From: Bacteroidales bacterium
GTDB lineage: Bacteria > Bacteroidota > Bacteroidia > Bacteroidales > UBA3824
Assembly (NCBI GenBank): GCA_017960885.1
Contig: JAGCYI010000008.1
Coordinates: 1-64,000, forward strand
Length of the DNA: 64,000 nucleotides
Direction: 5' to 3'
Below, piece after piece: positions 1 through 64,000 of the stretch (the first letter of the stretch is position 1; every line of letters begins with the position of its first letter). A program made the position numbers and the translations under genes. The notes beneath the pieces are model-generated. The model was given only the letters and a program-made list of their open reading frames with translations, was not told the origin of the DNA and searched no databases.

Positions 1-146
1 ACAATAATGTCGGCGGGTTTGCCTATGTGCTGTGCGGCTGGAATGTATACCGTGTCGGGTATGGGCATTACTTTAATTGGCTGATCTGCCGAAAGTTTGC
101 TGCCCGATGGGTGTACGCCGCCTATTTTAAAGGTACTTAACTTCAT
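1..146 (-). CDS. rnfC: RnfC, electron transport complex subunit C (N-terminal part only)
   Basis: The 48 visible residues start MKLSTFKIGGVHPSGSKL and continue through a PIPDTVYIPAAQHIG stretch, which is the typical RnfC N terminus. The gene runs off the left edge of the window. RnfC is the peripheral NADH- and FMN-binding subunit of the Rnf complex, which couples ferredoxin:NAD+ electron transfer to ion pumping at the inner membrane. The start codon is separated by only 2 nt from the stop of the upstream rnfB, consistent with one operon in the order rseC-like, rnfB, rnfC. Only the N terminus can be judged here, so the Fe-S and flavin regions were not seen. Confidence 0.9.
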   Translation of the reverse strand, partial: MKLSTFKIGGVHPSGSKLSADQPIKVMPIPDTVYIPAAQHIGKPADII

Positions 147-148
147 TT

Positions 149-1093
149 TTAGTTGGCATTAGGATTGTCTGATTTTTTTTCTAAAACAATTTTTTCGGGT
201 TCGGGCTTCACCTCCACCTTGTCGGCGTTGGTGGGCTGACCCAACTCTTTGGGAGCGGCTGCCTCTTTGGGTTTGCGCGGGGGAAAGTTTTCCTCCTTGA
301 TTGCGCCCGTGGGACAAGCCTCCACGCACTTGCGGCACATCTTGCACTTGGTGTAGTCGATGTATGCCACGTTGTTTTCCACGGTGATGGCACCGAATTC
401 GCAAGTTTTGGCGCACTTGCCGCAGCCTATGCACGCCGATGAGCAGGCTTTTTTTGCCACTGCGCCTTTGTCTTTGTTGACGCACGAAACGTACACCTTG
501 CGGAATTTTGCGGCTTTTTTTCTGAGTTCGATAATACCTTTGGGACAGGCTTTTACGCACGATCCGCAAGCCGTACATAGGCTTTCGTTGATTTGTGCAA
601 GTCCTGTTTCGGGGTTAATCGACACTCCGCCAAATTCGCAGGCTGTAACGCAGTCGCCAAGACCAATACAACCAAAGGCGCATCCAGTTTCGCCGGCGTA
701 GGTGGCAGCCACCACCGCGCACGATTTTGCGCCTTCAAAATTGTTTACCTTAGGACGGCAGGCGGTGCTTCCAGCGCACCTTACCACAGCCACTTTCGGG
801 TCGGGAGCCGTTACTGTGCCGCCGAGTATTTCGGCAATTTTGTTCATCACATCCGCTCCGCCTACGTTGCAGAATTTGCCTTCGAGACTTTTTACACATC
901 CTTCGGCAAAGTTTCGGCAGCCGGCAAATCCGCATCCGCCGCAGTTGGCACCGGGCAGAAGTTCGTTTACTTGGTCGATTCGCGGATCTTCTTCAACTTT
1001 GAATTTTTTAGCCACCACGTACAGTATGGCGGCGGCCAAAACTGCCACTCCGCCCAATACCGCTATGGAAATTGCTATTACGTTGTCCTCCAT
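149..1093 (-). CDS. rnfB: RnfB, polyferredoxin subunit of the Rnf complex
   Basis: This 314-residue protein has one N-terminal membrane helix (about residues 6-28). A 4Fe-4S domain follows with Cys51, Cys54, Cys59 and Cys75 (NCGGCGFAGC motif). Further on lie four ferredoxin-like cysteine motifs: CIGLGDCVTAC, CTACGSCVKAC, CIGCGKCAKTC and CKMCRKCVEAC. RnfB accepts electrons from reduced ferredoxin and passes them into the membrane complex. The C-terminal tail (about 45 residues) is rich in Lys, Pro and Glu and probably disordered. It lies 29 nt after the RseC-family gene and 2 nt before rnfC. Domain order and length match Bacteroidota RnfB. Confidence 0.95.
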   Translation of the reverse strand: MEDNVIAISIAVLGGVAVLAAAILYVVAKKFKVEEDPRIDQVNELLPGANCGGCGFAGCRNFAEGCVKSLEGKFCNVGGADVMNKIAEILGGTVTAPDPKVAVVRCAGSTACRPKVNNFEGAKSCAVVAATYAGETGCAFGCIGLGDCVTACEFGGVSINPETGLAQINESLCTACGSCVKACPKGIIELRKKAAKFRKVYVSCVNKDKGAVAKKACSSACIGCGKCAKTCEFGAITVENNVAYIDYTKCKMCRKCVEACPTGAIKEENFPPRKPKEAAAPKELGQPTNADKVEVKPEPEKIVLEKKSDNPNAN

Positions 1094-1122
1094 TGTTGTT
1101 TGTTTATCTGATTTTTATCGAT

Positions 1123-1542
1123 TTAAATTTCTGTAATTATAAATTCTATTTTCTTTTTAACACGTTTCCTGAACATATATAATAAGGTGTAGTAAACGGG
1201 AATGGTGGCAAGAGCCGACAGGCATCCGGCGTCTTGGTTTCCCGTGGCAACAATCACAGCCGCCATCACTGCAAAAAACAGAATCAGCGGATAAACATAG
1301 GCGAGCATCACGCTTGTGGAGGCTGTTTTTGCGCTGAGACTTACGTTAACCTTCTGTCCAAGAGTGAATTCCGAACCGTCTTTGCGTGCTACCTCCACTG
1401 TTATAAGCCGTCCTTTGCCACCCTCGCAGATGGCTTTGGCTTGGCAACTGCCGCACGCTTCGCCTTGATTGAAACTCGCCGAAACGCTGTTTTCTGTAAC
1501 GTTTGTTACCGTACCTATATGACTTACAATGTCTTGACGCAT
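1123..1542 (-). CDS. RseC/MucC-family positive regulator of sigma-E / SoxR reducer-like protein
   Basis: The 139-residue protein has an N-terminal beta-rich part with a CGSCQAKAIC-type cysteine motif (four Cys near residues 31-39). Two predicted membrane helices follow (about residues 78-100 and 104-124) and a basic tail ends it. This is the RseC/MucC architecture. In many Bacteroidota the family member heads the rnf operon, and here it directly precedes rnfB on the same strand. It probably helps assembly or redox tuning of Rnf rather than sigma-E control, but that is inference from position. The start at 1542 is followed by a well-formed N terminus, MRQDIVSHIGTVTNV. Confidence 0.85.
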   Translation of the reverse strand: MRQDIVSHIGTVTNVTENSVSASFNQGEACGSCQAKAICEGGKGRLITVEVARKDGSEFTLGQKVNVSLSAKTASTSVMLAYVYPLILFFAVMAAVIVATGNQDAGCLSALATIPVYYTLLYMFRKRVKKKIEFIITEI

Positions 1543-1641
1543 TTATTTGTCCTTAATTCAATTCTGCAAATTTACGAGTGTTTTTTTAAAAACGCAAACG
1601 AAAAATACGTGTTACACGTAAAAATGTTGTAAAAAAATTAC

Positions 1642-2523
1642 CTATTTCAGTTTCTCAACACCAATCAGCAGCATATCAAAGTCAAAGTACTTGGCGGTGC
1701 CGGTGGCGCCGTCGGGTGTTACGAACCACATCTGATTGTAGTCGGGCGAGCCGTCGGCAAGCGACTTTTTGTAAAATACTATTGCTTGGCTGTCGCCTGA
1801 TTTGGTTCTGATTGCCACTTGGCTGAGTTTTAGCGAGTCGGGTAGGATAGGAGTGGTGCAGTATTCGGCGGCGCGAAATGTGCCGAGCGCACCGAGCCAT
1901 TGACGTACATTGTCTTGCGGTATGGCTATGGGCTTGTTTTCAAAATCCTTTACTACAAAAGTGTCGATGTTGAGACTTATTGAGAACGACTGTCCCGGGT
2001 CGTTGAAATGCGTTACAGATATTTGTGAGATGTTTTGGGCGTACACCTCCAAAAGTGCGAGGTTTTTCCAATACGACAGGTCGGGATTGAAATTGATTGT
2101 GGGTGAGATATTTAGTCCCGGAATGCCCACCACATAGCATTTTGAACCGTCTACACTGCCCACCATATTGGGCGATGAGGCTATTGGGTTGAATTTCAGC
2201 GTCTTGTTTAATTTGCCGCTGCGGTTGAAAACCTCTATGGTGTATTGAAATTCTTTTTCGGGATTGTAACTGCTTATGCCCTGAATGTCAATATCTTTGA
2301 GCGTGTTGAAAAGTGCCTCCACCTTGTTGCGGTCGGCGTAGAAAAGATTTTCGCCGTTGAGGTCGACATACCACGCTGTGTCGGATTTCAGGGTGATGGC
2401 TGCGCCCTCGTGAGTGATGCGCACCATTCCGCACTTTTCTTGTTGAACAGTAAATTCGGGGTATCCGTCGCACCCGATGGCGCAGACGGCTATTATTAGT
2501 AATAATAAATTACTGATTTTCAT
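1642..2523 (-). CDS. DUF4340-like lipoprotein
   Basis: The 293-residue protein has a lipoprotein signal ending in a CAIGC lipobox. After it comes a DUF4340-like pattern: repeated short beta segments with WYVDLNGENLFYADRNKVEALFNTL, in which a substrate-status residue run precedes a helix. DUF4340 proteins commonly sit directly after GldG-like ABC components, as here: the start codon is 4 nt downstream of the gldFG stop. It is probably the periplasmic accessory of that ABC system. The exact biochemical role of the family is unknown, and the domain name is assigned from pattern and neighbourhood only. Confidence 0.7.
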   Translation of the reverse strand: MKISNLLLLIIAVCAIGCDGYPEFTVQQEKCGMVRITHEGAAITLKSDTAWYVDLNGENLFYADRNKVEALFNTLKDIDIQGISSYNPEKEFQYTIEVFNRSGKLNKTLKFNPIASSPNMVGSVDGSKCYVVGIPGLNISPTINFNPDLSYWKNLALLEVYAQNISQISVTHFNDPGQSFSISLNIDTFVVKDFENKPIAIPQDNVRQWLGALGTFRAAEYCTTPILPDSLKLSQVAIRTKSGDSQAIVFYKKSLADGSPDYNQMWFVTPDGATGTAKYFDFDMLLIGVEKLK

Positions 2524-2527
2524 ATTG

Positions 2528-5008
2528 TTATTTCTTGGTAGAGTATTTTCTTTTTCTTACAAAATAAACCGCCAGACCTGTGAGGGCGAGTATCAGCAGC
2601 GGAAGTGCCACATTAATAAAGCCGTAAAACGAGCGTTCCTTTATTGCCCGCTCCTTGTCGAGCACACGCACCTTCACCTCTTTCATTCGGATAGTTAGCA
2701 GGTCGCCGTCGCCGGTGAGGTAGTTGAGCGCGTTAACGATAAATTCCTTGTTGCCTTTGAAAGTGTTTTGCGAGTTTCGGTCAAATCCGAGCGGATAGGG
2801 CTCTCCTTTGGGCGAGATGTCGTTGAGAGCGATGTCGCCGTCGGCTGCCACTATCATTTTAGCGTGTTCTGATTTGGGTTTCACCTGCATAGGTGTGCCG
2901 CTTACCGTTCGTGTGGGACGGTCTTTGTAGAGCGACTCGAAACTGCCTTCCATCAGCACTGCGATATTTTGGAACGGACGGTTGTATTCGTCGGTGGTGT
3001 GACGCTGGTTGATGCCGTCGAACGATATTGACACCGGCACAGGCACATTTTTGGAGTATTGGCTCGACGACAAGAGCACCGTCTTGGTGATTTCGGGATT
3101 GCTGCCCACGGTGTCGATTGTGCCGGCAAATCGGCAGAGAGTGTAATTCAAGTGCTTGGTAATCGGGTTTTTCTCGCGGCTGAGAATCACAGGGAAGAAG
3201 TCCCACGGAAAGAGTTTTATCTGCGGCTGGTTGTTGGGACCAGGCACTGCGAGACCCACAGGAGCGCACTGCATATCCTTTATCAGGTCGGGATTGAGCC
3301 TTGCACCGTAGGTAAAGAGCATATCGTCAAGGTTCAAATCCAAAGGCATAGCCGCCGACACGGGAGAGTTGTAAAGGCTGTCAAGGTCGGCAGAGGTGGC
3401 GTCCACAAGCCACAGCACGCTTCCGCCGTTCATTATGTACTGGTCGAGCACAAACTTGTCGTCTTCGCTGAAAGGCTTTGTGGGTTTGGCAATCACCACT
3501 GCGGCAAACTGGTCGAGCACGCCAGGACGTCCGTTGATTTGTCCGCGACGCACGTCGTAATAGTTGGAGAGTTCGGTGCAGATGTCCATCACACGGTCTT
3601 CCTCAGCCTCGCCGTGACCCTCGATAAACGCCACTTGCGGTTTTTCAATCTGCGACAGACGGTAGATGGTGTTAATGATTTCATACTCAAATGTTTCCAT
3701 ACTGTTGAATATGTTCTGCTCGTCGCCGGGTTCAAGTTGCGGGTCTTGGTTCAAAAGGTTGATACCTATCTCGCGAACGATTGTGGTGTCGCGCAAATTG
3801 CCGTCGCCGCCGGTGTATGCGTCGAGAGTGTAACATACTATGGCGCAGGGGAATATCATTGTCTTGGTCTCCTTGTCTTGCGAAATATCATCAATCTCCA
3901 CAGGACGTAATCCCATATCGTACAATTGCTTGTAGATACCGTAGCGCACCTGTTTGTCCTCGTTTTCGGTGGGATTGATAAAGGTGTAGGCAATCTTGCT
4001 GCCGCCGTAGATGCGGAACTCGTCGAGGCGGTCTTTGATTTCGCTGCGCATACGCTTGAAACTAACAGGCAGTTGGTTGCCGTCTAGGTAGACACGTATC
4101 ATCACATTGCCCTTGAGGTTTCGCAGATACTGTTTGGTGAAGTCGGTGAGCGAATATTTTTTGTCGCCGGTGAGGTCGGCACGCACAAACATATACGAAG
4201 AGAAAAAGTTGGTGGCTACAATCACCGCCAAAGCAATGGCAAATGACTTGACATTTCGGCGTTTGCCAGTTTCCAAGCGCAGTTTCGACAGCAGCACAAA
4301 CACCGCCGACACCGAAACGAAATAGATAATGTCGCGCGAGTCGATAACGCCACGGCTGATGGATTTATAGTGAGCGTCGATGCCGAGGTTTGAGAGCAGC
4401 AGTCCGAACTTGCCGCCCATAGAGCCGAGCGCGTCGAATCCCAAGTACATAAAGAGGCACAGACCTATGGCAAGCAGGAATGCGATAATCTGATTTTCGG
4501 TCAACGACGAAGCCCAGACGCCAATTGCGGCATATACCGCCGCCAAAAAGAAAAGTCCGAGATACGCTCCAAAAGTTTCGCCGCCGTCGATAACAGCCAG
4601 TTCCGCACCCGAAAACTCGCTCTGTCCCACCACGCCAAGGTTTTTGATTGAGAAATAGTATACCAGCGTGGGCAGCAGCGCAATCACAATCAGCACCAGC
4701 GCGGCAAGATATTTGGCAAGCACTATTTTAAGGTCGCTCACCGGCTGCGTGTAGATGATTTCGAGAGTGCCGGATTTTTTTTCCTCGGCAATAAGGCGCA
4801 TCGTTACCGCAGGCACCAGGAACAGAAAAATCCACGGTGCGATGTTGAACAGCGGATCCAAGTATGCAAAACCGCTGTCGGGAATATTCATATCACCGTG
4901 AAAAACCCACAGTATCAATCCGTTGACCAACAGGAAAACTGTTATTACTATATATCCCGTAATGGAACTAAAAAAGGCGGAGAGTTCTTTTTTAAACAAT
5001 GACCACAT
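2528..5008 (-). CDS. gldFG: Fused GldF-GldG: ABC transporter permease plus auxiliary protein
   Basis: The 826 residues are a fusion. Residues 1 to about 245 are an ABC-2 type permease with six hydrophobic helices and the GldF-like signature GVIDSRDIIYF. Residues from about 255 form GldG: a membrane anchor, a large periplasmic ABC-type uncharacterised domain (IEGHGEAEEDRVMD; VLWLVDATSADLDSL) and a C-terminal membrane helix followed by a basic tail. GldA, GldF and GldG form an ABC transporter linked to gliding in Flavobacteria; non-gliding Bacteroidales keep homologues of unclear function. No ATPase gene is adjacent: upstream lies an oppositely oriented lipoprotein. The fusion is continuous with no frameshift. 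Confidence 0.9.
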   Translation of the reverse strand: MWSLFKKELSAFFSSITGYIVITVFLLVNGLILWVFHGDMNIPDSGFAYLDPLFNIAPWIFLFLVPAVTMRLIAEEKKSGTLEIIYTQPVSDLKIVLAKYLAALVLIVIALLPTLVYYFSIKNLGVVGQSEFSGAELAVIDGGETFGAYLGLFFLAAVYAAIGVWASSLTENQIIAFLLAIGLCLFMYLGFDALGSMGGKFGLLLSNLGIDAHYKSISRGVIDSRDIIYFVSVSAVFVLLSKLRLETGKRRNVKSFAIALAVIVATNFFSSYMFVRADLTGDKKYSLTDFTKQYLRNLKGNVMIRVYLDGNQLPVSFKRMRSEIKDRLDEFRIYGGSKIAYTFINPTENEDKQVRYGIYKQLYDMGLRPVEIDDISQDKETKTMIFPCAIVCYTLDAYTGGDGNLRDTTIVREIGINLLNQDPQLEPGDEQNIFNSMETFEYEIINTIYRLSQIEKPQVAFIEGHGEAEEDRVMDICTELSNYYDVRRGQINGRPGVLDQFAAVVIAKPTKPFSEDDKFVLDQYIMNGGSVLWLVDATSADLDSLYNSPVSAAMPLDLNLDDMLFTYGARLNPDLIKDMQCAPVGLAVPGPNNQPQIKLFPWDFFPVILSREKNPITKHLNYTLCRFAGTIDTVGSNPEITKTVLLSSSQYSKNVPVPVSISFDGINQRHTTDEYNRPFQNIAVLMEGSFESLYKDRPTRTVSGTPMQVKPKSEHAKMIVAADGDIALNDISPKGEPYPLGFDRNSQNTFKGNKEFIVNALNYLTGDGDLLTIRMKEVKVRVLDKERAIKERSFYGFINVALPLLILALTGLAVYFVRKRKYSTKK

Positions 5009-5080
5009 AATATTGAGTATTTATTTTGCAAAAATACATTAATTAAGCTTAAAAAAAATGTAGTTTTAAAAAAAAAATTG

Positions 5081-5088
5081 TAATTTTG
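5081..5088 (+). promoter_or_regulatory. Bacteroides-type -7 box (TAATTTTG)
   Basis: TAATTTTG is an exact TAnnTTTG match 66 bp upstream of the PKD lipoprotein start. No clear TTG lies at the expected -33 distance, as the upstream stretch is A/T-rich. Confidence 0.5.
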
Positions 5089-5153
5089 CGATGGCATAAT
5101 TCATTATGTCACTTTATTATCAACTTTATTATAAACCAATAAATTTTACCGAC

Positions 5154-5483
5154 ATGAACAAAACAAAACTATTTTTGCTTTTAGCATTATGCGCACTGTT
5201 CGTAATGCCGTCTTGCATAATTAATTGCGAAGACATAGACGACGATGTTGACGCTTATTTCACAACAGAGTACAGCGAATATGCTGTTGGAGAAACAATC
5301 TATTTCGACAATTGTTCGCACCATGCGCACAATTGTTGGTGGGATTTTGACGACGGATACACATCAGATCGTTACAACCCCGAGCATTACTACACAGAAC
5401 CTGGATATTATTATGTAAGGCTCAAGGCTTATAACGACGGGGATGTGGACGAATACACCAAAAAGATTTATATTCACAAATAA
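5154..5483 (+). CDS. Small PKD-domain lipoprotein
   Basis: The 109-residue protein has a lipoprotein signal ending in VMPSC and an acidic linker (EDIDDDVDAYF). One PKD/Ig-like domain follows with the family hallmark WDFDDGYTSDRYNPEHYY, then a GYYYVRLKA strand. PKD domains are extracellular beta-sandwiches used in surface adhesion or carbohydrate binding. The ATG at 5154 was chosen over an in-frame ATG 48 nt upstream because it gives a standard signal peptide. It is monocistronic, with a promoter box upstream and a strong terminator downstream. The binding partner is unknown. Confidence 0.75.
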   Translation: MNKTKLFLLLALCALFVMPSCIINCEDIDDDVDAYFTTEYSEYAVGETIYFDNCSHHAHNCWWDFDDGYTSDRYNPEHYYTEPGYYYVRLKAYNDGDVDEYTKKIYIHK

Positions 5484-5506
5484 TCCTTAAGGTATTTTAA
5501 AAAAAT

Positions 5507-5540
5507 GGGCTGACACCAATTTGATGTCAGCCCTTTTTTT
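5507..5540. terminator. Bidirectional Rho-independent terminator
   Basis: A perfect 9-bp stem (GGGCTGACA/TGTCAGCCC) with a 9-nt loop is flanked by an A run on the left and a T run on the right. It serves the convergent PKD lipoprotein and nucleoside transporter genes. Confidence 0.9.
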
Positions 5541-5568
5541 GTGCTATATTATAATTAAGGTGTGCCTA

Positions 5569-6858
5569 TTAGGCAGCCTCAATTTGTTCGGGATTGTGCT
5601 TGTGCTTGAAAATCAGTGCGAACAGTATCGCAATCACCAAAGCGTAAGCGGCAAAGATGTACCACGACTGTGTCCATCCAGCCAAACGTGCCATTGGTTC
5701 GGTGGCTTGGTCCATACAGTGGTTAGCGTTGATGACTGCCTGTGCCGCCAACATTCCTACGGATGCACCTATTCCATTGGTCATCAGCATAAACAGTCCT
5801 TGTGCAGATGAACGAGATTTTGTGTCGGTGTTTTGGTCAACGTAGATTGAGCCTGATACATTGAAGAAGTCGAATGCAACGCCATAGACAATGCAGCTTA
5901 GAATGAATAGCCATACGCCGCTGCCCGGGTCGCCAAGTCCAAAGAATGCAAACCTCAGTACCCATGCTACAATAGAAATTATGACGACCTTTTTAATACC
6001 GTATTTTTTGAGGAAGAATGGTATTAATAAGATGCATAATGCCTCAGCGCATTGTGATAGAGATAACAAAATCATTGGATGTTGAACAGTGAAAGTCTGT
6101 TTGAACTCGTCAAAAGCACCAAAACTTTCAAGGTATGGTGTTGCATAGCCGTTGGTTATCTGCAAACAAATGCCAATCAGTGCGGAGAATATCATGAAAA
6201 TCGCCATCTTCTTGTCTCTCATCAGTTTGAAGGAGTTGATTCCAAGTATTTCCGCAATGGATTTCTTTTCGTTTGATTTCGAAATCTTACATTCCGGCAG
6301 TGTGAAGGCGTAGAAGCCCATTATAACTCCGAGAATGCCGCTTACGAGGAACTGATTTGCGCTGCTTTTGAATCCCAATAGGTCAACAGTCCACATGCTG
6401 GCGATGAAACCTATTGTGCCAAAAGTTCTAATGGGTGGAAAACTTTTTACAGTGTCCAAACCGTTGAGTTCCAATGCATTGTATGCAACAGAGTACGATA
6501 GCGACAGCGACGGCATGTAGAATGCAATCGCAATCAAGAATAGAGGATAGAGTACAGACAATTGTACTGTGTTACCTGCCTGCAATCCGTAAATTGATAG
6601 AGAAATCATCGCGGCAGAAGAAATCAGGTGGCAGATTCCATACATTTTTTGTGCTGGAATTTTGCGGTCGGCTATTGCGCCGATTATTGCTGGCATAAAT
6701 AGAGACACAATTCCCTGCGCTGCATAGAAAAGCCCTATGTAGTTGCCGAGACCGTTTGCTCCGAGGTATCCTCCCATTGAGATAAGGTATGCCCCCCATA
6801 CCGCAAACTGCAAGAAGTTCATTACGGTGAGTTTGATTTTTATATTTTTATCTATCAT
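5569..6858 (-). CDS. NupG/XapB-family nucleoside:H+ symporter (MFS)
   Basis: The 429-residue protein has about 12 membrane helices. It begins MIDKNIKIKLTVMNFLQF, with WGAYLISMGGYL in helix 1, typical of the nucleoside:H+ symporter branch of the major facilitator superfamily. A cytoplasmic basic loop separates the two six-helix halves near residue 195. The family imports nucleosides across the inner membrane driven by the proton gradient. The gene stands alone, with 44 nt to MltG upstream and a shared terminator downstream, so the exact substrate cannot be read from context. Confidence 0.85.
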   Translation of the reverse strand: MIDKNIKIKLTVMNFLQFAVWGAYLISMGGYLGANGLGNYIGLFYAAQGIVSLFMPAIIGAIADRKIPAQKMYGICHLISSAAMISLSIYGLQAGNTVQLSVLYPLFLIAIAFYMPSLSLSYSVAYNALELNGLDTVKSFPPIRTFGTIGFIASMWTVDLLGFKSSANQFLVSGILGVIMGFYAFTLPECKISKSNEKKSIAEILGINSFKLMRDKKMAIFMIFSALIGICLQITNGYATPYLESFGAFDEFKQTFTVQHPMILLSLSQCAEALCILLIPFFLKKYGIKKVVIISIVAWVLRFAFFGLGDPGSGVWLFILSCIVYGVAFDFFNVSGSIYVDQNTDTKSRSSAQGLFMLMTNGIGASVGMLAAQAVINANHCMDQATEPMARLAGWTQSWYIFAAYALVIAILFALIFKHKHNPEQIEAA

Positions 6859-6902
6859 AATAAAGGTGTTTTAAATTATCAGCCAAATTTATGAAATAAT
6901 TG

Positions 6903-7937
6903 TTATTTTAAACCTCTTTCGTCAAGTTTTTTTTGATATTCTTTGGCGTAGACAAGGTGCTGCTGGTACGATTTTGCAAAATTGTGGTAGCCCGAAAAAT
7001 CGCTCTTGGCACACATATATATATAGTCGTTGGCTTGATAGTTGAGCACAGCCTCCAGAGCCGACTGTTCGGGGAAGTTGATAGGCGAGGGGGGGAGCCC
7101 GGGATTCTTGTAAGTGTTGTAAGGCGAATCGGTCTCGATCATCTTGTTGGTAACGCGTTTGATGGTGAAGTCGCCGATAGCGTAAATAAGCGTGGGACAG
7201 CTCTGCAGCGGCATGTCGATTTTCAGGCGGTTGAGATATAGACCCGCAATAATGGGCTGTTCCTCCTTGTGGGCAGCCTGTTCGCTCTGAACGATTGACG
7301 CCAAAATGCTCACCTGCAACGGAGTAAGACCAATTTTCTTCGCCTTTGCTTTCCGCTCGTCGGTCCAGTATTTCTGATAAAAGCCGTACATGCGCTCCAC
7401 AAACTTTTCGGCAGAGGTGTTCCAATAAAATTCGTAAGTGTCGGGAATAAAGAGCGCGTTGGCGGTAACGTGATCGAACCCGTACTTATTTAAAAAGGTG
7501 TCGTCGGAGAGCAGAGTATATAAATAAGTGCTGTCGATAGGCAGCTGCTGCGAAATGCGCGAACACAACTGCTTGATAGTGCGGATGTTGTTGAAAGTTA
7601 CCCTAACAGGCTCCTGGTTCCCTGAGCGCAAGAGGTTGACAATCTGATCGTTGTTCATGCCGTCGGTGATGCGGTAACGTCCGCCGTGAATTTTAGATGG
7701 ATAATGCTTTTTTTCAGCCACCCACACAAAAGCGTCGGGGTCTTTTACGGTGAAATTTTTCAACAGGCTGTCTTTCACTTCGTTGAAGTCGGCATCGTCG
7801 GAAATGTAGAGGTATTTGGCCTGTTTTACAAACACGTTGGGATTGTAGATTTTTTGATAAAATGAATATCCCACCACACCGGCAACAGCGATGCCGGCAA
7901 CCAAAACGGCGGAAATAATTTTAATGCTCTTTTTCAT
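6903..7937 (-). CDS. mltG: Endolytic murein transglycosylase MltG (YceG-like)
   Basis: The 344-residue protein has one N-terminal membrane helix (IIKISAVLVAGIAVAGVVGY region) and a LysM-like segment. The YceG catalytic domain carries SILASIVQSEQ (putative catalytic Glu in QSEQ), the NRLKIDMPLQSCPTLIYAIGD stretch and SPYNTYKNPGLPPSPI. MltG cuts nascent glycan strands and acts as a terminase for peptidoglycan synthesis at the inner membrane. An ATG 39 nt upstream is also in frame, but the ATG at 7937 gives the expected short basic N terminus MKKSIK followed by the anchor. Downstream is the nucleoside transporter, 44 nt away. Confidence 0.92.
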   Translation of the reverse strand: MKKSIKIISAVLVAGIAVAGVVGYSFYQKIYNPNVFVKQAKYLYISDDADFNEVKDSLLKNFTVKDPDAFVWVAEKKHYPSKIHGGRYRITDGMNNDQIVNLLRSGNQEPVRVTFNNIRTIKQLCSRISQQLPIDSTYLYTLLSDDTFLNKYGFDHVTANALFIPDTYEFYWNTSAEKFVERMYGFYQKYWTDERKAKAKKIGLTPLQVSILASIVQSEQAAHKEEQPIIAGLYLNRLKIDMPLQSCPTLIYAIGDFTIKRVTNKMIETDSPYNTYKNPGLPPSPINFPEQSALEAVLNYQANDYIYMCAKSDFSGYHNFAKSYQQHLVYAKEYQKKLDERGLK

Positions 7938-8339
7938 TGTGTAATAGTGAATTGTTTTTGGGGCGCAAGATAGCAATTTTTTTCAAACGGCGCACCTTTT
8001 TATAGTTGGTATGTTTTTTGAATTATGAACACTTACCATCTAAAAAATGCGTAATATTTTAACATAGCAGTAGAGGTTCGTTATTTGGCTTAATATTAAG
8101 TTTACGTTAAAGATAGTATTTTTTCATATTTTACTCAAAACGATACAATTTGCACTTAGTCAGACCGTTAGATGTGTAAAGCGGACAATACATTTGTAAA
8201 AGTCACATTACATTCTAGGAAAAATTGCCAAAAACGTTTGCATAATACAAAATAATAACCTAAATTTGCACCATGATTAAAGTCAAACGCAAGATGGTTT
8301 AATAAAGAACCTGTTTGATAGTAACCAAAATTATCAGTT
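7938..8339. other. 402-bp divergent intergenic region (mltG / M23 peptidase)
   Basis: This AT-rich region separates two divergent cell-wall genes. Apart from the plus-strand promoter at 8239-8269 and a possible 9-codon reading frame at 8274, no repeat, RNA gene or protein gene could be recognised. Confidence 0.6.
8239..8269 (+). promoter_or_regulatory. Bacteroides-type promoter for the M23 peptidase
   Basis: TTG at 8239 and TAAATTTG at 8262-8269 have the expected 23-bp offset. The predicted 5' untranslated region is about 65 nt. Confidence 0.65.
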
Positions 8340-9314
8340 ATGATAAAAAAAGTAAAATACAAATTTAACCCCAAGACATTGAGGTTTGAAGTTGAAAAAT
8401 TTTCGTTAAGTAAGTTTATATATCAAAAAGTATTACCTCGAATAGCGTTTTCAGCGGTATTAGGCATAGGGTTAGGCACAGCAGCCACCTATTATATAGG
8501 CTCACCCGCCGAGCGCGATTCACGCAACGAAAATGAAACCCTCAAGCAACAGTTTGCAGCCCTCAACGAAAACCTGTTGAAATGCGAAAACGAGCTCGCC
8601 GAAATACAAAACCGCGATGACAATGTGTATAGGGCTATATTTGAAGCCAAACCAGTATCGCAAATCGAAAGGCGCGGCGGATTCGGTGGTGTTGACCGCT
8701 ACGAAATTTACCGAGGATACGACAATTCAAATACCATGGTGGAGACGGCTTACAAGTTAGACGTTATTTCACGAGAAATGGTAGTTCAGTCGAAATCATT
8801 TGACGAGGTGGTAGGCCTCGTAAAAGAAAAAGAAAAAATGTTAGCCTGCATTCCTTCTATCAGGCCAATTGCAACAAAAGACTTCATAAGATTTGGTTCT
8901 CCTTTTGGAATGAGATACCACCCCATACTCCATTATTCAAGACTTCACGCGGGAGTAGACCTCACCGCAGCCACTGGAACGCCCATTTATGCTTCGGGTA
9001 GTGGTACGGTTATATATTCCGGTGTGCAAACCGGATACGGCAACGTTGTGAAAATCAACCACGGATATGGATACATGACAGTTTACGGACACTGCAGCAA
9101 ACTGCTCGTAGAAACCGGACAGAAAGTTAACCGTGGCGACGTGATAGCCCTCGTGGGCAGCACTGGCCTCTCTACTAGTCCCCACCTCCACTACGAAGTC
9201 CGCATCAACAACAACCCTGTTAACCCGATAAACTTTTATAAGGACGGTTTGACAGAAGAGGAATATCAGAAACTCTTGGCAGCATCTAAAGATCAAAATA
9301 TTTACGAAGAATAA
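8340..9314 (+). CDS. M23-family metallopeptidase with coiled-coil neck
   Basis: The 324-residue protein has a basic N terminus and a single membrane helix (about residues 35-58). A Glu-rich coiled coil follows (ETLKQQFAALNENLLKCENELAEI), then a C-terminal lysostaphin-type peptidase domain. Zinc and catalytic residues are visible in RLHAGVD (HxxxD), YGHCS and HLHYEVR. These enzymes cut peptidoglycan cross-bridges, and coiled-coil versions often act at the division site or regulate amidases. All key residues are present, so it should be active rather than an EnvC-like pseudo-enzyme. It is monocistronic, between its own promoter and a terminator at 9400, and divergent from mltG. Confidence 0.9.
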   Translation: MIKKVKYKFNPKTLRFEVEKFSLSKFIYQKVLPRIAFSAVLGIGLGTAATYYIGSPAERDSRNENETLKQQFAALNENLLKCENELAEIQNRDDNVYRAIFEAKPVSQIERRGGFGGVDRYEIYRGYDNSNTMVETAYKLDVISREMVVQSKSFDEVVGLVKEKEKMLACIPSIRPIATKDFIRFGSPFGMRYHPILHYSRLHAGVDLTAATGTPIYASGSGTVIYSGVQTGYGNVVKINHGYGYMTVYGHCSKLLVETGQKVNRGDVIALVGSTGLSTSPHLHYEVRINNNPVNPINFYKDGLTEEEYQKLLAASKDQNIYEE

Positions 9315-9399
9315 TTAATTGACAACCAACATTGTATACCATATCAACTAAATCGATAGTTCTACGATTGTTATACATAGTTATCATATTGTGAAATTA

Positions 9400-9428
9400 G
9401 GGGCTTTTTTTAAATAAGCCCCTTTTTT
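9400..9428 (+). terminator. Rho-independent terminator
   Basis: GGGGCTT/AAGCCCC 7-bp stem followed by TTTTTT, 85 nt after the M23 peptidase stop. Confidence 0.85.
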
Positions 9429-9522
9429 GTGATAAATAAGCGTTTCTTTGACATTATTTGGCATAAATTTTTCTGTAATACAAGATAACAAAATAGATTC
9501 GACATATTAATAATTCAAAAAG

Positions 9523-10044
9523 ATGATCAACAACCAGAAATTTCATATCATCAGAGTGTTCGTTTTCGGAACACTTCTCAAAGGTGAGAGATTCGACTTC
9601 TACATGGGCGGAAGCACATTCAAAGGCACATATTACAGCCGTGGCCAACTGATGATGGCTGAAAACGGTAGCGTATATATCGACACTAAAGACCACACCG
9701 CCTTTACCGTAGGCGAGGTTCATCTTGTCGACTATTCCTGCTTGCAGCGTATCAACCATCTGGAATCGCACTCCGGCGAATTCCCAAAAGGATATGACCT
9801 TACGCTTATTCCTGTTTGGTCGGTGGAAAAAAATCCCGACCACAATTTTGATCTCGACAAAGCAGAGCTTTGCTTTTACTACCGTCGTAGAAACGAGCCT
9901 ATCAAGATACTCGGCGGCGACTACAAGCAGTTCCGCGACAATGTTGACGTTATCGGCAATTTTCTCCGCGACGAGAAAAAACGCGAGCTCAACGAGGAGG
10001 ATATTATGGAATATATGAAGCAGAGAATGTTTTTAGATTTCTAA
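9523..10044 (+). CDS. Gamma-glutamylcyclotransferase-like (GGCT/AIG2 fold) protein
   Basis: The 173-residue protein opens with VFVFGTLLKGE, the substrate-loop motif of the GGCT fold (usually VYGTL/YGSL). A mid region AFTVGEVHLVDYSCLQRINHLESHSGEF follows, matching the GGCT pattern VxGEly...LxxLExxp with its conserved Glu. The fold is used for gamma-glutamyl cyclotransfer and related amine chemistry. The usual Tyr of the first motif is Phe here. The C-terminal 50 residues (KQFRDNVDVIGNFLRDEKKRELNEEDIMEYMKQR) are helical and not part of the core. It is separated by 25 nt from the NRAMP-like gene, probably the same transcript. Confidence 0.65.
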   Translation: MINNQKFHIIRVFVFGTLLKGERFDFYMGGSTFKGTYYSRGQLMMAENGSVYIDTKDHTAFTVGEVHLVDYSCLQRINHLESHSGEFPKGYDLTLIPVWSVEKNPDHNFDLDKAELCFYYRRRNEPIKILGGDYKQFRDNVDVIGNFLRDEKKRELNEEDIMEYMKQRMFLDF

Positions 10045-10069
10045 CAATCCATCAACAAAGGGCGAATGT

Positions 10070-11509
10070 ATGAAAGGAAGAGGATTGTTTTCAAAATTTA
10101 AGAGCAGAGTACTCAATATCCTGTTCTGGTCGATTATTTCGGCCGCCTTCATAGGACCGGGTACTGTTACCACTGCCACAAGAGCTGGATTTGATTTCCA
10201 ATTCCAACTTTTGTGGGCGCTCTTGTTTTCTACATTCGCATGCCTTATACTTCAGGAGGCGAGCGCCCGAAGCACTATATATTCGGGCATGAACCTCGGA
10301 CAATCTATCAAGCACCACTATGCCGGCAAGAAAGCGCAGATACCTGTGCTTATTCTTATTGTGGGCGCTATCATTCTGGGTTGCGCCGCATACGAAACCG
10401 GCAATATACTCGGCTCGGTGGAGGGTCTGTCGCTTGTGATGCCAAGGTTAGACAAACGACTGATTGTGGCGGCGATAGCCATTGTGGCAGGTCTCGCCCT
10501 CAGTCTCAAATCACTGCGCTCAATGGCCAACTTTATGGGCAGCTTTGTGTTTATTATGGGCATAACGTTCATTACCACAGCCGCTTTTGCACAACCGCCC
10601 GTAGAAGATATTATGCACGGACTCTTAGTGCCGTCGCTGCCTTCGTCGGGTGCCGGTTTGATAGTGCTCGGTCTGGTGGGAACTACTGTTGTGCCTTACG
10701 ACCTCTTCTTGGGTTCCAACGTGGTGCAAAAAGGCACTACCATCAAGGATATGCGTATAGGAGTGTCGGTGGCTGTGATTCTCGGAGGCTTTATCTCTAT
10801 GGCGATACTCGCTGTGGGCACCGAGATGACAAGCGGACTCAGCCCCGAGGCTATTAAAAACCTGGAATTCTCGTACAAACTTCTGTCCGACACCCTCGCC
10901 CTCGGCATAGGACAGTGGGCTGTTTATATCTTCGGCTTCGGAATGTTTGCCGCAGGATTCACCAGCGCCATCACCGCTCCGCTCTCGGCAGCGCTCACCG
11001 CCAACAGCATTTTCAACAAAGATACCGAAACCAAGAAAGATTCCGAGGCGGCTGGCTCTACCGGACGTTTCAAATGGATTGCCTATGCGGTTTTGATTGT
11101 AGGTGTGGTTCTCGGCTTTTTGCAGATAAGCCCTGTGCCGGCGATTATTGCCGCCCAGGCGTTCAACGGATTGATTCTGCCTTTCGTGAGCATGTTTTTG
11201 TTTATGGTGGTAAACGACGCCTCGATTATGGGCAAGGATCATCTCAACAGTTGGGCATCAAACGTGCTGATGATATTTGTAACCTGGGTTACATGGATGC
11301 TGGGACTTTTAAACGTGGTGAAAGCCACGCTCAGCGTAATCAACAGGTCGGAATTGCTCAATCAACACGATACGCTTTTCTTTGTTTTGAGCAGCCTTAC
11401 GGCGTTTGTAATCACCGCAATTATCAGCTATCAAATCATCAAAAAGCGTATCAAGTCGCAGAAAGCAGCTGAAGAATCGGAGAGCAATTATTCTACTGCA
11501 AAATTGTAA
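10070..11509 (+). CDS. Divergent NRAMP-family metal transporter
   Basis: The 479-residue protein has about 11 membrane helices and the overall NRAMP layout. In helix 1 the canonical metal-binding DPGN is GPGT (IGPGTVTTATRAGF), and in helix 6 the usual MPHN-like segment reads VVPYDLF. The family normally imports Mn2+, Fe2+ or other divalent metals across the inner membrane. The replaced ligands suggest a different cation or mechanism. The 3' end overlaps the convergent DUF4139 gene by 22 bp. The C terminus is a basic cytoplasmic tail. Family membership is clear; substrate is not. Confidence 0.8.
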   Translation: MKGRGLFSKFKSRVLNILFWSIISAAFIGPGTVTTATRAGFDFQFQLLWALLFSTFACLILQEASARSTIYSGMNLGQSIKHHYAGKKAQIPVLILIVGAIILGCAAYETGNILGSVEGLSLVMPRLDKRLIVAAIAIVAGLALSLKSLRSMANFMGSFVFIMGITFITTAAFAQPPVEDIMHGLLVPSLPSSGAGLIVLGLVGTTVVPYDLFLGSNVVQKGTTIKDMRIGVSVAVILGGFISMAILAVGTEMTSGLSPEAIKNLEFSYKLLSDTLALGIGQWAVYIFGFGMFAAGFTSAITAPLSAALTANSIFNKDTETKKDSEAAGSTGRFKWIAYAVLIVGVVLGFLQISPVPAIIAAQAFNGLILPFVSMFLFMVVNDASIMGKDHLNSWASNVLMIFVTWVTWMLGLLNVVKATLSVINRSELLNQHDTLFFVLSSLTAFVITAIISYQIIKKRIKSQKAAEESESNYSTAKL

Positions 11510-13380
11510 CTCTTTGGATATTTTACCTCGTAGCTAAACCGCAGTACTTTTTTCTCCTGGGCCGCAAGGTTCACCATCCAAGTGAGTTTTCCCTTTTCGG
11601 TATCTACAGTTGCGCCGCCATTGTCGGTAAGTTCTACCTTGATGTCGGAATATTTGGGTAGCGGATACTGGTCGTCGACAGTTAAGTTTACCGTTTCGTT
11701 TTTGTTGTTTTTAATTGTAATCTCAAAACATTTGGTAACTTTATATGTTGTTCCGATTATTTTCTTAGATGTGAACTCTTTAACTGCCTGACGGTTGATG
11801 CTGATGCCATTATCCTTGCCCACTGAAATCGAGAATGTATCAACGGCAAAATTTGGCGCAATTTCACACTCGCCTTGATAAACATTGTCGAAATATACGT
11901 ATGCGTTACCTTTTAGAAGTGGGTATCTTGATAAATCCAATATATTGGCAAGCACAAACACATTGCTTGATTGACGAGGTTGACTCACATAACGATAGTC
12001 GGCATCGATATGATATGTCAGCATCGAAACATCATACACATTGTCGTCGCTTGGGATAGTATACGGAATATCAATTTTAAATTCAGTAGCAGTTTGAGTG
12101 TCGGAGAGTTCTAGCGGAATATTCTTCTCTGGTTCATTGTATTTACCTTTTCTCCGAGTTTCTGTTTGAACTGTAACAATTGAGCCGGTTATGTCAGATT
12201 TCTTTTGTATTCCATAACCTATAACTACCGCTTCTTCGAGGTTAGTTTGGTCTTCTTGTAATACAACTTGCATATTTTCTGTTGGATTTACAGTTTGGCT
12301 TATGTATCCTATGTAACTAACAACTAATTGGTTGTTGGTGTTTTCCATCGTCATTTGGAATTTGCCGTTTGGGTCTGTAATAGCATAATTATTAGTACCT
12401 TTTTCTACGATAGACGCTCCTATCAATGGTTCGTATTCTTCGTCGGTAACAATACCATATATTAAGTTCGATGTAGGGGGAGCCCATTTCTTTGTATTAG
12501 TATTGCGTCTTACGGGAGGCAGGTACATGGAAAGAAATTCGGGAGCCTCGTTACCGATTGACGGATCGCCTGTAGATACGTTGAGTTTTACAGAGTTCCA
12601 ATCTTCTGTTGAATATTGTTTGATATGTGCTCCGTAAACCAAATCGAGCGGTCTGTCGGTTTTATCCACACGGATTTCGTAGAAAGGTTCCCAACTTGCG
12701 CTGAAAATAAGATAACTCAATGAAACAGGCACAGATGATAGCGCGTTGTCAGATTCTATAATAAGTTTCACACGGCTGTCTTTATGTTGTAAGTTGCTTT
12801 GTGAGTTATGCTTTTTTTGTGTAAGTGTCAGAAATTCGCTGTTGTATTTGACAATTTTTTTGTTTATGCTTATTTTGCGGTTGGCAATGTCGGTGAGTTC
12901 TTTTTTGTAAAATTCTGACATCGCCTTGAGTTCGGCTGTGGTTACGCCATGCTGTGGATTTCTGATAGATCTGTTGCTTTGGATTAGTTTTTCTTCTTCG
13001 TTGATTACCGACAGTCTTGCTTTTAAATGAGCGAGCGAGTCTTTAATTACGGCTATCCGTTTGTCGTCGGCTATGCTCATTTTGAGGAAGTTTTCGTCGG
13101 TTGCCACTACTATCTCGTGCTTTACCGAAAGTATTTTAGCGTTTTTGTTGTTGATGCCGATGCGCAGGGTGTTGGGGTCGAGCTCGGTGCTGAGATTGTT
13201 GAGATAGAGCGTGTTAGAGCCCTTTTTTAGGTTTATAGTGCCTGTGCGCTCTACCATTGCGCCTTTGCGGTAGACTGTTACTGATTTGATTGTGGTCTCC
13301 ACATTTTGCGCCTCAGCGGTGATAAATGAGGAAACCAACACACCTATAATCAGTAGTTTGGATAATAATGTGTGTTTCAT
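11488..13380 (-). CDS. DUF4139 / mucoidy-inhibitor-like protein with inserted SusC-type domain
   Basis: The 630-residue secreted protein has a signal peptide ending near AEAQ. An N-terminal DUF4140-like region (VETTIKSVTVYRKGAMVERTGTINL) comes next, then a coiled coil (about residues 90-195) and the DUF4139 beta domain, which resumes after residue 400 and ends in KVLRFSYEVKYPKSY. In the middle (about residues 305-400) sits a carboxypeptidase-regulatory-like domain (YGIVTDEEYEPLIGASIVEKGT) followed by VVIGYGIQKKSDITGSI. That is how the plug of SusC-type TonB receptors begins. DUF4139 proteins are cell-envelope proteins of unclear function. The 3' end overlaps the NRAMP-like gene by 22 bp. Confidence 0.8.
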   Translation of the reverse strand: MKHTLLSKLLIIGVLVSSFITAEAQNVETTIKSVTVYRKGAMVERTGTINLKKGSNTLYLNNLSTELDPNTLRIGINNKNAKILSVKHEIVVATDENFLKMSIADDKRIAVIKDSLAHLKARLSVINEEEKLIQSNRSIRNPQHGVTTAELKAMSEFYKKELTDIANRKISINKKIVKYNSEFLTLTQKKHNSQSNLQHKDSRVKLIIESDNALSSVPVSLSYLIFSASWEPFYEIRVDKTDRPLDLVYGAHIKQYSTEDWNSVKLNVSTGDPSIGNEAPEFLSMYLPPVRRNTNTKKWAPPTSNLIYGIVTDEEYEPLIGASIVEKGTNNYAITDPNGKFQMTMENTNNQLVVSYIGYISQTVNPTENMQVVLQEDQTNLEEAVVIGYGIQKKSDITGSIVTVQTETRRKGKYNEPEKNIPLELSDTQTATEFKIDIPYTIPSDDNVYDVSMLTYHIDADYRYVSQPRQSSNVFVLANILDLSRYPLLKGNAYVYFDNVYQGECEIAPNFAVDTFSISVGKDNGISINRQAVKEFTSKKIIGTTYKVTKCFEITIKNNKNETVNLTVDDQYPLPKYSDIKVELTDNGGATVDTEKGKLTWMVNLAAQEKKVLRFSYEVKYPKSYNFAVE

Positions 13381-13540
13381 ATTGTTTTAAATTATATGGT
13401 TGGGAGTTTATGTTTGTTGCTACAAAAATAGAAATATTTATATTATTTCAAATTTTTTTCTTTTTGGCTGTAATATTTTTTCTTTTTGGTTGTCTATTGG
13501 GCAAAACATCATTAAACACAACTTCAAAAACACTAAAGCA

Positions 13541-15034
13541 ATGAAACTGAAACTTTTTTTCGCCGCAACAGCATTGGCGGCAATGGTTTCGTGCCAGAAG
13601 GGCGAGACCAAAATTGAGGTTAACCTCTCCGACATCCCCGAGGGATTTATTGTAGAAATGGGACTTTCCGACGACCACGAAAGCAATACAATCTATCGTG
13701 ATTCGTCGAACACCACCGACCGGAAGTTCACTATTAAATGTGACACCGTTACTGATAATACTCTGTACTATGTTTTGATACAGAAAGATAACTATAAGTT
13801 TTATTCCGCATCAATGAGAATTTTTGTTCAGGACGGATACACTGCCACGGTTACTGGTTCTGGAGTTTGCCCGAGCATGTGGACTATCGACAGCAAGAAT
13901 CCTCGTCAGGCTTTTGAAAACAAGATGATGGATCCTGTGAAAGAACTTTATAAGCAAAGAGACGAAATCCGTCTGTTCTCTGACACTGTTACCACTGAGG
14001 AAGGTAGACAACAAAATCGAGATAAAACCAATGCCCTCTACGACCAGATTGACGATATTCAAATGGCTACATTGCAGAGCCTTCCTGTTGACAAATATAT
14101 GTTTGAAGAATTGTGCGGCAAAACCGGGAGAATCAATGTAGAAGGCAAAGATTACAAGTATTTTGATCAAGTAGATGCCATGTACAACAACCTCCCCGAC
14201 GAGTACAAAAACTCTAAAGCGGGTAAGGCTCTCTATTATGCCCTCCACGGCACAGCACCCGCAGTGGGCGACGAGGTGATAGATTACGACCTTTACGACA
14301 TCGACGGCAATGTGCATCATCTCGCCGACTACCGTGGCAAATGGTATATTTTGGAATTCAGCACATACTATTGCGGACCTTGCCGCCTCTTTAGCAAAGC
14401 CATCAAAGTACTCTACCAGAGGGGAGTCAACAAGAATTTGGAAATCATAGATTTAACGCTCGACACACCTGAGCAGTTTGCAACCATGGCGGCAGAAGAG
14501 CAGTTTGTAAGTCCGCTCTACAACGACCGTGATATGAAAAACGGTATTTTTGCCATCAACAAGATAGCGTGTTACCCGACATTCTATTTGGTGAATCCCG
14601 ACGGCGTTATCGAGGACATTGTTCAGGGTTACGACATGGGCTGGGTAATCGCCTCTGCAAAAAAGGCTGGCGCGTTTGCTCCTGAATACAAAACCGAAAA
14701 AGGCGTGACTGTGGTTTCTAATCCTGATATGAGATCCGACAGGGGGCTGTGGCTCGAAAGTGTGGAACTCTACAAGGATTCAACTGTATTAAATGTGTCA
14801 ACAGTATACTACTGCATCAACGAAGGCACAACGCTGCGTTGCAACGACGGTAAAACCACTTGCCCGCTCATATCGTCGAGCATCGGACTCAATAAATTTA
14901 CAGATATTGACGCCGGCATGGTTACTAGCCGCCTTACATTCAAGCCGTTGCCCAAAGGAATCAAGGAGTTTGACATGATAGAAGGCGACTGCCCCTCATG
15001 TTTCCGTCTGGAAGGAATAAAGATTGCGGAATAA
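13541..15034 (+). CDS. Thioredoxin-like (TlpA/AhpC-TSA type) lipoprotein
   Basis: The 497-residue lipoprotein has lipobox AAMVSC at the N terminus, then a DUF4369-like beta region and a helical middle (residues about 120-240). A thioredoxin-fold domain begins at VGDEVIDYDLYDIDGNVHHLADYRGKWYILEF, with the redox motif YCGPCRLF. The C-terminal 120 residues form an additional beta domain. Such proteins act as thiol-disulfide oxidoreductases in the periplasm or on the outer membrane. The start was placed at MKLKLFFAATALAAMVSC because upstream in-frame sequence lacks a signal peptide. The partner thiol protein is unknown. Confidence 0.85.
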   Translation: MKLKLFFAATALAAMVSCQKGETKIEVNLSDIPEGFIVEMGLSDDHESNTIYRDSSNTTDRKFTIKCDTVTDNTLYYVLIQKDNYKFYSASMRIFVQDGYTATVTGSGVCPSMWTIDSKNPRQAFENKMMDPVKELYKQRDEIRLFSDTVTTEEGRQQNRDKTNALYDQIDDIQMATLQSLPVDKYMFEELCGKTGRINVEGKDYKYFDQVDAMYNNLPDEYKNSKAGKALYYALHGTAPAVGDEVIDYDLYDIDGNVHHLADYRGKWYILEFSTYYCGPCRLFSKAIKVLYQRGVNKNLEIIDLTLDTPEQFATMAAEEQFVSPLYNDRDMKNGIFAINKIACYPTFYLVNPDGVIEDIVQGYDMGWVIASAKKAGAFAPEYKTEKGVTVVSNPDMRSDRGLWLESVELYKDSTVLNVSTVYYCINEGTTLRCNDGKTTCPLISSSIGLNKFTDIDAGMVTSRLTFKPLPKGIKEFDMIEGDCPSCFRLEGIKIAE

Positions 15035-15070
15035 AAACGGTCATAATTTAACCTAATATATTACCGACAC

Positions 15071-15116
15071 TACCGTGCTGCAAGCCGATAAAAAGGTGAG
15101 TGGCACGGTATTTTTT
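15071..15116 (+). terminator. Rho-independent terminator
   Basis: TACCGTGC/GCACGGTA 8-bp stem enclosing a 24-nt loop, followed by TTTTTT, 36 nt after the thioredoxin-like gene. Confidence 0.7.
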
Positions 15117-15127
15117 GAATATGGGCA

Positions 15128-15158
15128 CAAAAAAAGCCGTTGATTTTCTCAACGGCTT
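15128..15158 (-). terminator. Terminator of tRNA-Pro
   Basis: AGCCGTTGA/TCAACGGCT stem with a 5-nt loop. The plus-strand A run at 15128-15135 becomes the U tract on the minus strand, immediately after the tRNA 3' end. Confidence 0.85.
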
Positions 15159-15159
15159 G

Positions 15160-15233
15160 TCGGAGTAGTGCGACTCGAACGCACGACCACTTGCACCCCA
15201 TGCAAGTACGCTAGCCAACTGCGCTATACCCCG
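15160..15233 (-). tRNA. tRNA-Pro (anticodon GGG)
   Basis: The minus-strand 74-nt sequence folds into a full cloverleaf: acceptor CGGGGTA/TACTCCG, D stem GCGC/GCGT, anticodon stem CTTGC/GCAAG with loop ATGGGGT, and T stem GTGCG/CGCAC with loop TTCGAGT. The anticodon is GGG, reading proline codons CCC and CCU. The discriminator is A and the CCA is not encoded. A terminator follows directly. Confidence 0.93.
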
Positions 15234-15408
15234 ATTATTGGTGGTTGTTTTAAACAACGGTGCAAAGGTACGGGCTTTTTGATAAACTGCAAATTTTTGG
15301 GATAGTTTTTTTTTGTTTTTGTGCATCTTTTATCAATTTTTAAGATTACTATCAAAAGATGTGATAGTTGCAGCTCTCAAAAAAGTGATTATAATGTTTT
15401 ACATCTGA

Positions 15409-16995
15409 TTAAATAGCTTCGGCTTCGAGCGAAACTGTTGATGTAATACGCGACGAAGCTATGGCAATAGCCAACGATTGCGAAACCCTCTCGATAAATT
15501 CTACCTGATATTCGGCAAAAATGTGTGTGGAGGCAATTTCCAATACGCCGAGAACTTTTTCTTCCATAATGAGCGGCACAAGCAGGAGGTTTTGCGGATT
15601 GGCGTCGCCGAGTCCTGAATGTAGCTCGATGTATTTTTCGGGAAGCTTGGTCATGTAGATTTTTTCTTTTTCGAGATAGCACTGACCTACAAGACCGTCG
15701 CCAGGATAGAGCTTGCGTTTAACGTATTTGCTCTTTTGATATGCGATGGTGGCAACTTGTTCGAGATAAACGTCGTCTTTGTCGCGGTCGTTGAGCACAA
15801 AGATGCCGCCCATCTGTGCGTTGACGTATTCCGAAAGTTTTTTGAGCAATTCGGATGGCATTTGTGTTTCGCTGCCCGAACCCATACGGATAATATCGCC
15901 GAGCACTGCAAGACCTTCGGCTGCCCACTGACGGCGTTTGTTCTCCTCTTTTCGGCGTTCCTCTTCTTCACGGGCTTTGCGGAGTGACTCGCGCATGTCC
16001 AATAGTGAGTTGCCGAGGTTGTCTTTGTTAGAAAGAAGTGTAAATTCGCTGTCGAGGTTGCCCATACCAATCTGTCGGGCAAATCCGGCGTAAGATGCGA
16101 AACCGTCGATAAGGGCGTCGAGCGATTTTTTCATCTGTCCGATTTCGTCGCTACGGTTAAGGGTAAGTTTCTTTACCACAAGGCCTTGCGACATCTGGTA
16201 CAACTGTGTCTCAATCATCTTGATAGGTTGCGTGATACTGTTTCCGAAGTAGTACAACACCACAGTTGCTATTAATATAAGGAGTATACCTATTATAATC
16301 GTAAATTCCACAAGGGTTGAGATACGTTGGTTGAGCGCATTGGTTTTGTCGGCCACAAGTTCGTCGATATAGTCCTCGTACACACCAGTACCGATAACCC
16401 AACCGAGAGGTTCGTAGAGTTTGATAAACGAAATTTTGTTGAGCCATTCACCCGTTTCAGGTTTGTAGAACTGATATTTGAGGATTCCCTCGCCGTTGTT
16501 GGCTCTGATGCAGTCGGCGTAAGCGTCGTACACGTTTTCGTCGGTATCGCCCACATAGAATACGTGGGGGTCGCCTTCGAGGTTAGGCATAGAGGCGTGC
16601 ATTACAACCACGTAGGGAGGTTCGTATTCGTTGATCCAAAGGTAACCGTCAACACCGTAACGCAGCACACGGAGGTTTTCGAGCGTTATTTTAAGGGTGT
16701 TCATTGCAATTTTTTTCACCACCTCATCTTCGATGGTGTCGGTTTGATCGAAACCATAGTTTTCGCGCACGCCCACCTCGTTGCTCGAATGGTACGAGTG
16801 GTCTATCATTGCGTAGGCTATGTTTACAATGTCTTTGAGCTGTTTGGTAAGCATTTCTGTTTCGTCGCTGCGGAATTTCTGGATATCTTCCTCGGCGTTG
16901 GTACGGAAACTGTTTATCGAATACAACGCAATCAGCAGTATTGAGGTCAACACTGTAACAGATGTAAACAACGGTAGTTTCGTCTTTAATTTCAT
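15409..16995 (-). CDS. Cache-HAMP-GAF sensor protein without output domain
   Basis: The 528-residue protein has a membrane helix (about residues 8-27), then a periplasmic single-Cache domain (DGYLWINEYEPPYVVVMHA; WVIGTGVYEDYID). A second membrane helix lies at about 235-257. HAMP (residues 258-310), a Glu/Arg-rich coiled coil (REEEERRKEENKRRQWAAEGLAVLGDII) and a C-terminal GAF domain follow. It lacks a histidine kinase, methyl-accepting or GGDEF domain. Cache domains sense small extracellular ligands such as organic acids. Output presumably goes through protein contacts, but no partner gene is adjacent. It is divergent from tRNA-Met; the ATG at 16995 gives a clean anchor. Confidence 0.85.
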   Translation of the reverse strand: MKLKTKLPLFTSVTVLTSILLIALYSINSFRTNAEEDIQKFRSDETEMLTKQLKDIVNIAYAMIDHSYHSSNEVGVRENYGFDQTDTIEDEVVKKIAMNTLKITLENLRVLRYGVDGYLWINEYEPPYVVVMHASMPNLEGDPHVFYVGDTDENVYDAYADCIRANNGEGILKYQFYKPETGEWLNKISFIKLYEPLGWVIGTGVYEDYIDELVADKTNALNQRISTLVEFTIIIGILLILIATVVLYYFGNSITQPIKMIETQLYQMSQGLVVKKLTLNRSDEIGQMKKSLDALIDGFASYAGFARQIGMGNLDSEFTLLSNKDNLGNSLLDMRESLRKAREEEERRKEENKRRQWAAEGLAVLGDIIRMGSGSETQMPSELLKKLSEYVNAQMGGIFVLNDRDKDDVYLEQVATIAYQKSKYVKRKLYPGDGLVGQCYLEKEKIYMTKLPEKYIELHSGLGDANPQNLLLVPLIMEEKVLGVLEIASTHIFAEYQVEFIERVSQSLAIAIASSRITSTVSLEAEAI

Positions 16996-17215
16996 AATTC
17001 TGTCAAAACAAAAATCAATGCAATATACTACAGATTTGCGAAATAATAAAATTTTGGCGCGTTTTTTTTATTATTTTTTGCAATTTTTGTACCGAACTGT
17101 ATTGCCGGAGTAAGGGATTAAAGTTTTTTGTTTCTTATAATTGTTTGATTGTTAGATTTTTGTTGTTGTTGTGAAAAAAAATAGAGAAAAAATGAATATT
17201 TTTATGTTTTAAACC

Positions 17216-17246
17216 TTGCAGAATAAAAAAAAGTATCTACCTTTGC
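17216..17246 (+). promoter_or_regulatory. Promoter of tRNA-Met
   Basis: TTG at 17216 and TACCTTTG at 17238-17245 are 22 bp apart, placing transcription start about 25 nt before the tRNA 5' end. Confidence 0.75.
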
Positions 17247-17277
17247 ACCGTCTTAAACGAAGGCATTTTGACATGTT

Positions 17278-17351
17278 GGCGAGATAGCTCAGCTGGTTAG
17301 AGCGTATGATTCATAATCATAAGGTCCCCGGTTCAATCCCGGGTCTCGCTA
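17278..17351 (+). tRNA. tRNA-Met (anticodon CAT), integration target
   Basis: The 74-nt cloverleaf has acceptor GGCGAGA/TCTCGCT, D stem GCTC/GAGC, anticodon stem TATGA/TCATA with loop TTCATAA, and T stem CCCGG/CCGGG with loop TTCAATC. The discriminator is A and the CCA is not encoded. With a CAT anticodon it is probably elongator Met; Ile2 (lysidine-modified CAT) cannot be excluded. Its 3' two-thirds is repeated at 24868-24918, marking integration of the element, which restores an intact tRNA at this left end. Confidence 0.95.
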
Positions 17352-17352
17352 C
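17302..17352 (+). repeat. attL core (51-bp direct repeat, left copy)
   Basis: The sequence from GCGTATGATTCATAATCATA through the T arm and acceptor to CTCGCTAC is identical to 24868-24918. It lies within the intact tRNA-Met plus one flanking base. Confidence 0.93.
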
Positions 17353-17353
17353 T

Positions 17354-17440
17354 AGGGTATTTTGAGAATTATAAATCTTTTATGGGTTTATAATAGTGGT
17401 TAAAGGAGTAGAGGCACATTCTTGTAATGTGCCTTTATTT
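17354..17440 (+). ncRNA. Hairpin-conserved tail downstream of tRNA-Met (left copy) with terminator
   Basis: After the tRNA come AGGGTATTTTGAGAATT, a 9-bp hairpin at 17369-17393, the 17-nt stretch TAGTGGTTAAAGGAGTA and a terminator (AGGCACATT/AATGTGCCT, 17412-17434). A second copy at 24919-25012 keeps the single-stranded parts but varies the stems in a pairing-preserving way. It may be a 3' RNA trailing the tRNA; whether it is a stable RNA is unknown. Confidence 0.5.
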
Positions 17441-17509
17441 ACTACCAACCAAACCCAACAAAATAAAACGCTGTGAAGCGGGATATTTATAATTTTAACA
17501 AATAAGCAT

Positions 17510-17549
17510 TAACTTTGTCGGTAATTACTTACTGACAAAGTTTTTTTTT
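17510..17549 (+). promoter_or_regulatory. Inverted repeat overlapping -7 box and T run before the integrase
   Basis: A 14-bp inverted repeat (AACTTTGTCGGTAA/TTACTGACAAAGTT, one G-T) with a 4-nt loop is followed by seven T residues and then the integrase ATG. Its left arm contains TAACTTTG (17510-17517), an exact -7 box. It may be a terminator shielding int from tRNA read-through, an operator on the int promoter, or both. Confidence 0.6.
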
Positions 17550-18539
17550 ATGCCTATAAATGAAGATCTTATTATGTCAATGTTTGACAAGATTTCAAAC
17601 ATTGAAACCGCAGTCGCGCCGCAGTTGCCCGACATCAATTTCAAAGAACAGAGCCGCCAATATATTGAGAGTCTAAGAACAGACAACCGTATAAACACGG
17701 CTATTTGCTACGCTCGTAGCCTCAATCGTTTTTGCAATTTCACAACAGTATGCGAGGTTAAGAACATAAGCCGACAACTAATACAACAGTTTTTCGAGGA
17801 GATAATGCGAACCGTGTCGCCTGACGCTGCAAAGGCTTATTGCATTGACCTAAGAGCACTTTACAACCATTGCACAAGATTTTTAAATTCTCGTCCGAAC
17901 CCATTCGCCGGGCTCCCGCTCCGCCGCTCGCTTTACCGTATGCACAGAAATTTGACAGTTCAAGAACTGCGGCGACTCGCCCAAGCGGACAATCTGCCGC
18001 CCTTGGCTGCATTTGCCCGGGATGCTTTTTGCTTATCGTTTAGTCTTTGCGGAATTAACATTTGCGACCTTTACGACATCAAAAAACCAACTGACAATAT
18101 TCTACAATACAACCGACAGAAGACAGCCAACAGAAGAGAAGACCGTGCTTTACAATACATCCGTATCAATCCGACCGCCGCACAGTTCGCCGCTCGTTTC
18201 CTCGCCGCCGAGGGTGTGCGGTGGTTGGATTGGTGGCAGCGCAGCAGAACCGAAAGAAACCTACTAAAAAAGATTAATCGAGGCTTAAAGATTTGTGCTA
18301 AGTGGCTGAATTTGCCGCCTACTCTGTCCACTTATTACGCCCGGCACACATTCGCAAGTATAGCACGTAACGAGTTGAATTTAGACATTTTCGACATAAG
18401 CCAAGCACTTAACCACACACCACCATCCAACACAATCGATTTTATATACATCAAACCCGACCATTTTAAACCGTCCAGAATTGCCGAGCAAGTAAATGAA
18501 TACTGTTTTGGCAGCACAGCAGCCGCCGCCGCTGTGTGA
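17550..18539 (+). CDS. int: Tyrosine recombinase (integrase), Bacteroidota SAM-like N-terminal type
   Basis: The 329-residue protein has an N-terminal SAM-like core-binding domain (residues about 25-125: INTAICYARSLNRFCNF) and a C-terminal catalytic domain. The box with Arg265 (YYARHTFAS) and the nucleophile Tyr300 (IDFIYIK) are visible. The site of the first catalytic Arg reads SLCGINICDLY, with Cys167 where Arg is usual. Substitution at that place is known in some Bacteroides integrases such as IntDOT. It recombines the att core in tRNA-Met. The start at 17550 has no ribosome-binding site; ATGs at 17574 and 17580 are alternatives. Confidence 0.92.
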   Translation: MPINEDLIMSMFDKISNIETAVAPQLPDINFKEQSRQYIESLRTDNRINTAICYARSLNRFCNFTTVCEVKNISRQLIQQFFEEIMRTVSPDAAKAYCIDLRALYNHCTRFLNSRPNPFAGLPLRRSLYRMHRNLTVQELRRLAQADNLPPLAAFARDAFCLSFSLCGINICDLYDIKKPTDNILQYNRQKTANRREDRALQYIRINPTAAQFAARFLAAEGVRWLDWWQRSRTERNLLKKINRGLKICAKWLNLPPTLSTYYARHTFASIARNELNLDIFDISQALNHTPPSNTIDFIYIKPDHFKPSRIAEQVNEYCFGSTAAAAAV

Positions 18540-18591
18540 TGGCTGCGCCGATGGGCGCCCATCCGCTGCGCTCCGCTCCGCTTTGCTCCGT

Positions 18592-18612
18592 CCGCATCGA
18601 TGCGGCATTTTT
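18592..18612 (+). terminator. Integrase terminator
   Basis: The self-complementary CCGCATCGATGCGG (5-bp stem, TCGA loop) is followed by CATTTTTT. Confidence 0.65.
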
Positions 18613-18659
18613 TACACTTTGCCGTTCTGAGCATATTATAAAAGGTGTGTGGAAATTTT

Positions 18660-18727
18660 TTTCCACGGTTTAGAAAACTGTTTCCACGGTAACGAAAAAT
18701 AATTCTTTGCATACGAAAAATAATTCT
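18660..18727 (+). repeat. Iteron-like direct repeats with 21-bp spacing
   Basis: TTTCCACGGT occurs at 18660 and 18681. ACGAAAAATAATTCT occurs at 18692 and 18713. Both pairs are spaced exactly 21 bp, two helical turns, so a bound protein would face the same side. An AT-rich tract follows and the putative replication gene lies 360 bp downstream. Confidence 0.65.
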
Positions 18728-18800
18728 AAGCCGTAGAAATGCGCTGCAATCTATACTACTCTTTTTATATATAATTTTTTTTTAAAATAGTAAATAAAAG

Positions 18801-18831
18801 TTGTTGTTTGTAAAAAATTATTGCATATTTG
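18801..18831 (+). promoter_or_regulatory. Promoter of the replication gene cluster
   Basis: TTG at 18801 and CATATTTG (near TAnnTTTG) at 18824-18831, 23 bp apart, about 60 nt upstream of the 71-residue gene. Confidence 0.55.
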
Positions 18832-18890
18832 CACCGCTTATTTTTCCGGCATCGTTCCGGGTATTGTTAAAATTTTAAATATCAATAGAA

Positions 18891-19106
18891 ATGAAGAAAT
18901 ATCCAACTATCATTGTGTCTTATGGCACGATGCGCAAATTAAAGATGATTTGCAAGAGGTCAGCACCCACCATCCAAAAAGCCTTAAAAGGTAATGTGAC
19001 AACTATCGAACATCTACAAATCCGCGAACAGGCAAAAGCCTTGGGCGGTGTCGAAGTTCCCGAACCCACAGAAGAAAAGGAGGTGCAAAATGCTGATAAC
19101 AATTAA
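18891..19106 (+). CDS. Small basic protein, possible HTH regulator
   Basis: The 71-residue protein begins MKKYPTIIVSYGTMRKLKMI and has a helix-turn-helix-like middle (CKRSAPTIQKALKGNVTTIEHLQIREQAKAL). The tail is acidic. TIQKALKG resembles the recognition helix of small Cro/XRE or plasmid regulators. It is the first gene after the iterons. The replication-like gene starts inside its 3' end (17-bp overlap), so translation is probably coupled. No firm family assignment is possible. Confidence 0.55.
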   Translation: MKKYPTIIVSYGTMRKLKMICKRSAPTIQKALKGNVTTIEHLQIREQAKALGGVEVPEPTEEKEVQNADNN

Positions 19107-19998
19107 CACCGAAGAAGCCCTTTTATATTCCCTTTCTATCCAAGATTGCGCCGTTTTAGACGTGATTAGAAAACTTATTGCCGACAGTAAAGGAGCGGTG
19201 GAAATCTTTCAAAAGAGGCAATATAAATGGCTATCTGACAAAATGATAATGAGTTGTTTGCAGTGCTCTTCTTTTGGTTCGTGCCGTCAACTTCTCAACA
19301 TCATTAAAAAACTGTGTGCGTGTGGCATCATTAAAAAGCGTATGTATTTAGGCAAACCGTTTTACTGTGATTGTAGACAGCACAAAGTAACAGCAGCACC
19401 CCGACCGCCGCAGCATACCCAAACGGCAGCGCAAGCCGCGCCGCCGCGCCCGGTGCGCTCCGCCGAATTACACTCTACATCCGCAGCCACCGCGCCCGAT
19501 GGTCAAGCACTCACCGCAGCAGCCACCAAACAAGAACCGCCCGAGACTCTCACACCCGAGCAAGCAAAACAAGCAATTGAAGAACTCGACAAGCATTTAC
19601 AATCTACACCGCCCGAAACCTTGGGAACTGTCCGCGATGGTCGTATAATTCCATCGGCAGAGGACGTGCAAAAATACGTAGAAGAAAAAGAAATGCACAA
19701 CTTTGATGTACAAGGCTTTATTCTATACAATGCCAAACGAAAATGGAGCGGTATTTATAAGAAGACTTGGCGGCAACTTGCCGAACAGTGGTATTATTTA
19801 CAGTGCAAGCACACACCCGACATAATAACTTATCAAAAGTACGCAGATATGTGCACCCGTGACAAGTCAACAACGGTGACTTGGGTGTTTTCGCACATCG
19901 ACAAGAAAACCGGGCAATCTTACTTCCGAAAACGAACCGAGGAGGAAAAACAAAAGTATTTACAAGACAAAAAAAGAACCGTGCAAGGCTATAAATGA
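19090..19998 (+). CDS. Putative replication/winged-helix protein of the element
   Basis: The 302-residue protein's first 95 residues form a likely winged helix: LYSLSIQDCAVLDVIRKLIAD, YKWLSDKMIMSCLQ and RQLLNIIKKLCACGIIKKRMYLGKPFYC. This resembles the DNA-binding domain of plasmid and phage replisome organisers. A low-complexity Ala/Pro/Thr linker follows (about 100-175), then a basic C-terminal half. The start at 19090 has a good Shine-Dalgarno sequence (AAAGGAGG), unusual in this window, which decides it over an upstream in-frame ATG. Its position next to iterons supports a replication role, but function is inferred. The following gene overlaps by 4 nt. Confidence 0.5.
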   Translation: MLITINTEEALLYSLSIQDCAVLDVIRKLIADSKGAVEIFQKRQYKWLSDKMIMSCLQCSSFGSCRQLLNIIKKLCACGIIKKRMYLGKPFYCDCRQHKVTAAPRPPQHTQTAAQAAPPRPVRSAELHSTSAATAPDGQALTAAATKQEPPETLTPEQAKQAIEELDKHLQSTPPETLGTVRDGRIIPSAEDVQKYVEEKEMHNFDVQGFILYNAKRKWSGIYKKTWRQLAEQWYYLQCKHTPDIITYQKYADMCTRDKSTTVTWVFSHIDKKTGQSYFRKRTEEEKQKYLQDKKRTVQGYK

Positions 19999-21347
19999 AG
20001 AAAGAACCCTACACGGCGAAATTACAACGAACTCTTAAATCATTGAAATTTATGGCAAAATTAAACATTTCGGGTATCATTACCAAAAACAGCGTTAAAA
20101 AATTTACGTTGAAACCCACAGCAGACGAATTCACACTCTTTATTTGCGCCTTTGGCTTACTCAAATACACGGCTGTTGCTGTGTCAATCGCCTCCGGCTT
20201 CGCATTCTTTTATTACAAACTTGCCGACCTGATCGGCGGCTTCGCCAATGCCGATGTCACGGCGGCAGTTCTCGCCGTTCTTATGCTCGTATGCCTTGAA
20301 TTAATCACAAACACATCAACATCCAAAGCGTTCAAAATGCTCTTTAAAGGTCGTTACCGTGCCGCCGTTGGCTGCATTGTAATTGCTGTAATGTTCTTTA
20401 CCGTATCTTTTAAAATATCGTGTCAAGGCATTTATTTGGCATTGAGCGACACACACAAAGAGACGCAGAATATAAGCGCAAAATTCGAGGACGACCGCAG
20501 AGAACAGAAAGAAAGCGATGCTAAAAAAGTAGCAGCATACGAAAGCGACATCGAGGCAATTATCGGCCCATCGTGGAACAACAACAATTTAACAACCTAC
20601 CAATTACAACTCCGGCAACGCTACCGCGCAGCCATCGACTCTATTTATAAAGCGCAGCGCGTGAAACTTGCCGCAATCGATAGCGAAGAAGCCGCCGAGA
20701 TGGCAGCCACTAACGCGGCGGCCACCTCATCCGCCGAAGACTACCGTATATACGTGGCTATTATTCTAATCCTCGAAGTCCTTGCAAATGCGATACTACA
20801 ATTTTACAACAAGAAGATTTTGCACGATACCGACAAGGCAGTGGAGAAACAAGAATTTATTGATCGATACGTTGACGAGACACGTCAGGAGTTAGGCACA
20901 GCGATTGAAAGCGAACTACAAAAGGAAAAATCTTTGTATATGTCTGTTATTGCGGCACGTGCAGACCAAGCGAGACAAACCGACAAAGAGACGTACACAC
21001 GAGCCGCAGCAGCCAACCACAAACGCCCTGCCGGGTTTAACTTTCCCCCATCGACGCACCCAACCACAGAACCACAACCGACCACAGAACCACAACCAAC
21101 CACAACCACAACAGCAGACCCACAACCACAACAGCCACCACAAGCGACACACAAAAGCGGAGGTTATAAAATTGGAGTGTGTCCCCTTTGCGGCAAATCC
21201 TTTGAAATGCGCACTACGTGGCAAAAATTCTGTTGTGATGGTCACCGCTTGCAATACTATGCGAACAGTAAAGGATATACGGTAAAAGGCGTTAAACCCG
21301 ATTATATTAACTTTCCGAACGTTCATAAAAGCGGCGTAAATGCTTGA
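19995..21347 (+). CDS. Membrane coiled-coil protein with C-terminal zinc-finger-like motif
   Basis: The 450-residue protein has an unusual layout. It has hydrophobic helices at about residues 48-75, 86-105 and 117-140, a long charged coiled coil (HKETQNISAKFEDDRREQKES and following) and a further membrane helix (about 250-275). A Pro/Thr/Gln repeat linker contains tandem TTEPQP units (about 345-385). At the C terminus sits CPLCGKSFEMRTTWQKFCCDGH, a four-Cys/His knuckle. I recognise no family. It is translationally coupled to the preceding gene (ATGA overlap). It may be an anchoring or entry factor of the element. Confidence 0.6.
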   Translation: MKKEPYTAKLQRTLKSLKFMAKLNISGIITKNSVKKFTLKPTADEFTLFICAFGLLKYTAVAVSIASGFAFFYYKLADLIGGFANADVTAAVLAVLMLVCLELITNTSTSKAFKMLFKGRYRAAVGCIVIAVMFFTVSFKISCQGIYLALSDTHKETQNISAKFEDDRREQKESDAKKVAAYESDIEAIIGPSWNNNNLTTYQLQLRQRYRAAIDSIYKAQRVKLAAIDSEEAAEMAATNAAATSSAEDYRIYVAIILILEVLANAILQFYNKKILHDTDKAVEKQEFIDRYVDETRQELGTAIESELQKEKSLYMSVIAARADQARQTDKETYTRAAAANHKRPAGFNFPPSTHPTTEPQPTTEPQPTTTTTADPQPQQPPQATHKSGGYKIGVCPLCGKSFEMRTTWQKFCCDGHRLQYYANSKGYTVKGVKPDYINFPNVHKSGVNA

Positions 21348-21353
21348 TTTTTT

Positions 21354-21397
21354 GGTACGTAATGCGTTAAACGCTTTGCGTTAACGTAATGCGTACC
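21354..21397. repeat. 17-bp inverted repeat
   Basis: Arms GGTACGTAATGCGTTAA and TTAACGTAATGCGTACC pair with one A-A mismatch and two G-T wobbles around a 10-nt spacer that itself can form a CGC/GCG pair. It lies 7 bp after the membrane protein stop and has no T tract behind it. Confidence 0.7.
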
Positions 21398-22300
21398 CGG
21401 TTTATAAACGTTCTTTGAAAGTCTGATGTAAAGCCTTAGGCATAGCCCCCGCAATAGTCCGCACTGTTTCCGCTTTGCTGCAAAAGTGCGAACTGTTGCA
21501 AGTGCTCAGCCTTCGGCAAATATAAGGCTGTGCCCTTTGTTCCAACAGGCACTTTCTATGTTTACCACACGCGGGCGCACCCTTAAACCGGGGCGGCGTT
21601 CCTTGCCTCGGTTTAAGACCTTGCCCGACTTTGCGGTAATCGGTAATAAGGTGCTTCGGGTGTTTGCGGCTGCATATACCGCGCCATACGCTCCTTTGTC
21701 GCGTTTGTCAGGCTCACGCCTTGCACGGTATTTGCAGAGCCGCCGCACACCCTCAGCCCGCACTCCCGGCACACTCCACACCTCGAAAAGGTGCGGCAAG
21801 CCGCCTTTTTATCGCTCCGCTATTTAGTGGCGTGTTCCTCCGTGCTCCGTTGGGCGCGTCCGCGCTGTCGGCGCTGTATGCGGTGGCTACACATAACGGC
21901 ATTTTTTTTTTTTGCCGGCTCCGCTCCGCTCTGCCATTTTTATAAGGTCGCTAACGCAAGATTTTAAAAATAATGCCTATGTTCCCACCACCGGAGCACA
22001 GCGCACAGCGCCTCCGCCGCGCCTTCATATTCCCACCCATCCCACCCTTTATTTCAGGTTGAGCGGTCGCAAGGTATAGGCGGTACAGTTCAAGCGGTGC
22101 GGCGTTGCCGCGCTTTTGTTTACCACGGCAAAAGCCGCGCCCGATGTGGCTCTGCCAATCCGTCACGCCTTTGCAGGTGGCAAATAAAAGCCTTATATTG
22201 TAGGGGTGTTTGTTCATACTCCGCCTTACGCTTCGTATCTCTTTTAGCGGTGGTTTCGCTCCCGCTTCACCTTTTTCAAAAACACCCCGATAAAGTTTCA

Positions 22301-22352
22301 GATTTTTTCTTTGCTGCCCCTTATTCTTTTATGAAAGGGGCAGCAAAAAAAA
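22301..22352. repeat. Extended hairpin (13-bp perfect core)
   Basis: TTTGCTGCCCCTT and AAGGGGCAGCAAA form a perfect core around a 12-nt loop. The flanking T run and A run extend the stem to about 19 bp with one mismatch. The T run is on the 5' side in both readings, so it is not a standard terminator. Confidence 0.65.
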
Positions 22353-22396
22353 TTGTTTCCGCCTCGGGTGCTAAGTGCTTGATAGTAAGTTGTTAG

Positions 22397-22412
22397 CGTT
22401 CCACGTGAAACA
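22397..22412. promoter_or_regulatory. parS-like partition site
   Basis: CGTTCCACGTGAAACA differs from the near-universal ParB site TGTTNCACGTGAAACA only at the first base. It sits between the hairpin-rich region and the 108-residue gene. The element encodes no visible ParA or ParB, so a host ParB would have to bind it. Confidence 0.7.
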
Positions 22413-22460
22413 TAAAACACAGTTAATCAATAAGTTAAACACATTAAAACTATTTGAATT

Positions 22461-22787
22461 ATGAAAGGTATAGTTAAAATTGCAGCAGTTATTTACGAAA
22501 TTTCTATCGACAACCGCGAAAAGTGGGAACAGTTCCTATTTATGTACGGTAAACGCCTGTATGATGGTATTTATAAATACTGCGGTCATTATTATTTTGA
22601 ATGCTTTGATATGTGGTTTCGTGCTGATACTATGCAAGGCGATGATTTCGACCCGTTGGCACTCGCTAAGGCTTTCGGCCACGAGTATAATATCAAACCA
22701 CTTCACGAAATTTATTATTTTGATTTCGGCGATGGTCTTACCGCCTACTTTCCAAAAGATGTTTCCGATATAACTATACGTTGGTAA
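22461..22787 (+). CDS. Hypothetical small acidic protein
   Basis: The 108-residue protein is rich in aromatic residues (IYKYCGHYYFECFDMWFRADTM; EIYYFDFGDGLTAYFPKD). It has no signal peptide or membrane segment. No family is recognised. It is monocistronic, 49 bp after the parS-like site. The aromatic, acidic composition resembles small plasmid or phage accessory proteins, including anti-defence proteins, but nothing in the sequence proves this. Confidence 0.6.
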   Translation: MKGIVKIAAVIYEISIDNREKWEQFLFMYGKRLYDGIYKYCGHYYFECFDMWFRADTMQGDDFDPLALAKAFGHEYNIKPLHEIYYFDFGDGLTAYFPKDVSDITIRW

Positions 22788-22821
22788 TCCACCGGGCGGC
22801 GTTCCCCCGCGCCGCCCTTAA

Positions 22822-22873
22822 TTCCTAAAAGTAGGAAAATAATTTGCCAATCATAAAATTTTCTTTATCTTTG
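22822..22873 (+). promoter_or_regulatory. Promoter and operator-like repeat of the toxin-antitoxin pair
   Basis: TTG at 22844 and TATCTTTG at 22866-22873 are 22 bp apart. An inverted repeat TTCCTA-AAAG-TAGGAA (22822-22837) lies just upstream, as expected for autoregulation by an antitoxin. Confidence 0.6.
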
Positions 22874-22898
22874 CTCCATAACAAAAAATTACAACGAA

Positions 22899-23162
22899 AT
22901 GACAGCAATACAATTAAGAGCCGAACTTACACGAGAGGTGGACCAGTTTGCAGACGATGAGAACATTCTCGCCCAAATCCTCGAATTTGTTAAAAGCCTT
23001 ACCACCAAGAAACCCGACCCAACGGCAATGACTAAGGAACAGTTCTTTGCCAAACTCGACCACTCGCGCCGTCAAGCGCAGCGCGGCGAGGTGTACACCA
23101 AGAGAGAAGACGAAACTTTTGATCAATTCTTTACACGTTTGCAAAATGAAGTACAGAGTTGA
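22899..23162 (+). CDS. Antitoxin of a RelE/YoeB-like module
   Basis: The 87-residue acidic protein begins MTAIQLRAELTREVDQFADDENIL. A helical N-terminal half is followed by a charged, probably disordered C-terminal half (RREAQRGEVYTK-type Arg/Lys/Glu stretch ending FDQFFTRLQNEVQS) that would wrap the toxin. The toxin gene starts 17 bp before its stop codon, so the two are translationally coupled. The order antitoxin then toxin, small size and upstream inverted repeat fit a type II system. Such modules stabilise mobile elements by post-segregational killing. Confidence 0.75.
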   Translation: MTAIQLRAELTREVDQFADDENILAQILEFVKSLTTKKPDPTAMTKEQFFAKLDHSRRQAQRGEVYTKREDETFDQFFTRLQNEVQS

Positions 23163-23418
23163 TTTCACCCAAGATGCCTACAACGACATCGCAACATTGA
23201 GAAAGAAAGAGCCATCCGCATACAAAAAACTTTTGCGCCTATTGGCTGAACTCGAAGAGCACCCGACCACGGGCAGCGGCATCCCCAAGCCGCTTCGCGA
23301 GGACAAACAAGGCACGTGGTCGCGCCGCATTACACAGCGGCACCGACTTGTTTATGAAATCCACGGCGACACTGTTTATGTGCTTGTTCTCTCCGCCTAC
23401 GGTCATTACGACAGTTAG
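23146..23418 (+). CDS. RelE-superfamily toxin, Txe/YoeB type
   Basis: The 90-residue basic protein begins MKYRVDFTQDAYNDIATLRK. Near its end are SRRITQRHRLVYEIHGDTVYVLVLSAYGHYD, the hallmark of Txe/YoeB mRNA interferases: RRI, then H-R-L-V-Y, then a terminal GHYD carrying the catalytic-type His and Tyr. Residues KPLREDKQGTWSRRI match the family consensus PLK..L.G.wSRRI. The toxin would cut mRNA on the ribosome. The start at 23146 was chosen because it aligns with the family N terminus and overlaps the antitoxin. Confidence 0.9.
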   Translation: MKYRVDFTQDAYNDIATLRKKEPSAYKKLLRLLAELEEHPTTGSGIPKPLREDKQGTWSRRITQRHRLVYEIHGDTVYVLVLSAYGHYDS

Positions 23419-23434
23419 CAACCTTTCTGCAACC

Positions 23435-23482
23435 AATAAGGGAGGAATACAAACGGCTCTCGCCGTGTGTTCCTCCCTTATT
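23435..23482. terminator. Strong hairpin after the toxin gene
   Basis: A stem of about 16 bp (AATAAGGGAGGAA pairing TTCCTCCCTTATT, continuing inward with one wobble) encloses a second ACGGC/GCCGT stem. It separates the convergent toxin and DUF4248 genes. The T tract is weak, so its terminator function is likely but not certain. Confidence 0.6.
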
Positions 23483-23493
23483 CTGTGGATATG

Positions 23494-23703
23494 TCAAAAT
23501 GTCGTATAGATAACAAACCAATCACAAATATAATCAACTACCCGAGAGGGGAGTGGTTTACCGGGTCGGTAGCCCATCCGCACGAGCCGCGCCCGATGAG
23601 GACGAAGCCACCGCCATAGCGTGATGCGGTGAACCTCCGCCCATTTCGCTATGTCTCTCATATAAATCTTTTGTTCTTTGCCTTGTGCTCTTTTCGTTTT
23701 CAT
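23494..23703 (-). CDS. DUF4248-like HTH protein
   Basis: The 69-residue protein contains YMRDIAKWAEVHRITLWRWLRPHRARLVRMGYRP, then LPSRVVDYICDWF. This matches the small DUF4248 family of Bacteroides mobile and capsule loci, which has a helix-turn-helix and a conserved Tyr-Arg-Pro. It probably binds DNA. It is the only minus-strand gene in the element and is divergent from the 153-residue gene, whose promoter lies about 37 bp from its start. Confidence 0.7.
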   Translation of the reverse strand: MKTKRAQGKEQKIYMRDIAKWAEVHRITLWRWLRPHRARLVRMGYRPGKPLPSRVVDYICDWFVIYTTF

Positions 23704-23715
23704 TGTCGTAATGTG

Positions 23716-23747
23716 TTGCAGTTCAATAATCCATATCTTTATATTTG
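23716..23747 (+). promoter_or_regulatory. Promoter of the 153-residue element gene
   Basis: TTG at 23716 and TATATTTG at 23740-23747, 24 bp apart, in the divergent region with the DUF4248 gene. Confidence 0.6.
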
Positions 23748-23788
23748 CATCGACAATTTATTTATGTTTCACTTTAATGTTATAGATT

Positions 23789-24250
23789 ATGGCATCAGCA
23801 CAAGGACGTATTTTAACGAGCGTGTCCGGCTCTATCGAAAACGGTAAGGCGCATTATGGTTTTACCCGCAACGGCAAGCAGTTTATTGGCTGCATCAGAA
23901 AAGGATGGTCAGGTTTTATGACTGAAACTCAGAAGATCCAAACCGTCAAATTTGCTAACTTAACCCGTGCAGCCAACGCCATTTGGGCGTGGTTCAAAGA
24001 TGACAGCACCGCAAAAGGCGCAGAGGTTATTTCCGCAGTGCTCACCACTGAGGAAATCGAAAAAGCCTACCACGCACAGCAGCGAGACGAAAACGGCTAC
24101 TATTACCCACACGCAACCATCAAGGACTACATTTCGGGACAGGTGGTAAAGGCTCTTACTGACGAGCAAAAAAAGAACATCGTTGAAGCAGCCGAAAAAC
24201 CCTATTTCGAGGAGACTCTTGAAGGCTACGAGGCTATGAAAACCGCTTAA
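23789..24250 (+). CDS. Hypothetical protein with phage-structural-like N terminus
   Basis: The 153-residue protein has N-terminal GRILTSVSGSIENGKAHYGFTRNGKQFI and then TQKIQTVKFANLTRAANAI. The pattern GSxxN...RNGK...Q...FAxLxxAA recalls DUF6266-like small proteins of Bacteroidota prophages, which are thought to be virion- or tail-associated. The C-terminal half (TTEEIEKAYHAQQRDENGYYYPHATIKDYISGQVVKALTDEQ) is helical and not recognised. It is followed 22 nt later by the membrane protein. The family resemblance is weak and read by eye. Confidence 0.5.
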   Translation: MASAQGRILTSVSGSIENGKAHYGFTRNGKQFIGCIRKGWSGFMTETQKIQTVKFANLTRAANAIWAWFKDDSTAKGAEVISAVLTTEEIEKAYHAQQRDENGYYYPHATIKDYISGQVVKALTDEQKKNIVEAAEKPYFEETLEGYEAMKTA

Positions 24251-24272
24251 CACTCACAAAGATAGTTAATTT

Positions 24273-24599
24273 ATGGATTGGACGGCAATAATATCACTGA
24301 TTTTAAATGCTTTACTTGGTGGCTCGTTTGTTGTTACTCTCGTACAACTCCGAGGAAAGCACCGAGAGAGCATTGCAGACGCACGAACAAAGGAACTAAG
24401 CAATATTTCAATGGAGATGGATATTCTTTTCAAATCCGTTGTTGCTCCGTTAAAGTCAGAACTTAATGAAGTACGTTTAGAACTGTTTCGTATGAATGAT
24501 TTAATAAAATCGTGTCCGCATTTCCGTGACTGTCCGCTACTCGACAACAAGGAAAACAGAACCGCCCAACCAACTAACGAACATTACGAGCGTTATTAA
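24273..24599 (+). CDS. Small membrane protein, holin- or spanin-like layout
   Basis: The 108-residue protein has one membrane helix at residues 4-25 (AIISLILNALLGGSFVVTLVQL), a coiled coil (RESIADARTKELSNISMEMDILFKSVVAPLKSELNEVRLELFRMNDLIKS) and a C-terminal CPHFRDCPLL motif with two Cys. Membrane anchor plus coiled coil plus a Cys tail is common among small proteins in Bacteroidota phage lysis cassettes. Nothing in the sequence proves lysis function. It is the last gene before attR, ending at a terminator. Confidence 0.55.
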   Translation: MDWTAIISLILNALLGGSFVVTLVQLRGKHRESIADARTKELSNISMEMDILFKSVVAPLKSELNEVRLELFRMNDLIKSCPHFRDCPLLDNKENRTAQPTNEHYERY

Positions 24600-24631
24600 G
24601 TGTCTTACTACTCAGTTTATTACTCTTTCTT

Positions 24632-24679
24632 TGCTCCGCTTGTGCTTCGCTCCGCTCCGCAAGTGGAGCATTTTTTTTT
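24632..24679 (+). terminator. Terminator of the last element gene
   Basis: TGCTCCGCTTG/CAAGTGGAGCA 11-bp stem (one G-T) followed by nine T residues. Confidence 0.85.
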
Positions 24680-24751
24680 CTCGCCGTCCGTTCGCTGTCC
24701 GCTCGATACCTCGCGCCGCCTTGGGCGTTCCGTCCGCGCCGCAGCCTCCGC

Positions 24752-24838
24752 CATCGGCGGCAGTTCCGCCGCGCTGCGCTGCGCTCATCGGCGACAGTTC
24801 CGCCGTGTTTCGCTCCGCTCATCGGCGACAGTTCCGCC
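24752..24838 (+). repeat. Three tandem repeats with 34-bp period near attR
   Basis: The 19-nt core CATCGGCGACAGTTCCGCC (first copy CATCGGCGGCAGTTCCGCC) starts at 24752, 24786 and 24820, each 34 bp apart. The first copy contains a GGCGG/CCGCC hairpin. The position 30 bp inside the right att site suits arm-type recombinase binding. The rest of 24600-24867 shows no gene. Confidence 0.7.
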
Positions 24839-24867
24839 CCCTCCAAATTACCTTTACGGTAATATTG

Positions 24868-24918
24868 GCGTATGATTCATAATCATAAGGTCCCCGGTTC
24901 AATCCCGGGTCTCGCTAC
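24868..24918 (+). repeat. attR core (51-bp direct repeat, right copy)
   Basis: The truncated 3' part of tRNA-Met is identical to 17302-17352. It is preceded by unrelated sequence (TTACGGTAATATTG), so no tRNA is formed here. Confidence 0.93.
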
Positions 24919-25012
24919 AGGGTATTTTGAGAATTTATAAACTTTTTCATAAGTTTATAATAGTGGTTAAAGGAGTAAGACCCGTTATTGAAAAATAGCG
25001 GGTCTTTTTTTT
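24919..25012 (+). ncRNA. Original tRNA-Met tail (right copy): hairpin, conserved linker and terminator
   Basis: It contains AGGGTATTTTGAGAATT, a 10-bp hairpin (24935-24960), the exact 17-nt TAGTGGTTAAAGGAGTA and a strong terminator (AGACCCG.../...CGGGTCT, 12 bp, eight T). Compared with the left copy, stem positions differ by pairing-preserving changes. It is now separated from its tRNA by the element and has no visible promoter. Confidence 0.5.
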
Positions 25013-25095
25013 ATTGCCATAGCGGGATAAAAAAATCCGCAGTCTTCCATATAAAATGGTTGGCTGCGGATAGTCTATGGAAACAACTAATTATT

Positions 25096-26139
25096 CTAAT
25101 TGTTTTCGGGGCGGAGCTTGCGTACTGTTACGGCTGTTTGCCACATTTCGCTTTCGCGGAGAGCCTTGAGCTCTTTTTCGAGACCTTCGCGATAGTCGGG
25201 CTTAGAGTTGGCGTCGATAGAGATCTGAGCCTCGTTGCCGCATTTTACGCTTTCGTAAAGTTTCTGAACCACGGGTTTGATGGCGTCGTGGAAACGGGGG
25301 AACCAGTCGAGTGCGCCGCGCTGTGCTGTGGTAGAGCAGTTGGCGTACATCCAGTCCATACCGTTCTTTGCAAAGAGAGGTCCGAGGCTCTGTGTGAGTT
25401 CCTCAACTGTTTCGTTGAAAGCCTCAGAGGGAGAGTGACCATTCTCGCGGAGCACTTCGTATTGAGCCAAGAGAAGACCCTGGATAGCGCCCATCAACGA
25501 ACCGCGTTCGCCGGTGAGGTCTGATGTAGCCTCGCGCTGGAAAGTGGTCTCGAACAAGTAGCCCGAACCGATACCGATACCGAGTGCGAGAGTTTTTTCG
25601 AGAGCCTTGCCGGTAGCGTCCTGATAAACTGCGTAAGAAGAGTTCAAGCCGCGGCCTTCGAGAAACATTGTGCGGAGCGATGTGCCCGAACCTTTGGGGG
25701 CAACCATTATAACGTCGATATCCTTTGGAGGAACCACGCCTGTGCGGTCGCTCCAAGTGATGGCGAATCCGTGTGAGAAATAGAGCGATTTGCCAGCTGT
25801 GAGATATTTTTTCAAAGTAGGCCATACCGACATTACAGCGGCATCTGAAAGAAGACACATTATAATAGTGCCTTTTTCGCAAGCCTCTTCAATTGAGAAA
25901 AGTGTTTCGCCGGGTTTCCAGCCGTCGGCTTTGGCTTTTTCAAAAGTTTTGCCGGCGCGTTGACCAACAATTACATTAAAACCGTTGTCGCGGAGGTTTT
26001 GCGATTGTCCGGGACCCTGTACACCGTATCCAATTACGGCGATGGTTTCGTTTTTTAAGATTTCACGTGCTTTTTCCAAAGGAAATTCCTCGCGGGTCAT
26101 CACATTTTCGATAACACCGCCAAAATTCATCTTTGCCAT
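25096..26139 (-). CDS. ilvC: Ketol-acid reductoisomerase
   Basis: The 347-residue enzyme has the N-terminal NADP(H)-binding motif AVIGYGVQGPGQSQNLRDNG and a C-terminal knotted helical domain. Mg-binding and catalytic segments include VAPKGSGTSLR and SDLTGERGSLMGAIQGLL. It converts acetolactate to dihydroxyisovalerate in Val/Leu/Ile synthesis, in the cytoplasm, using NADPH. It is the last of the three ilv genes, 127 nt after ilvN. A minus-strand TACTTTTG box lies in that gap (26183-26190), so it may also have its own weak promoter. Length and motifs match Bacteroidota IlvC. Confidence 0.95.
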   Translation of the reverse strand: MAKMNFGGVIENVMTREEFPLEKAREILKNETIAVIGYGVQGPGQSQNLRDNGFNVIVGQRAGKTFEKAKADGWKPGETLFSIEEACEKGTIIMCLLSDAAVMSVWPTLKKYLTAGKSLYFSHGFAITWSDRTGVVPPKDIDVIMVAPKGSGTSLRTMFLEGRGLNSSYAVYQDATGKALEKTLALGIGIGSGYLFETTFQREATSDLTGERGSLMGAIQGLLLAQYEVLRENGHSPSEAFNETVEELTQSLGPLFAKNGMDWMYANCSTTAQRGALDWFPRFHDAIKPVVQKLYESVKCGNEAQISIDANSKPDYREGLEKELKALRESEMWQTAVTVRKLRPENN

Positions 26140-26266
26140 TTCTGTATTTTATTATTTGGTTTGTTATGTATTTTCGTTTGCACAAAAGTAGAGATAATTT
26201 TTTAAAGAGGAGAGATTTTGAGGGAAATTTTTATTCGACAACCATTTATTAATCAGGGATGCTTTC

Positions 26267-26806
26267 TTATTCCCTCTCCTCAGCCTCGTCTCTTCTTGCC
26301 AAAACATCCTGCAGCTTGCCCATAGGCCTGGTGACGATAATCCTTGCCGACTGCACAAACTCACGCACGTCGAAGTCGCGGAGGTTGTTCTTGAGGAACA
26401 TTTCGAGGTTGGCCTGCGTGCCGGTTTTTTCGAGAACCACAAACTCCTCTTCCTGTTCAAAAATACGCACGTTCCAAGTGTCTACAAGGGTCTTGATGCG
26501 GCGGAGGGTATCCTTGCTGTCGATGGCTATCTTGTAGAGGGCGAGGCACTGCGATATTATCTGGTCTTCGCGGTAGAGGAACACCTTGGCCACCTCCACC
26601 TGCTTTTCGATACATTTGGCAAGGTGCTTGGCCTGTTCCAATGTGGAAATGATGGTGATGACAAACGAGTGCAGACCCTCGTGCACGCACGACGACGTGT
26701 TGAGGGTTTCGATATTTACCTTGTGCCGCGTAAAGATGATCGAGATGCGGTTCAAAAGTCCGATGTGGTTTTCGGTATATATTAAAAAGGTGTATTTCTT
26801 TTTCAT
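26267..26806 (-). CDS. ilvN: Acetolactate synthase small (regulatory) subunit
   Basis: The 179-residue protein has an N-terminal ACT domain (YTFLIYTENHIGLLNRISIIFTRHKVNIETLN) and a second ACT-like region, with FEQEEEFVVLEKTG at the C-terminal side. The subunit binds valine and gives feedback inhibition of the large subunit. Its ATG overlaps the ilvB stop by one base (TAATG), implying tight translational coupling. The length fits the long IlvN/IlvH type rather than the short one. Confidence 0.93.
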   Translation of the reverse strand: MKKKYTFLIYTENHIGLLNRISIIFTRHKVNIETLNTSSCVHEGLHSFVITIISTLEQAKHLAKCIEKQVEVAKVFLYREDQIISQCLALYKIAIDSKDTLRRIKTLVDTWNVRIFEQEEEFVVLEKTGTQANLEMFLKNNLRDFDVREFVQSARIIVTRPMGKLQDVLARRDEAEERE

Positions 26807-28521
26807 TATTCTTGATTTTTAGGTAGTTCAAAAACTTGGTCGCCTGCGCTTCCGCCGGTCTTGATTACGGGGTAGATGTTGGTGTTTTTTTCTACCTGAG
26901 CCTCAATAAGAAACGGTCCAGGAGTGGTGAGCATGTCCTCAACGGCTTTTTCCAACTCTGACTGTGTGGACACTCTGCAGCCGGGAATGTCGTATGCGGC
27001 GGCAATCTTCACAAAATCAGGGTTTTGCAACTCCTTGAAATAGTCGTGTCCCTTGTAGTAAAGATCCTGCAACTGGCGAATCATTCCTAAATATTTGTTG
27101 TTCAGTATGATAACCTTGATTGGCAGACGGTATTGCATAATAGCGCCAAGTTCCTCCATAGTCATCTGGAAACCGCCGTCGCCCATAAACGCCACAATGT
27201 TGCAGCCTTGTATAGCGTTGGCAGCGCCAATAGCAGCCGGAAGCGCAAAACCCATAGTGCCGAGTCCGCCGCTGGTAATCAGACAGTCGGAGACGGTGTG
27301 ACGGAAATACCGAGCCGCAGCCATCTGGTTTTGTCCCACGTCGGTAACGCATACCGCGCCCATCGGCAGACGCGACGAAACTGCGTCCACAACCCTTCCC
27401 ATACGGAGCTCTTCGGCATTGGGGTCGAGGTCGTGGTCGATTATTTTGGTATGTTCAATGTTGCGGTAGAATGATATTTTTTCCACCCATTTGGGATTCT
27501 CCTTGGGTCGGATGCGCTCGTTGATAAGTTTCAAGGCTGATTTGGCGTCGGCATTGATAGGCACGTAGGCGCGTTTCACCTTGTTGAGCTCGGCAAAATC
27601 GATGTCGATGTGTATAATTTTGGCTTTGGGCGCGTATTTCTTCACGTTGCCAGTAACTCGGTCGGCAAAACGCATACCCACGGCCAGCAGCACGTCGCAC
27701 TCGTTGGTCATCATGTTGGCGGCGTAGTTGCCGTGCAGACCCACCATTCCGGCAAAGAGCGGACTGTCGCTCGAAAACGCCGTGAGACCCTTGAGCGTGC
27801 AGCCTACGGGGATGTTGAGCTTTTCGGCAAGGGTGCGCACCTCGTCGCGGCATTTGGAGATCAACGCTCCGTGTCCCACCACCATAAACGGACGCTCGGC
27901 ATTGTTGAGCAGTTCGGCGGCGGTGTCTATCTTCTCCACGATGGGTTTCCATTTGGGATGATAGTTGGCTATCTTGGTGCATTGATGATATTCAAACTCC
28001 TTTATGATAGATAGTTGCGCATTTTTGGTAATATCCAGCAACACAGGACCGGGGCGACCGCTGCGGGCAATGTAGAAAGCCTTGGCGATGGTTTCGGCAA
28101 TCTCGTCGGCGGTGGTAATCTGATAGTTCCACTTGGTCACAGGCATTGAGAAACCCACCACGTCGGTTTCTTGAAACGCGTCGTAGCCCAAATCTTCGGA
28201 GTTTACCTGACCAGTGATGCACACGATAGGCACGCTGTCGAGCATAGCGTCGGCAATGCCGGTGAGCAGGTTGGTAGCTCCGGGACCCGATGTGGCCATG
28301 CACACGCCCACCTTGCCCGACGCCTCGGCGTATCCCTCGGCGGCATGCACCGCGCCCTGTTCGTGACGCAGCAGTATATGCGATATTTTTTTCTCGTAGT
28401 TGTAAAACTGGTCGTAAATAGGCAGGTTGGCGCCGCCCGGATAGCCGAACACAATGTCCACGTTTTCGGCAATGAGGGCGAGCGTGATGGCTTCAGCTCC
28501 TGATATGTTGTTGTATCTCAT
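26806..28521 (-). CDS. ilvB: Acetolactate synthase large (catalytic) subunit
   Basis: The 571-residue enzyme is ThDP-dependent. N-terminal VFGYPGGANLPIYDQFY and HEQGAVHAAEGYAEASGKVGVCMATSGPGATNL carry the catalytic Glu (in RHEQGA). A central FAD-binding-like domain follows, then the C-terminal ThDP motif GDGGFQMTMEELGAIMQYRLPIKVIILNN. It condenses two pyruvates to acetolactate, or pyruvate with 2-ketobutyrate. It is first in the ilvBNC operon and lies right after the attenuator described at 28536-28649. All catalytic motifs are present. Confidence 0.96.
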   Translation of the reverse strand: MRYNNISGAEAITLALIAENVDIVFGYPGGANLPIYDQFYNYEKKISHILLRHEQGAVHAAEGYAEASGKVGVCMATSGPGATNLLTGIADAMLDSVPIVCITGQVNSEDLGYDAFQETDVVGFSMPVTKWNYQITTADEIAETIAKAFYIARSGRPGPVLLDITKNAQLSIIKEFEYHQCTKIANYHPKWKPIVEKIDTAAELLNNAERPFMVVGHGALISKCRDEVRTLAEKLNIPVGCTLKGLTAFSSDSPLFAGMVGLHGNYAANMMTNECDVLLAVGMRFADRVTGNVKKYAPKAKIIHIDIDFAELNKVKRAYVPINADAKSALKLINERIRPKENPKWVEKISFYRNIEHTKIIDHDLDPNAEELRMGRVVDAVSSRLPMGAVCVTDVGQNQMAAARYFRHTVSDCLITSGGLGTMGFALPAAIGAANAIQGCNIVAFMGDGGFQMTMEELGAIMQYRLPIKVIILNNKYLGMIRQLQDLYYKGHDYFKELQNPDFVKIAAAYDIPGCRVSTQSELEKAVEDMLTTPGPFLIEAQVEKNTNIYPVIKTGGSAGDQVFELPKNQE

Positions 28522-28535
28522 AAAGTTTTGTTTTT

Positions 28536-28572
28536 AATAAAAAAGCCGCTCCAATTTATAAGGTGCGGCTTT
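28536..28572 (-). terminator. Attenuator terminator of the ilv operon (segments 3 and 4)
   Basis: On the minus strand AAAGCCGC pairs with GCGGCTTT, extended by two G-C pairs beyond a T-T mismatch, and is followed by a U-rich tail (TTTTTTATT). It ends 15 nt before the ilvB start codon, the place for a leader terminator. Confidence 0.85.
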
Positions 28573-28598
28573 AATATGCGTAATCAATCCCGCCGCAA

Positions 28599-28649
28599 TT
28601 AACTATGCGGTACGACCACGACGGGAATATATGATACATTGTTATACAT
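28599..28649 (-). CDS. ilv leader peptide (16 residues)
   Basis: Read on the minus strand the ORF is MYNNVSYIPVVVVPHS. It has four consecutive Val codons (GTC GTG GTC GTA), an Ile and one further Val, in a 16-codon ORF about 20 nt after the predicted transcription start. These are the amino acids made by the operon. Segment 1 (ACCGCA, overlapping the Pro-His codons) can pair with segment 2 (TGCGG). Segment 2 (GCGGC) can pair with segment 3 (GCCGC), and 3 with 4 in the terminator. This is the classic ribosome-stalling attenuation design: low charged Val-tRNA stalls the ribosome, frees segment 2 and prevents the terminator. Confidence 0.85.
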   Translation of the reverse strand: MYNNVSYIPVVVVPHS

Positions 28650-28670
28650 AATATAGTCTTGTTTACCACC

Positions 28671-28701
28671 GCAAAAGTACAACTATTTTTAAAAACAACA
28701 A
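28671..28701 (-). promoter_or_regulatory. Promoter of the ilv leader
   Basis: On the minus strand, TTG (28701) and TACTTTTG (28672-28679) are 22 bp apart. Transcription should start near 28665, upstream of the leader peptide. Confidence 0.75.
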
Positions 28702-28717
28702 ATTTTCTCAAAAAAAC

Positions 28718-28748
28718 TTGACACGTATTTGATAATTTCGTACCTTTA
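28718..28748 (+). promoter_or_regulatory. Promoter of the siaB-like gene
   Basis: TTGACA at 28718 and TACCTTTA (one mismatch to TAnnTTTG) at 28741-28748, 23 bp apart, divergent from the ilv promoter. Confidence 0.6.
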
Positions 28749-28842
28749 ACAAAAATTTTAAAACGGTGTCGAATGGCACGGTAAATGCACTGAAATTTTG
28801 TCAGAAATACATTATAACACCAACAACAAACCACAGAGCCAC

Positions 28843-29955
28843 ATGTCAGAGCGTGATTTTATATTGGAACTGATGCAGTCGACAGTCAACGAGGACCTGC
28901 ACTACTTTTATAGAGGTGAGTTTACGCAGAGCCTCTCTCATCAGATTCTCTCGCTTGCCGAAAAAAATATCGACAAAGACCATATCTCGTCGAAAATCAA
29001 GAAGCGAGTGTTCCACATTATGGTTGAGAGCATTCAGAATATCTCACGCCATCAAGACGAGCCTTACAAGCCAGAGGAGACAGCCATTTTCGGCATTCAA
29101 AAAAGAAGCGAGCATTACTACATCACCACCGGCAACGTTATCGAAAACGCCAAGACAGAATCGCTCTGCAGCAAGCTCGACAAAATCAACAATCTTGACC
29201 AGGAGGAACTCGACGCATTCTACCGCGAGGTGCTCAGCAACGGACAGCTGTCGTCGAAGGGCGGCGCTGGTCTCGGCCTTATCGAGATGGCTCGCAAGTC
29301 GGGCAACAAGCTCAAATACGCCCTGAAACAAATCAGCGACCTGATGTCGTATTTCTATCTGCACAGCAGCATCAACACAATCACCCTTAGCGAAGCTCCT
29401 GAGCCGCCCGACGATTCGGTATACTCGCTCAAATATATGACCGACCTCCACCAGTTTATTATCGACAACAATGTGCTGCTAATTTACAGCACGGTGTTCG
29501 ACCAGGACAGCCTCCTGAGCCTGATTCAGATAATGAAAAACCGTGGCGACACACTCAATTCGCGCAAAAAGCTCATCAGCCTGATGGTGGAGATGCTTCA
29601 AAACATTATTCATCATGGTGATGTGGATTTCGATGGCATAAAAGGTAGCAAAGGTATTTTCTATATAGCCGAGAACAATGGCTGCAACGAACTTACCACT
29701 ATCAATTATATCGCAAACAGTTCTATAGAAAAGCTTAAAGCCAAAATAGACTATATCAACTCGCTTTCCGACGAGGAGCGCGAAGATTATTACAACGAAC
29801 GCCTGTTTGATTTCCGCATGACCACAAACAAAGAGGCTGGACTTGGCTTTATTGAGATGCGGATCAAGAGCAAAAACCCGCTCGAATACTCTTTTGAAAA
29901 AGTTGACAACGACTATTCTCTTTTTAAATATACTATTCAACTACGAAACAATTAA
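28843..29955 (+). CDS. siaB: SiaB-family protein kinase with two tandem kinase domains (DUF6272)
   Basis: The 370-residue protein consists of two related histidine-kinase-like ATPase domains. Domain 1 has VESIQNISRHQ (N box) and SSKGGAGLGLIEMARKSGNKLKY (G boxes). Domain 2 has VEMLQNIIHHGDVD and NKEAGLGFIEMRIKSKNPLEY. Single-domain SiaB proteins are about half this length. SiaB phosphorylates SiaC on a threonine; a PP2C phosphatase (SiaA) reverses it. The ATG at 28843 was chosen because the only longer start is a TTG. SiaC follows 23 nt downstream. Both domains keep the Asn and Gly motifs, so both may be active. Confidence 0.88.
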   Translation: MSERDFILELMQSTVNEDLHYFYRGEFTQSLSHQILSLAEKNIDKDHISSKIKKRVFHIMVESIQNISRHQDEPYKPEETAIFGIQKRSEHYYITTGNVIENAKTESLCSKLDKINNLDQEELDAFYREVLSNGQLSSKGGAGLGLIEMARKSGNKLKYALKQISDLMSYFYLHSSINTITLSEAPEPPDDSVYSLKYMTDLHQFIIDNNVLLIYSTVFDQDSLLSLIQIMKNRGDTLNSRKKLISLMVEMLQNIIHHGDVDFDGIKGSKGIFYIAENNGCNELTTINYIANSSIEKLKAKIDYINSLSDEEREDYYNERLFDFRMTTNKEAGLGFIEMRIKSKNPLEYSFEKVDNDYSLFKYTIQLRNN

Positions 29956-29978
29956 TCTGTTATTCATTACGCAAAAAA

Positions 29979-30356
29979 ATGGAAAAACTAATTATTCAAC
30001 ACACCGAAGAAACTCCCTCAGTAACATTAGACAAAGACAACGGAGTGTTTCGCATATCCGAAAACTCCTATCCCGACGACGCGCTCAGGTTTTACCAGCC
30101 TGTGGTTGAATGGATAAAGAAGTATTGCGAAGACCCAAATCCCGAAACCGTGTTTGAATTTGCGTTTTCGTACTTTAACACATCGAGCGAAAAAATTATA
30201 ACCAAGATACTCAACATGTTGAAAGAAAACAGTTCGAAAACCGCCCTGACGATAAAGTGGTGCTACGAGTCGGACGACACCGACATGCATAAGTCTGGCA
30301 TCCGTTTTTCGCAACTGTGCGACATGCATTTTGAATTTGAAGAGATTGAATGTTGA
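29979..30356 (+). CDS. siaC: SiaC-family regulatory phosphoprotein (DUF1987)
   Basis: The 125-residue protein matches SiaC, with TPSVTLDKDNGVFRISENSYPDDALRFYQPV and FAFSYFNTSSEKIITKIL. Thr68 in the FNTSS motif aligns with the threonine phosphorylated by SiaB in Pseudomonas SiaC. There, unphosphorylated SiaC binds and activates the diguanylate cyclase SiaD. No GGDEF protein is seen here, so the target must differ or lie elsewhere. It is probably co-transcribed with the upstream kinase and ends at a bidirectional terminator. Confidence 0.92.
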   Translation: MEKLIIQHTEETPSVTLDKDNGVFRISENSYPDDALRFYQPVVEWIKKYCEDPNPETVFEFAFSYFNTSSEKIITKILNMLKENSSKTALTIKWCYESDDTDMHKSGIRFSQLCDMHFEFEEIEC

Positions 30357-30363
30357 CAATACA

Positions 30364-30396
30364 AAAAAAGCGGAACCTTGGCGGCGCCGCTTTTTT
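30364..30396. terminator. Bidirectional terminator
   Basis: AAAAAAGCGG/CCGCTTTTTT 10-bp stem between the convergent siaC and hsp20 genes. Confidence 0.85.
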
Positions 30397-30416
30397 GAGA
30401 GATTAAGCACTGTGGC

Positions 30417-30860
30417 TTATTGGATTTCTACCGAAGTCTTGGTGTCTTGATGAGCCGCCTTAGGTACTTTGATAGTGAGGATACCGTTGACGTAAGAAGC
30501 CGAAATAGCGGACGTGTCGACATCCTTAGGCAGTGTGAACGAGCGGCGGAAAGATCCGTATGAGTATTCTCTGCGGTAAACGTCAGACTTGCGGTTTTGC
30601 TCGGTCTGTGTTTCGCGTTCCACCTCTATCGACAGCTCGTCGCGCAGGATATTCACCTTGAAATCTTTTTTCTCGTATCCCGGGGCGGCCATGTCGATTA
30701 CAAAGTCGGTGTCGGTTTCGCTGATGTTTACAGCCGGAATGCAGAACTGTTTTTTGTTCTGGTAGTAAGGATTGAAAATTCCATTGTCGAAAATGGAGTC
30801 CGAATTTAATAATCTTTGCAACATATTTGCCTCCGTATTTAAATAGTTATATGATTTCAT
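30417..30860 (-). CDS. Hsp20/alpha-crystallin small heat-shock protein
   Basis: The 147-residue chaperone has N-terminal AYNYLNTEANMLQRLL-type variable residues. An alpha-crystallin domain follows, with AVNISETDTDFVIDMAAPGYEKKDFKVNI and the closing ASYVNGILTIKVPKA (consensus GVLTIxxP). It holds unfolding proteins in the cytoplasm. It is preceded by three near-palindromic TGTCA/TGACA motifs at 30941-30987, likely operator sites. It is convergent with siaC and divergent from the giant sensor gene. Confidence 0.95.
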   Translation of the reverse strand: MKSYNYLNTEANMLQRLLNSDSIFDNGIFNPYYQNKKQFCIPAVNISETDTDFVIDMAAPGYEKKDFKVNILRDELSIEVERETQTEQNRKSDVYRREYSYGSFRRSFTLPKDVDTSAISASYVNGILTIKVPKAAHQDTKTSVEIQ

Positions 30861-30940
30861 ATTCTAAGTTTTAATTGGTTTGACATTTCACAAATCAATT
30901 TTTCAAACTGCATGCCAACGCAGAAAACGGGCTATTTTTC

Positions 30941-30987
30941 TGTCAAAATGTCAGTTATGCGACATTTAGTCAATGACAAAATGTCAT
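30941..30987. promoter_or_regulatory. TGTCA-AAA-TGTCA / ATGACA-AAA-TGTCAT operator-like repeats
   Basis: TGTCAAAATGTCA (30941-30953), GACATTTAGTC (30961-30971) and the perfect palindrome ATGACAAAATGTCAT (30973-30987) lie in the divergent region between hsp20 and the sensor gene. A related TTGACATTT sits at 30880. They may be a heat-shock or stress regulator site. Confidence 0.6.
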
Positions 30988-31081
30988 ATTAGCGGTTAAG
31001 GATGAATGATATCGATAAATGCAATAGATAATAATACATAAATTTAACATGTAAACGACAACACTATTTGTTAAAAATCAG

Positions 31082-31089
31082 TATATTTG
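31082..31089 (+). promoter_or_regulatory. -7 box (TATATTTG) of the sensor phosphatase gene
   Basis: Exact TAnnTTTG match 24 bp upstream of the ATG at 31113. No TTG lies at the expected distance. Confidence 0.5.
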
Positions 31090-31112
31090 CAATAGTGGTA
31101 TTCTAGAGATAA

Positions 31113-34100
31113 ATGAGAAGGAAACTAAATATTATAGTATTGACTATTTTGCTGGTGTTTGTGGCTGCCTATGTGGATGCTCAATGCCAATATAGGTTTA
31201 ATAATCTCAACAAAGCAAATGGTCTTAACAATGATGTTGTAACCGCGATAACCGAAGATGGTGCCGGCTTTATATGGTTGGGCACACAGACGGGCTTGCT
31301 GCGTTATGATGGTCAGTCGTTTGTGCCTATTTCTAACATCAACGATTCCATAACTCTCGAAGGATCTAGTATTATTGACCTTAAGACCGATTCGTCTGGC
31401 GACATCTGGATTGCCACCGACCATGGAATGTCTAAGTATGATATTGAGAACGAACGCCTTATTAATTATTATATCAGCCATGATGGTGAGATAATATCTA
31501 CTTCCCGTGTGGAAAAAATCTTCATTACAAGCGACAACCGTTTGCTATTTTTTAGCAGCAACGGCTATCTCTATGTCTTCAATGAAACCAATAAGGTGTT
31601 TGAGGCTTGTACTTATGATTTTTTTTCGCACCGAAATGTCAAATCATGCTTTGTAGACGATGACAACACCATCTGGGCTGTCGACAGGAACGCTTCGTCT
31701 ATTTATCATGTGGATTTTGAAGGCAACCTTTTGGATTCGCTCGAATGTAAAAGCAAATATCCGTTCCCCCTTGTGGAGACCAACGCTTTTCTCAACTTGG
31801 GTGACGGCAAGGTGTGGCTGGGAACCTATGCAGGCATTTACCAAATCGACGTAAATAATAAAAGCGTTACTCTTGTAGAAGATATCGAAGGACAGCATAT
31901 GCCAAAGAGCATCAAGACATTCTTTAAGCGCGACAATGGCGATGTATGGATAGGCACCAATGCCGAAGAGCTTTTCTTAGTAAATCTTAAGGACAAGAGT
32001 GTAAGTATGATAGAATCTGACCACAGCCAGTTGTCGCTGCGCAGGCTCAACAGCGTTACTGTTAACACCATATACGAAGACAGCAATTCGCTTATGTGGT
32101 TTGGCACTTGGCATGGAATCTCGTTCATGAGTTTGAATAATCCTCTTAAATTCAACGCCATCAGCTATCCCGAAAACTCCGGTATTCTTCGACAAAACCA
32201 GATTACGGCAATTACACTGTCTCCTGAAGGACTTATTACAATAGGTAGCGATGGCGGCGGCATAGTTTTTTGGGACGGACAGAGCTCCCGCAACAGCGGA
32301 GTGTTTACCGAAGATTCGCCAAACAGCCATATGAAGTCGTCGTCGATACTGGCAATGGCATACGACAAGGAGGGCAACCTTTGGACAGGAGGTTACAACA
32401 ATCCTCTTCACAAGCTCAGCCGCGACCATAAGGTTTCTGAGTCGTATAGTTTGGTAAACACTATCAAAGGCGTTACCAGCGACTTTATAGCCGACATACT
32501 GATCGACCGTCAAGACCGTATTTGGGTGCTGACCAATGGCGCCGGCTTGCTTAGGTTTGATCCGAAGTCGAAACAATTCACCCGTATTTTGTGCGATTCG
32601 CGACTTGTGGAGCCGGTAAGCATGTATGGCACGTGCCTTTGCGAGGGTCCCGACAGCACTATCCTCGTGGGTACATACTCTGGTTTGTATGTTTACTATC
32701 CAAACCATGATATTATTGAAAACTATGCTTATAGCTATGGGTCTCAATATAGTATAGCACACAATGCGGTGAACGATATTTTGTACGATTCGCACAATCG
32801 CGTTTGGGTAGCCACTCCTGCCGGTATCGACAAGTTCGACATTATGCACGGCATCTTTACCCATTACACAGGCGACAATGCTATCAAAAACGATATTTGT
32901 TCCAATATTATAGAAGATTGGAGTCACGATTTGTGGATCACCACCAACAACGGCATACTTAAATTTAATCCCGAAGTTAACAAAGTAACAAGGCTTTACG
33001 ATACCGACGACGGACTTCTCTCCACCAGTTTTGAGCGTCATGCTGTTTGCGTTTCTAAAAAAGGTGCTATATATATTGGCACTCACGACGGTGTGGTATA
33101 TTTTAGCGCACCTGAAATACAGGCTGTTACCAAAGTTGCGAAACCAGTAATTACAAGTCTTTTGCTAAGTTACAACAAGGTATATCCCGATTCCGCCAAC
33201 TCTATACTCAAGCGGTCGATATCCTGCACCGATAGTTTGGAATTCGACTGGGACAAGACTGCATTTTCGTTTGAGTTTACCGTGCTTGATTATCTCTATG
33301 GCAAAAACATTAAAATACTCTACCGGCTCGACGGATATCAAAACACCTGGACAGACATCGGCACTCGGCGCGAATTGGGATTCACAAATCTCAATCCTGG
33401 AGTATATACCCTCCGTCTGATAGCCGAGAATTCCGACCGTATACGAAGCGAGGAGCGCACATTGGTAATCAGGATACTTCCGCCGTGGTACAAGACCAAG
33501 GGCGCGATAGCATGTTTAGTGTTGCTTGGACTTCTGCTGTTTTGGCTTATACACGTGTTGCGTGTACGGGGTATGCGCCGCCGTCAAACAGAGTTGGAAC
33601 AGATTGTAGACAGCCGCACTTTGGAACTCGTAAACCTCAACTCAGTGCTCGAACAGCGCAACGAGGAGATGATGCAGCAGAAAGAAGAGATACAATCGCA
33701 GCGCGACGAACTTTATGAGAAAAACAACCAGCTCCATTCAAGTCGCGAGGCTATCCAGCAGTCGTATCAGAGGCTCTTAGCCCTTAGCGAGCTCGACAAG
33801 CATATTTCAAGCTCTACCAATATCGAGTCGATCTTGCAAAAGGTGTATAATAATAAGGTGGTATCCTTGGCAGGATGCGGCTTGTGTATCTGCAAGCGTA
33901 CCAAAAATCCGAGCATTGTGGAGTTTTCGCCATATATTGAAAATGACGAGATTTACCATCTGGACGATGAAAAACTTTCTGAACTTACCGAGCCTCTCAC
34001 CTTTACATGTTTCCACAATCGTCAAGAAATTGTTGCCGACAACTCCTCTGATTACGAAGTAACACCGTTTCTGGCAGAGTTAGGCTACCGCACATGCGTG

Positions 34101-35081
34101 AGAATTCCGCTTTTTAATGCCGACGAGGTGTGCGCCGTTATGATTATCAACAGCCACAACGAAAACGCCTTCACCAAAAACGACATAGCTATTTTCAAAG
34201 TAATAGCCTCTTATAGCGAGATTGTGATTGAAAAAGCAGACGCATATTCGCAGATAGCGTCCAAGAATGCCGCCATCAACGGCAGTATATCCTATGCCAA
34301 AACCATTCAAAAACTGTTTCTGCCTCAGATCGAAGAGTTTAAGCTCTATTTCGATGCCGAAGTTATCGACCGTCCAAAAGATATTGTGTCGGGCGACTAT
34401 GTTTGGCAGTGCGTGGAGAAATCCGACAATGGATTTATGATATTCAGCGCAGTGGTGGATTGCACGGGTCACGGTGTGCCGGGCGCGTTTATGAGTTTGA
34501 TATCCAACCAGATATTGCGCGAAGTGGTGCAAACAATGAAGATAACCGAACCTATGGACATACTGGCACAAGTGTCGGAAACCACAGCCAAGATGCTCAA
34601 GCAAGACAACGGCGAAAACAAAGACGGCATGGATATGTCGTTGTGCAGGTTTGATGTTGACGCTGAAGGCAATATGTATCAGTTTGTTTATTCCGGAGCC
34701 AAATGCCCGATACTGTTCAGCAGGCACAACAGCTCCGAGTGTGTGATGATTCCTGCCGACCGTATCTCTATTGCCGGAGGATTCCGCCGACAGTCTGACC
34801 GTCCGCAGTTTACACAACAGGTGTTTGAGATTATTCCTGGCGACACTATCTATATGTACAGCGACGGTATCATTGATTTAAACAATACCAGCCGTGCAAG
34901 GTTCGGACGCAAACGTCTTATTGAGGCTGTAAATAGCGTGTCGTCTTTCGCTCCTGACATTCAGAAACAAAAGATGGAATGTATTCTTGATAGTTTTTCC
35001 ACCGGCACCGAGCAGCGCGATGATATTACGCTTTTGATTCTAAAAGTTAGGGATAAGGTTGAGTTGCAAGAGCATAACTAA
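31113..35081 (+). CDS. Two-component-regulator propeller sensor with GAF and PP2C (SpoIIE) phosphatase domain
   Basis: The 1322-residue protein has a signal peptide followed by about 14 Reg_prop beta-propeller blades (repeats of the D.G.iWigT..Gl type, residues about 30-690). A Y_Y_Y domain (about 715-780) and a membrane helix (LVLLGLLLFWLIHVL) follow, then a long coiled coil and a GAF domain (about 900-1040). The C-terminal PP2C/SpoIIE phosphatase has SGDYVWQ, DCTGHGVPGAFMS, DGMDMSL and YMYSDGIIDL. This is the architecture of a membrane sensor that dephosphorylates a protein partner. With siaB and siaC directly upstream, SiaC is the obvious substrate. Confidence 0.9.
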   Translation: MRRKLNIIVLTILLVFVAAYVDAQCQYRFNNLNKANGLNNDVVTAITEDGAGFIWLGTQTGLLRYDGQSFVPISNINDSITLEGSSIIDLKTDSSGDIWIATDHGMSKYDIENERLINYYISHDGEIISTSRVEKIFITSDNRLLFFSSNGYLYVFNETNKVFEACTYDFFSHRNVKSCFVDDDNTIWAVDRNASSIYHVDFEGNLLDSLECKSKYPFPLVETNAFLNLGDGKVWLGTYAGIYQIDVNNKSVTLVEDIEGQHMPKSIKTFFKRDNGDVWIGTNAEELFLVNLKDKSVSMIESDHSQLSLRRLNSVTVNTIYEDSNSLMWFGTWHGISFMSLNNPLKFNAISYPENSGILRQNQITAITLSPEGLITIGSDGGGIVFWDGQSSRNSGVFTEDSPNSHMKSSSILAMAYDKEGNLWTGGYNNPLHKLSRDHKVSESYSLVNTIKGVTSDFIADILIDRQDRIWVLTNGAGLLRFDPKSKQFTRILCDSRLVEPVSMYGTCLCEGPDSTILVGTYSGLYVYYPNHDIIENYAYSYGSQYSIAHNAVNDILYDSHNRVWVATPAGIDKFDIMHGIFTHYTGDNAIKNDICSNIIEDWSHDLWITTNNGILKFNPEVNKVTRLYDTDDGLLSTSFERHAVCVSKKGAIYIGTHDGVVYFSAPEIQAVTKVAKPVITSLLLSYNKVYPDSANSILKRSISCTDSLEFDWDKTAFSFEFTVLDYLYGKNIKILYRLDGYQNTWTDIGTRRELGFTNLNPGVYTLRLIAENSDRIRSEERTLVIRILPPWYKTKGAIACLVLLGLLLFWLIHVLRVRGMRRRQTELEQIVDSRTLELVNLNSVLEQRNEEMMQQKEEIQSQRDELYEKNNQLHSSREAIQQSYQRLLALSELDKHISSSTNIESILQKVYNNKVVSLAGCGLCICKRTKNPSIVEFSPYIENDEIYHLDDEKLSELTEPLTFTCFHNRQEIVADNSSDYEVTPFLAELGYRTCVRIPLFNADEVCAVMIINSHNENAFTKNDIAIFKVIASYSEIVIEKADAYSQIASKNAAINGSISYAKTIQKLFLPQIEEFKLYFDAEVIDRPKDIVSGDYVWQCVEKSDNGFMIFSAVVDCTGHGVPGAFMSLISNQILREVVQTMKITEPMDILAQVSETTAKMLKQDNGENKDGMDMSLCRFDVDAEGNMYQFVYSGAKCPILFSRHNSSECVMIPADRISIAGGFRRQSDRPQFTQQVFEIIPGDTIYMYSDGIIDLNNTSRARFGRKRLIEAVNSVSSFAPDIQKQKMECILDSFSTGTEQRDDITLLILKVRDKVELQEHN

Positions 35082-35905
35082 AATCTCGAAGCCTTTACAT
35101 CCACGTCGGGTAAGTAGATCCAGTACCCTTTGTCGTACATGTAACCGTCGAAACTGCCGTCGGGACCCATGAATTTTGTGTTGCCCTTGTATTCAGAAGG
35201 TGCTGTGAGATGGTCTGCTACAAACATTTTGAGTTTCTTGTCGTAACGGAGGCTCATAACTGCGCGTTCGGTAAATTCAAATATCAACCTTTCGCAGTTG
35301 CGCTTTTTCTCGTCGACAAAGTGTCCGCCGAAAAATATCTTGCCGCCGTTGTCGAGTTCTACCCGTACCTGTTCTAATACTTTGCGGTTTACAAAGAGGT
35401 CGCCGCCGTCCCATCCTACGAGGGCGTAGATGTTGCTTTTTTTACCGCCCAACTGCACTAGCTCGTAATATATAGCACCGTACCAGTTGTCGGGCTGCAT
35501 ATTGGCAGTAGCGGGGTTGGAAGTGCTTTCTGACTGGTCGTCGAGATGGAGAATCACCACATCGCCGTACACATTTATCTCTACTATGCCGTAGTATTTG
35601 TAACTGCCGTCAGAAAACTGCAGTCCCCATGTGAAAATCCTGAACTTATTGTCGGGACTTTTCAATACCGACACAGGCTGGATGCTGTCGAATGAATAAC
35701 ACAGTTTTTCGTCATTGCCCAATAACTTCACGAAAGTATCTTCAAACTGATTTGCTAAAACTATTCGTAGCGAATCGTTTTCGGCGTTGCGGGCCTGTTC
35801 CAATATTTTTACGGATTGGCGTATTTCATGTTCAATTTCGGGATCTACTTGGGCAGATACGGAAAATACTATAAATAAAGGTATTAATGCGAACAGTCTT
35901 TTCAT
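35078..35905 (-). CDS. Conserved hypothetical secreted protein
   Basis: The 275-residue protein has a cleavable signal peptide (FIVFSVSAQ). An N-terminal helix region (EIEHEIRQSVKILEQARNAENDSL) is followed by a beta-rich domain (FRIFTWGLQFSDGSYKYYGIVEI; IYALVGWDGGDLFVNRKV; DHLTAPSEYKGNTKFMGPDGSFDGYM). It resembles a group of unnamed Bacteroidota exported proteins. It overlaps the 3' end of the sensor phosphatase gene by 4 nt on the opposite strand. The function is unknown. Confidence 0.7.
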   Translation of the reverse strand: MKRLFALIPLFIVFSVSAQVDPEIEHEIRQSVKILEQARNAENDSLRIVLANQFEDTFVKLLGNDEKLCYSFDSIQPVSVLKSPDNKFRIFTWGLQFSDGSYKYYGIVEINVYGDVVILHLDDQSESTSNPATANMQPDNWYGAIYYELVQLGGKKSNIYALVGWDGGDLFVNRKVLEQVRVELDNGGKIFFGGHFVDEKKRNCERLIFEFTERAVMSLRYDKKLKMFVADHLTAPSEYKGNTKFMGPDGSFDGYMYDKGYWIYLPDVDVKASRF

Positions 35906-36007
35906 GTTTTTCTTTTTTTTGTTTGTTTAACGTAATACGGTGCTGAAAATATTGCAAAATAAAGCAAAAAATTATAATTTTGTGGAAAACTAAAAACAAA
36001 TTGATTT

Positions 36008-36748
36008 ATGAAACTAAGATGCATGGTTATTGACGACGAGCCGCCAGCAGTGAGGCTTATGCAGAGTTTTATTGAACGCACACAAAGCCTGGAATTTGTG
36101 GGCGGATACACCGACAGCGTGGAGGCTGTGCAGGTGATAAAGCAGAATCCTCCCGACGTGCTTTTCCTTGATATCCAGATGCCGGATTTAGACGGTATGC
36201 AGTTGTCGAAGATGGTGCCGCCGGAGACTAAGATAGTGTTTTCAACTGCCTACAAGGAGTATGCGTTCGACAGTTACGATGTGAGCGCCATCGACTATCT
36301 GCTCAAACCCATCAGTTACGCCAAGTTTCTCAAAGCTGTGCAGAAATGTGTGGATTGGTACGAGATGAAAAATGCGTCAGAAACATCCGCACCTGCCCCT
36401 GCTCCTGCGGTGTCAGCTCCTGCCAATAGCGACAATTTCTTTATCAAGAGCGACTCTTTGCTAGTGCGTATTGATACGTCAGAAATATTATATATCTGTG
36501 CCTTAAAGGATTATGTGCGCTTTGTGTTCGATAGCGGACGCAAGCCTATCATCTCGCTTATGACCATGAAAAACCTTGAGCAGATGTTGCCTGCCGACAA
36601 GTTTGTCCGTGTAAGCCGTTCTTATATAGTGGCTATCAATAAGATACGCTCGGTAGATAAAAACAACTGTATATACATCGGCGACGAGGTAGTACGCGTT
36701 ACCGATGTATACAGCGACCAATTCAAAAAGTTTATTGGAGGGTGTTAG
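36008..36748 (+). CDS. LytTR-type response regulator
   Basis: The 246-residue regulator has an N-terminal receiver domain with the acidic pocket IDDE, phosphoacceptor Asp in LFLDIQMPDLDG and KP in YLLKPISY. An Ala/Pro linker follows (about 125-140) and then a LytTR DNA-binding domain (FFIKSDSLLVRIDTSEILYICALKDYVRFVF; FVRVSRSYIVAINKI). LytTR regulators bind direct repeats and often control envelope genes. No histidine kinase is next to it. The 3' end overlaps the convergent S41 protease by 17 bp. Confidence 0.93.
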   Translation: MKLRCMVIDDEPPAVRLMQSFIERTQSLEFVGGYTDSVEAVQVIKQNPPDVLFLDIQMPDLDGMQLSKMVPPETKIVFSTAYKEYAFDSYDVSAIDYLLKPISYAKFLKAVQKCVDWYEMKNASETSAPAPAPAVSAPANSDNFFIKSDSLLVRIDTSEILYICALKDYVRFVFDSGRKPIISLMTMKNLEQMLPADKFVRVSRSYIVAINKIRSVDKNNCIYIGDEVVRVTDVYSDQFKKFIGGC

Positions 36749-38141
36749 GGCGTTTGATAGTTAAGTTTTGTTTATAAAATGGCTTTTCTAATGCACCGAT
36801 AAAGGAATAATCATTGGCGGTTGCTATTTTGGCACGTTTGGCTATAGGAGCTTGATTGCCTGTGATAAGCGAAATGGCTTTTGCAAAAAGAGGTTCTTCT
36901 ACATTGCCGAGCGAACTTTCAAAAAAGTCGGGAAGCAAGTAATCGGGAGTAAATCCGTCTTTAAAATTCATTTCGCCAGCAGAGTTTTTACAAACTCCTA
37001 CCACAAGATAAAGCGCCCATTCTGAATAGTTAATTCCATCGCTATCAAAGCCTTGGTCGTAATTGTCGTTGATTAGCAAATTGGTGGTGTATTTGCCGTA
37101 AGTAGGTGTACCTATTAGTACCACGTCCATATAGGGTTGAAGACCAGAAATTAACTCCTCGCTTGCAGATGCCGTTTGGTATGATGTTAGCACATAGAGC
37201 TTGTTGATGTTGAGATGGGTATCTTGAGCCGAAAAATAAGAGTTAGGATCTTGGTTTTCTTCTTTTAGCATTTTTGCAAGAATGGGGTTGACCTCGGTTT
37301 GAATTAAGATTTTACCTTCGTTGCCGGCAGGTACAATCATAGAAGCTATTTTTTCGAGAGTAGAGATATATCCGCCTCCGTTTATCCTTAAGTCTAAAAC
37401 AAGTTCGGTAATCTGATCTGATTGGAACTTTTTAAAAGCCTGTGTAAGAGATTCGGTGCCATCGTCGAAACTATCGTAAAGGAAATATCCAATTTTGTGG
37501 CCGTCGATTTCGTGTGTAGAAACTTGCAGCACAGGGTCGATATCCATGCTCTTTTTGGTGATTAGGGGCGATGTGTATTCGGTGTCGTAATATTCACGAG
37601 CCGCCCACATTCCGTTTGGAACTGATAGCTTAGAGTATGTAAGTGTGTACGAATCAAGGCTTAATAATGATTTGTAATTCGTTGTGTTGAGGATTTGTTT
37701 GTTTACTTTGGTAATCACATCGCCGCGCTTTATACCAGCTGCCTCGCCAGGCGAATTTTTGTAGACATATTGTACGTATGCAACCACATTGTCGCTATTT
37801 AATCGGTCTGTACCTAAAAGGTAATAGATACCGTCGGTAACATATATATTGTTGAGATGGTTGTCGGCTTCGGTATAGTTGTTCATAATAGCGGAGAAAC
37901 GATCTTCGGGGTAAAGATAATACTCAAACACATCTTTGGGAGTGTTGAATTTTGAGAAGTCTAGATGCGCAGGAATATTGGAGTTCCAATAATAGTAGTC
38001 GCGCATTGTTTCCCAAACAAAGCGGTGGATGGTGTAGTTTTTTTTCTGGTGGTTAATTGGAACTGGTTCGTCCTTGTCGTCTTTATGGCATGCACTTAGG
38101 AGTAAGGTGGCAAGCAGCAGAAGTGAAGCTATTTTTTTCAT
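36732..38141 (-). CDS. S41-family (C-terminal processing) protease lipoprotein
   Basis: The 469-residue lipoprotein has lipobox LLSAC. A helical N-terminal domain (WETMRDYYYWNSNIP) is followed by a PDZ domain (SPGEAAGIKRGDVITKVNKQ). The S41 catalytic domain has VLDLRINGGGYIS, the nucleophile-type Ser in SYQTASASEELISGLQ and GTPTYGKYTTN with a Lys. These proteases cut unstructured C termini in the periplasm or at the outer membrane. The overlap with the LytTR regulator is convergent. Confidence 0.9.
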   Translation of the reverse strand: MKKIASLLLLATLLLSACHKDDKDEPVPINHQKKNYTIHRFVWETMRDYYYWNSNIPAHLDFSKFNTPKDVFEYYLYPEDRFSAIMNNYTEADNHLNNIYVTDGIYYLLGTDRLNSDNVVAYVQYVYKNSPGEAAGIKRGDVITKVNKQILNTTNYKSLLSLDSYTLTYSKLSVPNGMWAAREYYDTEYTSPLITKKSMDIDPVLQVSTHEIDGHKIGYFLYDSFDDGTESLTQAFKKFQSDQITELVLDLRINGGGYISTLEKIASMIVPAGNEGKILIQTEVNPILAKMLKEENQDPNSYFSAQDTHLNINKLYVLTSYQTASASEELISGLQPYMDVVLIGTPTYGKYTTNLLINDNYDQGFDSDGINYSEWALYLVVGVCKNSAGEMNFKDGFTPDYLLPDFFESSLGNVEEPLFAKAISLITGNQAPIAKRAKIATANDYSFIGALEKPFYKQNLTIKRPNTLQ

Positions 38142-38273
38142 GGTGTTTAAGATTAAGTTTTTAAGTATGACAAATTAAATGAAATAATCCCCTAAAATGT
38201 AAAAAAAACAGTTAAAAAAGTTAAATATTTAAAATGACAGGCAACACTCTGGGTGAGAAAATAGTTTTTGTTA

Positions 38274-38281
38274 TATATTTG
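38274..38281 (+). promoter_or_regulatory. -7 box (TATATTTG) of the LRR gene
   Basis: Exact TAnnTTTG match 30 bp upstream of the chosen ATG at 38312; supports that start over the ATG at 38234, which lies upstream of the box. Confidence 0.55.
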
Positions 38282-38311
38282 CATACTCAATTATCTAATT
38301 CCGTACATATA

Positions 38312-39424
38312 ATGATTAAGAAAATTTTCCTATTGTTGCTTGCGGTTAATGTGGCAAGTGCATACGCACAAAACGATGAATGGTTCGATCCGAACGGTAA
38401 TATTTTACCTAATTATTTGGATGATAACGGATTACTTGCCGACGAATATCTTGCCGACGCCTACGAGTATACATCGTTAGACGAGGCTCTCGCAAATCCG
38501 TTGAAGGTGATTAAGCTGAACCTATCCAAGCAGGATTTTGGCGAATTTCCTTCCGAAATTGTGCAGTGCCACAACCTTCATGTGCTTGATTTGGATTCCA
38601 ACAGGCTCGCTGCTATCTCTCCCGAAGTGGCAAACCTGCCTAGCTTGCAATACCTTGTGCTCAGTCACAACATGCTCACCGAAGTGCCGGCTGAAATTGG
38701 CGGACTCAAAAACCTGCTTATGCTCGACCTCAGCAACAACCAATTGACTTCTCTGCCTGAGGATATTTGCTCGCTCGAAAACCTCAATAATATTATCTTA
38801 GACGATAATAAATTAGAATCGCTTCCTCAGTCTATCGGCTCTATATCAAAACTTTACAACCTCTCTGCCACCCACAACAATATCAAACAGGTTCCACAGT
38901 CAATAGGTACGCTCTCCCTGCAGAACCTCGACCTTTCTTACAATCAGATTTCTGCGCTGCCATCTACATTCGGCAACCTTCAGACTATGATGATTTGCGA
39001 CCTTTATCACAACAACATATCCACACTCGACGAAGATTTTTGCAAGTTGAAACAGCTGCTGTATCTCGATCTTTCGCACAACAGCCTCACCTCACTGCCT
39101 CAGAACTTAGGCAAGATGTCGTTTATGCGCATGCTCAACCTTAGCGACAATCAGATAACCGTTCTTCCGTCGTCGATAGGTGAGATGTCGATGTTGCAGG
39201 AACTCGACGTTTCGCAAAACAACTTGAAAACCATTCCTAAGACCATAGGAAAACTTTCGTTTATTTCAAGGCTGCTCCTCGGGTTCAACAATATTTCGCA
39301 GATTCAGCCTGCTCTGGCAAAACTCAAAAAAGCCGAAGAGATAAATCTCGAAAGCAACGACATTCCTCAAAGCCAGATACTTAAAGCCAGCAAATTTTCC
39401 AACATATCATCTTTCAAATTCTAA
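38312..39424 (+). CDS. Secreted leucine-rich repeat protein
   Basis: The 370-residue protein has a signal peptide (LLLLAVNVASAYAQ) and about ten 23-residue leucine-rich repeats of the form LxxLxLxxNxLxxLPxxIGxLxx (for example LLMLDLSNNQLTSLPEDICSLENL). The repeats run from residue about 70 to the C terminus. LRR arcs bind proteins; in Bacteroidota many are surface proteins of unknown partner. IspF follows only 4 nt downstream, so they are co-transcribed, probably by chance of position. Confidence 0.9.
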   Translation: MIKKIFLLLLAVNVASAYAQNDEWFDPNGNILPNYLDDNGLLADEYLADAYEYTSLDEALANPLKVIKLNLSKQDFGEFPSEIVQCHNLHVLDLDSNRLAAISPEVANLPSLQYLVLSHNMLTEVPAEIGGLKNLLMLDLSNNQLTSLPEDICSLENLNNIILDDNKLESLPQSIGSISKLYNLSATHNNIKQVPQSIGTLSLQNLDLSYNQISALPSTFGNLQTMMICDLYHNNISTLDEDFCKLKQLLYLDLSHNSLTSLPQNLGKMSFMRMLNLSDNQITVLPSSIGEMSMLQELDVSQNNLKTIPKTIGKLSFISRLLLGFNNISQIQPALAKLKKAEEINLESNDIPQSQILKASKFSNISSFKF

Positions 39425-39428
39425 CACA

Positions 39429-39905
39429 ATGAAGATTCGTACAGGAATAGGATTCGACGTACACCAGCTTGCCGACGGCATTCCGTTTTTTGTCGGCGGT
39501 ATCAAAATAGAACACACCAAAGGCGCGGTAGGACATAGCGATGCCGACTGCCTTATCCACGCCATCTGCGACGCACTTCTCGGTGCTGCCAATATGCGCG
39601 ACATCGGCTACCATTTTCCCGACACCGATCCGCAATACAAGGGCATAGATTCAAAAATTCTTTTGCGCAAGACCTGCGAGATAATCCGTGGAGCGGGTTA
39701 CTCAATATCCAATGTCGACAGCGTTATCTGTCTGCAAAAACCAAAAATCAAAGACTACATTCCTCAGATGCAGAAGGTTTTGGCAGAGGTGATGAGTCTC
39801 GACCCCGACGACGTGGCAGTGAAAGCCACCACCACCGAACATCTCGGCTACACGGGTAGGGAAGAGGGTATTGCCTGCTATGCAAATGTATTAATTTATA
39901 AATAG
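39429..39905 (+). CDS. ispF: 2-C-methyl-D-erythritol 2,4-cyclodiphosphate synthase
   Basis: The 158-residue enzyme has RTGIGFDVHQL with metal ligands Asp10 and His12, GHSDADCLIHAICDALLGAA, and the closing KATTTEHLGYTGREEGIACYA. It catalyses the cyclisation step of the MEP isoprenoid pathway in the cytoplasm. Length and motifs match the family exactly. It follows the LRR gene by 4 nt. Confidence 0.97.
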   Translation: MKIRTGIGFDVHQLADGIPFFVGGIKIEHTKGAVGHSDADCLIHAICDALLGAANMRDIGYHFPDTDPQYKGIDSKILLRKTCEIIRGAGYSISNVDSVICLQKPKIKDYIPQMQKVLAEVMSLDPDDVAVKATTTEHLGYTGREEGIACYANVLIYK

Positions 39906-39927
39906 CGTTTAGTTAACTTTGCTTTGT

Positions 39928-39935
39928 TATTTTTG
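39928..39935 (+). promoter_or_regulatory. -7 box (TATTTTTG) of the MATE gene
   Basis: Exact TAnnTTTG match 20 bp upstream of the GTG start at 39956; the -33 element is not clear. Confidence 0.5.
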
Positions 39936-39955
39936 CGAACAAAAAAATAACAAAA

Positions 39956-41314
39956 GTGGACTACTCAGACCGTACTAAAGAACTTGCTACCAAGAAGATA
40001 AACACGCTTCTGTGGGCATACGCATTACCTTCGATTATTAGTCAGGTAATTGCATCGCTCTACAACGTTACCGACCGTATGTGCATAGGCCAAGGCGTTG
40101 ATTCTATGGCTATTTCGGGATTGACAATCACATTCCCATTTATGAATATTATCCACGCCTTCGGTGCGCTTGTGGGTGTGGGTGCAAGTGCCCGAATGTC
40201 GATTGTGCTTGGCAAAAAAGACATCAATTGGGCAGAAAATATTCTCGGCAACGCTGTTTACCTTACTTTTGTGTTTGGTGCGCTGTTTATGACAGCGGGT
40301 TATCTCTATATCGACGACATTCTTTTGCTGCTTGGCGCCACTCCGCTAAACGTTGGCTATGCCCGTGAATATATGCTGATTGTGTTGCCCGGAATGTTTT
40401 TTACCACACTGAGTTACAACCTTACGGGAATGATTCGCTCCTCGGGATACCCAAAGAAATCGATGTACATCTTAGGCGGCGGTGCTGTGATCAACATCGT
40501 TCTCGACCTTTTGTTTATATTCGTGTTTAAACTCGGTATTGCAGGAGCAGCGTGGGCAACCACAATTTCGATGGTGGCAACGGCTGTGGCATCGGTTTGG
40601 CATTTTGTAAAGCGAGATTCGTTTATACGTTTCCGCCGTCACGCTTGGCAGCCTAAGTTCTACATTTTTAGAAACATACTGTTGATAGGTATGAGTCCGT
40701 TTTTGATGAACCTTGCCGCAGCGGGTGTGGTAGCCATGTTGAACCGTCAGATAACCGTTTATGGCGGCGAAAATGCTGTGTCGGCATACGGCATTATGAA
40801 TAGTTTTGGCAATATGGCGGTGCTTATTATTCTCGGCATCTGTCAAGGCATGCAGCCCATAGCGGGATACAACTATGGCGCAGGGTTCAAAGACCGTCTC
40901 AAAGAGGTGCTTTTCCTTTCGATGAAGATTAATATGATAGTTGGTTTGGTGGGGGCATTGCTTGCCTGCCTTTTCCCGAGACTTTTGGCGCACGGTTTCA
41001 CAGGCGACCAAGACCTGATTGAGCTCAGTGTGCCATGTTTCCGCTATATGATGTGTATGATGCCGCTCATTGGGTTTACTATCACCAATTCAAATTTTTT
41101 TCAATCGATCGACAAACCTTGGGTGGCAATTACCACAAGTCTTTTGCGACAAGTGCTTCTCTTGCTGCCGTTTATATATTTCTTCCCATTAGTATTTGTG
41201 CATTTTGGTGCCAACGGCTTAACAGGCATCTGGTTTTCTGCCACAGTTTCCGACGTGCTTGCCGCTGTTATTTCAGGTGGATTGCTCTATTCGCAGAGAA
41301 AGGTGTTTGTGTAA
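39956..41314 (+). CDS. MATE-family multidrug/Na+ exporter
   Basis: The 452-residue protein has twelve membrane helices in two six-helix halves, with the MATE-type start PSIISQVIASLYNVTDRMCIGQGVD. It contains PFMNIIHAFGALVGVGASARMSI and GICQGMQPIAGYNYGA. MATE proteins export cationic drugs or metabolites using H+ or Na+. Translation appears to start at GTG 39956, which lacks an ATG alternative nearby; a promoter box lies just upstream. The substrate is unknown. Confidence 0.92.
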   Translation: MDYSDRTKELATKKINTLLWAYALPSIISQVIASLYNVTDRMCIGQGVDSMAISGLTITFPFMNIIHAFGALVGVGASARMSIVLGKKDINWAENILGNAVYLTFVFGALFMTAGYLYIDDILLLLGATPLNVGYAREYMLIVLPGMFFTTLSYNLTGMIRSSGYPKKSMYILGGGAVINIVLDLLFIFVFKLGIAGAAWATTISMVATAVASVWHFVKRDSFIRFRRHAWQPKFYIFRNILLIGMSPFLMNLAAAGVVAMLNRQITVYGGENAVSAYGIMNSFGNMAVLIILGICQGMQPIAGYNYGAGFKDRLKEVLFLSMKINMIVGLVGALLACLFPRLLAHGFTGDQDLIELSVPCFRYMMCMMPLIGFTITNSNFFQSIDKPWVAITTSLLRQVLLLLPFIYFFPLVFVHFGANGLTGIWFSATVSDVLAAVISGGLLYSQRKVFV

Positions 41315-41320
41315 ATTATT

Positions 41321-41350
41321 TTGGATTATCAAACTAATTTAGTATTTTTG
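41321..41350 (+). promoter_or_regulatory. Promoter of the mini-Rpn gene
   Basis: TTG at 41321 and TATTTTTG at 41343-41350, 22 bp apart; 27 nt upstream of the start codon. Confidence 0.65.
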
Positions 41351-41376
41351 CAGTTGAACAATAAACGCTACATACT

Positions 41377-41637
41377 ATGGCAGATTCACGATACCTCAAC
41401 CCATATACCGACTTTGACATCACCAACGCCATGAACGATGCTGAAATGAAAGGCTTTGGCAAAGGAAAAGAAATCGGTTTGGAAGAAGGCATTGCTCAAG
41501 GTATTGCAGAAGGCATTGCCGAAGGCGCTCAATCCGAAAAACTTGACACCGCCAAACGTATGAGAACCAAAGGTTTTGATGTTCAGACTATTGCTGATTT
41601 AACTCAACTCCCCATCTCCGAAATCGAAAAGTTGTAA
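41377..41637 (+). CDS. Nuclease-less Rpn-like mini-protein
   Basis: The 86-residue protein starts MADSRYLNPYTDFDI, resembling the N terminus of Rpn/PD-(D/E)XK family proteins (usually RYLNPYTDFGFKKLFG). It jumps straight to a C-terminal part: a Glu/Gly-rich GKEIGLEEGIAQGIAEGIAEGA coiled region and the usual tail AKRMRTKGFDVQTIADLTQLPISEIEKL. The entire nuclease core (about 200 residues) is missing. It has its own promoter. It may be a remnant of internal deletion, or a functional short form comparable to RpnS proteins that block their full-length nuclease. Confidence 0.75.
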   Translation: MADSRYLNPYTDFDITNAMNDAEMKGFGKGKEIGLEEGIAQGIAEGIAEGAQSEKLDTAKRMRTKGFDVQTIADLTQLPISEIEKL

Positions 41638-41674
41638 GGAATTATCCTTTCCGTGTTTTCCGTGGATAATTATT

Positions 41675-41704
41675 TTGCAATATCAAACAAAATAATTACC
41701 TTTG
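41675..41704 (+). promoter_or_regulatory. Promoter of the AT-rich lipoprotein pair
   Basis: TTG at 41675 and TACCTTTG at 41697-41704, 22 bp apart. Confidence 0.65.
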
Positions 41705-41738
41705 CATCAAACCTTTAAACATCTGTAAATATGGCATA

Positions 41739-42359
41739 ATGAAATACATTTCTTTTCTATATATTGTTGTAATCTTTGCTTTAATAGGTTGTCGAAACGA
41801 AAACGAATATTTCGAGGATCAAGAACCTATTAGGGAAATATCTTTTTTTAATCGTTTAGAACATGATAGGGAAGTATATTATTTTGGAGAATATATAATG
41901 TTAGATTATGATTTTTTTATTGGAATTGAAACCCCTATAGAAAATCGTTTCGCAATGGTGTTTGCTAAGGATAATGACAAATGTAATTCTTTTGAATATG
42001 ATGCTATAGTTATGTATCTGCCTAATTCACAGGATAGTATTTCTTATTATTATAAAAACAATTTGATTAAAATTCAGTCTTATATTGAACAATCATCATA
42101 TTTCAATCAAAATTGTAAGTTTAAAAACAAGGTTAATGTATTGAAATATGTTGTTCAACAACTGATATGTTTTTTGGAAATCCCTAAAAATTGTACTGGT
42201 ACTTATGCTGATACGAAACGTAAAAGATGTATTCAACTTATTGATGAAGATATAAAAGACGATACTATTTGTTGGACTTTTGGTAGTACCATCAAAAATA
42301 ATACTTATTCCTTATCATTGCTTAAAACTAACGAAAGCGTAAACCTACTTTTACAATGA
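41739..42359 (+). CDS. Hypothetical AT-rich lipoprotein
   Basis: The 206-residue lipoprotein has lipobox FALIGC near residue 18. The rest is rich in Asn, Tyr, Phe and Asp (EYFEDQEPIREISFFNRLEHDREVYYFGEYIM) and no domain is recognised. Its codons are much more A/T-biased than those of neighbours such as ispF. The following lipoprotein gene starts 4 nt before its stop, so the two form an operon. Confidence 0.6.
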   Translation: MKYISFLYIVVIFALIGCRNENEYFEDQEPIREISFFNRLEHDREVYYFGEYIMLDYDFFIGIETPIENRFAMVFAKDNDKCNSFEYDAIVMYLPNSQDSISYYYKNNLIKIQSYIEQSSYFNQNCKFKNKVNVLKYVVQQLICFLEIPKNCTGTYADTKRKRCIQLIDEDIKDDTICWTFGSTIKNNTYSLSLLKTNESVNLLLQ

Positions 42360-43363
42360 GAAAATCTATTTCTTACATATTATTGATATTATGGTTAGTT
42401 GTTGTAGTATCTTGTGTTAATGAAGAATCTAAAGTTGCATTAGAGAACTCAAAAATCGAATTATGGGGTGAGGAAATACAACTGAATGGAAATCCGGCTC
42501 CTGAATTAGTGGCAGAGTTAGAAAAGGGAAACGTGGATTATGTTTTCAGTTTTAGTAATATGCTCCACTTGTCGATTATTATAGAACCTCCTTATATTTA
42601 TCATTGTTTTATAATTGAGCAAGTATTAGATAATAAACAACTCAGTTATTTGAAAATTAATGATGCAGCACGTCTCCATTTTGTCCCGCAATATGATTCG
42701 CTTAAATATGATTTAAATTTTAAATTTGATGATGTTAAAAACGGTTTATTCTTTTCATCGAAATTTGATTCTGTCCCTTTATTTAGAGCCAAATCTGAAA
42801 AATATAATCAGTTGCTGACTTCGTGTGATGATGATAAAGATTTTTCCGATTATTACAAAAAATCTCTTTATTTTAATAGTGATACTATAATTGATTCTTA
42901 TGATAGAGATTCTCATTTATTTGGATTGATGGAAATACTATTGGTTAGGTTGGCCGTATCACCTGTATTTGATGATTATCCAATTTTAGATTGGATTTTC
43001 CTTGATGGTGATATATGTACTCATGGTCCCATTGGTCAATTTTATCCTGATTATTCTAATGATAATCCCGCAGAGTTATTGAAGGATTATATCTCACGAT
43101 GGAATGAAGGGTATAATGCAGGAAGTCTTATTTCAAAACACGACGGACGTCGATATGACACTAAAATTTTTAGTTATCACAAAGGTCTGATAAATAATCT
43201 TGAAACCAAAACGCATGAAATTGACAGTTTGTTTAAATCCGGTTGGTATATTTACAACTATCATTATAGTTATTATTTCGCCTTCTCTGTAGATAGTATT
43301 AACATTAAGCGAAAGTTTATCAATGCTAATTATCTTATGTCATCTCGATTTGGAATAGAATAG
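42356..43363 (+). CDS. Hypothetical AT-rich lipoprotein, second of a pair
   Basis: The 335-residue lipoprotein has lipobox VVSC. It has long Asp/Tyr/Phe-rich stretches (DDDKDFSDYYKKSLYFNSDTIIDSYDRDSH) and a hydrophobic middle (LFGLMEILLVRLAVSPVFDDYPIL). No family is recognised. It is translationally coupled to the previous gene by an ATGA overlap, and both share the low-GC codon bias. Together they look recently acquired or fast-evolving surface proteins. Confidence 0.6.
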   Translation: MRKSISYILLILWLVVVVSCVNEESKVALENSKIELWGEEIQLNGNPAPELVAELEKGNVDYVFSFSNMLHLSIIIEPPYIYHCFIIEQVLDNKQLSYLKINDAARLHFVPQYDSLKYDLNFKFDDVKNGLFFSSKFDSVPLFRAKSEKYNQLLTSCDDDKDFSDYYKKSLYFNSDTIIDSYDRDSHLFGLMEILLVRLAVSPVFDDYPILDWIFLDGDICTHGPIGQFYPDYSNDNPAELLKDYISRWNEGYNAGSLISKHDGRRYDTKIFSYHKGLINNLETKTHEIDSLFKSGWYIYNYHYSYYFAFSVDSINIKRKFINANYLMSSRFGIE

Positions 43364-43388
43364 ATGTGATGTATTTTTGTTTAAAAAA

Positions 43389-44630
43389 CTAATACCCCTC
43401 TTTGATAAACCCTCCCCAAATTTCATTAGCCAATTGCCGCATATATGCCGCAGAAAAACCTGCGCCACCTTTGTAATGCAGGCAGCCGTGGGTTTTGGCT
43501 ATGGTTTCGGTGTAATCTTTTAGGGCGTAGACAGTAAAATTATTGCGGAAGCCGTAGATTTTTAGGTCGTATTTCCAATGGTTAACAAGCGGAATTATAG
43601 AGCCTTCGGTTATGGATTTCTTGTCGCCGTCTTTCTCAAATTTTAAAAACGCCATGCCCTCCAATTGGCATTGGTAATTCTTGAACATCGAAATAAAGTT
43701 GCCGAGCGAGTAGTATACCAACATTCGGTGACCGTTGTCTTTTTCTATCCATTCCATCGGTTCCACAATGTGAGGATGCGAACCAATCACCACATCTACC
43801 TCGCAGTCGAGAAAAATCTGTGCATATTTTTTCTGCATGGCATCGGTTTCGAGCAAATATTCTGTGCCCCAGTGCGGAAACACAATCACAAAATCTGCCA
43901 TTTGCTTAGCCTTTGCCACATCGCGACGTATTTTTTCTTCGTTGAGAATGTCGGTGGCGTATGGGCACGAAAGCATTTGACCATCTTCGTTAACGCCGTA
44001 AGTGTAGTTTAAGAGCGCAAACTTGATGTTGTTTTTTTCTACAATTATAACGGTGTCTACCGAAGAAGCATCTTTGTGAATGCCAATCACGGGTATGTCG
44101 GGGTAATTGGTTTCCCAAAATTCAGCCGATTTTTGCACTGCCAACATACCGTGGTCGAAAATATGGTTGGTAGCCATAGTTACAATGTTGAATCCTGCAT
44201 TGACAACGGCGTGACCCACGGCGTCGGGCGAGTTGAATTTTGCATATCCGTGATAGCTGCCCCATCGGTTTTCGGGTTTCACGTCTTTGAGTTCCACATC
44301 CGACGCTTGGTAGCCGTTGTCGCCACCCAGGGGAGTCTCCTGATTGATAACGCGGAGGTCGCCAAGGGCAACGTATGGCTTGATGTTGTCGTAGTTGTGG
44401 TCAAAATTAAAGGTGTTTCCCGTTTTGCCGGCTTCGAGCATATACCAATCGTAGAGGTTGTCGCCCACGGCAATGAGTGTGGCTGAGTGCACCACCGAGT
44501 CGGCAAAAATGAATTTTGTGGTGTCGTCGGCGGGATTGGTTTGATTTGGGTTGACAATGCAGCCAGCGTACGATGATAGTACAAAGGCGTTGGTCAAAAG
44601 CAATGTGGTAAGCATATTATGTTTTTTCAT
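43389..44630 (-). CDS. CapA-family (poly-gamma-glutamate synthesis type) metallophosphatase-like protein
   Basis: The 413-residue exported protein has lipoprotein-like N terminus LLLTNAFVLSSYAGC. CapA-type motifs follow: VAVGDNLYDW-like (LIAVGDNLYDWYML), NQETPLGG, TMATNHIFDHGMLAV, VVFPHWGTEYLLE, VVIGSHPHIVEPMEW and YSLGNFIS. These residues form the metal site of the calcineurin-like fold. CapA enzymes act on envelope polymers; the exact substrate is unknown. It is convergent with the AT-rich lipoproteins and divergent from susC. Confidence 0.9.
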   Translation of the reverse strand: MKKHNMLTTLLLTNAFVLSSYAGCIVNPNQTNPADDTTKFIFADSVVHSATLIAVGDNLYDWYMLEAGKTGNTFNFDHNYDNIKPYVALGDLRVINQETPLGGDNGYQASDVELKDVKPENRWGSYHGYAKFNSPDAVGHAVVNAGFNIVTMATNHIFDHGMLAVQKSAEFWETNYPDIPVIGIHKDASSVDTVIIVEKNNIKFALLNYTYGVNEDGQMLSCPYATDILNEEKIRRDVAKAKQMADFVIVFPHWGTEYLLETDAMQKKYAQIFLDCEVDVVIGSHPHIVEPMEWIEKDNGHRMLVYYSLGNFISMFKNYQCQLEGMAFLKFEKDGDKKSITEGSIIPLVNHWKYDLKIYGFRNNFTVYALKDYTETIAKTHGCLHYKGGAGFSAAYMRQLANEIWGGFIKEGY

Positions 44631-44815
44631 AGTAATCTAACATACGGCAAAAATCTTACCAATATTTCTTTCGACTAGAAAATAAGAATTTCTGCATTTG
44701 CAGTGTTTTGTGCTAAAAAATGGAATAAAACTCCATTTTTTTTACGAATATTGCTTAATACTGACTGTTTTTTGATGCTTTTCTAAAAATTTAGATTTAT
44801 TTAACTTTTTTTGTT

Positions 44816-44823
44816 TATTTTTG
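44816..44823 (+). promoter_or_regulatory. -7 box (TATTTTTG) upstream of susC
   Basis: Exact TAnnTTTG match about 93 bp upstream of the susC ATG. The intergenic region 44631-44915 holds no other recognisable feature. Confidence 0.5.
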
Positions 44824-44915
44824 TAGCCGAAAAAAGAAAGATTGCGAAGTTTGTATTTCGCAAAAGAATAGTCAAAATTTATTAAGTAACATTTAAAGTA
44901 ATACTAGTTTTTATT

Positions 44916-47900
44916 ATGGGCAAAAAAAGATTATTGTTGCTTTTGACATTATTACTGTTTGTATGTTCTGCACTTAGAGCGCAGGAAAAGACGGTAACAG
45001 GTAAAGTAACAGGAGAAGACGGTAATCCGATTTTCGGCGCCACAATCGCTGTTAAAGGGACTACTATTGGCACAATCTCAGGCGAGAACGGTGCCTACAC
45101 TATCAAAGTTCCCGAGCGCGTAGCAAACGATTCGCTCGTATTCTCTTATCTGGGCTATCAAGACCAAGTGCAGCCGATGGCAGGACGCACCACAATCAAC
45201 GTTGTGATGCAAGAGGCCGACCTTCAGGTTGAAGAGGTTGTGGTTACAGCGCTTGGTATCTCGCGCGAGAAAAAAGCGCTCGGATATGCTGTTACCGATG
45301 TCGACGGCGATGAGCTTTCAAAATCGCGTGGCGGTTTGAACAACCCTGTTAACGCATTGCAAGGCAAGGTTGCAGGTTTGCAGATTACTTCTGGCGCTGG
45401 TTCAATGGGCGGTTCTTCTAAGGTTATCATCCGTGGTAACAACTCGCTCAGCGGCAGCAACCAGCCGTTGTTTGTGGTTGACGGTGTGCCGATCGAAGGC
45501 AGGGACTACAACTCGGTAGACACTCAGCGTGGTGCCGGTGGATACGACTACGGTAACCTTATCCAGGATATCAACCCCGACGATATTGAAAACATCTCGG
45601 TGCTTAAAGGCGCAAGCGCTACAGCCCTCTACGGAAGCCGCGCTTCCAACGGTGTGGTTATGATCACTACCAAGAAGGCTAAGAAAGGCTCGGGATTTAA
45701 TGTAGATTTTACCTCTACTATTGGTTTCGAGGTGGTTACCAAACTTCCAAAACTTCAGAACCAATATGGTGGCGGATATGGCTATATGGCTCTCGACGGT
45801 GAGGACGACTTCGGTGAGGCTGAAATCAACGGCGTAAAATACACCACAGTTGACTACGAGATGGACGAAAGCTGGGGTCCGAAACTCGACGGCCGCCAGG
45901 TGCTCTCATGGTACGACCTTGCTAAATGGGAGGCCAACGGCAAACAGGGCAATCCTACAACTTCGCCTTGGAGCCCTTCTAGTTCCGATATCCGCGACTT
46001 CTTTAAGTTAGGCGTTTCGCAGCAGACCAACATTGCCATTTCGCAGTCTACCGACAACGGTGCTTTCCGTATCAGCTACACCAACAGCACTTTGGATGGC
46101 TATGTTCCCAACTCTTCGATGTATAAAAACAGCATTAATGTTAGTGGCAACATCACAAGCCTCGACAAGAAGTTCGACATATTCACCAATGTAAGTTATT
46201 TCAACAGCCGCGCCAAAGGCCGTCAGGAGATTGGCTATGGCGACAACAACTACATGGTTAAGTTTACCCAGTGGGGTCAGCGTCAGTTGAATATGAACGA
46301 ATTGGAAGCACTTTATATGTATCCCGACGGTTCAATGGCAACTTGGAACCGCAGCAGTTACAACGATCCGAGCTCAGCATATCACAACAATATATATTGG
46401 AGCCGTTACAAAAACTACGAGAACGACGAACGCAACCGTGTGTATGGAAATGTTGGTGCAAGTTACAAGATTTTCCCCTTCTTGAAGGCACAGTACAAGG
46501 TTAACCTCGACTTCTTTGTTGACAAGCAGTACGAGCGCAACGCCGTAGGCTCTAACGAGCAGAGCAAGTATAAGGAGATCAGCCGTCAGAAATACGAAAT
46601 CAACCATGAGTTCGTGCTCTCATACAACCAGCGTTTCGGCGAATTCGGCGTTTCGGCATTGGCTGGCGCAAATATCATGAAGAGCCGTTACGAATATATT
46701 TACGGCGAGACTGTAGGTGGTTTGGCAATTCCAGACTTCTACAACTTGAAAAACTCGTTTGTAGCTGCCGACGGTTTCAACCGTCGTGAAGAGAAAGGTA
46801 TCAATTCAATATTCGGCGATGTTACCCTCAGCTGGTTGGATATGATTTATCTCGAAGCTACTGTTCGTAGCGACAAGTCTTCTACATTGCCCCAAGGCAA
46901 CAACGTGTATGTATATCCTTCGGTAACAGCAAGCTGGCTCTTCTCTGAGCTCCTCAAAGAAAAGATGCCTTGGTTCTCTTACGGAAAATTCCGCCTAGGT
47001 TATGCTATGGTGGGCAACGATACCGATGTTTACAGCGTTTACGACGTTTACTCAGCATATACAAAAATCGACGAGTCGGCTCCTGGATACCGTTTGTCGA
47101 ACACTCTTAACAACAGCGAGTTGAAACCTGAATCTACCACATCGTGGGAAGCTGGTCTTGAACTTTCGTTCTTTACCAACCGTCTTGGTCTCGACGTAAC
47201 ATGTTATCAAACAGTTACCGAAAACGAGATTGTTCCTCTTACTGTATCGGGTGCCACCGGATATATATATAAGGTGATCAACTCTGGCGAAATCGAAAAC
47301 AAAGGCGTAGAGGTGTCGCTCCACGGCTCTCCTGTAAAAACTAAGGATTTTGAATGGAGTTCGAGCATTACCTACGCTGCCAACAAGAATAAAGTAAAGA
47401 GCCTTGCCGATGGTGTAGACTACTATCGTATTCAGTCGGCTCCGTTCCAGGTAGAGATTGGTGCAGTAGTAGGCAGGGAGTATGGCGTAATTATGGGTAC
47501 AAACTTCCAGTACGATGAAAACGGCAACAAGGTTGTAAACCGCTATGGTCTTTACAAAGCCACCAATGGCAACGAACCAATCGGCGATATTTTCCCCGAC
47601 TTCACTGGTGGTTGGTCTAATACCTTTACTTACAAAAACTTCGACCTCAATGTCCTCTTAGATTTCTCCAAAGGTGGACACTTCTACAGCACCACAGTGC
47701 TTTGGGGTAGTTATTGCGGTATGTTGGAAGAAACCGCAGCCAACAACGTCCGCGAAACTGGTATAGTATCAGATGGCTATACCGAAGATGGTCAGGTGAA
47801 TACCGAACCAGTTGCAGCCCGCGATTATTATGAGAATTATTACAACGGACCTGCTGCTCAAAGCATCCTTAGAAGCGACTATGTGAAACTTCGCGAAGTA

Positions 47901-48113
47901 AACTTCGGTTATACATTCCGTTTCAAACCCGACTTCTTTGCTAAGTCGCTCCGTCTTTCGGCTTACGGACGCAACCTCGCTGTATGGGGTCCCGATGTTA
48001 AGCACTTCGACCCTGAAATGATTGTTACAAGTGCTAGCAACTCGCAGGGTATCGAGGGTGGTGCTACTCCTATGGTTGCCACATTCGGTTTCACTGCTAA
48101 CTTAAAATTCTAA
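44916..48113 (+). CDS. SusC/RagA-type TonB-dependent outer-membrane transporter
   Basis: The 1065-residue transporter has a signal peptide and a carboxypeptidase-regulatory domain (VTGKVTGEDGNPIFGATIAVKGT, residues about 25-105). The plug opens at QVEEVVVTALGISREKKALGYAVTDV and includes NVLKGASATALYGSRASNGVVMITTKK-type SusC motifs. A 22-strand barrel follows and ends in ...FGFTANLKF. It imports a glycan or peptide bound by the partner SusD, using TonB energy. SusD follows 18 nt downstream. No sigma/anti-sigma, HTCS or glycoside hydrolase is adjacent, so the substrate is not inferable. Confidence 0.97.
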   Translation: MGKKRLLLLLTLLLFVCSALRAQEKTVTGKVTGEDGNPIFGATIAVKGTTIGTISGENGAYTIKVPERVANDSLVFSYLGYQDQVQPMAGRTTINVVMQEADLQVEEVVVTALGISREKKALGYAVTDVDGDELSKSRGGLNNPVNALQGKVAGLQITSGAGSMGGSSKVIIRGNNSLSGSNQPLFVVDGVPIEGRDYNSVDTQRGAGGYDYGNLIQDINPDDIENISVLKGASATALYGSRASNGVVMITTKKAKKGSGFNVDFTSTIGFEVVTKLPKLQNQYGGGYGYMALDGEDDFGEAEINGVKYTTVDYEMDESWGPKLDGRQVLSWYDLAKWEANGKQGNPTTSPWSPSSSDIRDFFKLGVSQQTNIAISQSTDNGAFRISYTNSTLDGYVPNSSMYKNSINVSGNITSLDKKFDIFTNVSYFNSRAKGRQEIGYGDNNYMVKFTQWGQRQLNMNELEALYMYPDGSMATWNRSSYNDPSSAYHNNIYWSRYKNYENDERNRVYGNVGASYKIFPFLKAQYKVNLDFFVDKQYERNAVGSNEQSKYKEISRQKYEINHEFVLSYNQRFGEFGVSALAGANIMKSRYEYIYGETVGGLAIPDFYNLKNSFVAADGFNRREEKGINSIFGDVTLSWLDMIYLEATVRSDKSSTLPQGNNVYVYPSVTASWLFSELLKEKMPWFSYGKFRLGYAMVGNDTDVYSVYDVYSAYTKIDESAPGYRLSNTLNNSELKPESTTSWEAGLELSFFTNRLGLDVTCYQTVTENEIVPLTVSGATGYIYKVINSGEIENKGVEVSLHGSPVKTKDFEWSSSITYAANKNKVKSLADGVDYYRIQSAPFQVEIGAVVGREYGVIMGTNFQYDENGNKVVNRYGLYKATNGNEPIGDIFPDFTGGWSNTFTYKNFDLNVLLDFSKGGHFYSTTVLWGSYCGMLEETAANNVRETGIVSDGYTEDGQVNTEPVAARDYYENYYNGPAAQSILRSDYVKLREVNFGYTFRFKPDFFAKSLRLSAYGRNLAVWGPDVKHFDPEMIVTSASNSQGIEGGATPMVATFGFTANLKF

Positions 48114-48131
48114 ATACTGGAGGATAAAATA

Positions 48132-49712
48132 ATGAAAAACATATCAAAATATTTTTTCGCATCTTTGTTGGCTGTAGGCGCTGTTGCCTGCACCGACCTC
48201 GACGAACTCAATGAGAGTCCTAACGATCCTCGTGTCGTGCCCTCTAACATGATTATGGGTGGCGCACAAAAATGGACTGTGGACAATGTCTACGACGTTT
48301 GGTTCAGCGGACGTCAGTGTACGTCATACGCGCAGCAGATAGGTCAGCGAAACTATACTGAGGAAGACCGTTATCAAGTACGTGAATCGGTTAACAATAA
48401 TTATTTCAAGTATATGTATTTGGGTCTTGCCAACTTCCAGAATGTTATCACCCTGAATTCCGACCCTGCTACTGCTCCCGCTAATTCTCTTTATGGTGAC
48501 AACGACAATCAGATTGCCGCCGCCCGTATTATGAAAGTATGGCTCTTCGATATTATTACCGACACATGGGGCGCAGTTCCATACTTCGAGGCACTGAAAT
48601 TAGTGAGCGATAATGTTATTTACCTCAAATACGACAACCAGAAAGAGATCTACGCCGACCTTATCAAAGAACTTACAGAGGCTGCTGCTCAGATCAAAGA
48701 AGACGAGGACGCTTTTGTAAGTGGCGACAATATCTTTGGCGGTGACGCTTCTAAGTGGAAAAAATTTGCAAACTCGCTCAAATGCCGTCTTGCTATCCAC
48801 TTGTCGAAGGTTGATCCTAATTGGAAAACATACATTGCCGAGGCTTTGGCTGATGGCGTAATGGAAAGCAACGACGATGCCGCTTACTACAAGTATTCTT
48901 CTGCTGGCACTGAGTATTGCAAATTTTATGAGGGTTTCTACGTTGACGGACGTAACGACCTTACTATCCTCAAACCATTTGTCGATATTCTCAAAGGTCA
49001 GCCCGATACGCTCAACGGTAAATCGCACCCTTGGCCTGGTGTTGTTGACCCCCGTCTCAAAATCTTTACCACTCCCAATGGCGCTGGCGAATACTGTGGC
49101 ATTCCAGTGGGTGCTCCTACAGGTATACAGGCTGATTTCGCAGCCTCTGCCCCCAACTGGTATAAAACTCAGCCTTATATTTTGACCAAAGAGTATGCTG
49201 TACCTTTGATGACATACGCCGAATTGCTGTTTATCCTTTGCGAATACAACAACTTCGATTCTAACTACTACATGGATGGTATCGACGCTTCAATCGATTA
49301 TTGGAGCGGACTCTCTGGTATAGCTATTAGCGATCTTGACAAGCAGGCTTATATTGAAGCCGTTTCTACCAATGTTGACGCTGAGGCTTGCGCTATTCAG
49401 AAATATATCGACCTTTATTCCAACGGCACAGAGGCTTGGACAGAAATCCGCCGTACAGGATACCCCGAGCAGCTGGTTCGTCCGGGCGAAATCGTTGGCG
49501 AGTTGAATGGCAATATGATTAAATTCTCTCCTCTTAGCGATTCCAAAGGCGATATTATTTCGCGTGTTAAGTATCCCGTTGTTGAGAGTACTCTCAACGG
49601 CGAAGCTTTCACCGAAGCTGTAAAAAATCTCCAAGATGGCACAAACAACTACTACTCTAAAATGTACTGGGATGTAAGAAAATCTTCTTACGAGCATCCC
49701 AGCAACTTGTAG
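48132..49712 (+). CDS. SusD/RagB-type outer-membrane nutrient-binding lipoprotein
   Basis: The 526-residue lipoprotein has lipobox AVACTDLDELNESPNDP. It contains helical TPR-like repeats and the SusD-like_2 type segments RQCTSYAQQIGQRNYTEEDRY, WGAVPYFEAL and WTEIRRTGYPEQL near the C terminus. It covers the SusC barrel and captures substrate. It is co-transcribed with the upstream SusC gene and ends at a strong terminator. Confidence 0.96.
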   Translation: MKNISKYFFASLLAVGAVACTDLDELNESPNDPRVVPSNMIMGGAQKWTVDNVYDVWFSGRQCTSYAQQIGQRNYTEEDRYQVRESVNNNYFKYMYLGLANFQNVITLNSDPATAPANSLYGDNDNQIAAARIMKVWLFDIITDTWGAVPYFEALKLVSDNVIYLKYDNQKEIYADLIKELTEAAAQIKEDEDAFVSGDNIFGGDASKWKKFANSLKCRLAIHLSKVDPNWKTYIAEALADGVMESNDDAAYYKYSSAGTEYCKFYEGFYVDGRNDLTILKPFVDILKGQPDTLNGKSHPWPGVVDPRLKIFTTPNGAGEYCGIPVGAPTGIQADFAASAPNWYKTQPYILTKEYAVPLMTYAELLFILCEYNNFDSNYYMDGIDASIDYWSGLSGIAISDLDKQAYIEAVSTNVDAEACAIQKYIDLYSNGTEAWTEIRRTGYPEQLVRPGEIVGELNGNMIKFSPLSDSKGDIISRVKYPVVESTLNGEAFTEAVKNLQDGTNNYYSKMYWDVRKSSYEHPSNL

Positions 49713-49730
49713 TAAGTTTGCAATATAATT

Positions 49731-49770
49731 AAAAAAAATCCTCCTTGTTTAGCAGGGAGGATTTTTTTTT
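49731..49770. terminator. Terminator of the susCD operon
   Basis: AAAATCCTCC/GGAGGATTTT 10-bp stem with flanking A and T runs, 19 nt after the susD stop. Confidence 0.9.
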
Positions 49771-49859
49771 GTTTATTATTTTGATTTTTAAACTTCTCCG
49801 ATTGTTTTTTTTCGTAACTTCACACCATAAATTGTAATATAACATAAACTTTTAAAACG

Positions 49860-51500
49860 ATGAAAATTAAACATTTACTCATCTCGCTTTCTACACTTGC
49901 GCTGTTTTCGTGCGGCGGAGGACAGAACAATGGGGGAGGGGCGGGCAACCAAGCCCCTGCCATCGACACCATATCTGCCTTTGAACTATACAAAAAGTAC
50001 AATCCCGAATTGGCTGATAAACACAAAGATGCCGACACTTCGGGCAAACTATACTACTCGTTTTACGACCCTGAAAGTTACAACGAATTCGGCGGACCTT
50101 TTATAAACCTTTATTACCTCAACCTCAACAGCGGCGGCAATCTTATTGTTTATCAGCATGCCGAAAATGATATGATGCAAGATCTTTTTGTTTCACAATT
50201 CCATCTTTTCCGCTATGTCAACGGTGAACTTACTGAAGACAAAGACCTTTTGCCCGCACCCACTATCGACGATTTTGCCGAGGTTGACGGTCTTACATTC
50301 TACAACCCTACCGAGGTAGTTAAGGACTTTTTTGCTAAGAAGGAATTCTATTATCAGTATTTGCCAGAATCAGGACTTCTGATGGTTCAGGTAATTATGT
50401 ACAACGACCCTGTTAACATCTATTTCAAATGGGACGGTTCTAAGTTTGTGCTCGATTCAAAGCACGACCCAAAATCTCCGCAGAATATAATCACAGCCGA
50501 GGGATTAGGTCAGATTCACCTTGGCGACAATCCTCCCGAAAACATTGTTGGCTATCAGAAAACCACCTTCGGCAATGTGGTATATTACAACCGCGATGGA
50601 CAAAAGGAATTCAAACTTTCGCTCAACAAGGAGGGCAAAATCGACACTATCACAGTGCTTTCGCCGCTGATTACTTTCCGCTTTGATTGCGACGGACCTA
50701 CCAACGACCATTTCGGCGTTGGATTCAAGCCTGTGGATTTTTGCGGTGGAGAAAACTTCGAGTTTAGAGACGGTGTTTGGATAAGGTCGTTAAAAAACAC
50801 CTGTTTGTATTATTGTGGTTTGATGCGCTTATCAGAAGATATTGTTGACTCTCTTGGCGTGATAGATTTCTACACCACCAAAAACGCCATCACCAACCTC
50901 TATCCCGAAATTGGCAAGGTAGTCACTTGGAAGGACAATCCTAAAATTGATCCTAACGCCACAGTTACCCAAGTGAAAATATATCAACGTCAACCCGAAA
51001 CCTCTACCGGCGATGCTCATATCGCTCTTCAGTTTTGGAAAGAAATGCTCAAAGAATACGACCCCTTGGGTATGCTCGACGGCGACGAGATGCCTTCTGC
51101 CGAGATGATTGCCTCAAATCTCGAAAATGTGAAAGAAAAAAGCGACAACATAGCCACTTACGTTGCCGAAGGCGCGGAAGGATTTGAGGAGACCGTGATT
51201 TGCTTTAAACGCAACGACGGCTCGTATGTGGTGATGAAGTATTTCGACCCAAAAACATCTTCGCCCCACCGTATTTCGATGTACAATTTCCGAAACGGCA
51301 AAATCACTTGGGACGAAACTACCGATCTTATGCTTCCTGAATACGTTGTAAAACAAGAAGATCCGGGTCGCTACACTCTCAACGAGGGCTACTACATCAA
51401 GCGTTTCACCAACAAGGGCTACTACGTTGTGGGTCAAGGTGGCGACGGCTACAACTGCGAATGGAACGGTGAAAGAATTATTGATCCATCTATGGAATAA
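49860..51500 (+). CDS. Paralogous cluster lipoprotein, family A (GDNPPE type)
   Basis: The 546-residue lipoprotein has lipobox LFSC followed by a Gly-rich GGGQNNGGG linker. Family A hallmark, shared with the gene at 59587: GLGQIHLGDNPPENI, then GQKEFKLSLNKEGKIDTITVLSPL. The body alternates beta segments (FYDPESYNEFGGPFINLYYLNLNSGGNLIVY). No enzyme motif is recognised. Unlike its paralogue it has no palindromic insert behind the lipobox. It is followed 18 nt later by the FG-GAP-like protein. Confidence 0.7.
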   Translation: MKIKHLLISLSTLALFSCGGGQNNGGGAGNQAPAIDTISAFELYKKYNPELADKHKDADTSGKLYYSFYDPESYNEFGGPFINLYYLNLNSGGNLIVYQHAENDMMQDLFVSQFHLFRYVNGELTEDKDLLPAPTIDDFAEVDGLTFYNPTEVVKDFFAKKEFYYQYLPESGLLMVQVIMYNDPVNIYFKWDGSKFVLDSKHDPKSPQNIITAEGLGQIHLGDNPPENIVGYQKTTFGNVVYYNRDGQKEFKLSLNKEGKIDTITVLSPLITFRFDCDGPTNDHFGVGFKPVDFCGGENFEFRDGVWIRSLKNTCLYYCGLMRLSEDIVDSLGVIDFYTTKNAITNLYPEIGKVVTWKDNPKIDPNATVTQVKIYQRQPETSTGDAHIALQFWKEMLKEYDPLGMLDGDEMPSAEMIASNLENVKEKSDNIATYVAEGAEGFEETVICFKRNDGSYVVMKYFDPKTSSPHRISMYNFRNGKITWDETTDLMLPEYVVKQEDPGRYTLNEGYYIKRFTNKGYYVVGQGGDGYNCEWNGERIIDPSME

Positions 51501-51518
51501 CTAATAAATGATAATACT

Positions 51519-52199
51519 ATGAAAAAACTATTTTTCTCATTGTTGATTGCCGCCGTGTCGGTGTGCTCAGCATCGGCGCAAAGCGGTATCGCTGCCAAAA
51601 AATTTCAGAACCAAGGCAAGTCGAATCTCTATCTCGGCACCGAGGAGACCACAATTGCCGAGGGCGACATCAACCAAGACGGCATCAAAGACCTTGTTAT
51701 TGCCGAAACCGATAATCCTATTGGCGGCGTAATGGCTGTATATTGGGGAACGCCAGACGGTTACAAACTTTACAGCGTGTTTAATACCGAAAATAAGATT
51801 TCGGTGTCGATCACCACCAAGGGTGTACTCAGGATTCAGACCGACTACTTAGAATTGTATAGCGCGGCCTACGGCGAAGGCGATTGCACAACGTTTACCA
51901 CCAATGTATATCTGCTCCGTTGGCAGAACAACGGGCTCTACCTTATCGGAGGCAAGACCGTTCACGCCGACTGTGGCGACGATTTTGCATACGGCGCATC
52001 GTTCAATCCCTTAACCAACAAGGTGATAACTCTCTGTCAGGATGCAGAATCGGGCAAGGATTATCCCGAAGACAGCAAGACATTTGCGCTGCCACCCCAC
52101 GATTTGCTCCTCCTTGCCGAAATTTCTATCGGCGAATACCATTTTGAGGACTATGGCTACAATTGGCAGCATAGTCCCACTGCCGATACGTTTAAATAG
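51519..52199 (+). CDS. Secreted FG-GAP/VCBS-like protein, family B
   Basis: The 226-residue protein has a signal peptide (SVCSASAQ) and a calcium-binding-like motif EGDINQDGIKDLVIAETDN (DxNxDGxxD pattern of FG-GAP/VCBS blades), with VLRIQTDYLELYSAAYGEGDCTTFTTNVYLLRWQNNGLYLIGGK downstream. Paralogues at 53407 and 55671 share the EGDxNxDGxxDL core and the FLFRY...LIGGK segment. It may be a repeat fragment of a propeller. It is the second gene after the family A lipoprotein, and a terminator follows. Confidence 0.7.
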   Translation: MKKLFFSLLIAAVSVCSASAQSGIAAKKFQNQGKSNLYLGTEETTIAEGDINQDGIKDLVIAETDNPIGGVMAVYWGTPDGYKLYSVFNTENKISVSITTKGVLRIQTDYLELYSAAYGEGDCTTFTTNVYLLRWQNNGLYLIGGKTVHADCGDDFAYGASFNPLTNKVITLCQDAESGKDYPEDSKTFALPPHDLLLLAEISIGEYHFEDYGYNWQHSPTADTFK

Positions 52200-52222
52200 G
52201 TAGATTAAATAAGTCTGAAAAT

Positions 52223-52255
52223 AAAAAAGGCATCTTCGTTGGAGATGCCTTTTTT
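52223..52255. terminator. Bidirectional terminator
   Basis: AAAAAAGGCATCT/AGATGCCTTTTTT 13-bp stem with a 7-nt loop between the convergent family B and YARHG genes. Confidence 0.92.
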
Positions 52256-52279
52256 ATAATATTTTATCAGTCTGATAGA

Positions 52280-53215
52280 TTATTTCTCAATATTGTCTGA
52301 TGACCAAGTAAATGTATCTTCGCAGAGTTTTAAGATTGCGATATTAAGTTGCTCTAATTCCGAAAGTTGAATCTTAGAGTTGTCGGCAACGGGTTTGTAC
52401 CAGCTCATTTTGCTAAAATGCGCTTTGAGGTCGGCAGATGCAAAATTGTATCCGTGACGGGCGTAAATCTCGTTGCGCATTACACGGCAGAGGCTTTTTG
52501 AAAAGTAGCCCACGTAGCCGCTCATTACAATTTTGTTTTTGGTGATAGCCCAACGGCCTTGGTTCTTTTCTTGGTCGATGGTGAGTTTTACCCAAAGTTT
52601 TTCGGGTTCGTATTCAAATTCACCATCGTCGGTTGTGGTGGTGTAGAGGTTTACACCGTTTTCTGAAATGCGGAAACAGTATTTTTGACCTTTGTATTTA
52701 AAGCCGTTTACATAGCCCATTTCGCATTTCAAAGGTTCGATGTCGCTGCTCTGACCGTTGATGATCAGTGATTTGCCGCTAAAAATGTAGGTTTTGCCGT
52801 CGCTACCCTTGTAAGTGCCTGCAAGCACGTCGGTTTCGATGGTTTCTCCGCTGTAATCGTCGGTCAATTGGGGCATTACGCCGAGCATTTTGCCGTTCTT
52901 GTCTTCAAAATAGAGATACTTGGTGATACCCGAGCCGGGACAATTAATGGTTTTGAGAGTGGCTTTTACGTATGTTGCGCCGTATTTGTAAGCATCGGGA
53001 TTTACAGCCTCAAACACATTTTCCTTTACCTTGCGGAGTTTGAGGTCGGCACCTCCTTCATGAGCATAGCCAACTGAAAAAGTGAAAGTAGTGCCGTCGT
53101 TTTCGTAGCAATAGATACCCATCTCGCCATCGCTCCACGATGTTTTATCCATTTTTTGGGCATAAACACCCATTGATAGCGCTGCCGATAGCAGCAAAAG
53201 TGATATTTTTTTCAT
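52280..53215 (-). CDS. YARHG-domain secreted protein
   Basis: The 311-residue protein has a signal peptide (SMGVYAQ) and beta-rich middle. At its C terminus is a YARHG domain: SKSLCRVMRNEIYARHGYNFASADLKAHFSKMSWYKPV, ending SELEQLNIAILKLCED. YARHG is a small extracellular domain of unknown function that is common in Bacteroidota and Firmicutes surface proteins. Its position, inverted inside the cluster of exported paralogues, suggests a related envelope role. Confidence 0.85.
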   Translation of the reverse strand: MKKISLLLLSAALSMGVYAQKMDKTSWSDGEMGIYCYENDGTTFTFSVGYAHEGGADLKLRKVKENVFEAVNPDAYKYGATYVKATLKTINCPGSGITKYLYFEDKNGKMLGVMPQLTDDYSGETIETDVLAGTYKGSDGKTYIFSGKSLIINGQSSDIEPLKCEMGYVNGFKYKGQKYCFRISENGVNLYTTTTDDGEFEYEPEKLWVKLTIDQEKNQGRWAITKNKIVMSGYVGYFSKSLCRVMRNEIYARHGYNFASADLKAHFSKMSWYKPVADNSKIQLSELEQLNIAILKLCEDTFTWSSDNIEK

Positions 53216-53282
53216 TCTTTTTTAAATTAATAGTTAACAATAAAATCTTGATAGGAAATGCAAAAATTGTACCGTCAACAAC

Positions 53283-53346
53283 GTAGAGACGCCACAATGT
53301 GACGACTCTACAAATTTTGTGGAGACGCAATATTTTGCGTCCCCAC
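53283..53346. repeat. Two tandem 28-29-nt palindromic repeat units
   Basis: GTAGAGACG...GACTCTAC (53283-53311) and GTGGAGACGC...GCGTCCCCAC (53319-53346) lie in the intergenic region between the YARHG and family B genes. Each is a near-palindrome of the same unit that recurs at 54380, 54536, 58391 and 59696. Confidence 0.85.
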
Positions 53347-53353
53347 AACAATA

Positions 53354-53380
53354 TTGATTCAATAAATATTCGTATCTTTA
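53354..53380 (+). promoter_or_regulatory. Possible promoter of the 53.4-62.2 kb operon
   Basis: TTG at 53354 and TATCTTTA at 53373-53380 (one mismatch), 19 bp apart, 26 nt before the first gene. The spacing is shorter than usual. Confidence 0.45.
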
Positions 53381-53406
53381 CGCTGTTAATTTAAACGTAA
53401 AACATT

Positions 53407-54375
53407 ATGACAAAACACAACCTTATCATCACCATTTCCGCCATTGCCATCACTCTTGGCAGCGGAATGAGCGCAGATGCTCAATCTTTCAAACCATCTG
53501 GCAAGACAGCCGCCGAACTTTCTACCAAAGAGATTGTAAACCAAGCCGAAGGCGACTTCAACAAAGACGGCGTAAAAGATTTGTTTATTGCCACTGACTA
53601 CGGCAGCGCGTTTTATTTTGGCAAGGCAGGCGGCAGTTACAGCCTTTTCCTCGATACCGATATGCCGGTAAGCAGCGATGCCAAACTCTCCGTTACCGAC
53701 AAAGGCGTGCTACGAATCCAAACTCCACAGTCGGACGTGTTTCTTTTCCGCTATCAGGACAATTCCTTTGTGCTTATCGGCGGCAAACACGGCGATGAAT
53801 CTTACAATTTTCTCACCAACAAAAAGGTAGAAACATCTGGTTTAGGTGCTTCCAGAACTTCCGAAACTTACGATATGCCCAAGCACCCTCCGTTTAAGTA
53901 CGGTTGGTTTCCGCTCGATTGGAATGTCTTGCAGGATGTTTATACTCAGACAAACGAAGACGGGGGAGGGTTGAATTCTGAATGTATGCTTACGTTTGGC
54001 ATTTACCGCCGTATGCAGTTAGAAGAAAGGGTTGATTGGTATATGAGCGACCCTGAGAGCGAGAAGGGACGTGATTTCCCTTGTCTCGGAGAAGATTCCT
54101 CCGTTTACGGTTATTTGGAGGCACCGTGCAAGGAAAATATTGACGTAACCATTATATTTACACTTCTTCCCAATGGTAGTTACAAGATTGTATCAAATGT
54201 CACCATACAAAACCGCGAATACGAAGGCGAATTGTACAATTTTCTTGAAAAGCATCCCAAGTACAACGATTTGGATTTCGGCGAGCAATTAGAAAAAGCC
54301 GGCATCACCGTCCCCGATGAAGAACACAACGTATTCACCGAATATTTCGTAAACGGCAAATTTATAGAACAATAA
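53407..54375 (+). CDS. Secreted FG-GAP-like protein, family B
   Basis: The 322-residue protein has a signal peptide (GSGMSADAQ) and the repeat motif EGDFNKDGVKDLFIATDYG, then FLFRYQDNSFVLIGGKHGDE. A C-terminal domain holds YKIVSNVTIQNREYEGELYNFLEKHPKYNDLDFGEQL. The C-terminal half aligns with the 55671 paralogue (YNFLEKHP; EYFVNGKFIEQ versus YLFNDGEFIEQ). No enzymatic motif is visible. It probably heads the long operon down to gluQ. The palindromic repeat at 54380 follows 5 nt after its stop. Confidence 0.7.
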   Translation: MTKHNLIITISAIAITLGSGMSADAQSFKPSGKTAAELSTKEIVNQAEGDFNKDGVKDLFIATDYGSAFYFGKAGGSYSLFLDTDMPVSSDAKLSVTDKGVLRIQTPQSDVFLFRYQDNSFVLIGGKHGDESYNFLTNKKVETSGLGASRTSETYDMPKHPPFKYGWFPLDWNVLQDVYTQTNEDGGGLNSECMLTFGIYRRMQLEERVDWYMSDPESEKGRDFPCLGEDSSVYGYLEAPCKENIDVTIIFTLLPNGSYKIVSNVTIQNREYEGELYNFLEKHPKYNDLDFGEQLEKAGITVPDEEHNVFTEYFVNGKFIEQ

Positions 54376-54379
54376 TAAT

Positions 54380-54407
54380 GTAGAGACGCGATTTATCGCG
54401 TCTCTAC
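54380..54407. repeat. Palindromic repeat, intergenic copy
   Basis: 13-bp arms GTAGAGACGCGAT/ATCGCGTCTCTAC with a 2-nt spacer, 5 nt after one stop and 20 nt before the next start in the operon. Confidence 0.9.
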
Positions 54408-54426
54408 GTATCAAAACGCAAACATT

Positions 54427-55644
54427 ATGAAAAAATCATTCTTATTAATCCCCGCCCTTGCCGTCCTAATATTGGCATCTTGCGGCGGAGGCAACGGCAA
54501 CCAATCGCAAAACGCTGATTCTACATCAATTGATGGTAGAGACGGTGTGCACACCGTCTCTACAGAGGAAAACGCCACCTCATTCTCAATGGAGAATGTT
54601 TTGACTGCACTCGGCGGCGATATCAACTCCTCGCGTCACGATTATTTGGAAGATGAAAATCTGGCGTATTTTCAGAGGGGCGAAAGTATTTACACCGAAC
54701 ACTTTGTAAAGGCTTACCCTCTTGCCGACAACACATACCATATTGTTGAAACGTTTACCCGCGTTTCGGGTATGAACGAGGCTGATTACGAAGGCGAAAC
54801 TCATTATATCAAGGAGTTCACCTACAGCAACGGCGAGGCTAAGGAGTTGCCGTTGCAGGACGAATTGAAACCTTACGCCACCAAATACAGCACCGAATTC
54901 ACCAAAGATATTCTTAGAATTCTCTACGGCACAGAGCCTGTTGCAGAGTTTCAATGGGACGGCACCAAGTACATAGCCCTTAGTGCACCCAAAGGCGATT
55001 CTTCTCCAATTCCTACGCTCATAACCACAAAATGGGACGATGCCGATTTAGCAAGATTAGGCGAATATTGCATTTGCGACAACGAAGGCAGAATAGTAGA
55101 ATACGGCTGTAAAACTGGTCAGTTTGATTACGACGACTATATCCGTATGTTCAAAATCTATTACTCCGGTTCTAAAATTGACTCTATCCAAAGTAAGGAG
55201 ATTTACGCTCATTTGATAGAAGAAGACCCTGAAAAAAGAGAAGCCCTATTTAATAAAAGAGTTAGTCCCTTCAATATGATTACCGACGAGAACGCAGGAG
55301 GCATTTGTCACACCGACAAAGATGTGCAAGGCTTTGATTCTAAATCAATTGCCTCAATGCGCAAATATGCCGACAACTTTGAAAGCAACACCTGCCGTCA
55401 GTATTATCCAATCTATGAGTTTACTTTTGTAGAAAAATGGGAAAAGGAAAAACGCGACGACCAAGGCCGTTTGACCTATTCTGAATATACTATCGATGAC
55501 GATTTAACCAATAAATACAAAATCAACTATACTTACGGCGACGGCGTTGTCACCAAGAAAGTCACCCTGCAACGCACCGGCGAATTTGAAGGCGATGAGG
55601 TGAATAGGACAGACAAATACACCATCACCGAAAAGTATAATTAG
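54427..55644 (+). CDS. Paralogous cluster lipoprotein, family C
   Basis: The 405-residue lipoprotein has lipobox ILASC, then GGGNGNQSQNADSTSIDGRDGVHTVST, where the last 10 residues are encoded by the palindromic repeat at 54536-54563. Family C core, shared with 58291: NEGRIVEYGCKTGQFDYDDYIRMFKIYYSGSKIDSIQSKEIY and SIASMRKYADNFESNTCRQYYPIYEF. The first 120 bp (signal peptide plus linker) are nearly identical to the 58291 gene and partly to 56686. The function is unknown. Confidence 0.7.
   Translation: MKKSFLLIPALAVLILASCGGGNGNQSQNADSTSIDGRDGVHTVSTEENATSFSMENVLTALGGDINSSRHDYLEDENLAYFQRGESIYTEHFVKAYPLADNTYHIVETFTRVSGMNEADYEGETHYIKEFTYSNGEAKELPLQDELKPYATKYSTEFTKDILRILYGTEPVAEFQWDGTKYIALSAPKGDSSPIPTLITTKWDDADLARLGEYCICDNEGRIVEYGCKTGQFDYDDYIRMFKIYYSGSKIDSIQSKEIYAHLIEEDPEKREALFNKRVSPFNMITDENAGGICHTDKDVQGFDSKSIASMRKYADNFESNTCRQYYPIYEFTFVEKWEKEKRDDQGRLTYSEYTIDDDLTNKYKINYTYGDGVVTKKVTLQRTGEFEGDEVNRTDKYTITEKYN
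54536..54563 (+). repeat. Palindromic repeat within a coding sequence
   Basis: A perfect 28-nt palindrome with arms GTAGAGACGGTGTG, read in frame as part of DGRDGVHTVST just behind the lipobox of the family C gene. Confidence 0.9.
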
Positions 55645-55670
55645 AACCGACGTATCAAAACGCAAACATT

Positions 55671-56675
55671 ATGAAAAAATCATTCTTAATAGTCTCCACC
55701 GCTGTTTTGGCACTGTTTGCCGGCAGCGACGCATACGCCCAAAATTACAAATCATCTGGCAAAACAGCCGAAGAACTTTACACAGGTGATGCTAATATTT
55801 TATACACAGTTGAGGGCGATATCAACAAAGACGGTGTCAACGATTTGATAGTATGTGCCACATTCAACGACAACGCCATATTTTTTGGTAGTTCCGACGG
55901 CGTTTACCACCTTTACAAGGATTGTTCCTTACGCGCAAAAGTTGAAGATACAAAAATCACCATCAACGACAAGGGCGTGGTGCGTATTCAAATTAACGTA
56001 GACTATGGCAGCGATGTATTTCTGTTCCGTTACGACAACAACTGCCTGCGTCTCATCGGCGGCAAAAAAGATCGCCACAAATCCGACGAGGATTATGACA
56101 TATCGTTCAACTATCTAACAGCCAAGATGATAAAGACCACCGGCACGGGCAAAACCAAAACCTCCGAAACCATAGATATGCACAATCTGCCTGTTATCCG
56201 TTTTGGTTGGTTTCCAATGTGTTACGATATGCTCGACTATCTTTTCAACCTCACCGAAAATGGTGCAGAGGCTTCGGCTGAGTTTAAGGAGGCTTTCGGC
56301 ATATTTCGACTTATGCAACACCGATATTTTCTTTTCGGATTTTTCAACGATTACACCAACGATTTTCACGACCTCCGCGACTATGGCAATAGTGTCTACG
56401 CAGCCGAGTTTATCACCGAACGCCCTGTGCTCTACAACCATGACGCCACATTAAGATTAGAAAAGCAGCGCGATGGCTCATACGTAATTAAAATACACGA
56501 TTATCATCAAGAACGTGGTTACGAAAACGATATCAATAAATTCTACTTAGAGCATCCCGACACAGAATTGGAGCTCGACGAAATTATGGAACAGTTACAA
56601 ATAGAAATCCCCGAAGAAGAAGTCTCCGACGAAATATATCTCTTTAATGACGGCGAATTTATAGAACAAAAATAA
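55671..56675 (+). CDS. Secreted FG-GAP-like protein, family B
   Basis: The 334-residue protein has a signal peptide (FAGSDAYAQ) and VEGDINKDGVNDLIVCATFNDNAIFFGSSDG, then FLFRYDNNCLRLIGGKKD. Its C-terminal half resembles 53407. Its first 30 bp (ATGAAAAAATCATTCTTA) match the lipoprotein genes around it although the proteins differ, suggesting exchange of 5' ends. It precedes the 56686 lipoprotein by 10 nt. Confidence 0.7.
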   Translation: MKKSFLIVSTAVLALFAGSDAYAQNYKSSGKTAEELYTGDANILYTVEGDINKDGVNDLIVCATFNDNAIFFGSSDGVYHLYKDCSLRAKVEDTKITINDKGVVRIQINVDYGSDVFLFRYDNNCLRLIGGKKDRHKSDEDYDISFNYLTAKMIKTTGTGKTKTSETIDMHNLPVIRFGWFPMCYDMLDYLFNLTENGAEASAEFKEAFGIFRLMQHRYFLFGFFNDYTNDFHDLRDYGNSVYAAEFITERPVLYNHDATLRLEKQRDGSYVIKIHDYHQERGYENDINKFYLEHPDTELELDEIMEQLQIEIPEEEVSDEIYLFNDGEFIEQK

Positions 56676-56685
56676 ATATCACATT

Positions 56686-58272
56686 ATGAAAAAATCATTC
56701 TTATTAATCCCCGCCCTTGCCGCCCTAACATTGGCATCTTGCGGCGGAGGCTCGTCAAACCAAGATGGCAACGATACCAAGACGACCTACCAATATGTTG
56801 AGCCTCAGGATTCTATCGTTAAAATCATTTGGAACAAACTCCAAACCGACGACCCGAAGGTGGCAAACACAATGTCGCTTGCCAAAAAGTTCAACTATAT
56901 GCCGCAGTCGAAGGCGGAGACTTTCAATTCAAAAACCAATATGGAATACTTTTATCAGATTCCCAACGAGGACTGCCACGACAATCCTCTCTCTGCCAAA
57001 TACCGTATTCAGTGCTATCAAAAACTTGACGAGTCGTGGATTGCATTTATTGACGAGAGTGTCTATGGCGAGGATCTTGAAAATGAAGATTGCAGTTCCC
57101 GTTATTATGTAGTGCAGTTAAAAGACGGCAATCTCATCTTTGCCAAAAACTCCGACTATTTCCCCGAAAGTTTCCAAATTGCCGAAGCCCACGTCGGTGC
57201 CAAAAGGGTTGATAACATTGGTTTCAGCAATACCGGGCTGTGCTATTACTCCGAATATTGTTGGCCGCTGATTTACAGTTGGAACGGAAACACGTTTAAC
57301 TTTGATTCCAAGATTATATTAAACAGCGTGAATACTTACGACGGACGCTTAATAATCAGTGATGTCGAAGGAGATTACAAATCGGTTAGTCTCTGTGAAG
57401 TTGCCAAGGACTATCCCGACGGCGTAGTAAAAGACTCTAAGGGCAAAATTCTTGCAAAATTGGATATAAAGGACGGAAAAATAGAAGGTTACACCGTTGT
57501 GGATTCTACCTGCGGCGTGGTTCAGTATACCGATTACAAAAAAGGCATAAGTAATGCAGGTAGTGTATGTTGCGTAGATCACGACCCCATTGCGTTGGGC
57601 TTCCCGATAAAGAACGTACTCAATTACAAAAAAGACAAACGTCTTAAAGATACTGCCACCACACAGGCAACGGTAGACGGTAAGTTTGTTGTTACTCAGT
57701 ATATTCATCGCGAAGAAAGAGGCAACGACAGCCGCGACGTCTTTATTGAGTATACCGCCAAAGACCAAAACTCGCCCATCGAAAGCATCAGGGTATATAT
57801 CAAGCGTTTCACTATTGCCTTAATCGACAAGGTTAACGAGGCAGATAAATTGTCGCCTGTGGCAAAGGAGATTTTCAAAGCCCTGAATTTCAACGAGAAC
57901 GACCCTGAATACGGCGGATTGATATATGCAAGTTTTTATGACGAAAACGGATTTGATATTACCACGGAAAATAAGGCTCTCAGATTTCAGATTTACAAAA
58001 CCAACGACGGCAGATATCTCGTAGTTTTGTCTGATACTAATTCGGAACGTACATACGGTGTAAAATATTGGTACTATCAGAACGGAGTTTTATCTCCCAC
58101 CGAGTTCCAAATTCCCAAGCCCGACTACGACAAAGAAGACATCCGCTACGACTTTAAAGACAATACCATTGAATGTTATTACAATTGGGGCTGCGATGAG
58201 GAGAGCGAATACGAGTCATTTGAATTTTTCTCAGCCTCTTGGAACGGCGAAAACTTTGTTAAAGACGAATAA
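56686..58272 (+). CDS. Paralogous cluster lipoprotein, family D
   Basis: The 528-residue lipoprotein has the signal ...LLIPALAALTLASC, practically the same DNA as 54427, and a Gly-rich GGGSSNQDGND linker without the palindrome. The body has TNMEYFYQIPNEDCHDNPLSAKYRIQCYQ, CWPLIYSWNGNTFNFDSKII and a C-terminal NIRVYIKRF-type beta region. No similarity to families A-C beyond the signal is evident by eye. The function is unknown. Confidence 0.65.
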   Translation: MKKSFLLIPALAALTLASCGGGSSNQDGNDTKTTYQYVEPQDSIVKIIWNKLQTDDPKVANTMSLAKKFNYMPQSKAETFNSKTNMEYFYQIPNEDCHDNPLSAKYRIQCYQKLDESWIAFIDESVYGEDLENEDCSSRYYVVQLKDGNLIFAKNSDYFPESFQIAEAHVGAKRVDNIGFSNTGLCYYSEYCWPLIYSWNGNTFNFDSKIILNSVNTYDGRLIISDVEGDYKSVSLCEVAKDYPDGVVKDSKGKILAKLDIKDGKIEGYTVVDSTCGVVQYTDYKKGISNAGSVCCVDHDPIALGFPIKNVLNYKKDKRLKDTATTQATVDGKFVVTQYIHREERGNDSRDVFIEYTAKDQNSPIESIRVYIKRFTIALIDKVNEADKLSPVAKEIFKALNFNENDPEYGGLIYASFYDENGFDITTENKALRFQIYKTNDGRYLVVLSDTNSERTYGVKYWYYQNGVLSPTEFQIPKPDYDKEDIRYDFKDNTIECYYNWGCDEESEYESFEFFSASWNGENFVKDE

Positions 58273-58290
58273 TATTAAAACACAATCATT

Positions 58291-59574
58291 ATGAAAAAAT
58301 CATTTTTATTAATCCCCGCCCTTGCCCTATTATCCTGCGGCGGAGGTAGCGGCAACCAATCGCAAAATGCTGATTCTACATCAATTGATGGTAGAGACGG
58401 TGTGCACACCGTCTCTACGGTACCCCCCGATGTCAACAAACAAATTTGGGATTTGCTTGTGTCGAAGAGCAATAGTGAGATTATGTTCGACGACAGCGAG
58501 TTTGAAAATTACAAGACTGACGACGGCGTCAACGTTCAAATGGAAGGTATGGAACTGAGCGACTATTTCGCTTACAAGTTTTTCCCCCTCAAAGACGGCA
58601 GCGTCAAAGTCTATGTTTTAGAATCCGATTTCTTTTGGCACGGCGACGGCGAAGAACGTTTTTCGTTCAACTCCTACATCTTTAAAGATGGCAAACTCGA
58701 ACCCACTCCGCTCGAACCCGATTTGAAAAAAATTGTTGACAAGGCCTTTTATGCCGACGATAAACGCAACTTGTTCTGCGACAAAGGAATACTCTTCGGT
58801 TATAGCAAAATCTTCTTTGCTTGGGACGGCGAAAAAATGGTTCGCTCCAAAAGCGAGGAACAAATTAAATACGAGCAGCAGCCGCCTTACGATGTTGTCA
58901 ACACTTACGGTCAGTATGTGGATACTTTAAAACCCATTCTTATAGTTATGGGCGACGAAGGTTACCAATCGCTTCAAGAGTATGCCCGCTACGACGGACG
59001 TGGCAGAATTGTAGAATATGGCTGTATCACAGGTCAGTACGATTACGAAGGCTATGTGCGTATGTTCAAACTCTTTTACAATGGCGACAAGATTGATTCC
59101 ATTCAGTGGAAGGAGGTCTATTCGGGTGCTGCCGACAAACAAATCGACAATATTTTCAAAAAAGGTGTGAGCGTTTACGACTGCATCACAGGCGATGAAA
59201 TTGGCTATTCTCGACCCACCGACACCCAAATCACCGACCTTGACCCCACCTCAATCAAGTCGATGCGCAAATACGCTGACTCCAAAAACGACATTCTCTG
59301 CCGTGAGTTTGGACGCATCTACGATTTTAGCGAAATCAAGTGGGACAAACAACAGCGCGACAACGATGGACGCCTTATCTCTTCTGAATTTAAGCAAACA
59401 AGCGGTCAGGAGTACGATAGTTACAAAATCAAGTATACCAACAAATTAGATCAGACCATAATGAAAATTACCCGCAAATTCCGTCAGGAAGAAGAAGAAG
59501 GCGGCTTCTTTGAAAACGAATTTTCGTATACCCTTACCCAAAAATATCTTAATACTGATGTTAATCCTGAATAA
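58291..59574 (+). CDS. Paralogous cluster lipoprotein, family C
   Basis: The 427-residue lipoprotein has a shortened signal (LIPALALLSC) and the same SNQSQNADSTSIDGRDGVHTVST linker as 54427, including the in-frame palindrome (58391-58418). The body shares the family C core: YDGRGRIVEYGCITGQYDYEGYVRMFKLFYNGDKIDSIQWKEVYSG and TSIKSMRKYADSKNDILCREFGRIYDF. It is longer in the middle. The two copies are tandem-array paralogues separated by families B and D. Confidence 0.7.
   Translation: MKKSFLLIPALALLSCGGGSGNQSQNADSTSIDGRDGVHTVSTVPPDVNKQIWDLLVSKSNSEIMFDDSEFENYKTDDGVNVQMEGMELSDYFAYKFFPLKDGSVKVYVLESDFFWHGDGEERFSFNSYIFKDGKLEPTPLEPDLKKIVDKAFYADDKRNLFCDKGILFGYSKIFFAWDGEKMVRSKSEEQIKYEQQPPYDVVNTYGQYVDTLKPILIVMGDEGYQSLQEYARYDGRGRIVEYGCITGQYDYEGYVRMFKLFYNGDKIDSIQWKEVYSGAADKQIDNIFKKGVSVYDCITGDEIGYSRPTDTQITDLDPTSIKSMRKYADSKNDILCREFGRIYDFSEIKWDKQQRDNDGRLISSEFKQTSGQEYDSYKIKYTNKLDQTIMKITRKFRQEEEEGGFFENEFSYTLTQKYLNTDVNPE
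58391..58418 (+). repeat. Palindromic repeat within a coding sequence
   Basis: Identical 28-nt palindrome to 54536-54563, same reading frame, same position behind the lipobox. Confidence 0.9.
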
Positions 59575-59586
59575 ATAGATTTGAAT

Positions 59587-61236
59587 ATGAAAAAACACAA
59601 TCTTATCTTTGCTCTTTCCGCCCTTGCGCTGTTTTCCTGCGGCGGAGGCAATACAAATCAAAATGGTAATGATAATGGGAATGGTGATGGTAATGGTACA
59701 GACGCGATTAATAGCGTCTCTACAACGCCAGAATCAGAATTCGCACCGACAGAATTTCCCGATGTTGAACCCGAAACCAACATTGCATTCGAGGCGTGCC
59801 AAAAAATTAATCCGTTGGCAAAGGATTTTGCCAAAGCCGACACTGCCGGAAAACTGATGTTCTCGTTCTCCACCCTTGACGAAGAAATGGACCTCGACCG
59901 CACTGTTTCCACCGTGTGCAAATCGCACAAATCGGGCGGATATGTGGTTATCTATCAGGATAAAACCGAGGGCTTTATCGGCGACGGATATTTGGAAGAA
60001 ATAAACAAATTCGCTGTCTATCTCTACAACAACGGCACTCTCACCGAGCGCAGCGACCTCTTGCCCAAACCCACTATGGAAGAGTATTTCGCATCCGACG
60101 GTTTGGCGTTTTACGATAGAGATTTGGATAGTTACAAAACAAGTCTCAAAAGCAAGGGCTATGATTACGAGTTGATAGACAAAAACTTGACCCTCTTTTT
60201 TGCCGACAAGGACGTGAATCCCTATATGGTGTTCAATTGGGACGGCGAAAAGTTCTTTCCCTCCAAAAAAGACCGCATTAGTTGGATGCGCCAAATCGTT
60301 CACACACAAGGCTTGGGCGGCATCCACGTGGGCGACAATCCCCCTGAGCAACTCAGCAACTACGACAGCAAGAAGTCGGGCAACAAGGTGCTTTTTACCC
60401 GCAACGGCGAAAAAGAGTTTGAACTCTCGCTCAACAGCGACGGCAAAATCGACACAATTACCATATTGTCAAAACTTTACACATACTCAATGTGCGGCAT
60501 CGGCGGCTGCAACTATTACGGCTTGGAATTTTTCCCCGTTGACGATGCTTTCGGTATGCAGTACAGCGGTGTTGAAGACTATTTCACCTTTAAAAAAGGC
60601 ACTTGGGTGCGTGTGGTAGAAAAAGACGGCGGAATCATTGAATTTGCCACCACCCCCAACGCTATCAAAGGCGTAAAAGGCACTGAGGGCAAGGTGGTTA
60701 AGCCCAAGGGCGGCGACGCGTATTCAAGCGACAACGAAGTAGCCAACCGTGACGCCAAGGTTACAGGTATAAAAATTTATAGCCGTGGCGGATTTTGCGA
60801 AAACTGTTGTGGTCTTACTCCCGAACAAAAGACCGACCAAATACGCAAGATGTACAACTCGGTGGCTAACGACAACAGCCTCACCAAAAAGCATCTTGAA
60901 ATCGAAGACCCCGAATCGGGCTATCCTGTTGAATACGACTTGTTTTACCGCGACAAAAAACTCGTGATGGTGGAGGCTTCGTCGGGCGACGGCACAATGG
61001 TGGATAAAAAAATATACGTTGACGATGGCTGTCCCTATTTCTGCCTTATCGAGACACGCTATCCCGATAACACCACAGCGTTCGACCGCATCTACCTCTG
61101 CGGCGGCATCATCTACAAATACTTAGACAACGCCAAGAAGGAACTTCCCCTCACATCCGATGTTTTGCACCGCGAGCAAAAAAGCATTCAATCCCTCGTC
61201 TTCACCGTCACACAACACGAAAAGGAGGCGAAATAA
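59587..61236 (+). CDS. Paralogous cluster lipoprotein, family A
   Basis: The 549-residue lipoprotein has lipobox LFSC followed by an expanded linker (GGGNTNQNGNDNGNGDGNGTDAINSVSTTPESE), where TDAINSVST is encoded by a degenerate palindromic unit at 59696-59723. Family A hallmark: GLGGIHVGDNPPEQL and GEKEFELSLNSDGKIDTITILSKL, paralogous to 49860. The ATG at 59587 was preferred because it gives MKKHNLIFALSALALFSC. It is the last of the lipoprotein series; gluQ follows 25 nt later. Confidence 0.7.
   Translation: MKKHNLIFALSALALFSCGGGNTNQNGNDNGNGDGNGTDAINSVSTTPESEFAPTEFPDVEPETNIAFEACQKINPLAKDFAKADTAGKLMFSFSTLDEEMDLDRTVSTVCKSHKSGGYVVIYQDKTEGFIGDGYLEEINKFAVYLYNNGTLTERSDLLPKPTMEEYFASDGLAFYDRDLDSYKTSLKSKGYDYELIDKNLTLFFADKDVNPYMVFNWDGEKFFPSKKDRISWMRQIVHTQGLGGIHVGDNPPEQLSNYDSKKSGNKVLFTRNGEKEFELSLNSDGKIDTITILSKLYTYSMCGIGGCNYYGLEFFPVDDAFGMQYSGVEDYFTFKKGTWVRVVEKDGGIIEFATTPNAIKGVKGTEGKVVKPKGGDAYSSDNEVANRDAKVTGIKIYSRGGFCENCCGLTPEQKTDQIRKMYNSVANDNSLTKKHLEIEDPESGYPVEYDLFYRDKKLVMVEASSGDGTMVDKKIYVDDGCPYFCLIETRYPDNTTAFDRIYLCGGIIYKYLDNAKKELPLTSDVLHREQKSIQSLVFTVTQHEKEAK
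59696..59723 (+). repeat. Degenerate palindromic repeat within a coding sequence
   Basis: GTACAGACGCGATT/AATAGCGTCTCTAC pairs with two mismatches, in the same frame and position (after the lipobox) as the family C copies but in a different protein family. Confidence 0.8.
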
Positions 61237-61261
61237 TTGTTATGCACTGATTTACACCAAA

Positions 61262-62155
61262 ATGACCCACACAAAAATCACCGGCCGTTTTGCCCCGTCG
61301 CCATCGGGACGTATGCATTTGGGCAACGTGTATGCCGCTCTGATGTCGTGGCTTTATGCGCGTGCTCAGGGCGGACGTTGGCTTATCCGTATCGAAGACC
61401 TCGACGCGGTGCGCTGTCCACGTCAATATGCCGACGAAATTATCGACGACCTTCATTGGCTTGGTCTTGATTCCGACGGCGAAATTCTCTATCAGTCGGA
61501 GCGGGCGGATATCTATCTCCAAGAGTTCAACAAATTAAAGGCTCAGGGGTTGGTTTACGACTGTTTTTGCAGCCGTGCCGACCTCCGAGCCTCTTCTGCG
61601 CCGCACACTTCCGACGGCACACCAATATATCGTGGCAACTGCCGTTTGCTTACTCCCGAACAAAAGGCTCAACTTTTACGCACACGCCGTCCTGCGCAGA
61701 GGGTTTCTGTGCCCGATGAGGTGTCGGAGTTTGTAGACCTTGCCTACGGGCCGCAGCGTTGCAACCTGCTCAACGACCTTGGCGATTTTGTGGTGCGGCG
61801 TGCCGACGGTGTGTTTGCCTATCAGTTGGCAGTAACTGTCGACGATGCGCTTTCGGGCGTTACCGAGGTGGTGCGTGGTTGCGACCTTATGCCGAGTGCT
61901 CATCTGCAACTGTTTCTTTATAAGCATCTTGGCTATCCGCAGCCCAAGTTCCGCCATCTGCCCTTGCTCACCGCTCCCGACGGCCGCCGCCTCTCAAAAC
62001 GCGACGACGATGCCAATATGGGCTACCTCCGCTCACGCTACACCCCCGCACAATTGTTGGGCGTGATAATGCACGCCGCCGGTTTTTGTCCCGACGGCGA
62101 GGAGTTGAGTTTGGAGCAATGTGTGACTTTACTTCAAAATATATCTTTCACCTAA
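61262..62155 (+). CDS. gluQ: Glutamyl-Q tRNA(Asp) synthetase
   Basis: The 297-residue enzyme has the catalytic core of glutamyl-tRNA synthetase: class I HIGH-like motif RFAPSPSGRMHLGN and a KMSKS-like LSKRDDD. It has no anticodon-binding domain. The zinc site YDCFCSR...YRGNCR is present. It attaches glutamate to queuosine in tRNA-Asp. The ATG at 61262 was chosen over an upstream in-frame ATG because it gives the family N terminus MTHTKITGRFAPSPSG. The 3' end overlaps the convergent GH43 gene by 27 bp. Confidence 0.94.
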   Translation: MTHTKITGRFAPSPSGRMHLGNVYAALMSWLYARAQGGRWLIRIEDLDAVRCPRQYADEIIDDLHWLGLDSDGEILYQSERADIYLQEFNKLKAQGLVYDCFCSRADLRASSAPHTSDGTPIYRGNCRLLTPEQKAQLLRTRRPAQRVSVPDEVSEFVDLAYGPQRCNLLNDLGDFVVRRADGVFAYQLAVTVDDALSGVTEVVRGCDLMPSAHLQLFLYKHLGYPQPKFRHLPLLTAPDGRRLSKRDDDANMGYLRSRYTPAQLLGVIMHAAGFCPDGEELSLEQCVTLLQNISFT

Positions 62156-63292
62156 AACGAGTTTGTCGCCGCTGTCGTCTACTTCCCACATCTGCGGTTT
62201 GCGCGGGCCGTCGTTCTCAACGTGGTGAACAATGTAGATCAACTTGCCTTCAAAGGTGCGGAAGAGCATTCCGTGTCCCGAATTGTTGGCAAGGAAAGGC
62301 TCGGGCTCTTGTACCCAAGGTCCGGCGATTGTGCCCGACTCAGAATAGCAGATGGCTTGCAAGTAACGTTCTTTGCCCCAAGTAGACCACAACATTCCGA
62401 GTTTGCCGGTCTGTGTGCGGAACATCTGAGGTCCGTCGGTAACCCATCCGGGCATTTTCAAACCGAAAGTAGCCTCGCCCAAGCCGTTCATCTCGCCGCA
62501 GTAAGGTGCTTCGGATGCGCGGAACATTGTTACAGGCCATTCAGAAACGGTATGTGTAAGGTCGTCGGAGAGTTCAATGTAATCCATGGTGCCATCGATG
62601 ATTTGCGTCCATTCGTGAACAAAAATCATATAAGTTTTGCCGTTTTCCTGATAGAGAGTACCGTCGATGCAGTCCCACTCGCGCGGCTCATAGTCGTAGC
62701 CGGGGGTGATGGCAAACGATGTGTACGGGCCCTCAACGTTCTTTGAGCGGAGCAGATATGTCTGATTGTGAGGAACATTGTAGCGGCGGGGAACTTGTTG
62801 GATAAGGTCGGAATGGTCGCTCCAAGTGCCGGCGTAGTAGTAATAGTCGCCAATTTTGTGAATTTCGGCTGCTGCTGCAAATCCTGCTTTTTCTAACCAT
62901 AATCCATTGATATCGATTATGTTATAAGGACCTTCCCACATTTTCAGGTCTTTGCTTTTGTACATACGTCCGCCCGAACTTGTAAGATAGTAGGTTTTGG
63001 TTTCGGGGTCGGGATAAACAAACGGGTCGCTCATAGCGAGTGAGTCGAACGGCACTGTGCGGATTTTGTTCATAGCCTCCATCATAGCCTTGCGGCGGGC
63101 TGCCATACCTGTGGTGTCGCCGTTTTGAAAACCACCGAAGTTTTTTTGTCCTACATCAGCCAAAGGTGCTTGTTCGCCCGGCTGAATAACTGCCTGCTGT
63201 TGAGGCTCTTTTGTTTGATCATTGTTGGCGCAACCAACGCACACCATTAGCGATGCTGCCGCCATAAGTGTTTGTAAATAAGTCTTTTTCAT
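62129..63292 (-). CDS. GH43-family glycoside hydrolase lipoprotein
   Basis: The 387-residue lipoprotein has lipobox VCVGC. A five-bladed propeller-like GH43 domain carries LAMSDPFVYPDPETKTYYLTSS (N-terminal Asp), the middle WDCIDGTLYQENGKTYMIFVHEW and the acid-type Glu region FRASEAPYCGEMN...GWVTDGPQMF. GH43 enzymes cut arabinose- or xylose-containing side chains. It is not in an operon with the SusC/SusD pair, which lies 14 kb away on the other strand. The role is inferred from the fold. Confidence 0.85.
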   Translation of the reverse strand: MKKTYLQTLMAAASLMVCVGCANNDQTKEPQQQAVIQPGEQAPLADVGQKNFGGFQNGDTTGMAARRKAMMEAMNKIRTVPFDSLAMSDPFVYPDPETKTYYLTSSGGRMYKSKDLKMWEGPYNIIDINGLWLEKAGFAAAAEIHKIGDYYYYAGTWSDHSDLIQQVPRRYNVPHNQTYLLRSKNVEGPYTSFAITPGYDYEPREWDCIDGTLYQENGKTYMIFVHEWTQIIDGTMDYIELSDDLTHTVSEWPVTMFRASEAPYCGEMNGLGEATFGLKMPGWVTDGPQMFRTQTGKLGMLWSTWGKERYLQAICYSESGTIAGPWVQEPEPFLANNSGHGMLFRTFEGKLIYIVHHVENDGPRKPQMWEVDDSGDKLVLGERYILK

Positions 63293-63419
63293 TGTAAATA
63301 TAATTAGTAATTCAAAAATTGTTTTCCGTTGAATAGAGTTCCTTCTCTCTGATTTTAAGCCTTATTTTTGCGTACAAAGATATTATTTTTTTGAAATGAT
63401 TATCATAAACCGAGAAATT

Positions 63420-63626
63420 TTACATCATCAATCTAATTCTGCCTTCTTCTTTAACAAAAATTTCTCTGTTTCGCATAATAACTGCATAAACCTGTTGGAT
63501 AGTAACAGGTTGACCATCTTTGCGGAGATGAAGTTTGCGGGCGTTGATTTGTTCAACGATTTGTTCGAGCCTCATTCCGTGGCCGCCCGAGGCTATGAGA
63601 TAAACTATTGCTTCGTCGAGTTTCAT
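63420..63626 (-). CDS. Small HARE-HTH-like protein
   Basis: The 68-residue protein reads MKLDEAIVYLIASGGHGMRLEQIVEQINARKLHLRKDGQPVTIQQVYAVIMRNREIFVKEEGRIRLMM. It has the HARE-HTH pattern (EA...L...g.gm....I...I......g..v....v.a.i..n...F...g.i.l), a DNA-binding winged helix often fused to restriction or chromatin proteins. It stands alone here. The start at 63626 gives a complete domain. It is 50 nt downstream of the M14-like gene on the same strand. Confidence 0.7.
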   Translation of the reverse strand: MKLDEAIVYLIASGGHGMRLEQIVEQINARKLHLRKDGQPVTIQQVYAVIMRNREIFVKEEGRIRLMM

Positions 63627-63676
63627 AATGCGCAAATATAATAAGTTTTTCCTTTTTGTGGGAATAATTTTTCCAC

Positions 63677-64000
63677 CTACCCCCTTATCAACTGAAACGC
63701 CGCCGTGTGTTGCATTATCATTGCCTTGTTGTGAACAAAAAACACGCGGAAATAGCCAGGAGAGATGATTTCTTCCTCGGTGCTGCCGTCGTAGGGGTTG
63801 AGAATTTTGGCAAGAGTTTCGCCTTTGCGGACGTCGCTGCCCGATGGTTTCAGGCAATAGAAAAATCCTGCGCTGTTGGCGGTGAGCGTGATAAAATCCT
63901 TGTCTTCAAGAGTTTGGCTCATATAGCCGGGGTGCGAAATGCTCTTTACCGTGCCGCTCGACTGCAAAAAACGCATTATCGCCTGCCAAGTGAGTTTTGC
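63677..64000 (-). CDS. Succinylglutamate desuccinylase/aspartoacylase-like protein (C-terminal part)
   Basis: The visible 107 residues include DKDFITLTANSAGFFYCLKPSGSDVRKGETLAKILNPYDG and EEEIISPGYFRVFFVHNKAMIMQHTAAFQLI. This is the beta-rich, lipoyl-like C-terminal domain of M14-type AstE/AspA deacylases. The reading frame continues past the window edge, so the zinc site is not visible. The visible ATG at 63976 is internal to the frame and is not the start. The start and the true substrate cannot be judged. Confidence 0.7.
   Translation of the reverse strand, partial: AKLTWQAIMRFLQSSGTVKSISHPGYMSQTLEDKDFITLTANSAGFFYCLKPSGSDVRKGETLAKILNPYDGSTEEEIISPGYFRVFFVHNKAMIMQHTAAFQLIRG

Follow-up and report, generated by a model that had tools for sequence, protein, structure and literature searches.

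The ilvBNC operon of a rumen Bacteroidales bacterium (UBA3824) is very probably controlled by a ribosome-mediated transcription attenuator responding to valine shortage, as judged from a 64,000-nucleotide stretch of its genome (GCA_017960885.1, contig JAGCYI010000008.1, positions 1–64,000; genome label G000), hereafter the window. Comparison of sequences supports this interpretation, which an initial annotation of the same DNA had put forward. The case is built on the sequence elements, their unlikelihood, their layout, the conservation of that layout and the covariation of the competing helices in relatives; transcription start, leader translation, termination and the response to valine are what we infer from them. 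The window element belongs to a known type, ribosome-mediated attenuation; less expected are an order-wide set of leaders absent from Rfam and the occurrence of tandem modules.

Elements of a probable attenuator upstream of ilvBNC

The gene upstream of ilvBNC, a member of the SiaB-type kinase family, is divergent, so the operon needs a promoter of its own. In keeping with the Bacteroides-type promoter of the initial annotation, a putative one matches the established consensus TTTG/TAnnTTTG, with TTTG at 28702–28699, a spacer of 19 nt and TACTTTTG at 28679–28672 on the minus strand. The elements between this match and the end of the operon are as follows:

28672–28702, minus strand: putative Bacteroides-type promoter, a sequence match to the consensus TTTG / TAnnTTTG
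28599–28649, minus strand: leader peptide ORF, MYNNVSYIPVVVVPHS, with four consecutive Val codons at 28622–28611
28606–28611, minus strand: segment 1, ACCGCA, able to pair with segment 2
28592–28597, minus strand: segment 2, TGCGGC, the antiterminator 5′ arm, starting 1 base past the leader stop codon
28564–28569, minus strand: segment 3, GCCGCA, the antiterminator 3′ arm and terminator 5′ arm
28539–28572, minus strand: intrinsic terminator, AAAGCCGC..GCGGCTTT plus a U tract at 28544–28539, segments 3:4
26806–28521, minus strand: ilvB, acetolactate synthase large subunit (TIGR00118, 658 bits against a cut-off of 538)
26267–26806, minus strand: ilvN, acetolactate synthase small subunit (TIGR00119, 56.6 bits, slightly below the cut-off of 56.9; NF008864, E 1.8e-20)
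25096–26139, minus strand: ilvC, ketol-acid reductoisomerase (TIGR00465, 311.8 bits against a cut-off of 226)

The leader opens with an ATG at 28649, closes with a UAA stop at 28601–28599 and encodes 16 amino acids, among them the row of four Val codons already noted in the minus strand, gtc gtg gtc gta. All four segments proposed for the attenuator were located on that strand in the pairings given for them, segment 4 being GCGGC at 28549–28545, followed by six T at 28544–28539. The intrinsic terminator lies between the leader ORF and the first gene, as had been described, with 17 nt, not 15, separating its last T from the ilvB ATG (28521). The identities of ilvB, ilvN and ilvC derive from NCBIfam, the ilvN match falling barely below its curated cut-off, and the agreement claimed between leader codons and regulated product holds, the run of four Val codons standing before ilvBNC. 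Divergent from ilvB, positions 28798–35081 of the plus strand carry genes resembling SiaB, SiaC and SiaA (kinase, phosphoprotein and phosphatase), a biofilm signalling set of which only the SiaB-family match exceeds its NCBIfam cut-off.

When the 100-nt leader was shuffled 20,000 times with its dinucleotides preserved, an ORF of 8–40 codons with VVVV arose twice and an ORF with a run of four V/I/L 481 times; across both strands of the whole window, VVVV is present in just 2 of 493 short ORFs. For this one GC-rich locus by itself, the 2:3 pairing did not differ significantly from shuffled spacers (p 0.13), and support for it therefore comes from relatives.

A predicted ribosome-dependent switch

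We postulate that transcription would start a few bases past 28672. With Val-tRNA plentiful, the ribosome would reach the UAA stop and cover segment 2, leaving segment 3 free for the 3:4 terminator to halt RNA polymerase before ilvB; with Val-tRNA short, it would stall on GUC GUG GUC GUA and cover segment 1, so that segments 2 and 3 would pair, no terminator would form and ilvBNC would be transcribed. Without a ribosome, the 1:2 pairing would form and termination would follow by default.

Folding was carried out to the end of segment 3 with the ribosome assumed to cover 13 nt, counted from where the A-site codon begins. The masked folds contain an antiterminator that excludes the terminator, free at the control codons and masked at the stop, a feature to which covariation in relatives (below) also speaks, next to the single-locus p of 0.13. 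With Val11, Val12 or Val13 of the window leader in the A site, the 6-bp 2:3 helix forms at −10.6 kcal/mol; with codon 10 there, the fold reaches −14.1 kcal/mol and a small 1:2 hairpin competes; with the stop codon there, the 2:3 pairing is lost (−0.5 kcal/mol). With no ribosome on the RNA, segments 1 and 2 fold into a hairpin in which the Pro/Val codons themselves take part, and RNAfold also gave a longer alternative for segment 1, CCCGUCGU with GCGGCGGG, built from Pro/Val codons (CCCGTCGT being 28625–28618). The window terminator folds at −14.5 kcal/mol (z −3.2) and, at equilibrium, once segment 4 has been made, is more stable than the antiterminator, so the switch must act kinetically, like the classical model. 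Over all leader modules (window included), a 2:3 pairing of at least 6 bp was available with the ribosome mid-run in 42 of 42, and with the ribosome at the stop codon in 4 of 42.

Branched-chain leaders across the Bacteroidales

Loci were gathered with IlvB in the genus and order, and 40 ilv upstream regions from other Bacteroidales, most of which have ilvD and not ilvB as first gene, were compared. All but two of the 40 have a V/I/L-rich leader and, after it, a hairpin in the same layout, as shown by a scan and by reading the regions that the scan had missed; of the exceptions, one region is truncated (L145) and in the other ilvD lies inside an operon (L137), and one locus (L134) is counted as leader-bearing only with a TTG start. 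The conserved short ORF upstream of ilv that the initial annotation had proposed looking for is thus present across the order, but among the nearest relatives four of the six hairpin-sharing species are without it. Example leaders read MKLLNTVLVVVVVVVLKNIE (L140), MKALLSNIILVVVVVVLIIRSGVENGIA (L131) and MIMKNLLNIVLVVVVVISEMK (L122); those of ilvB-first relatives read MNRVINSSVLVNLFLLTLFKGMV (L106), MKKLHSFYIYLVLFLKILMKE (L107) and MDSKYLHITLLLIVFIVFTT (L108), and one inside the window's genus reads MNSIFTNIAKLNVLTVVLVVLVLNGVSYGSESFFC (L056).

In the relatives, segment 2 adjoins or runs into the stop codon, its usual form being gUGAGAAUGG, which complements the terminator 5′ arm CCAUUCUCAc, and throughout the family no more than about 6 nt separate its start from the leader stop. 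Its position relative to the stop is the same in other leaders as in the window, where it lies at +3 from the stop codon start; the window geometry, with 3 codons from run to stop and 26 nt from stop to hairpin, is inside the family range (19–57 nt for the latter). In 32 of 42 modules, which are not all independent, the duplex between spacer and arm (2:3) surpasses those from shuffled spacers (p ≤ 0.05). In A1, an alignment of 29 modules from relatives with the window excluded, the compensatory, double-sided changes that had been suggested as a check appear in both mutually exclusive helices, in numbers well beyond those of shuffles and slid controls. Pairing amounts to 82% in the antiterminator helix, with 27 double-change cells against a mean of 10.9 in shuffles, and to 90% in the terminator helix, with 33 against 11.6 (0 of 500 shuffles in each case); sliding either helix by one column largely abolishes the signal.

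A phylum sample of ilvD yielded 8 of 70 loci that pass a strict leader-plus-terminator test, so that in this form the device does not extend across the phylum. Outside the order, ilvD is preceded by terminators and by Ile-rich leaders such as MLSVIISLVIIQIIGIPYHPGKAL at L219, L221, L223, L226 and L236.

Covariance model and codon identity

A covariance model, R1, was built from A1 without codon or gene information and run on 148 Bacteroidales genomes. Beyond the training set, its best loci precede ilvD, leuA, one hisG and one gltB (17 of the 18 retrieved loci at E ≤ 1e-3, by our own count); weaker matches include plain terminators. The regulatory codon tracks the pathway, with Val/Ile/Leu before ilv, few Val before leuA and His before hisG, where the leader MTFLTLHLHHSHSGPQAS has five His codons and a hairpin of the same layout (L293, G096:C55:12261–12336). 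The leuA leaders (n = 8) contain 39 Leu and 4 Val and the ilv leaders (n = 41) 142 Leu and 176 Val (Fisher, V versus L, 5e-9), the V versus L contrast being the informative part because leaders were partly chosen for V/I/L content. A further R1 match (L290, G128:C9:243695–243773; E 6e-5) precedes a glutamate synthase large subunit gene, with the leader MNSRVIVLSFKVILRRYISG.

Two leader-ORF-plus-terminator modules stand in series before a single ilv operon, upstream of ilvD or ilvB, at L109, L111, L119 and L129, the last reading MRNLNNIILSIIIILVVVIP and then MNTTLIIIVVVIILILIRT; two R1 matches each on G164:C140 (6262, 6418) and G074:C429 (636, 772) are probably tandem.

Against R1 the window attenuator scores 13.6 bits (E 0.017 for 401 nt), the top match within 28400–28800 and in the correct place and strand, and it was not recovered by R1 in the genome-wide search; it is a sequence-divergent case whose layout is shared with the Bacteroidales set. 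The best R1 match of its own genome (49731–49808, minus strand) is a symmetric terminator between plus-strand genes, with no leader, and was rejected as a false positive. At gathering thresholds, Rfam returned no riboswitch, T-box or leader family in the window or 20 related loci; RF01692 (Bacteroid-trp), which we take to be a trp attenuator, gave no match over its gathering cut-off in the window or related loci, and a sub-threshold resemblance to His_leader appeared only at a leuA leader (L163). No clear leader–terminator module was found at ilvD of the window's genus, and none at leuA of the window's own genome (L172).

Patchy distribution within the genus

The full device is present in two species, that of the window and G002 (IlvB 97%), whose leader reads MYNNVSYIPVVVTPQS, with one of the four Val codons changed to Thr. 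In both, all four segments and the hairpin are intact, as are the start codon and three or more of the Val codons, and the changes fall at other leader positions. The hairpin is common to six species of the genus; four of these (G012, G004, G011 and G013; IlvB 95–98% identical) keep it and have neither promoter nor leader, and the leader is therefore dispensable on a short time scale. In G012, G004 and G011 the hairpin stands behind a same-direction gene that we call serpin-like from a reading of its sequence, and in G013 only the end of such a gene is seen. In G011 and G004 a single contig runs through the upstream flank, the serpin-like gene and ilvB, so that the gene occupies the site of the window promoter and leader. 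Replacement of that promoter and leader (window 28539–28702) by the serpin-like gene, hairpin kept, was observed at L050/L002, L052/L004, L060/L020 and L063/L034; the genus assemblies are draft metagenome bins in which single junctions need care, though the serpin-like form recurs in four assemblies.

By ilvB sequence, G011 groups with the window's species (1% apart), and G004 and G012 group with G002 (2–3%); the distribution of the two upstream forms, leader and serpin-like gene, does not follow this ilvB tree, a pattern suggestive of recombination or repeated loss. Elsewhere in the genus, G009 has a leader of its own, and no leader was seen before ilvB in G015, G016, G008 or G006. In two species, G005 and G010, ilvB is directly preceded by a terminator and a tandem array of two to three tRNA-Val (TAC) genes (L054:1072–1377, L055:3316–3509). 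An origin of the leader ORF by exaptation of the 3′ end of the serpin-like gene was considered and is not supported: a stop-aligned register looked good, but without the stop codon and with gaps the similarity was mostly within shuffles (p 0.01–0.49).

Alternative explanations

What counts against the attenuator is the absence of the leader in four close species, the Val-to-Thr change in G002, the 13.6-bit R1 score and the short 6-bp 2:3 helix (p 0.13). The hairpin could be a plain terminator for upstream transcription, or a 5′ hairpin stabilising the mRNA, with the leader a chance ORF, as the leaderless hairpins behind a same-direction serpin-like gene in G012, G004 and G011 and the insignificance of the window's 2:3 pairing on its own would allow. 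We regard this as improbable: the upstream gene in the window is divergent, so there is no neighbour transcript to end, VVVV at this position before ilvBNC is very improbable by chance, and the same layout precedes ilv operons across the Bacteroidales. Slightly less probable still is an attenuator that was functional in an ancestor and is now a weak constitutive terminator, its antiterminator spanning only 6 bp and its peptide drifting in G002; its absence from sister species, the Thr codon and the weak R1 match fit such decay, whereas in both carriers the changes lie elsewhere in the leader and leave the start codon, three or more Val codons, all four segments and the hairpin intact.

A metabolite riboswitch, a T-box or a protein-bound leader, in place of a ribosome-sensed one, would in principle also agree with a structured 5′ leader and a terminator preceding a biosynthetic operon, but the window's leader, at about 130 nt, is mostly ORF, no Rfam family exceeded its gathering threshold in the window and 20 related loci, and codon identity follows the pathway in relatives; we consider such a leader highly improbable.

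Implications

Read as a ribosome-sensing attenuator, the window element provides a concrete and testable regulatory element in an uncultured rumen lineage. Tentatively, and with chances that we place a little short of even, leader-peptide attenuation may be the ordinary, order-wide control of branched-chain synthesis in the Bacteroidales, acting through leaders outside Rfam and, in several lineages (L109, L111, L119, L129 and probably G164 and G074), through two modules in series, where full expression would need starvation to be sensed at both, as a multiplicative gate. The results suggest that ribosome-sensed attenuation would govern the ilv and leu operons, together with at least one his operon, in a major gut and rumen order. 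With codon content following the pathway, the regulatory amino acid could be read from the leader sequence, and the presence or absence of the leader among species 1–3% apart in ilvB offers a natural experiment on the worth of attenuation.

Comparison with known systems

Leader-peptide attenuation of ilv operons is classical, and textbooks tie the strategy to Proteobacteria; ivbL-ilvBN and ilvL-ilvGMEDA are the attenuators of the Enterobacteriaceae. The window element shares with these a short peptide of branched-chain codons, a stop beside segment 2, mutually exclusive antiterminator and terminator and an ilv operon; it has a 16-aa leader, a four-Val run and a Bacteroides-type promoter match, and the likeness drawn here is one of layout. 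The likeliest source of an earlier prediction for Bacteroidetes is a comparative attenuation study by Lopatovskaya et al. in 2010, which may cover part of the set.

The initial annotation was fair in naming Proteobacteria as the group from which such leaders are best known, but their presence in Bacteroidota had already been suspected (PMC9723704; RF01692 in PMC2864571). Bacteroid-trp RF01692 is listed as a cis-regulatory motif in this phylum (Weinberg 2010, PMC2864571), the Flavobacterium psychrophilum transcriptome gave strong clues for leader-peptide attenuation before amino-acid operons, in a text that does not mention ilv (PMC9723704), and a map of B. thetaiotaomicron includes sORFs in long 5′ UTRs that are reminiscent of leader peptides (PMC7366714). 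Bacteroid-trp and the F. psychrophilum leaders resemble the window element as cis-regulatory leaders in Bacteroidota, the latter likewise preceding amino-acid operons, whereas RF01692 gives no match at the window attenuator. The Corynebacterium ilvBNC leader (PMC10272879, PMC11857589) also combines a uORF and an attenuator before ilvBNC, in another phylum and under a three-hairpin model; here too the comparison is one of layout. Although the mgt leaders sense other signals and the window holds a single module, the tandem attenuators of Salmonella mgtCBR (PMC3641672) place two leader ORFs in series before one operon, as do several Bacteroidales ilv loci.
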